Origin: Bodo saltans
Lineage: Eukaryota > Euglenozoa > Kinetoplastea > Eubodonida > Bodonidae
Length of the DNA: 20,881 nucleotides
Reading direction: 5' to 3'
NCBI GenBank assembly: GCA_001460835.1
Contig: CYKH01000223.1
Span: 1 to 20,881 of the forward strand
The notes beneath the pieces are model-generated. The model did not search any database. It was not told the DNA's origin and saw only the letters and a list, made by a program, of their open reading frames with translations. The number at the start of each line of letters is the position of its first letter. Position 1 is the stretch's first letter. A program made the position numbers and the translations under genes. Of the stretch, positions 1 to 20,881 are shown in pieces.

Positions 1-2
1 TT

Positions 3-3000
3 GCCCCAAGCCGACAAGCCACGAATGACATGTACGAGGCAAACCAAGTTGCATTTCCATTCGCCCCTAATAGCAACAGGCACAATATTCTGTACCTGAA
101 GATTACACCACCTGGGTGTCCCACCCCACGGTCCGGTGGGGCTATGGTGATGCTGCGGAGTGTGGAGTACAACGTGACATACGGGTTGGTGTATGGGGGT
201 GCAGATGGTGACTCAACGCCCCTGAGCGACATGCACATTTACCATTACGACAAGGAAACGTGGCTGGCAGTAACGCCACCACCAGACTTCAATCAACTTC
301 CTCCAACGCTGATGCTCCCTGCGATGGTTGCGACCGGTGGCGAGAATTTTACAGTGTTCTTCGGAGCCTCATCGACGCTCGGTCTTTCTCGGAGTGTCTA
401 TGAAGGCGTGTTGGACCTCAAGTCCATGTCAGTTGTCTCGTTCCGACTCATCAACGCCAACGCCACTAACCCGGAAGATGGGCTACCGGGCGGCCGCGTT
501 GGGCCGTGTTGTGTGCACTACTCTGGCCATCCTCTTACCATGTGTTTTGGTGGCGTCGACGGAATCGACATGCTGGGAGACACGTGGCTGTACAATCACA
601 CCAACGGCACCTCGACTCTCATTCAACCCCCCAGCGACGCAGCATTGTATCCTTCTCCTAGATTTGCTGCGCAGTGTGACTACTTACCTCAGGATAAGTC
701 AGCCCTTGTGTACGGTGGCTTTCTTGACGGGTCGCGGAACCCAGTGCAAGATTCGAATATTTATGCGTTCTCGTTTGAGACCTATCAATGGTCTGTGCTG
801 GGGGACACGACCTCCGTCGTGCCTGTCCGTGGAGCTGGTGCCATGTTTGTCACCAACAACGGAAAGAATATTGAAATCGTAGGAGGCCAAGGCGCCATTG
901 ATGTTCTCGGTGACCGCTGGATTATGTCCGTGTTGTCCGATACACCCTCATCGTCGACAACCACTTCGATTAGTGCGCCAACAAACGTCGAAGAGGACGA
1001 CCTGGTGCCCGAAGCACGTCAGTATCACGTGTCCGTGCAGATTGGCGGTGGCTTTTTGATTGCGTTTGGCCTTGGCTCTGTGCTGTACAACAACGTCTAC
1101 TTCTGCGCGAACCTCACGCAGAGCGGCGCGCATCAATGTTTGTGGCTTGAGATCACCACAGGGGCTTCCCTTTCTGTTCCTAGCCCCCGGTACTCCCTCT
1201 CTGGGTGCGCCAAGGGAAACGTGGTGTATTTCTTTGGCGGATTTACTTCCGTTGACGGCTCTCTCATGAGCAACGAGCTGTGGACGTTGACGCTCGATTT
1301 CACCTCATCGGACGTTGTCACCGGTGTGTGGAATATGATTACTCCGTCCTCCTCTGTGGTCACGCCGTCACGTGCTCGGCATCAATGCGTCATGTCAGAC
1401 GCGAACATGATTCTGATCGCTGGTGTTGTCGGAGCCCCGACGAGCCTCAGCGGCTCTGTCGTCGCATTTAATCTCCAACAGCAAGTTTGGGTGACCCTCA
1501 CCGTTTCACCTCCGCTTTTACCCCGAGCTGCGTTCGGTTTGCACTACAACGGGACTCACGCATTCCTCGTTGGTGGCATCTCCACCTCATTACGAGGAAC
1601 GGAGGTTCTTCGCGATATTGTGGCCGTCTGGGAAGCAGTCGAAGGCAACGGAAACCTGCTGCTCTCTCAGACGATCGTCACGCCGTACCCAGTTGTCCGT
1701 GCAGACGCCGCTGTTGCTGGTGTTGGGAACAACCTCATGGTCTGTGGAGGATCGCTATATGAATCTAGTCAGCTGTACCTCGGCGCTCCAATTGACTTGC
1801 AGTGCGCGGCCGTTGCCATCGGCGACACCGCTGCGACCGGGGTTCAATTTTACCCTATGTTCCGAACCAATAGCTACAGCCGAATTGTAGAGGCTGGCGG
1901 CATCGGTGGAAGCGGCGCGTTTGTTGGAGATCATTTTGTATTCTTCGGTGGTTCGATCACACAAGACCAAGTGGAGCGTCAAGATACCTACTACGATCTC
2001 ACCGAATCGTTTATATTGAGCAGTTTCTTGTGCACTCAAGAACAGATTGCTGCGGCCGGGAGTGCAGCGTACAAGTTGCCCTGCCTTCCATGTGGCCTTG
2101 GCAGCAGGAACCCGACAGCGGCAGAGGTGGCGGCTAACATCTCTTGCGTGTTTGCGCCGCCTGGTAGTTACGTTGCGTTCAACGGACAGGTGATTATCCC
2201 GTGCCCGGCTGGACGTGCCTCAAACATTATCGGGGCAGGCGAGCTCGACGCCTGTGAGTTGTGCGCCGAAGGTACCTATGCACCAGTTCCCTTTTCAACA
2301 AAATGCCTTCCATGCCCTGCGAACATGCGATGCCCGTTAGGGTGCTCCGTCCCCTTATCCACGGCAGGCATGAACTCGACAGTGTACCAATCTCAACCAG
2401 CTGTTATGGACGACGGGGAGACCCCGCCGCTTCCCTCGTCCACGGCAGGCACGAACTCGACGGTGTACCAATCTCAACCAGCTGTTATGGACGACGGGGA
2501 AACTCCGCCGCTGATCTACACCGGTGCGGCAGTGATTGTTGCGTTGCTCCTCATTATTCTCGCAATTGTGACGTACCTCGCACAAAGTGCGCGGAAGCAG
2601 CGCTTGGCGTACTTCTTTAACGACGGCGCGCGGGAGATTTGTCGAGGAGTGTACGATAGCTACAAACGATCCCACTTTGGGTTGGATTCCGAACGTCTGC
2701 GGCTCGCACTACGCGACCTTGGTGCCTCAAGGTTGCCGCCTGAGTTTGTGGATCGAATCCTGGCGGAGAACGATCAAAGCGGCGCTGGCCACGTCACATT
2801 CAGCGCCTTCGAAGAAGTCATCATTACGTTTATCGAACGCGGCCTTATTCAGCCGTTCCCTGGTACTGGCCAAGATCTTAACCCAGGAAAGGCCCTGGGA
2901 AGAGTCAAGCGCTCACTGTCACAGTTCTCCTTCAAGAACCTCGACTCGTATGACACCGAACATGCCCTCGGCGTTGAGGGTGAAGCCATTCGTATTCACT

Positions 3001-4310
3001 CCACCCTGAGTGGCGGCGTCACGCGCTTGCTGTTCAACGTACTTGCCGTTGGTGCAGCACTCGCGTTGGTGGGTCAGTTTGTGTACACGAATATTTCAGA
3101 AGCTCGCGCGACGACGCCAAGTGTGAACTACAATGCGCCACTTGTCACGAATTCATTGGAAATGAAGGTATCAGCGATTGGGGGTGTCCTCAGTCGAGGT
3201 GACTGCGTCGTCGTCCCTTCGAGTTCCAGTGTCAATATCAATAGCACGAGCAGCGACCGTCCTGAAGCATGCCTTGCTGGAACTGGCATCGTCAGCCTCT
3301 CCGCGGGTATCTATTCGGAAAGCAACTTCACTCAAACCTGTACGTATGACGCGACAATATCTGCGTGCACGCTTGCCCTCACCTGCAGTCAATGCTCACT
3401 CGACTTCGGGCAAACCGTTAGTGTCGGTGTGAAATTTGACCCCAACGTGTACGCGCAGATCATTGAGGTGCAGGTGTCAGTGGACACCGGAATTAACGCA
3501 GACGCCACCTCCGGAGGCTGGTCAGCACTGTCCGGGAACTGGGGGAGCTCCGATAGTTCCACCACAAATCCAAACGGCGAGATCTCTCAGTCAGTGATTG
3601 TGATCTCCCCCTCCCTCACCAGCGACGTGTTCCGGGGGTACCCGGCGTCTGTCATGACGTTCCCTATTCTGCCCACGTCATTCGAGGAAGTGGGGAACAT
3701 CATCACGCAGAACATCATCACCAGCACGGGCTACCACGTGCAGCTTGGCAGCAGCGTTTCGGGGAACACGATTGACTCGTCGCAAGTCACGCAATATTTT
3801 GGCGTGCCCGTGACGATTGAGTTCGTGACCGATTCCAATATCCTGACCGTGAAACGTCTGCCAAAGGCGACGGTGCTCGACTTCCTTTCGCAGATGCTCG
3901 GTTCCATCACTGGTATGGGCGGCATCCTCGTGACGCTGATGCAGGCGTACGACGCAAAGTTCATCTCCCAGCGACACGAAAAGCTTAGGGCAGAGTTGGA
4001 GGAACAAGCACTTACTGGAGAGCAAGACAACCGCTCAAGAGGCCGGTTTGACAATGAGGACGACGATGACGACAATAGTGACGGCGATGATGACGCCGAC
4101 AACATTCAGGAGGACACAGCACTGTACGAAGACAGTATCAACGGCCTTTCACAGCCAAAGAAGAAGAAGAAACGGAACTCAAAGCAGAAACAAGTTGACG
4201 GAATTTCGTTGAGAAGTAACGGTAATGGTAGTGTCGTCAGCCACAAATCAAATGGGCCAGCATCGTCGGCTCTTGATCAAGAGTTGATCCCCGTGAACGG
4301 CTCGTGCTGA
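3..4310 (+). CDS. Kelch-repeat, Cys-rich, three-span cell-surface protein (5' partial)
   Basis: The frame is open to the left edge without a stop, so the Met at base 30 need not be the true start; residue numbers here count from it. Residues about 40-660 hold many kelch-like blades (VYGG, CFGGVDG, VYGGF, IVGGQG, YFFGGF, VCGGS, FFFGGS), probably forming one or two beta-propellers. Residues about 668-772 are Cys-rich with CPAGRA and CELCAEGTY motifs resembling GCC2/GCC3 or ephrin-receptor-like stalks. A duplicated 27-residue linker then leads into membrane span 1 (about 829-853). A cytosolic loop follows with a degenerate EF-hand-like stretch (DQSGAGHVTF), then span 2 (about 1000-1020), a second Cys-containing ectodomain with NxS/T sites, and span 3 (about 1282-1306). 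The tail carries an Asp-rich run and a KKKKKR cluster. Predicted topology is propeller outside, tail inside. The role is unknown; adhesion or surface recognition is an inference. The signal peptide would lie off the left edge. Confidence 0.85.
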   Translation, partial: APSRQATNDMYEANQVAFPFAPNSNRHNILYLKITPPGCPTPRSGGAMVMLRSVEYNVTYGLVYGGADGDSTPLSDMHIYHYDKETWLAVTPPPDFNQLPPTLMLPAMVATGGENFTVFFGASSTLGLSRSVYEGVLDLKSMSVVSFRLINANATNPEDGLPGGRVGPCCVHYSGHPLTMCFGGVDGIDMLGDTWLYNHTNGTSTLIQPPSDAALYPSPRFAAQCDYLPQDKSALVYGGFLDGSRNPVQDSNIYAFSFETYQWSVLGDTTSVVPVRGAGAMFVTNNGKNIEIVGGQGAIDVLGDRWIMSVLSDTPSSSTTTSISAPTNVEEDDLVPEARQYHVSVQIGGGFLIAFGLGSVLYNNVYFCANLTQSGAHQCLWLEITTGASLSVPSPRYSLSGCAKGNVVYFFGGFTSVDGSLMSNELWTLTLDFTSSDVVTGVWNMITPSSSVVTPSRARHQCVMSDANMILIAGVVGAPTSLSGSVVAFNLQQQVWVTLTVSPPLLPRAAFGLHYNGTHAFLVGGISTSLRGTEVLRDIVAVWEAVEGNGNLLLSQTIVTPYPVVRADAAVAGVGNNLMVCGGSLYESSQLYLGAPIDLQCAAVAIGDTAATGVQFYPMFRTNSYSRIVEAGGIGGSGAFVGDHFVFFGGSITQDQVERQDTYYDLTESFILSSFLCTQEQIAAAGSAAYKLPCLPCGLGSRNPTAAEVAANISCVFAPPGSYVAFNGQVIIPCPAGRASNIIGAGELDACELCAEGTYAPVPFSTKCLPCPANMRCPLGCSVPLSTAGMNSTVYQSQPAVMDDGETPPLPSSTAGTNSTVYQSQPAVMDDGETPPLIYTGAAVIVALLLIILAIVTYLAQSARKQRLAYFFNDGAREICRGVYDSYKRSHFGLDSERLRLALRDLGASRLPPEFVDRILAENDQSGAGHVTFSAFEEVIITFIERGLIQPFPGTGQDLNPGKALGRVKRSLSQFSFKNLDSYDTEHALGVEGEAIRIHSTLSGGVTRLLFNVLAVGAALALVGQFVYTNISEARATTPSVNYNAPLVTNSLEMKVSAIGGVLSRGDCVVVPSSSSVNINSTSSDRPEACLAGTGIVSLSAGIYSESNFTQTCTYDATISACTLALTCSQCSLDFGQTVSVGVKFDPNVYAQIIEVQVSVDTGINADATSGGWSALSGNWGSSDSSTTNPNGEISQSVIVISPSLTSDVFRGYPASVMTFPILPTSFEEVGNIITQNIITSTGYHVQLGSSVSGNTIDSSQVTQYFGVPVTIEFVTDSNILTVKRLPKATVLDFLSQMLGSITGMGGILVTLMQAYDAKFISQRHEKLRAELEEQALTGEQDNRSRGRFDNEDDDDDNSDGDDDADNIQEDTALYEDSINGLSQPKKKKKRNSKQKQVDGISLRSNGNGSVVSHKSNGPASSALDQELIPVNGSC
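2358..2512 (+). repeat. 81-bp tandem duplication in the juxtamembrane linker
   Basis: Two head-to-tail copies begin at 2358 and 2439, a period of exactly 81 bases (27 codons), and differ at only a few positions over the shared 74 bases. The copies encode the stretch from STAG to the PPL before membrane span 1. The reading frame is kept. The duplication looks recent and lengthens the extracellular stalk. Confidence 0.93.
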
Positions 4311-4613
4311 GAAACAAATGGGGAGCGCTTTTGCTTTTGTCGTTGAATCCTGTTTCGTCCGAGCAGAAGATGCGGCACACGTTAAACTTTCATGCCCAGA
4401 GCGCAAGTCATTTTTTGTTACCCCCTGCGTTCCCTCTACCCTTTATGATGTCACAAGAGCACAATCATTGGCGATGAAATTCACGAGAACAAAGCTGAAC
4501 GTGTTTTTTTTTGTTTTGTTTATCCCCTTGACGAAGAAATCCCATCGGGACGAATCGAAAAGAAATCAAAAATAAAACGTACAAACGCATCAGAAATCAG
4601 AAGAGGGGAAAGA
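4311..4613. other. Intergenic region between the kelch and TLC genes
   Basis: This 303-base gap holds no convincing gene. A small open frame of about 85 codons from 4318 is rejected because its C-terminal half translates the pyrimidine tract. The gap should contain the 3' UTR of the upstream mRNA and the 5' UTR of the downstream one. Confidence 0.6.
4501..4536 (+). promoter_or_regulatory. Pyrimidine tract and candidate trans-splice acceptor for the TLC gene
   Basis: A T-rich tract (about 4503-4529) is followed by its first AG at 4535-4536, 77 bases before the ATG at 4614. This is the expected layout for spliced-leader addition in kinetoplastids. The same tract would position polyadenylation of the upstream kelch mRNA. 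The spliced leader itself is not in the window. Confidence 0.5.
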
Positions 4614-5546
4614 ATGTCATCGCCTGCATTTCTGGGAGCCTTCGGGTCCACTGAATCGCAGTACTCCTACTACGAAATCTTCATCCACCCTTTCGTGAGG
4701 GACGCAGAGATTATCATCGCAGCCACGATTGGATACTTTGTCGTGCAATTCGCAACGATGGCCATGATGCCCTACATTAGCCTCGCCTACCGCAAGTTAT
4801 CCAAGACGGACCAGCAGAACTTTGCAATTCGTGTCGTGTCCATCGTCAATGGGTTTGTGATGTTCAACTCGGCGTTTATTTTCCTCGACGAACTGCGTCG
4901 CAACAACTGGACCCTCCATGATCGCCACTATGAAGAAATTCCCGGATACCGCCCCTACCGCCTGATGATCGTTGGGTACTTTCTCTGGGACTTGTTGGTC
5001 TGCGTGGGCTACCGCTGGGGTGCCATGTGGACCATTCACGCGATTGTCAGCTTCTTGGGAACGTACTTCCTCGCGTTCCCCTTTTCTGATCAGTATGCAG
5101 CGTACTACACCGGTATGTTCGAAACGTCCAATGCGTTTATTCACTCTGCGGCGTTGCTGAAGATGTTGAAGATTCATTTGGGATTGGCCTCGTTGCTGGA
5201 GTACATCTTTGCTGGGTTGTTCTTTTTCATTCGTGTTCTCGGTGGCACGTTTGTGACCCTTAGCTGGTATGTCGACATGGTCCCGCGGTTGCTCGCTGGC
5301 CGAGGGCACAGCCACTTCACGATTGCGGTATGCCTCCTCAGTGTCGCGGTGGTGATGGTGCTGCAATACGTGTGGTTCTGGGAAATTGTCAAAATTGCAA
5401 CCGGACGTGGTGATGCACCCTCTGTTGTGAGCAGCGACAGCAATGATGACGACAAGAAGGCGACTAATGGCTCTTCTAGCACATCAGCAACGTCTCCAGC
5501 AAGCACAACAACGCGCCGACGTGGTGCAGCACCAAAGGTCGAGTGA
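4614..5546 (+). CDS. TLC-domain multi-pass membrane protein (TLCD4/TMEM56-like)
   Basis: The 310-residue product has six or seven hydrophobic segments, starting near residues 31-53, 72-92, 115-133, 138-157, 165-187, 193-215 and 236-258. The order of motifs fits the TRAM/LAG1/CLN8 (TLC) family: a first helix, the VSIVNGFVMFNSAFIFL segment, a YFLWDLLVC helix, WTIHAIVSFLGTYF with a conserved in-membrane His (142), and MFETSNAFIH with Glu170. The tail (265-310) is hydrophilic, rich in Ser/Thr and Asp, and ends RRRGAAPKVE. TLC proteins act in lipid synthesis, sensing or transport. The ceramide synthase signature with its paired histidines is not visible, so I call the TLCD4-like branch rather than LAG1. 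ER or endomembrane location and function are inferred. The start is the first ATG after the acceptor AG at 4535. Confidence 0.8.
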   Translation: MSSPAFLGAFGSTESQYSYYEIFIHPFVRDAEIIIAATIGYFVVQFATMAMMPYISLAYRKLSKTDQQNFAIRVVSIVNGFVMFNSAFIFLDELRRNNWTLHDRHYEEIPGYRPYRLMIVGYFLWDLLVCVGYRWGAMWTIHAIVSFLGTYFLAFPFSDQYAAYYTGMFETSNAFIHSAALLKMLKIHLGLASLLEYIFAGLFFFIRVLGGTFVTLSWYVDMVPRLLAGRGHSHFTIAVCLLSVAVVMVLQYVWFWEIVKIATGRGDAPSVVSSDSNDDDKKATNGSSSTSATSPASTTTRRRGAAPKVE

Positions 5547-6051
5547 AACCAAGACTTTTCTTTCTCCAAAGCCTTTGGCGTTATTCCTTCACAACAACAC
5601 AACACACAAACCACTCTCTCACACCACCCGTAATTGACGCGCCCCTTGAGTGTTTCACCTTCATAGTTACTTCCTCGCTATTATTTTATTATCCCCCCCA
5701 AGAAAATGCGTGGAGTGGGTCTCTCTTGCTTTTCGCAAAATTGGAGTGACTTTGCTGGGAAACACCAAAGGATAGGCAAGCAAGCAATTCAGTTCAGCTC
5801 TCTAAAAAAACCGTTGATAAAGAAACAACAAACAATGAGGCGCGCCTCCTGATACCTTTCTGAAAATGCGCATCACAACCACAACTTTGGGAAAAGAAAA
5901 AGTGCACAGGACATTGATGATCCCTTGCATGTGTGTGTGTCCAACCCTGTTGTCAAAAAAAAGAAGAACGATACAAAAAATCAGAGGGATAAAACGGGGG
6001 TAAAAAAAACACATTTGCGCGGCTCACTTTAGCGATTCATTCCCTCTACAA
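5547..6051. other. Intergenic region between the TLC and KATNIP-like genes
   Basis: These 505 bases hold no supportable gene. Pyrimidine-rich stretches lie at about 5550-5566, 5668-5699 (followed by AG at 5701-5702) and 5719-5736 (followed by AG at 5745-5746). Any of these could direct trans-splicing of the downstream mRNA, giving a 5' UTR of about 300 bases. A late AG at 6031-6032 after a short pyrimidine run is a further candidate. The acceptor is less clear here than in the other gaps. Confidence 0.5.
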
Positions 6052-9000
6052 ATGTCGTCAGGTCGCACTCCTACTCCGCCCCCTAACCCCCAAGGAGGAG
6101 GCGGTCACACCCCCTCCTCCGCACTGCACACCCCGCCTCCTAGTAGCCTCAGCCCAATCGGCAACAACAGCGGAAGCACCGCCAAGCCCACCTCTGCTGG
6201 AAAATCACGCCAAATTGCAGGCGGCCTTCCTCCACCATCAAAAGAATCGCATGTCACACCACAGCGTACGTTGCCTCCCGGTGCCCCTCGGCCAACGCTG
6301 CCCACCAGCGCCGCCCATCCACAACATTACGGAGGCTCACCAGACTCTATGCAAGGAGGCAGGTTTAGCATGGGTGGTGGTGCTGGAGGAAGCGGTATTG
6401 GTGATGCACAGATAGAAAATAATCGGTACGCGAGCTTCGTCCCAAGTGGTCTTGAAGAAGAACTGCACCCACTCTCGCTCGTCGCCACCCCGTTGCATCT
6501 TTACCGCCCCACGCAACAGCAGCAACAGCAGCAGCTCAGCAACTATCGCCCCGACTTTGAAAGCTCGCCACAGCAACAGCTTCAGCAAGTCAACGCTGCA
6601 TTGTCAGGGTCTACCAACCGATACCGCGATGCGGTCTCCCCCTCGAACCAAGCAGCTTCAGCTTCAGCAGCTCCTCACGTTGCTTCCCTTCGACAGTCTG
6701 TCGTGTGCGCCGCGTTAGGATCTCAACAAAATCGTGGTCGACTGTCCGCTATTGCCCCTTCTGTTCTTTCTTTAGCACTCTCACCGTCACAACAAAAACA
6801 ACAGCAGCAGCAGCAGTACAGCGTGCCCCCGGAGTTGTCTCCCAACGGCACAGCATCGTCGTCCTCTACCGTGCGAGGCGCCACCATGACGAGCCAAAGT
6901 ACCACCAACAACAACGCTGGAGTGGGAGAGGGAACCATCAACGGGAGTAGCACATCGCCTAACTCATCGTCTCCCAAGTCTCACAACAATTTACCGTCTC
7001 CAAATGGCGGTGGCGGTGGTGTTGGGATGGAAGCGTTTCTCTCCCCAGTGATGCCACAAGGGAGATACTTGATGTTGAACCTCCTCACCACATGGGGTGA
7101 CAGTGGAGAAGTCGGACTCAACGGTGTGGAGGTGTACGATCAGCGCGGCCTTCGCATTGTACCGACCCGCCGGTCAAGCACCAACAACAACAACCACGCT
7201 ACTGATGTAGTCCCACCGATTGCGTTCACTGTCGCCGCTGATACGCTTGGCGATAACGCCTCTAGCAGAGGCACGTCGCCCTTGTCGATTTCCTCGACCT
7301 CTGCAAGCTCACCGATCCAACATGGCAGTAGTGGCACTACCAGCGAGGGCATTCTCAACCCTCTCACAGAAATACTTCGTCAGCGTTACAACGTCGCTAA
7401 TTTAGTCAACGGCATTGTCCACACCACCGATGAGCACCGAATGTATGCGACGCCGTTCCGTAACGGCAAGCACCACCTCGTCTGCATAGGCTTCCCTGTG
7501 AGCGTTTCTATTTCTGCGATTCGATTGTTCAACTATCGTGGTGGTGGCCGATCTAAGACCAACAAAGGAGCGAGACTCATAGAAATGACTGTCGATGATC
7601 AACTGATATTCCGTGGAGAGATTGCGGAGTCCAACGGTGGCAATGTCGGAAATGTGCCTGCTGCGTCGCCTGAGTTCGAAGATTGTGAAACCATACTGTT
7701 CACGGAGGACAAGACTATTCTAGAGCGACTTTTTGTAGAAATGAGTCACAACCACAGTCCTCATTATCCCCAGCACGCTGCCGAGGACTCTGCTGCTACT
7801 GGAGCTCTGCTTCGCAATAGCACCACCACCGACGGTTATGGTGCACGAGGCAGCCGCCATCGAGGGGGAGGTGGCGTTGCGGATGTAGTACGTACCTCCA
7901 TTGCATTTGCTCCCTCCGCCCCGCTCCTCTCTCAACAGTTCTCTGAGATGTTCTCACCGATGGTGTACGGTGGAAAAACTGGCGCCGGAGACATGGGCCC
8001 GCCATCCGTTGCAAGTCTGAAAACACAAGTGGGCGTTAGTTCCCCATGTGCATTTCCTTCCGCCGCACCTAAACGCGTCACTTCCATTTGTATTCAGGTG
8101 GTCAGCACGTGGGGTGACGCCAACTTTGTGGGACTATCCGGTATCCGCCTCCGAGACCCCAGTGGTAACCCCATATTCAACGTCTCGCAGGTTCTCATTA
8201 ACCGCCCAAGTGGTAAGAAAGACGATGCAGGAGACGCTGAATTTGCAGCACTTCTTGATAACGATCCCAACACTGCATGCGTCTGGGCGTATGAGTCCGG
8301 GATTCAACTTGTGATTGTGTTCCAGCAGCCCGTGGACCTTGGGTTTATTGAGATTGCCAACTACTCGCTGGGACGAAAAACGTACTGTGGTGTGAAGTGT
8401 GCCCGAGTGTTCACGTCCACCATGCCAATTGTCAGCATCGCCACCGGTGGTGGTGGTGGTAGCAGTCACCACGCGTCGTCATCTGTGGCGAACCAACATC
8501 TGGCGTTTTTGTACGCATCGCTCTGGGACCAAGAAGCCGGTGCCCAGCTCTCCTCCACCGGCGGACTGTGTGAACTGACTCCCGGTGATGAGGGCATCAC
8601 GTTGCGGAAATCTCCCGCTACTATGGCAACGTTACGATTCCAAAGCTTTGATGTGTCCTTGGCCTCCTCACACGGTGGTGGTGGTGGTGGTGGCGCCCAT
8701 AGCTTGCGCCTTTCGATGAACACGAGGGCCGCGGTCGCCATTCGACGAGCGCGGCAGTCGCTTCTTGACCCCCCGCAGTGGTTGCTTGACCACCAAGCCT
8801 ACCTACCGTCCATCCTGCCCGTAGCGTACGTCTTTAAAGTAACGATTGCACTGTATGGGAAATCCTCTGCCCGCACCTTCAAGCACTTGTTGACAGCGTG
8901 GGCGTCTAGGCCGCACGATGCCCTGACGTTTATGAATGACTCTGGCCAGTTTGTGAATCCTCAAGAAGATGAGCTGTGGTGTGAGGGGCAGGTGACGGTC

Positions 9001-9507
9001 CTCGACTCAAAGGGGGGTGATGAGGGCGACAACAACGGTGACGACGATCTGGAAGACGATGGCATCGCAAAAGTGGCGGTGACTCTTATTTTTGTGTCTG
9101 ACTCCCTGTTCGCCATCGCAGCACTCTTCCTAAGAGCTCCCCTGATTCTTTTCGACGATAGTGCCATCAACAACGCAAACCACAGCAACACGCCACCAGC
9201 CCCAGGTGATGCTGGCACGAGTTGGGTGCAGTCTGTTCGAGTGTTTGCAGACGATACCCTTGTGTATCGCGGGCGGGATGCTGCGGTGTCACTTGACGGG
9301 CGCAATGGCGGCGATGCTGTTCATGTGGTGAACGTTGACAATGATGATGAGGCTGTTGATGAACGATCATCGCCAGTTCGTGCACTTGGGTTCGATGACG
9401 ATGTAGCAGCTCCAGCGAAGAATAACTCGAACAGCACTGTGCCGTCAGTGCTGTTTTTTACTCTGGACGACAGAGTGTTGCAAGCGTACCGACCTGCAGC
9501 CATGTGA
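6052..9507 (+). CDS. KATNIP: KATNIP-like ciliary protein with DUF4457 (katanin-interacting) repeats
   Basis: The 1151-residue product opens with a disordered Pro/Ser/Gly/Gln-rich region (1 to about 330). A KATNIP-type module (DUF4457) then starts at residue 338 with the hallmark LLTTWGDSGEVGLNGVEV, followed by FRNGKHHLVCIGFP, AIRLFNYRGG and MTVDDQLIFRGEIAES. A second module starts near 677 with VVSTWGDANFVGLSGIRL and continues through LLDNDPNTACVWAYE and IEIANYSLGRKTYCGVK. The C-terminal part (about 1030-1147) repeats the end of module 1: VRVFADDTLVYRG resembles MTVDDQLIFRG, and VLFFTLDDRVLQAY resembles ILFTEDKTILERL. KATNIP binds katanin and the ciliary base and axoneme in animals, so a flagellar microtubule role is inferred. 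Human KATNIP is longer (about 1,600 residues). The start ATG at 6052 follows CTCTACAA; no upstream in-frame alternative is needed. Confidence 0.8.
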   Translation: MSSGRTPTPPPNPQGGGGHTPSSALHTPPPSSLSPIGNNSGSTAKPTSAGKSRQIAGGLPPPSKESHVTPQRTLPPGAPRPTLPTSAAHPQHYGGSPDSMQGGRFSMGGGAGGSGIGDAQIENNRYASFVPSGLEEELHPLSLVATPLHLYRPTQQQQQQQLSNYRPDFESSPQQQLQQVNAALSGSTNRYRDAVSPSNQAASASAAPHVASLRQSVVCAALGSQQNRGRLSAIAPSVLSLALSPSQQKQQQQQQYSVPPELSPNGTASSSSTVRGATMTSQSTTNNNAGVGEGTINGSSTSPNSSSPKSHNNLPSPNGGGGGVGMEAFLSPVMPQGRYLMLNLLTTWGDSGEVGLNGVEVYDQRGLRIVPTRRSSTNNNNHATDVVPPIAFTVAADTLGDNASSRGTSPLSISSTSASSPIQHGSSGTTSEGILNPLTEILRQRYNVANLVNGIVHTTDEHRMYATPFRNGKHHLVCIGFPVSVSISAIRLFNYRGGGRSKTNKGARLIEMTVDDQLIFRGEIAESNGGNVGNVPAASPEFEDCETILFTEDKTILERLFVEMSHNHSPHYPQHAAEDSAATGALLRNSTTTDGYGARGSRHRGGGGVADVVRTSIAFAPSAPLLSQQFSEMFSPMVYGGKTGAGDMGPPSVASLKTQVGVSSPCAFPSAAPKRVTSICIQVVSTWGDANFVGLSGIRLRDPSGNPIFNVSQVLINRPSGKKDDAGDAEFAALLDNDPNTACVWAYESGIQLVIVFQQPVDLGFIEIANYSLGRKTYCGVKCARVFTSTMPIVSIATGGGGGSSHHASSSVANQHLAFLYASLWDQEAGAQLSSTGGLCELTPGDEGITLRKSPATMATLRFQSFDVSLASSHGGGGGGGAHSLRLSMNTRAAVAIRRARQSLLDPPQWLLDHQAYLPSILPVAYVFKVTIALYGKSSARTFKHLLTAWASRPHDALTFMNDSGQFVNPQEDELWCEGQVTVLDSKGGDEGDNNGDDDLEDDGIAKVAVTLIFVSDSLFAIAALFLRAPLILFDDSAINNANHSNTPPAPGDAGTSWVQSVRVFADDTLVYRGRDAAVSLDGRNGGDAVHVVNVDNDDEAVDERSSPVRALGFDDDVAAPAKNNSNSTVPSVLFFTLDDRVLQAYRPAAM
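6514..6534 (+). repeat. Poly-Gln CAA/CAG tract 1
   Basis: Seven consecutive CAA/CAG codons sit in the disordered N-terminal part of the KATNIP-like protein. The mixed codons suggest a fairly stable tract. Confidence 0.85.
6790..6816 (+). repeat. Poly-Gln CAA/CAG tract 2
   Basis: Eight Gln codons interrupted by one Lys (AAA) end in five pure CAG units, so this microsatellite could vary in length between alleles. Confidence 0.85.
8447..8461 (+). repeat. GGT microsatellite (poly-Gly) in the KATNIP-like gene
   Basis: A run of GGT units encodes five Gly before SSHH in a loop after the second DUF4457 module. A similar Gly run (GGT units and a final GGC) lies near 8675-8695. Both look like disordered, length-variable linkers. 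Confidence 0.8.
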
Positions 9508-9678
9508 AAAAGAAAATGAGCACTGTGACAACACGTGAAAATATAGAATGTGAAAACGGATGAACCTTGGAAATGGAGTCTTTAGAAAAAATTGCGATCA
9601 TTACTGGTGCTTTCTTTCTTTCAAAATCTTCATTTTTGTTTTTTTCTGATTCACACACGGTGGTTGGAAAATTTGAGC

Positions 9679-9712
9679 CTTTTGTTTTGTTTTTTGTTTT
9701 CTTTCGCGGAAG
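9679..9712 (+). promoter_or_regulatory. Pyrimidine tract and candidate trans-splice acceptor for the GOST gene
   Basis: A T-rich tract at about 9679-9705 is followed by AG at 9711-9712, giving a 5' UTR of 74 bases before the ATG at 9787. This site argues against the upstream in-frame ATG at 9592, whose translation runs through the tract itself. Confidence 0.5.
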
Positions 9713-9786
9713 ATCAGAACAGTGAAACGTTAGCCAAGCGAAACAAAACCCTCCCTTTTTATTTTTGTTTTTCCTTTCGTCCCTGG

Positions 9787-11481
9787 ATGACGTCACTTTC
9801 ATCAGTTTTAGTCGCAGCCGCTCTCGTCGTGACGGTGGCCCTCATCATACAGCCGTCGCAAGCGACGAATTTTACGCTGACTGTGAAGAAAGACTCCCGC
9901 CGAGTGATCGACCTCGGGGTGTTCGGCTACGCGGCAAATGGGAAGCTCTTTTTTGAGCTGAAGGATTTCTTCTTGCACGACATGGACGAGTATGCCACGG
10001 CAACCGAAAAAATCGGCTTCACCCTTGACAAGGTGGTGAGCGCCAGCTTCGCTCGCCAAGAACGAGCACACGCCATCAAGGAAACGAAGAAAGACATGGG
10101 CGAAGACAAAGATAATGTTTGCTTTGTAGACGACTCCGCAGTGTCTCCTTTGAAGCGCTTCAATATTCCCCTCCAGGAGGCTCTCAATCAGGCAATGACC
10201 AAGTACGAGCATAAGAGTGCACAGGGCAGTGATACAGCTGCGGCAGCAGACGCCGCGGCCCCTGCTGCACCGATTTCGAAAGAGGCAGTGCAGCGCCAGG
10301 CAAACGAACTTCGCGGGTCGCTGTCGGGCCTTTCCACAACCATCACAATCCCTGAGGGCGCTGAGGGACTTTATGCTCTCTTTTTCTACAACTGCAAGAA
10401 AGCCAACAAGAACAAAGACCCTGCTCACGTTTCTTTCAAAGTTGCTGTGTCGCAGTATAACGTCATCAAAGGCAGCATTGGCAGCGATGAAGAGGAGAGG
10501 AACTACCTGAGCGTTGGAGAGTACCCGCTGTCCTTCATGTACACCATCACCGCGCTCATCTTTGGCGGTGGTTTGTTCTACTGGCACCGTGTGCTGTACC
10601 ACTCCGGACCAGAAGTGGCACGCAATGTCCGCTCTATTCACCACCTCATGTACCTGCTTGTGGTGCTCAAGGTGATCACATTGGTCCTGCATGTGGTCGT
10701 GCTGACCTACCGGAGCTCCACTGGCCGCATGAGTGCCGGACTTGATTACCTGTTTTACTTCTTCCAGACAGTAAAGGGCGTTGCGCTGTTTACTGTGATT
10801 GTGCTTCTAGGAACTGGGTGGTCCATCCTAAAGCCTTTCCTTTCAGACCGTGATCGAAAGTTACTGTTGGCCATCTTGCCGCTACAAATCCTCGCTAACA
10901 TTGCACTTGCGGTGATTGAAGAGCAAAGTGAGGGATCAAAATCGTGGGCCCAATGGAGAGACGCGCTTCGTCTGTTTGACGTTGCCTGCTGCTGCGCCGT
11001 GTTGCTTCCTGTTGTGTGGTCTATCCGCTCTATGAAGGACGGGTCCTCTGCGAGCAAAGCAACGCAGCGCAGCCTCGCACGTTTGAAGCAATTCCGCACA
11101 TTCTACGTTGCTGCCGTGATGTTCATCTACTTCACTCGAATTGTCATTGAGTTTATCGGTGAGTATCTTCCGTACACTGCAACATGGGTGGCTGCATTCT
11201 TATATGAAGTTGCGGCTGTGTTGTTCTACGCGTTTGTAGCACGTCAATTCCGTCCGACTGCAGAGTCCATTCTGCGTGCGATGGGTAACGATGAAGATGA
11301 TGGCGTAGATGACGACGAGGGTACTGAGGGAGGCAGTGCACGAAAGGGCGGTAAGAGAGGAGGAGACGCAGAATCGGAAAGATTTGTGGTAGTGGGAACA
11401 GGCGCCAATGATGATGTTGAGGACATTGAACTTGAAGATGACAATGAAGCCGCTGGTGCCGCGGTCGTCGCCAACAAATGA
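9787..11481 (+). CDS. GPR107/GPR108-like seven-transmembrane (GOST) protein
   Basis: From the chosen start the product is 564 residues. It has a hydrophobic signal peptide (about 1-26, ending near QPSQA), a lumenal domain with NFTLTVKKDSRRVIDLGVFGY and CFVDD, and a second Cys in YNCKK before the membrane part. The seven-helix region begins near residue 240 with YLSVGEYPLSFMYTITALIF, the signature entry of the lung seven-transmembrane receptor family. It ends with a last helix running into FYAFVARQFRPTAES, also typical of the family. The tail after about 500 is acidic and hydrophilic. GOST proteins have a GOLD-like lumenal domain and act in Golgi and endosomal trafficking; that location is inferred here. 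An in-frame ATG exists 65 codons upstream at 9592, but the added residues translate pyrimidine tracts (FCFFLI, LLFCFLFSF), so I reject it. The LTR-type fold matches GPR107/108 better than TMEM87. Confidence 0.82.
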   Translation: MTSLSSVLVAAALVVTVALIIQPSQATNFTLTVKKDSRRVIDLGVFGYAANGKLFFELKDFFLHDMDEYATATEKIGFTLDKVVSASFARQERAHAIKETKKDMGEDKDNVCFVDDSAVSPLKRFNIPLQEALNQAMTKYEHKSAQGSDTAAAADAAAPAAPISKEAVQRQANELRGSLSGLSTTITIPEGAEGLYALFFYNCKKANKNKDPAHVSFKVAVSQYNVIKGSIGSDEEERNYLSVGEYPLSFMYTITALIFGGGLFYWHRVLYHSGPEVARNVRSIHHLMYLLVVLKVITLVLHVVVLTYRSSTGRMSAGLDYLFYFFQTVKGVALFTVIVLLGTGWSILKPFLSDRDRKLLLAILPLQILANIALAVIEEQSEGSKSWAQWRDALRLFDVACCCAVLLPVVWSIRSMKDGSSASKATQRSLARLKQFRTFYVAAVMFIYFTRIVIEFIGEYLPYTATWVAAFLYEVAAVLFYAFVARQFRPTAESILRAMGNDEDDGVDDDEGTEGGSARKGGKRGGDAESERFVVVGTGANDDVEDIELEDDNEAAGAAVVANK

Positions 11482-11590
11482 GACGACGAAGGACGATGAC
11501 ATGTTGTGTTATTTTTGTATTGCTCGACGATGCGAAGCGATCTTGCTGTTTTGAGAGAGAGTATGCTCGAACTTGCGAAGAATGATCGCA

Positions 11591-11631
11591 TTTTATTTTG
11601 TTTTCTTTCCTGTTACATGTTTTGCGCGAAG
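11591..11631 (+). promoter_or_regulatory. Pyrimidine tract and candidate trans-splice acceptor for hotdog gene 1
   Basis: The T-rich run at 11591-11610 is followed by AG at 11630-11631, 38 bases before the ATG at 11669. Further AGs follow in the GAAGAAGAAG stretch, so heterogeneous acceptor use is possible. Confidence 0.45.
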
Positions 11632-11668
11632 AAGAAGAAGGGCGAACAGGAATATTTCAAGTTGAAAA

Positions 11669-12418
11669 ATGGTACTTTTTCATGGCCTTCGTGTGGCGCG
11701 TTACATTGCCCGCGGCCGATTCTTCGGGGGACCGAAGCTTGGCGTTTTCGATGAAGTCACTACGCATGTCTACGCAGGCTTTCGCATGATGGACGCCTTC
11801 ATGCATGTCAACAACGCCAGATACCTGGAGTTGTTCGAGTTCGCCCGATGGCATGAGGCGGGCGTGAAGCGGAGTATTTCCGCATTCAAAGCTGCAGGCA
11901 TCTACCCCACCATCGGTGCTGTGCACGTGCAGTTTATCAAGGAAGTCCCTCCGGCGTCGCTTGTGATGATCCGCTCACGCATTGTGAGTCTCGAGGACCG
12001 AACGTTTGTCATCCGTCAGCACATGTTCAACAAATCAGGGACGAAGTTGCACGCTACAGCACTGTTTCGCATGTCGCTTATCGATTCCCGTGGTGCCAAA
12101 CCAGCGACACTCTCCGCAGAAGAGGCGATTATTCGACTAGGATTTCAACCCGATGAAATTCGTTCCTTCGTGCAAGATGGTTGGTTAAAGGACCTGGCGG
12201 TGAACGATGACGGAAGTATCACCACACCACTTGCACAGCAACAACAGCAACCTTTGACGGGGGTGAACGCTGAGTCGTACACTGAGTCTGCCCTTCGAGT
12301 GTTGAAGGAGGTGAATGACATGGACATGCATTGGCGCCGTTTGATGCGAAGGTTGCAAAACCGAATTAAAAAGCCGTCAGAGAAAACAGAGAAGCGTAAA
12401 CCCCCAGTTCAATATTGA
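11669..12418 (+). CDS. Hotdog-fold (4HBT) acyl-CoA thioesterase-like protein, paralog 1
   Basis: The 249-residue product has the core of a 4HBT/YbgC-like thioesterase: MMDAFMHVNNARYLELFEFAR (residues 40-60) matches the family pattern D-x-x-x-HVNN-x-x-Y, with Asp42 at the expected catalytic position. VHVQFIKEVPP and the RTFVIRQHMF and KLHATALFRM strands continue the fold, as in THEM6-like proteins. The first 23 residues are basic and hydrophobic (five Arg, one His) and could be a mitochondrial leader or membrane anchor; this is inferred. After about residue 150 the sequence leaves the hotdog fold and becomes a charged helical tail (TESALRVLKEVNDMDMHWRR) ending in Lys/Arg/Pro. The substrate is not known; fatty acyl-CoA hydrolysis is the family's usual reaction. 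It forms a tandem pair with the gene at 12637. Confidence 0.8.
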   Translation: MVLFHGLRVARYIARGRFFGGPKLGVFDEVTTHVYAGFRMMDAFMHVNNARYLELFEFARWHEAGVKRSISAFKAAGIYPTIGAVHVQFIKEVPPASLVMIRSRIVSLEDRTFVIRQHMFNKSGTKLHATALFRMSLIDSRGAKPATLSAEEAIIRLGFQPDEIRSFVQDGWLKDLAVNDDGSITTPLAQQQQQPLTGVNAESYTESALRVLKEVNDMDMHWRRLMRRLQNRIKKPSEKTEKRKPPVQY

Positions 12419-12590
12419 CCCCCCTCGTTTGGGAACCTGAGCCCTCCTGTGTGTGCGTGTCTATGCATCCTGCGCGTAAATAGCAGCAACTTCAAACTTC
12501 ATTTGTCTTATTACAGTCCCGCCTGATAACGTGTTTTTTCGCGGCTGTATTGCAATCGTCATTGGAACGTGGAGCGTTTTTTGATTTTGA

Positions 12591-12616
12591 CATTTGCCTT
12601 TTTCTTTCTTGTTCAG
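12591..12616 (+). promoter_or_regulatory. Pyrimidine tract and candidate trans-splice acceptor for hotdog gene 2
   Basis: The tract from 12591 runs to TTCTTGTTCAG, with AG at 12615-12616, only 20 bases before the ATG at 12637. It is one of the cleanest acceptors in the window and decides the start: an in-frame ATG at 12550 would lie upstream of the acceptor and be removed. Confidence 0.6.
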
Positions 12617-12636
12617 AACGAATTTCTGCAGTCAGG

Positions 12637-13341
12637 ATGGTCCTACTCCACGTCGTTCGTAGCCTTCGCTATCTCGCCCGCGGAAGGTTTCTTTCCGGCC
12701 CCAAGATTGGCGTTTTCGACGAAGTCACCACGCACGTCTACGCAGGCTTCCGCATGATGGACGCTTTCATGCACGTCAACAACGCCAGATACCTGGAGTT
12801 GTTTGAGTTTGCCCGGTGGCATGAAGCCGGCGTGAAAAGAAGCGTCCCTTTGTTCAAAGCTGCTGGCATGTACCCAGTAGTCGGCGCTGTTCACATCCAA
12901 TTTATCAAAGAAGTTCCTCCGGCGTCGCTTGTGATGATCCGTACTAAAGTCGTGGGACTTGAAGACCGTGCGCTTGTGGCGCGTCAACACATGTTCAATA
13001 GAACCGGCACGAAGCTTCACGCCACTGCCATTTTTCGTGTGTCGCTCATTGACACGAGAAGCAAGAAGCCGGCCACTATTTCACCGAGCGAGGCACTCGC
13101 TCGGCTGGGACTTGATGAGGCGGAGGTTCGCTCTGCGGCGGAAGCAGCGTGGCTTCAAGACTTTGTCGCCACCGCTGACGACACTCAGTCAACGACACCG
13201 GAAGCATCACAAAAACAATCCGCTGAGAAGGAAGAAGCAATACGTGTGCTTCGTGATGTCAGCGTGCTTGACAACGACTGGCGCCGCATCATGAAGCGAC
13301 TTCAAGATAAATTAAAACCAACTAAAAAGAGCAACAAGTAA
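12637..13341 (+). CDS. Hotdog-fold (4HBT) acyl-CoA thioesterase-like protein, paralog 2
   Basis: From the chosen start the product is 234 residues and aligns without gaps to paralog 1 over the N-terminal leader and the hotdog core. Residues 25-69 are identical in both, including Asp42 and HVNN. The C-terminal third diverges (Thr/Ser/Gln/Glu-rich linker, then EAIRVLRDVSVLDNDWRRI) but keeps the same helical tail pattern and basic end. A longer reading of 263 residues from 12550 adds pyrimidine-tract translation (FFDFDICLFLSC) and is rejected. The pair could act as a homo- or heterodimer, since hotdog enzymes work as dimers or tetramers; this is an inference. The substrate is unknown. Confidence 0.8.
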   Translation: MVLLHVVRSLRYLARGRFLSGPKIGVFDEVTTHVYAGFRMMDAFMHVNNARYLELFEFARWHEAGVKRSVPLFKAAGMYPVVGAVHIQFIKEVPPASLVMIRTKVVGLEDRALVARQHMFNRTGTKLHATAIFRVSLIDTRSKKPATISPSEALARLGLDEAEVRSAAEAAWLQDFVATADDTQSTTPEASQKQSAEKEEAIRVLRDVSVLDNDWRRIMKRLQDKLKPTKKSNK

Positions 13342-13641
13342 AGAAAGCACTGTTCACACTATCCTTTTTCTCACTATGCACACAACTTTTTTTGTCAACT
13401 TCTTTTATTGCTTTCGTTTGACCATCCTTACACCTCTTGGCACGAGTAAAAGCGATGTCAGTTGCGTTTGTTTTATTTTTACTGTCTTTTTTGTCTTTTT
13501 TTTTTCTTTCTTCGTCAATAGAAAGACCACTCGTCTTTTCCGCCTTCACAGCACACAAAACGCAGCGTTCGCGCACCATCAAAAAACACAACTAACTTTC
13601 CGGAACCTTTTCCATCAAAAACAAACCACCACCATCAAAAC
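13342..13641. other. Intergenic region upstream of the reductase-Hcp fusion
   Basis: These 300 bases hold no gene. Two overlapping open frames, one on each strand, mostly translate T-rich or A-rich sequence and resemble nothing. The region contains the strongest pyrimidine tract in the window. Confidence 0.6.
13467..13521 (+). promoter_or_regulatory. Long pyrimidine tract and candidate trans-splice acceptor for the fusion gene
   Basis: About 45 bases of nearly unbroken T/C (13467-13513) end at CGTCAATAG, with AG at 13520-13521, giving a 5' UTR of about 120 bases before the ATG at 13642. A long, pure tract usually means efficient trans-splicing; strong expression is inferred only. Confidence 0.6.
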
Positions 13642-16600
13642 ATGCGCCGTTCATTCCAACGCTTGCTGTGTGCCACAACCCCCGTCGCCAAAGTCCTTGC
13701 GACAACAGTGAAGACGAGTGCGATCGCCGCCGACCTTGAAGCCCTCGCCCAGGCGAAGATTCAAAACTTGGCGTGCTGGAACAACCTGCCCCCCACCGCC
13801 AAGAGCGCCCTGAAGCTGTCCAGCATTGCCCTGTCCACCCTCGACGACGCCGCTGCTGCTGCCTCGGCCAAGACGGAGGCGCGTCCTGTGTGGATCGCCT
13901 TCGGGAGCCAAACAGGAACGGCAGAGTCGTACGCCCGCATGCTCGGGACGTACGCCGTCAGCCACGGCTTCCTTCCCAAGGTCCTCTCCATGGATGAGTG
14001 CGCAGTGCAGCTGACATCTGTCCCGCCTAGCCTCCTCCCCGATGCCATCCTGTTCGTGTGCTCCACCTACGGCACCGGTGAGTTCCCCTCCAACGCCAAG
14101 ATGTTTTGGAAAGCGTTGAGCGGGGACCAGCTGAATGTGCTCTCCGCCGTCCCGCACGCCGTGTTTGGCCTTGGCAATAGCCACAACGAGCACTTCAACG
14201 CCGCCGCCAAGTCACTCGTGCAGAAGCTGAAGACCGTTGGGTCGCCCAGCCTCATGCGGGCCCAGCTGAGCTGCGAGCTGCAGGCGAACGGCCACGACGC
14301 ACCGTTCCGAACGTGGAAGCGCTCCATCTGGGCAGCGCTGGGAAGCACAGCCGCCGTCGCGGTGCTCAAGCCGACCTACGCCGTCACAGAGTGCATCGCT
14401 GCCAAGGCGGATGAGCACGTCCTGCGCCATGGGTTCATCGCCGCCACTGTGCACCAAAACTCTATGATGACGCCAAAGGACTACGCTCCGCGAGTCCGAC
14501 TCATGCGCATCTCCTTAGACTGCGAGCAGCAGCGCCGCGCTTTTGGTCGCGTTGGCACGATCACCGACCACATCGAGATGTACCCGCGCAACAACGCAGC
14601 CCTCGTGGCACGTGCGGTGGCACGACTTGGCGTCAGCGCGTCCACTGTCGTGGAGGTGACGCCGCTCGCCGGTGCAGCCTCCAACCCCGCCTACGACTTC
14701 AAGAAGATGACAGTGTCGACGGTGCTAACGGAGATTGTGGACTTGTCCGCGATTCCCACGCGCTCCCTGCTGGAGACCTTGTCCCTGTGTGCAACGTCCA
14801 CGGAGGAGCGCGAACGGCTTGAGAACATCGCTGGCGACCTGAGCGTTGGCGGACTGTACGACCAGCTGGTGGCTGGCGTGTTCACGATTGTTGACGCCCT
14901 GGAGGCCTTCCCCAGCATTCAGCTGACGCTTGGCCAGGCGCTCACCGTCTTGCCTCACATTGCACTCCGCAGCTACTCCATTGCTTCGGACAACACAGAC
15001 GGCAACCACGCGTCGTTTGAGATTCTCTACAGCGTGCCAACGCGTTCATCATCGTCAGCGAGCAAGACCCATCAAGGCCTGTGCAGCTCAATGCTTGATC
15101 GCAGCGAGCCAGGGGATCACATTGCCGTCCGCCTTGTGCCAAGCAACATTGCTCTTCCACGAGACGACGCCCCGTGCGCTGTTGTGGCGCTTGGTACTGG
15201 CATCGGGTCAGCCCACGCGATTTTGCAGCATCGCTACCGCCTGCACAAGGAGGGCAAGTCCGTAGGACGCACACACCTCTTCTACGGCATGCGCCACCTT
15301 GAAACGGACTGCTTCTTCCGCAGTGACTTTGCGGAAATGCAGAAGTCAGGCTTCTTGACGACAACCTTCGTGCCCAGCCACGACGGGCCCAAGTTTGAAA
15401 CGCCCATGGACCGCTTTGACGCGTCGCTGGTGGAGCTGCTGGGGAAGAACGGCCACCTGTCGTACTGCGGCCTCGGTGGCTCTGTGCCCCTGGTCCTCGA
15501 GAACGCGCTGAGCCGCGTTGGCCTTGATGTCGCCGCGATGAGGTCCGAGGGACGACTGCACGAGGAGTTCTTCACTGTCGACGTGGACTCAGAGAATCTC
15601 TTCAAGAGCAGCACAACGGACGCCGGCGCAGCGACGCTTGCAGGGCGCATGGGGAAGTGCGACATGTTCTGCTTCCAGTGCGAACAGACCTTCAAGGGGA
15701 AGGGCTGCCACAAAGTCGGCGTCTGTGGAAAGACACCGCGAGTGGCTGCCCTGCAGGACTTGACGGTCCACGGCGCCAAGCACCTTGGCTTCTATGCACA
15801 CGAGCTCCGTCAACTCGGTGGCACCGTCTCGGATGCCGCCAACCGCTTCATGCTGTACTCGCTGTTCGCGACGCTGACCAACGTGAACTTCGACGAGTCC
15901 CGCTTCGTCAAGATCGTGAGGGAGCTGAGCTCGCTTGTGAGCGCAACTCGTGCCCAGTACGAGGAGCTTGCCCGCAAGAACAGCGCCACCATCGCGACTC
16001 CCGCCATCAAGGGCTTCCCCTCGGTGCTTCCCGCAGCCGCGGACGAGCTCGTCGCACTGGGGCGTGACGTCTCGGTTCTGCACCGCTTCACCGACGCTGC
16101 CACGCAGAACGCGGCTGGTGTGTCAGAGATGTTGGTCTACGGCTTGAAGGGGATTGCAGCGTACGCGGATCACGGTCTGATGAACAACGTCGAGTCCCAG
16201 GAGATCTACGTGTTCATGCAGAAGGCCCTAGCGTTCCTCGCCTCCAGCGAGCAGTATGACTTAGGAAAGGGCCTGGCCCTTTCCCTCGAGGCGGGCACGA
16301 TCAACGTGACCACCATGGGTCTGCTGTACCAGAGTAACGCAAGCCTGGGCGTCCCAACCCCCACACCGGTGGCGGTGAAGCCGACGGCCGGCAAGGCCAT
16401 TCTTGTCTCCGGGCACGACCTCATCATCCTCAAGGGACTTCTGGAGAAGACGGAGAAGCTCGGCATCAACGTGTACACCCACGGCGAGATGCTCCCAGCC
16501 CACTCGTATCCCAAGCTGAAGGCGCACAAGAATCTTGTCGGTCACTTCGGTGGTGCGTGGATGCGACAGAGTGTGGAGTTCCCCCACTTCCCAGGGCCTG

Positions 16601-17385
16601 TGCTGATGACCACCAACTGCCTCACGGAGCCCCACGAGACATACCGTGCCCGTCTGTTCACGGCCGGTGCAGTAGGTTGGAACGGCATTCCCCACGCCGG
16701 AAACAACATGAGCGACATCAACTTCGACGCGCTCATCAACGCTGCGCTGAATGAGTCTGTGGGCTTCGGCAACGAGCGGGAGTTCTCCTACGCAGATCCC
16801 ATCGGCACGTCGCGCCCGGCCTCGCTGACGGTTGGCTTCGGACACGAGACAATCCTGTCCGTTGCCCCAACGATCCTCGAGGAGATTAAGAAGGGCAACA
16901 TCACGCGCTTTTTCTTGGTGGGCGGCTGTGATGGGTACGAGGGAGACCGCAGCTATTACACGGATCTCGTTGCGAAGCTGCCACCGACCGCGGTGGTGCT
17001 CACGGTGGGCTGCGGGAAGTACCGCTTCAACTACATGGACAAGGGCACCATCGGCGACACCGGCATCCCCCGCATCCTCGATATGGGACAGTGCAACGAC
17101 AGCTTCAGCGCGGTGCAGGTTGCGTTGGCTCTTGCAAAGGCGCTGAACTGCACACCTGCTGACCTGCCCCTCTCCATCGTGCTCTCGTGGTTCGAACAGA
17201 AGGCCATCGCCGTGCTGCTGTCGTGCCTTGCCCTTGGCCTCAAGCCCATTCACGTTGGCCCTGCCCTGCCTGCGTTCATTACGCCTGACGTTCTTGATGT
17301 GCTTGTCACCAAGTTTGGCGTGTGCCCTCTGGGTGACGTGAACAAAGACCTGGAGAAGATGCTCGCCGCGACTGGGGCATCTTAA
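13642..17385 (+). CDS. hcp: Diflavin reductase-hybrid cluster protein fusion (NADPH-dependent Hcp)
   Basis: The 1247-residue product has four parts. (a) Residues 1 to about 30 are basic and Ser/Thr/Ala-rich, a likely mitochondrial leader. (b) A flavodoxin domain (about 84-230) carries FGSQTGTAESYA, CSTYGTGEFPSNA and FGLGNSHNEHFN for FMN. (c) A CPR/sulfite-reductase-type FAD/NADP domain (about 250-655) carries RSYS (443-446), GLCSSML, LGTGIG and FYGMR. (d) A hybrid cluster protein (about 670-1247) has CFQC-x8-C-x5-C (Cys677, 680, 689, 695) for a class-I [4Fe-4S] cluster. All known hybrid-cluster ligands are present: His925, Glu949, Cys993, Cys1096, Cys1124, Cys1151 and Glu1185, with Lys1187. 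Hcp reduces nitric oxide or hydroxylamine and normally needs a separate reductase (Hcr in enterics); here NADPH to FAD to FMN to [4Fe-4S] to hybrid cluster could run in one chain. By eye the gene is richer in G/C at third positions than its neighbours. Domain calls are firm; physiology and location are inferred. Confidence 0.92.
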   Translation: MRRSFQRLLCATTPVAKVLATTVKTSAIAADLEALAQAKIQNLACWNNLPPTAKSALKLSSIALSTLDDAAAAASAKTEARPVWIAFGSQTGTAESYARMLGTYAVSHGFLPKVLSMDECAVQLTSVPPSLLPDAILFVCSTYGTGEFPSNAKMFWKALSGDQLNVLSAVPHAVFGLGNSHNEHFNAAAKSLVQKLKTVGSPSLMRAQLSCELQANGHDAPFRTWKRSIWAALGSTAAVAVLKPTYAVTECIAAKADEHVLRHGFIAATVHQNSMMTPKDYAPRVRLMRISLDCEQQRRAFGRVGTITDHIEMYPRNNAALVARAVARLGVSASTVVEVTPLAGAASNPAYDFKKMTVSTVLTEIVDLSAIPTRSLLETLSLCATSTEERERLENIAGDLSVGGLYDQLVAGVFTIVDALEAFPSIQLTLGQALTVLPHIALRSYSIASDNTDGNHASFEILYSVPTRSSSSASKTHQGLCSSMLDRSEPGDHIAVRLVPSNIALPRDDAPCAVVALGTGIGSAHAILQHRYRLHKEGKSVGRTHLFYGMRHLETDCFFRSDFAEMQKSGFLTTTFVPSHDGPKFETPMDRFDASLVELLGKNGHLSYCGLGGSVPLVLENALSRVGLDVAAMRSEGRLHEEFFTVDVDSENLFKSSTTDAGAATLAGRMGKCDMFCFQCEQTFKGKGCHKVGVCGKTPRVAALQDLTVHGAKHLGFYAHELRQLGGTVSDAANRFMLYSLFATLTNVNFDESRFVKIVRELSSLVSATRAQYEELARKNSATIATPAIKGFPSVLPAAADELVALGRDVSVLHRFTDAATQNAAGVSEMLVYGLKGIAAYADHGLMNNVESQEIYVFMQKALAFLASSEQYDLGKGLALSLEAGTINVTTMGLLYQSNASLGVPTPTPVAVKPTAGKAILVSGHDLIILKGLLEKTEKLGINVYTHGEMLPAHSYPKLKAHKNLVGHFGGAWMRQSVEFPHFPGPVLMTTNCLTEPHETYRARLFTAGAVGWNGIPHAGNNMSDINFDALINAALNESVGFGNEREFSYADPIGTSRPASLTVGFGHETILSVAPTILEEIKKGNITRFFLVGGCDGYEGDRSYYTDLVAKLPPTAVVLTVGCGKYRFNYMDKGTIGDTGIPRILDMGQCNDSFSAVQVALALAKALNCTPADLPLSIVLSWFEQKAIAVLLSCLALGLKPIHVGPALPAFITPDVLDVLVTKFGVCPLGDVNKDLEKMLAATGAS

Positions 17386-17876
17386 TTTCAACGCCACGAG
17401 GAGAATCATTGCCAAACGCACGACAGATCTACCAACAACAACGCGATTGCTAATTTCGAAAAGCTCATCGTGAACTCTCGGTGTGTCCGTTGAGAAACTG
17501 ATTTCAAATTCATTCAAAAAATTAGTTTTTTGTTTCTTGTTTTAGCTCCCACCCCGCTCACTCACTTCCAACACGCACAAATCGTCTCCCTCCCCCATTC
17601 CGTGTGGCCTCAACACCACCGATCAAAACTGTCGAGCACTGCTGTCTTGTGTGGTGATTTCTTTTTTCACAGAACAAGTGTAGTGCTCATTTCTGTCGTT
17701 TTCGTTTCTTTCTTCTTTTTTGGTAGCCATTTGACGATTAAGCGTTCCTTTTTTAATTACCTGAAGATTTTTTTTGTTTTATTCGATTGTTCAAATGAAG
17801 AGGAACTCTCAACCAACATATCATTTAGATCACATCCGTTTCACACACGTACTTCATCCTTCTTACCCAAACAAAT
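17386..17876. other. Intergenic region between the fusion gene and the DinB-like gene
   Basis: These 491 bases contain three pyrimidine tracts with AG: 17524-17545 (TTTTAG), 17701-17726 (TGGTAG) and 17768-17800 (AATGAAG). The first or second is the likely acceptor for the downstream gene. An open frame from 17530 translates the tracts (VSFFFFG, FFVLF) and is not a gene. Confidence 0.55.
17701..17726 (+). promoter_or_regulatory. Pyrimidine tract and candidate trans-splice acceptor for the DinB-like gene
   Basis: The run TTTCTTTCTTCTTTTTTGG leads to AG at 17725-17726, about 150 bases before the ATG at 17877. Acceptors at 17544 and 17799 are alternatives. Confidence 0.45.
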
Positions 17877-18461
17877 ATGGGAAGTTCAGCCAAAGCACCA
17901 ATTGCCCTCATGTCGAGGTACCACCTGTGGGCAAATGACCGACTGGTCACGTCCATCAAAGACGCCGTCAAGCACTGCAACGGAAAGAAGATTTATCGCA
18001 ACAACGACGGCTCGTATTTCGGCTCCATCAAGAACACGCTAGCGCACATTTCTGGGGTGGACGACATGTGGTACTTGCGTGTGACCAAAGGCGGCGCCTC
18101 CGCGGCGTCGTACAATTATTACTACAGCGTGCCGTGAGGAGGGAGGCTTACCCCCTGCGACATGTTGCTGAAGTTGTAACGTACGCTCTGCAACAACTTC
18201 TTAAGAGTCGGATGGGTGGACTACGTAGAGAGTTTAGACGACGATGCGCTGTTTGCCAATGTGTGCTTCGAAGACACGAAGCACATTCCCGTAGAGAAGC
18301 AGCGAGGGGCGTCGCTTCTTCACGTGTTCAATCACGGCACTCACCATCGAGGGCAAATTCACACAGCGCTCACGTCGGTCGTGCAGGGTGCTGTGCGACA
18401 ATTTGCACCATCACTTGATATGCCACTCATGGAAATCGATTTTAAGATCAGGGGCAAGTGA
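17877..18461 (+). pseudogene. DinB-family gene interrupted by two in-frame stops
   Basis: The first part (17877-18137) reads MSRYHLWANDRLVTSIKDAV, GSYFGSIKNTLAHISGVDDMW: helices 1 and 2 of a DinB/YfiT-type four-helix bundle with the first metal-ligand His. The last part (up to 18461, same frame) reads WVDYVESLDDDAL and LLHVFNHGTHHRGQIHTAL, with the NHGTHHRGQ metal-site motif of helix 4. TGA at 18135 and TAA at 18177 lie between them. In the second forward frame, 18134-18212 is open and reads YPLRHVAEVVTYALQQLLKSR, which fits the start of helix 3 and would join WVDYVESL correctly. Two compensating single-base shifts therefore restore a full protein. A 72-base GT-AG intron (18134-18205) would also remove both stops in frame but would delete helix 3. 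DinB proteins bind a metal; some act as thiol transferases, and this one's function is unknown. I cannot tell a real pseudogene from sequence error. Confidence 0.75.
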
Positions 18462-18767
18462 TTGTTTTTTTCCGAGATCGAGGACCACACTTTTTTATAT
18501 ACACAACCAAGTGAAAAACTTTCCGTGCGGCACCACTCGCATGGGAAACGTGATTGACAAGAACTCGAATAAAATCAAGACTCGGAACTCGTTTAGATTA
18601 TTTTTTTTTTTTGTGCGAGCGGTGAGTGGAACATCGAACCAAAACAACGCAACGAACGTCGTTCCATGTGAAAATTGTGAGAGGAATCCTCGTTTTCCCT
18701 CGTGAACTTTACTCAAAATTCCATTTCCTAAACTTTTTTTTCTCTTTGCGAGAATAGATCCAGACAC
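18462..18767. other. Intergenic region between the DinB-like and SCO1 genes
   Basis: These 306 bases contain no supportable gene. They hold a 13-base T run (18600-18612) and a second tract just before the SCO1 start. An overlapping frame (18388-18705) is low-complexity and rejected. Confidence 0.55.
18733..18752 (+). promoter_or_regulatory. Pyrimidine tract and candidate trans-splice acceptor for the SCO1 gene
   Basis: The tract ACTTTTTTTTCTCTTTGCG ends at AG 18751-18752, 15 bases before the ATG at 18768. The very short leader supports 18768 as the true start. Confidence 0.55.
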
Positions 18768-19787
18768 ATGTTTACACGAAACCGTACAGTGTTCTTGACA
18801 TCTTCGTCATCACTGGCGGCATGTTGCTCCACAGCCGTGTCGCTCGCCACGTCGTCATGCACTTCTTTCTCATCGTTAATGCTTCTCACTTCCCGCAGAA
18901 ACTTCATGTTTCACCAGACGACGATAAGGCGCGCCGAAAATTTAAACTCCAACAAAGAGATGGACATTGTGCGCAAGCCAATCGACATTCAGGTCGCCGA
19001 AGCAAAAGACAGCCAAATCTACACAATGCAACAATTCATTGAAAAGCAAGAGATGGACGAACGCGCTGGCCGGTCTGTTGCCCAAAAATTGTCTGACGTT
19101 CGCGACAACCCCGCATGGCTCATCTGGGCGATGGTCTTTGTTGGCCTTGGTGTTGCGACGGTTGTCGTGTCCATCCGAATCCGTCGTGAGCAAATTCGAT
19201 TCGACCCTCGTCTCCGCAACGTGAAGCAGTTTGATCAAGAAGGCGGCCCTGCGATCGGCGGTCCCTTCTCTCTCATTGATACCAATGGAAAGCGTTGGAC
19301 AAATGAGGATTTCAAGGGCAAGTGGATGTACGTGTATTTCGGCTTCACAAACTGCCCTGACATCTGCCCGGAGGAGATGGCGAAAATGTCTCGACTCATT
19401 CAGCACTTGGACAAGAAGGTGGGTCGGGACTACTGGCAACCGATCTTTATCTCTTTGGACCCAAAGCGTGACACCCCGGAGAAGGTCAAGGAGTACCTAG
19501 CAGACTTCTCCCCACGAATTCTCGGCCTCACAGGCACTATGGAGGAGGTGGAGCAGGCAGCCCGCCAGTACCGTGTGTACTTCGCCGTGCCCGATGAGCA
19601 GGTCATGTCGGAGAAAAGGCGGTGCATGGTGATGGTGGCGATTCGAAGGTGCGGTTGGCAGAGGCGATGGCGAATGCACCGGCCCCTCCTGTTGGATCAT
19701 TCCGTCGATAAACGTCACACGCCTACCGACGGGTTAGGGGGTTTTCATCAAAACTATCACACACACATTTCACGAGAGATTCTTTAG
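18768..19787 (+). CDS. SCO1: SCO1/SenC-type copper chaperone of cytochrome oxidase assembly, C-terminus disturbed
   Basis: The frame gives 339 residues. A Ser/Thr/Arg-rich N-terminus (1 to about 55) looks like a mitochondrial leader. One membrane span follows at about 121-138 (AWLIWAMVFVGLGVATVVV), then the thioredoxin-like domain: GGPFSLIDTNGK, VYFGFTNCPDICPEEM with the copper-binding CxxxC (Cys196, Cys200), FISLDPKRDTPEKVKEYL and RQYRVYFAVP. SCO1 inserts copper into the CuA site of cytochrome c oxidase subunit 2 at the inner membrane. After EQVMSEK (about residue 283) the frame reads Arg/Trp/Met-rich, unlike the family. The -1 frame there reads AVHGDGGDSKVRLAEAMANAP, and the original frame then gives LLLDHSV with the expected copper-ligand His (311). 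The strands that normally follow DHS are missing. Two single-base shifts at AAAA (19614-19617) and CCCC (19683-19686) would explain the middle; the end would still be short. Confidence 0.85.
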   Translation: MFTRNRTVFLTSSSSLAACCSTAVSLATSSCTSFSSLMLLTSRRNFMFHQTTIRRAENLNSNKEMDIVRKPIDIQVAEAKDSQIYTMQQFIEKQEMDERAGRSVAQKLSDVRDNPAWLIWAMVFVGLGVATVVVSIRIRREQIRFDPRLRNVKQFDQEGGPAIGGPFSLIDTNGKRWTNEDFKGKWMYVYFGFTNCPDICPEEMAKMSRLIQHLDKKVGRDYWQPIFISLDPKRDTPEKVKEYLADFSPRILGLTGTMEEVEQAARQYRVYFAVPDEQVMSEKRRCMVMVAIRRCGWQRRWRMHRPLLLDHSVDKRHTPTDGLGGFHQNYHTHISREIL

Positions 19788-19930
19788 TTTCAACACAGAA
19801 ACGAACACATTCATAAATTTGAGTTTGAGTAATAAGCTCGCATTCCTTTTGACTCGTTTTGTTTGTTTTTTGTTTTTACTTAAAAGTGCCAACACCCTAC
19901 GCACATCCATCCAAAAGACCAACACTTTCA

Positions 19931-19939
19931 TTTTTGTAG
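19931..19939 (+). promoter_or_regulatory. Candidate trans-splice acceptor for the Cys-rich secreted gene
   Basis: TTTTTGTAG, with AG at 19938-19939, lies 26 bases before the ATG at 19966. A longer tract at 19844-19880 with AG at 19885-19886 is the alternative; both leave ATG 19966 as the first in-frame start. Confidence 0.45.
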
Positions 19940-19965
19940 ACCACAAACCCAAACTCCTCCACCCA

Positions 19966-20881
19966 ATGTGCAACTTTACAATGCTGCTTCTTGCAACTGC
20001 GTGCGCGACCTTCCTGACGCTTCTTCATGTGAGCGGCGTTCCGGCTGATGCGGCCCTACCGGCGATGTGCCCCGCAACGGGCGCTGAGTCGATGTACTTC
20101 ACGTCTGATGTGAATTGGACGTGTGCTGCAACCTTCTCCTGCCTGCAGACTCGCTCGATGCCTTGCCCAGCGTGCTGTGTGTACTCTCGCCGCGTCGCTT
20201 TCAAGCGACTGCATTCCTGAACTCCGCGAGGCATACCCATCACTGCTGTATTCTCCTAACCGCGCACTGGACAACATCACCACCGCTTGCGTTGCCTGGT
20301 TCTGCGAAGAACTCGCATCGCACTCGATTCAGTTTCCTAGCGAGACGCTGGAAAATGATGTGTGCACCTTCCCGAACTTTTCATTCCCTCCTCCCTTCAA
20401 CGGTGGAAGCGGCAGCCAAAACGGCAGCCATCACGGCGGGAGCGGAAGCCACGGCGGGAATGGCGACGGTGAATGCGTGAATCAAGGCTCCAATCTGTTT
20501 GACGATATTCCCTTCAGCAGCTGTGCATCGGTAGAAACCTGCGTGCGCACCATGTGCTCTTGTGTGAACGGCTCCTACCTTGGCGGTGGCAATTGCAACT
20601 TCCCGTCAAGCCCCCAACCGGCTCTTGCTCAGCGATGCCTCGGGACTGCTCTCAGCTGCGTTGTGAACCAAGCCCTGTCCCTGTACGTTCCACAGACCGA
20701 CGAGACGAACCCAACCGTTGATGTCTGTGTGCGCTGGTCCGTCCCCATCGCTCGCTCCTACAAAGAGTACTACGCCGCCAACAACATGCAAGCTACGGAC
20801 TTGTGCACCACCTGCAACCACACCGCATGCAAGACCCTCGGTGATCCGTCGCTTTTTGCAGCCGTCTGCGCCTTCAGTGCT
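19966..20881 (+). CDS. Secreted Cys-rich protein, frameshifted, 3' partial
   Basis: The start encodes a clear signal peptide (MLLLATACATFLTLL, cleavage probably near VSGVPADA), then CPATGAES and DVNWTCAATFSCLQTRSMPC. That frame stops at 20218. The next frame is open from 20114 to the right edge and reads RAVCTLAASLSSDCIPELR, ACVAWFCEELASHS, a Gly/Ser/His/Asn linker (about 20402-20465), then CVNQGSNLFDD, CASVETCVRTMCSCVNGSY and CVVNQALSLYVPQ. Both halves have the same Cys-rich, helical style, so I treat them as one gene with a one-base shift near 20145-20185. Dropping one C from CCC at 20165-20167 would join them as MPC-QRAVC. The two halves look like repeats of one Cys-rich unit. I do not recognise the family. 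Extracellular or surface location follows from the signal peptide and disulfide-type Cys content; function is unknown. Confidence 0.65.
20402..20465 (+). repeat. Gly/Ser/His/Asn-rich low-complexity linker
   Basis: Imperfect repeats around GGAAGC, GGCAGCCA and CACGGCGGGA encode a GGSGS/NGSHHGGSGSHGG-type linker between the two Cys-rich units. It looks like a flexible spacer and could vary in length between alleles. Confidence 0.75.

Follow-up and report, generated by a model that had tools for sequence, protein, structure and literature searches.

A predicted one-chain fusion of a diflavin-type reductase and a class I hybrid cluster protein in a kinetoplastid

Pyruvate:NADP+ oxidoreductase, present in Euglena among others, is a protein in which a P450-reductase-type module is joined to an Fe-S enzyme. 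Diflavin flavoproteins of the CysJ type commonly go by the name 'sulfite reductase'. Fusions of FeFe-hydrogenase and CysJ (HydA-CysJ) also exist in anaerobic eukaryotes, according to PMC10703272. Among the hybrid cluster proteins (Hcps), the Hcp-Hcr system is described as an NO reductase yielding N2O (PMC11633192, PMC7412212); for class I HCP, a 2023 paper calls the source of electrons unknown and notes that NAD(P)H could reduce the protein exergonically (PMC10210160). A 2006 survey places kinetoplastids among the lineages that, under common inheritance, would be required to have lost the Hcp gene (PMC1484493). As for an Hcp fused to a reductase, the only report found in the portions of the open-licence literature covered is a table footnote in PMC8003979, according to which an HCP gene of Cyanophora paradoxa forms a fusion with one for 'sulfite reductase'. 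The earlier note on the DNA studied here had left open whether such a fusion was already described; a similar one has been noted once.

Here we describe a kinetoplastid gene in which an Hcp and a reductase share one reading frame. Within the whole stretch of DNA analysed (20,881 nucleotides, hereafter the window, with an N count of 0), an uninterrupted forward-strand frame (13642-17385, 1247 codons open) encodes 1247 amino acids in the order FMN flavodoxin, FAD domain, diverged NADP domain, 30-residue linker and complete class I Hcp. The Hcp half (residues 675-1247; 15664..17385, + strand) matches Prismane (PF03063) at residues 675-1238 with an E-value of 3.8e-129, covering family positions 1-513 of 513, and exceeds the cut-offs of the NCBIfam models PRK05290 'hydroxylamine reductase' (627.4 bits vs 367) and TIGR01703 (589.1 bits vs 360.8). 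The Pfam and NCBIfam matches of the protein lie far beyond chance. The N-terminal [4Fe-4S] cysteines C677, C680, C689 and C695 are spaced CX2CX8CX5C, and the columns of H925, E949, C993, C1096, C1124, C1151 and E1185, which we take to be the seven hybrid-cluster ligands, are invariant across a nine-row Hcp alignment. In phmmer alignments to solved Hcps, the cysteine motif is ungapped against 1e2u and shows a 3+1 residue gap against 7de4, and the 4-residue class II insertion is absent. Under the definition given in PMC10210160, the Hcp half is class I by its cysteine spacing, and a hybrid Fe-S-O cluster is predicted.

The reductase half begins with a flavodoxin domain (residues 85-225; 13894..14316, + strand; PF00258 Flavodoxin_1, 2.3e-23) carrying the motifs GSQTGTAES, STYGTGEFPSN and GLGNSHNEHF, followed by an FAD-binding domain of P450-reductase type (residues 286-483; 14497..15090, + strand; PF00667 FAD_binding_1, 4.3e-24) with the motifs RSYSIAS and GLCSSML. 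This succession is the diflavin order of the P450-reductase family, and P450 reductases are the best solved relatives of this half. Most of what the earlier note had claimed of the architecture is borne out: a single frame of 1247 residues, open throughout, with flavodoxin, FAD and Hcp domains that match Pfam; FMN and FAD motifs; a class I Hcp lacking the class II insertion; and the full set of four plus seven cluster ligands. Its description of an FAD/NADP reductase stands for homology and is qualified for the cofactor site. The NADP(H)-binding domain (residues 505-644; 15154..15573, + strand) is recognised by phmmer, whose match to a protein fusing P450 with P450 reductase reaches 2.1e-15, and by hhalign (97.9% probability, 3.6e-13), whereas NAD_binding_1 (PF00175) scores 17.4 bits against a cut-off of 22, over the first half of the domain only. 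At positions that are presumably the phosphate and nicotinamide sites, SR has become SH, YVQ is lost and CGD has become CGL; in addition, GRYxxDxW has become GRLHEEFF and the C-terminal helix region is shortened. Because several nucleotide-binding positions have changed, the NADPH of the earlier note is weakened, and its use is something we infer.

The fusion could accordingly be real and its nucleotide domain no longer take NADPH, the flavin domains being served by NADH or another donor. The altered motifs, the shortened helix region and the sub-threshold NAD_binding_1 match all favour this reading, but the domain keeps the serine and one lysine at the phosphate site, the cysteine of catalytic type and an aromatic residue at the C-terminus (F for W/Y), and its hhalign probability is still high, so we regard the loss of NADPH as unlikely. 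A recent duplication of one of the organism's own genes was considered as the source of the reductase half and is ruled out by its identity of 20-25% to three own diflavin proteins; identity to seven bacterial rows is 24-28%. Viral contigs, scanned both with an alignment of the reductase and with the full-length protein, yielded no relative. An AlphaFold prediction of the reductase half alone, run without an alignment, reached a pLDDT of 37, at which the fold is unreliable.

The two halves are joined by a 30-residue linker (residues 645-674; 15574..15663, + strand) between the reductase C-terminal aromatic residue and Hcp Met675. Upstream of the gene lies a pyrimidine-rich tract followed by AG (13477..13530, + strand), whose best 20-nt window has 20/20 pyrimidines (T 17/20) and which, as read from the sequence, is a likely trans-splice acceptor region; ATG is absent between 13530 and 13642. 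No such tract occurs at the junction, where the best 20-nt window has 15 pyrimidines and 7 T, compared with 16-20 and 12-17 in six spacers. Elsewhere in the gene, a 20-nt window at 17167 contains 17 pyrimidines, inside the spacer range, and the T count is at most 9 in any 20-nt window of the gene. The GC3 values of the two halves, 0.78 and 0.80, lie above the 0.55-0.66 of seven further genes in the window and the 0.43-0.59 of four further flavoprotein genes of the organism; one ribosomal protein gene has 0.83. The codon bias thus appears ribosomal-protein-like, resembling that of a gene expressed strongly and under a single regime. Since this bias is common to both halves and the junction has no pyrimidine tract, the fused gene probably yields one mRNA and one polypeptide.

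An assembly error joining two genes, or two proteins made from one gene, would be the obvious alternative, given that a single assembly is the source and that methionines M670 and M675 sit at the Hcp boundary. We consider it very improbable: the window is free of N, one frame runs through the junction with equal GC3 on both sides and no pyrimidine tract between them, and a comparable gene fusion is on record in Cyanophora (PMC8003979). The single coding unit envisaged in the earlier note is thereby upheld, and its mitochondrial leader fares less well. The N-terminal leader and alanine-rich stretch (residues 1-84; 13642..13893, + strand), a putative mitochondrial targeting peptide by composition and hydrophobic moment, has five R/K and no D/E in its first 30 residues, but its moment of 0.55 was reached by 96 of 2000 shuffles, and a mitochondrial leader is plausible only.

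The host is a kinetoplastid, in agreement with the flagellate proposed earlier. The neighbours in the window include thioesterases, SCO1 and DinB pieces, with no nitrogen-metabolism context among them, and the fused gene is richer in GC than these neighbours. PADLOC on the fusion protein and Rfam and tRNA scans of the window were empty. In six-frame searches of the genome, whose assembly may be incomplete, no other Hcp, no POR_N (pyruvate:ferredoxin oxidoreductase; 10/14 control genomes positive) and no NIR_SIR was found, and the sole Fe-hydrogenase match is Nar1-like. Were the contig bacterial contamination, the mostly prokaryotic distribution of Hcp and the raised GC of the gene would be explained; this is nonetheless the least probable of the readings considered here, and extremely so, as the same contig carries DUF4457, GOST, TLC and SCO1 (Pfam), which we take to be eukaryotic-type genes, its intergenic spacers look kinetoplastid-like, and no prokaryotic Hcp among the matches listed exceeds 49% identity to the fusion.

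The same fusion was sought in prokaryotes and viruses. In all, 1605 prokaryote genome searches (22+398+395+398+392, four centre genomes appearing twice) yielded matches in 857, one of which matched solely below the cut-off; among the matches listed, the longest frame of an Hcp over the cut-off was 854 aa, the best candidates per genome having been scored, such that lower-ranked fusions could remain. One genome (G014) has an 18-bit match, below the cut-off, inside a 1730-aa frame. At 92 loci, comprising 80 from genomes (the best 80 of at least 585 relatives), 8 from plasmids (8 records examined of 46 with matches) and 4 viral, no fusion was found; the phage search gave matches in 10 records, none of them among the 92. 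No locus had an in-frame open stretch of more than 114 codons upstream of the Hcp start, one of them (L021) starting at the edge of its record, and tblastn with the reductase half (E 1e-4) detected no relative in the flanks, many of them short. On the loci and matches listed, a bacterial origin of the fusion was rejected. Trees of both halves had also been suggested; that of the Hcp half (92 rows: the fusion and 91 of the 92 loci, one of less than 500 aa being left out; drawn open, from prokaryotic and viral relatives with no eukaryotic Hcp) has the fusion at the end of a long branch (1.42, the median being 0.27) within a mixed group (fork support 87), a position from which no donor is nameable.

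Beyond the domain content, the conserved ligands and flavin motifs, the signs of one coding unit and the host group, which were observed, we propose, with somewhat more confidence than doubt, that the protein is a self-sufficient, one-chain, NAD(P)H-driven NO/hydroxylamine reductase of a kinetoplastid, probably mitochondrial, for which cofactor binding, electron path, substrate, compartment and the use of NADPH instead of NADH are inferred. A pyridine nucleotide, most likely NADPH, would hand hydride to FAD, from which electrons would pass to the FMN of the flavodoxin domain, on to the N-terminal [4Fe-4S] cubane of the Hcp and finally into the hybrid cluster, the site at which NO would be converted to N2O and/or hydroxylamine to ammonia. 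The fused reductase would take the place of a separate electron donor, so that the Hcp could function in a cell lacking PFO or hydrogenase to maintain low-potential ferredoxin in its reduced state; the mitochondrion would be its probable site, and low oxygen or nitrosative load the probable conditions. A more specific version, a highly expressed one-piece NADPH-driven NO reductase acting on a hybrid cluster in a kinetoplastid with an otherwise respiratory mitochondrion, is advanced tentatively, as possible rather than probable. The main job might instead lie outside NO removal, in the reduction of hydroxylamine or peroxide or in signalling by S-nitrosylation, each such role having been reported or proposed for Hcps (PMC7412212, PMC6934886, PMC10210160). 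We find this somewhat unlikely, as recent reports favour NO reduction (PMC10210160, PMC7412212, PMC11633192) and a fused reductase suits a reductive role.

On the tentative reading of a highly expressed NADPH-driven NO reductase, a eukaryote would have a way of turning NO into N2O that does not depend on P450, and the electron donor of one class I Hcp would be known, being attached to it. The fusion points to a candidate type of donor for class I Hcp, whose donor was called unknown in 2023 (PMC10210160); it sets the stoichiometry at 1:1 and offers one purifiable protein for measuring electron flow from nucleotide to hybrid cluster. That question is a little less open since Hcp-Hcr complexes were proposed in Geobacteraceae (PMC11633192, 2024); two Geomonas Hcps (L029, L068) lack the class II insertion, so some Hcps with the class I spacing may already have a separate Hcr as their partner. 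In addition, the fusion places an Hcp in kinetoplastids.

Like pyruvate:NADP+ oxidoreductase, the protein combines a P450-reductase-type module and an Fe-S enzyme in one chain, but the catalytic part of the former is PFO and the fusion has no PFO domain. The Cyanophora fusion possibly has the same architecture, as compared by table description alone, given the name that CysJ-type flavoproteins commonly carry. Both comprise a eukaryotic Hcp, joined in Cyanophora to a gene named sulfite reductase, but that host is a glaucophyte alga rather than a kinetoplastid and the table gives no subunit, order or function (PMC8003979). The class I Hcps of Desulfovibrio and Methanothermococcus (PDB 1e2u, 8cnr) share full-length homology, cysteine spacing and all ligands with the Hcp half, but they are stand-alone proteins whose donor has been called unknown (PMC10210160). 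In the enteric pair, a proposed NO reductase, an NAD(P)H flavoprotein likewise drives Hcp, but the Hcp is of class II and Hcr, an FAD reductase whose gene often lies next to hcp, is separate; an Hcr-like ferredoxin-type 2Fe-2S domain is absent from the fusion protein and from nine other window frames (Pfam). The parallel with other reductase/Fe-S fusions drawn in the earlier note extends to HydA-CysJ of anaerobic eukaryotes, in which a CysJ-type reductase is joined to a complex Fe-S enzyme in protists, although there the catalytic part is a hydrogenase and CysJ is C-terminal, whereas the reductase of the kinetoplastid fusion is N-terminal (PMC10703272). With this find, the attachment of one reductase type to various Fe-S enzymes in protists gains a further example.

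The gene at 13642-17385 (+) runs through 1247 uninterrupted codons in a window containing no N, which bears out the single frame described in the earlier note, and by its sequence the fusion gene is real, intact and unusual. In the domain search, Flavodoxin_1 (residues 85-225), FAD_binding_1 (286-483) and Prismane (675-1238), all on the forward strand, scored far above cut-off, and a nucleotide-binding domain between the latter two was recovered by phmmer and profile comparison. A linker of 30 residues leads from the terminal aromatics of the reductase half (F643, F644) to Met675. Both FMN and FAD motifs are recognisable in the reductase half, as previously claimed. The assignment as an NADPH reductase holds in part. 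The nucleotide-binding domain aligns with P450-reductase-type domains (phmmer 2.1e-15, residues 461-632; profile comparison 97.9%, 3.6e-13), but stays under the Pfam cut-off (17.4 versus 22 bits), and several site residues have changed: SR to SH, CGD to CGL and the terminal GRYxxDxW to GRLHEEFF, with the YVQ stretch gone. One serine, one lysine, the cysteine and an aromatic are kept; the roles of these changed and kept residues are those we presume. Since the site is altered, we give the cofactor as NAD(P)H.

The Hcp half exceeds both NCBIfam hydroxylamine reductase models, each by more than 200 bits, and aligns over its full length with the solved Hcps 7de4 (3e-130), 1e2u (7e-120) and 8cnr (3e-119), of which we take 7de4 to be the E. 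coli protein and 1e2u that of D. vulgaris. H925, E949, C993, C1096, C1124, C1151 and E1185 occupy invariant columns in an alignment of nine sequences; presuming that these are the seven hybrid-cluster ligands, the earlier claim of a complete set is upheld. The CX2CX8CX5C motif is ungapped relative to 1e2u and four residues shorter than that of 7de4, the difference by which PMC10210160 separates class I from class II.

The genome belongs to a kinetoplastid host. With up to two mismatches allowed, the spliced-leader 3' end turns up at 27 places, 25 in forward and 2 in reverse orientation and just 2 of them exact, compared with no occurrence of a backward control, and at one place directly precedes an RPL37A frame whose best solved relatives are first trypanosomatid, then Euglena, going by the presumed source organisms of the PDB entries. 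This leader end also lies beside N runs and at two contig starts (locus L002 1-19 among the places), and once it is joined to the start of an mRNA; cDNA carrying the leader appears to have made its way into the assembly or the scaffolding. In kinetoplastid genomes, a separate mRNA requires a pyrimidine tract and an AG. The best 20 nt in six spacers, the fusion's own included, hold 16-20 pyrimidines (T 12-17), with 20/20 pyrimidines 5' of the fusion gene, while the 265 nt ahead of Met675 reach at most 15 (T 7). Position 17167, inside the gene, has 17 pyrimidines per 20 nt and counts against a one-unit reading; T never rises above 9 in any 20-nt stretch of the gene. GC3 measures 0.78 in one half and 0.80 in the other, far above seven other window genes (0.55-0.66), and compares with 0.43-0.59 in four other flavoprotein genes of the host and 0.63 in a Nar1-like gene; it comes near the 0.83 of RPL37A, the sole ribosomal gene examined. 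A GC-rich donor is an alternative source of such values; our reading is that the pattern reflects strong expression of one coding unit.

Directly upstream lies a tandem 4HBT_2 thioesterase-like pair (11669-12418 and 12634-13341; 65% identity across 243 aligned positions). Downstream, two DinB-family pieces (17877-18134, scoring below cut-off, and 18210-18458) share a frame with in-frame stops between them, suggesting a decayed or interrupted gene. A 1151-aa protein of the DUF4457 family, known from ciliary KATNIP, occupies 6052-9507 in low-complexity surroundings. Elsewhere in the host assembly (G000), L011 60-4610 (G000:C732) encodes a multi-flavodoxin reductase of 1516 aa, in which FAD and NADP domains come after three flavodoxin domains, and L014 1644-3356 (G000:C188) a protein of 570 aa with an N-terminal Oxidored-like domain, FAD_binding_1 and no flavodoxin match.

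The fusion is the only Prismane match in the host genome, where POR_N and NIR_SIR have no match (10/14 and 11/14 control genomes positive, respectively) and the single Fe_hyd_lg_C match is a 557-aa protein that we take, from its motif, to be Nar1-like. The SCO1 gene encoded in the window points to a respiratory chain. Electrons would probably pass from nucleotide to FAD, FMN, cubane and hybrid cluster, and then to NO or hydroxylamine, a downhill flow given the class I hybrid cluster potential of -250 to -150 mV against -320 mV for NAD(P)H stated in PMC10210160. With neither PFO nor hydrogenase found in the searched assembly, we infer that having its reductase attached would free the enzyme, and the cell, from the need for a low-potential ferredoxin pool. 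In bacteria, the role favoured at present in PMC11633192 and PMC7412212 is reduction of NO to N2O by Hcp-Hcr; the latter describes the algal role as unsolved.

No reductase-Hcp fusion occurred at any of 92 Hcp loci, or among the listed frames over cut-off from 1605 prokaryote genome searches (four genomes counted twice; 857 matching genomes). Among eukaryotic genomes, the search covered G000 alone. The closest prokaryotic identity to the fusion Hcp is 48% among the best tblastn matches listed and 49% by alignment, and in the tree the fusion sits on a long branch and has no obvious sister. PMC10210160 calls the electron donor of class I Hcp unknown. Some Hcps with class I spacing may be served by a separate Hcr, given the Hcp-Hcr system proposed for Geobacteraceae in PMC11633192 and two Geomonas Hcps (L029, L068) without the class II insertion, and the fusion is one of what may be several answers to the donor question. 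Its value is that class I electron supply becomes testable on one protein.

Our searches of an open-access library brought up no characterised Hcp fusion, and no Hcp in any kinetoplastid; in the article texts, 'hydroxylamine' and 'prismane' are absent from the kinetoplastid paper PMC7052976, and 'prismane', 'hydroxylamine reductase' and 'hybrid cluster' have zero counts in PMC4728078 and PMC7859406. A similar fusion has been mentioned once before, in an unrelated alga. Table 4 of PMC8003979 marks the HCP gene of that alga, Cyanophora paradoxa, alone among its HCPs, as fused to a sulfite reductase gene; if this 'sulfite reductase' is the diflavin subunit, the Cyanophora and Bodo genes would share the same or a mirrored architecture.
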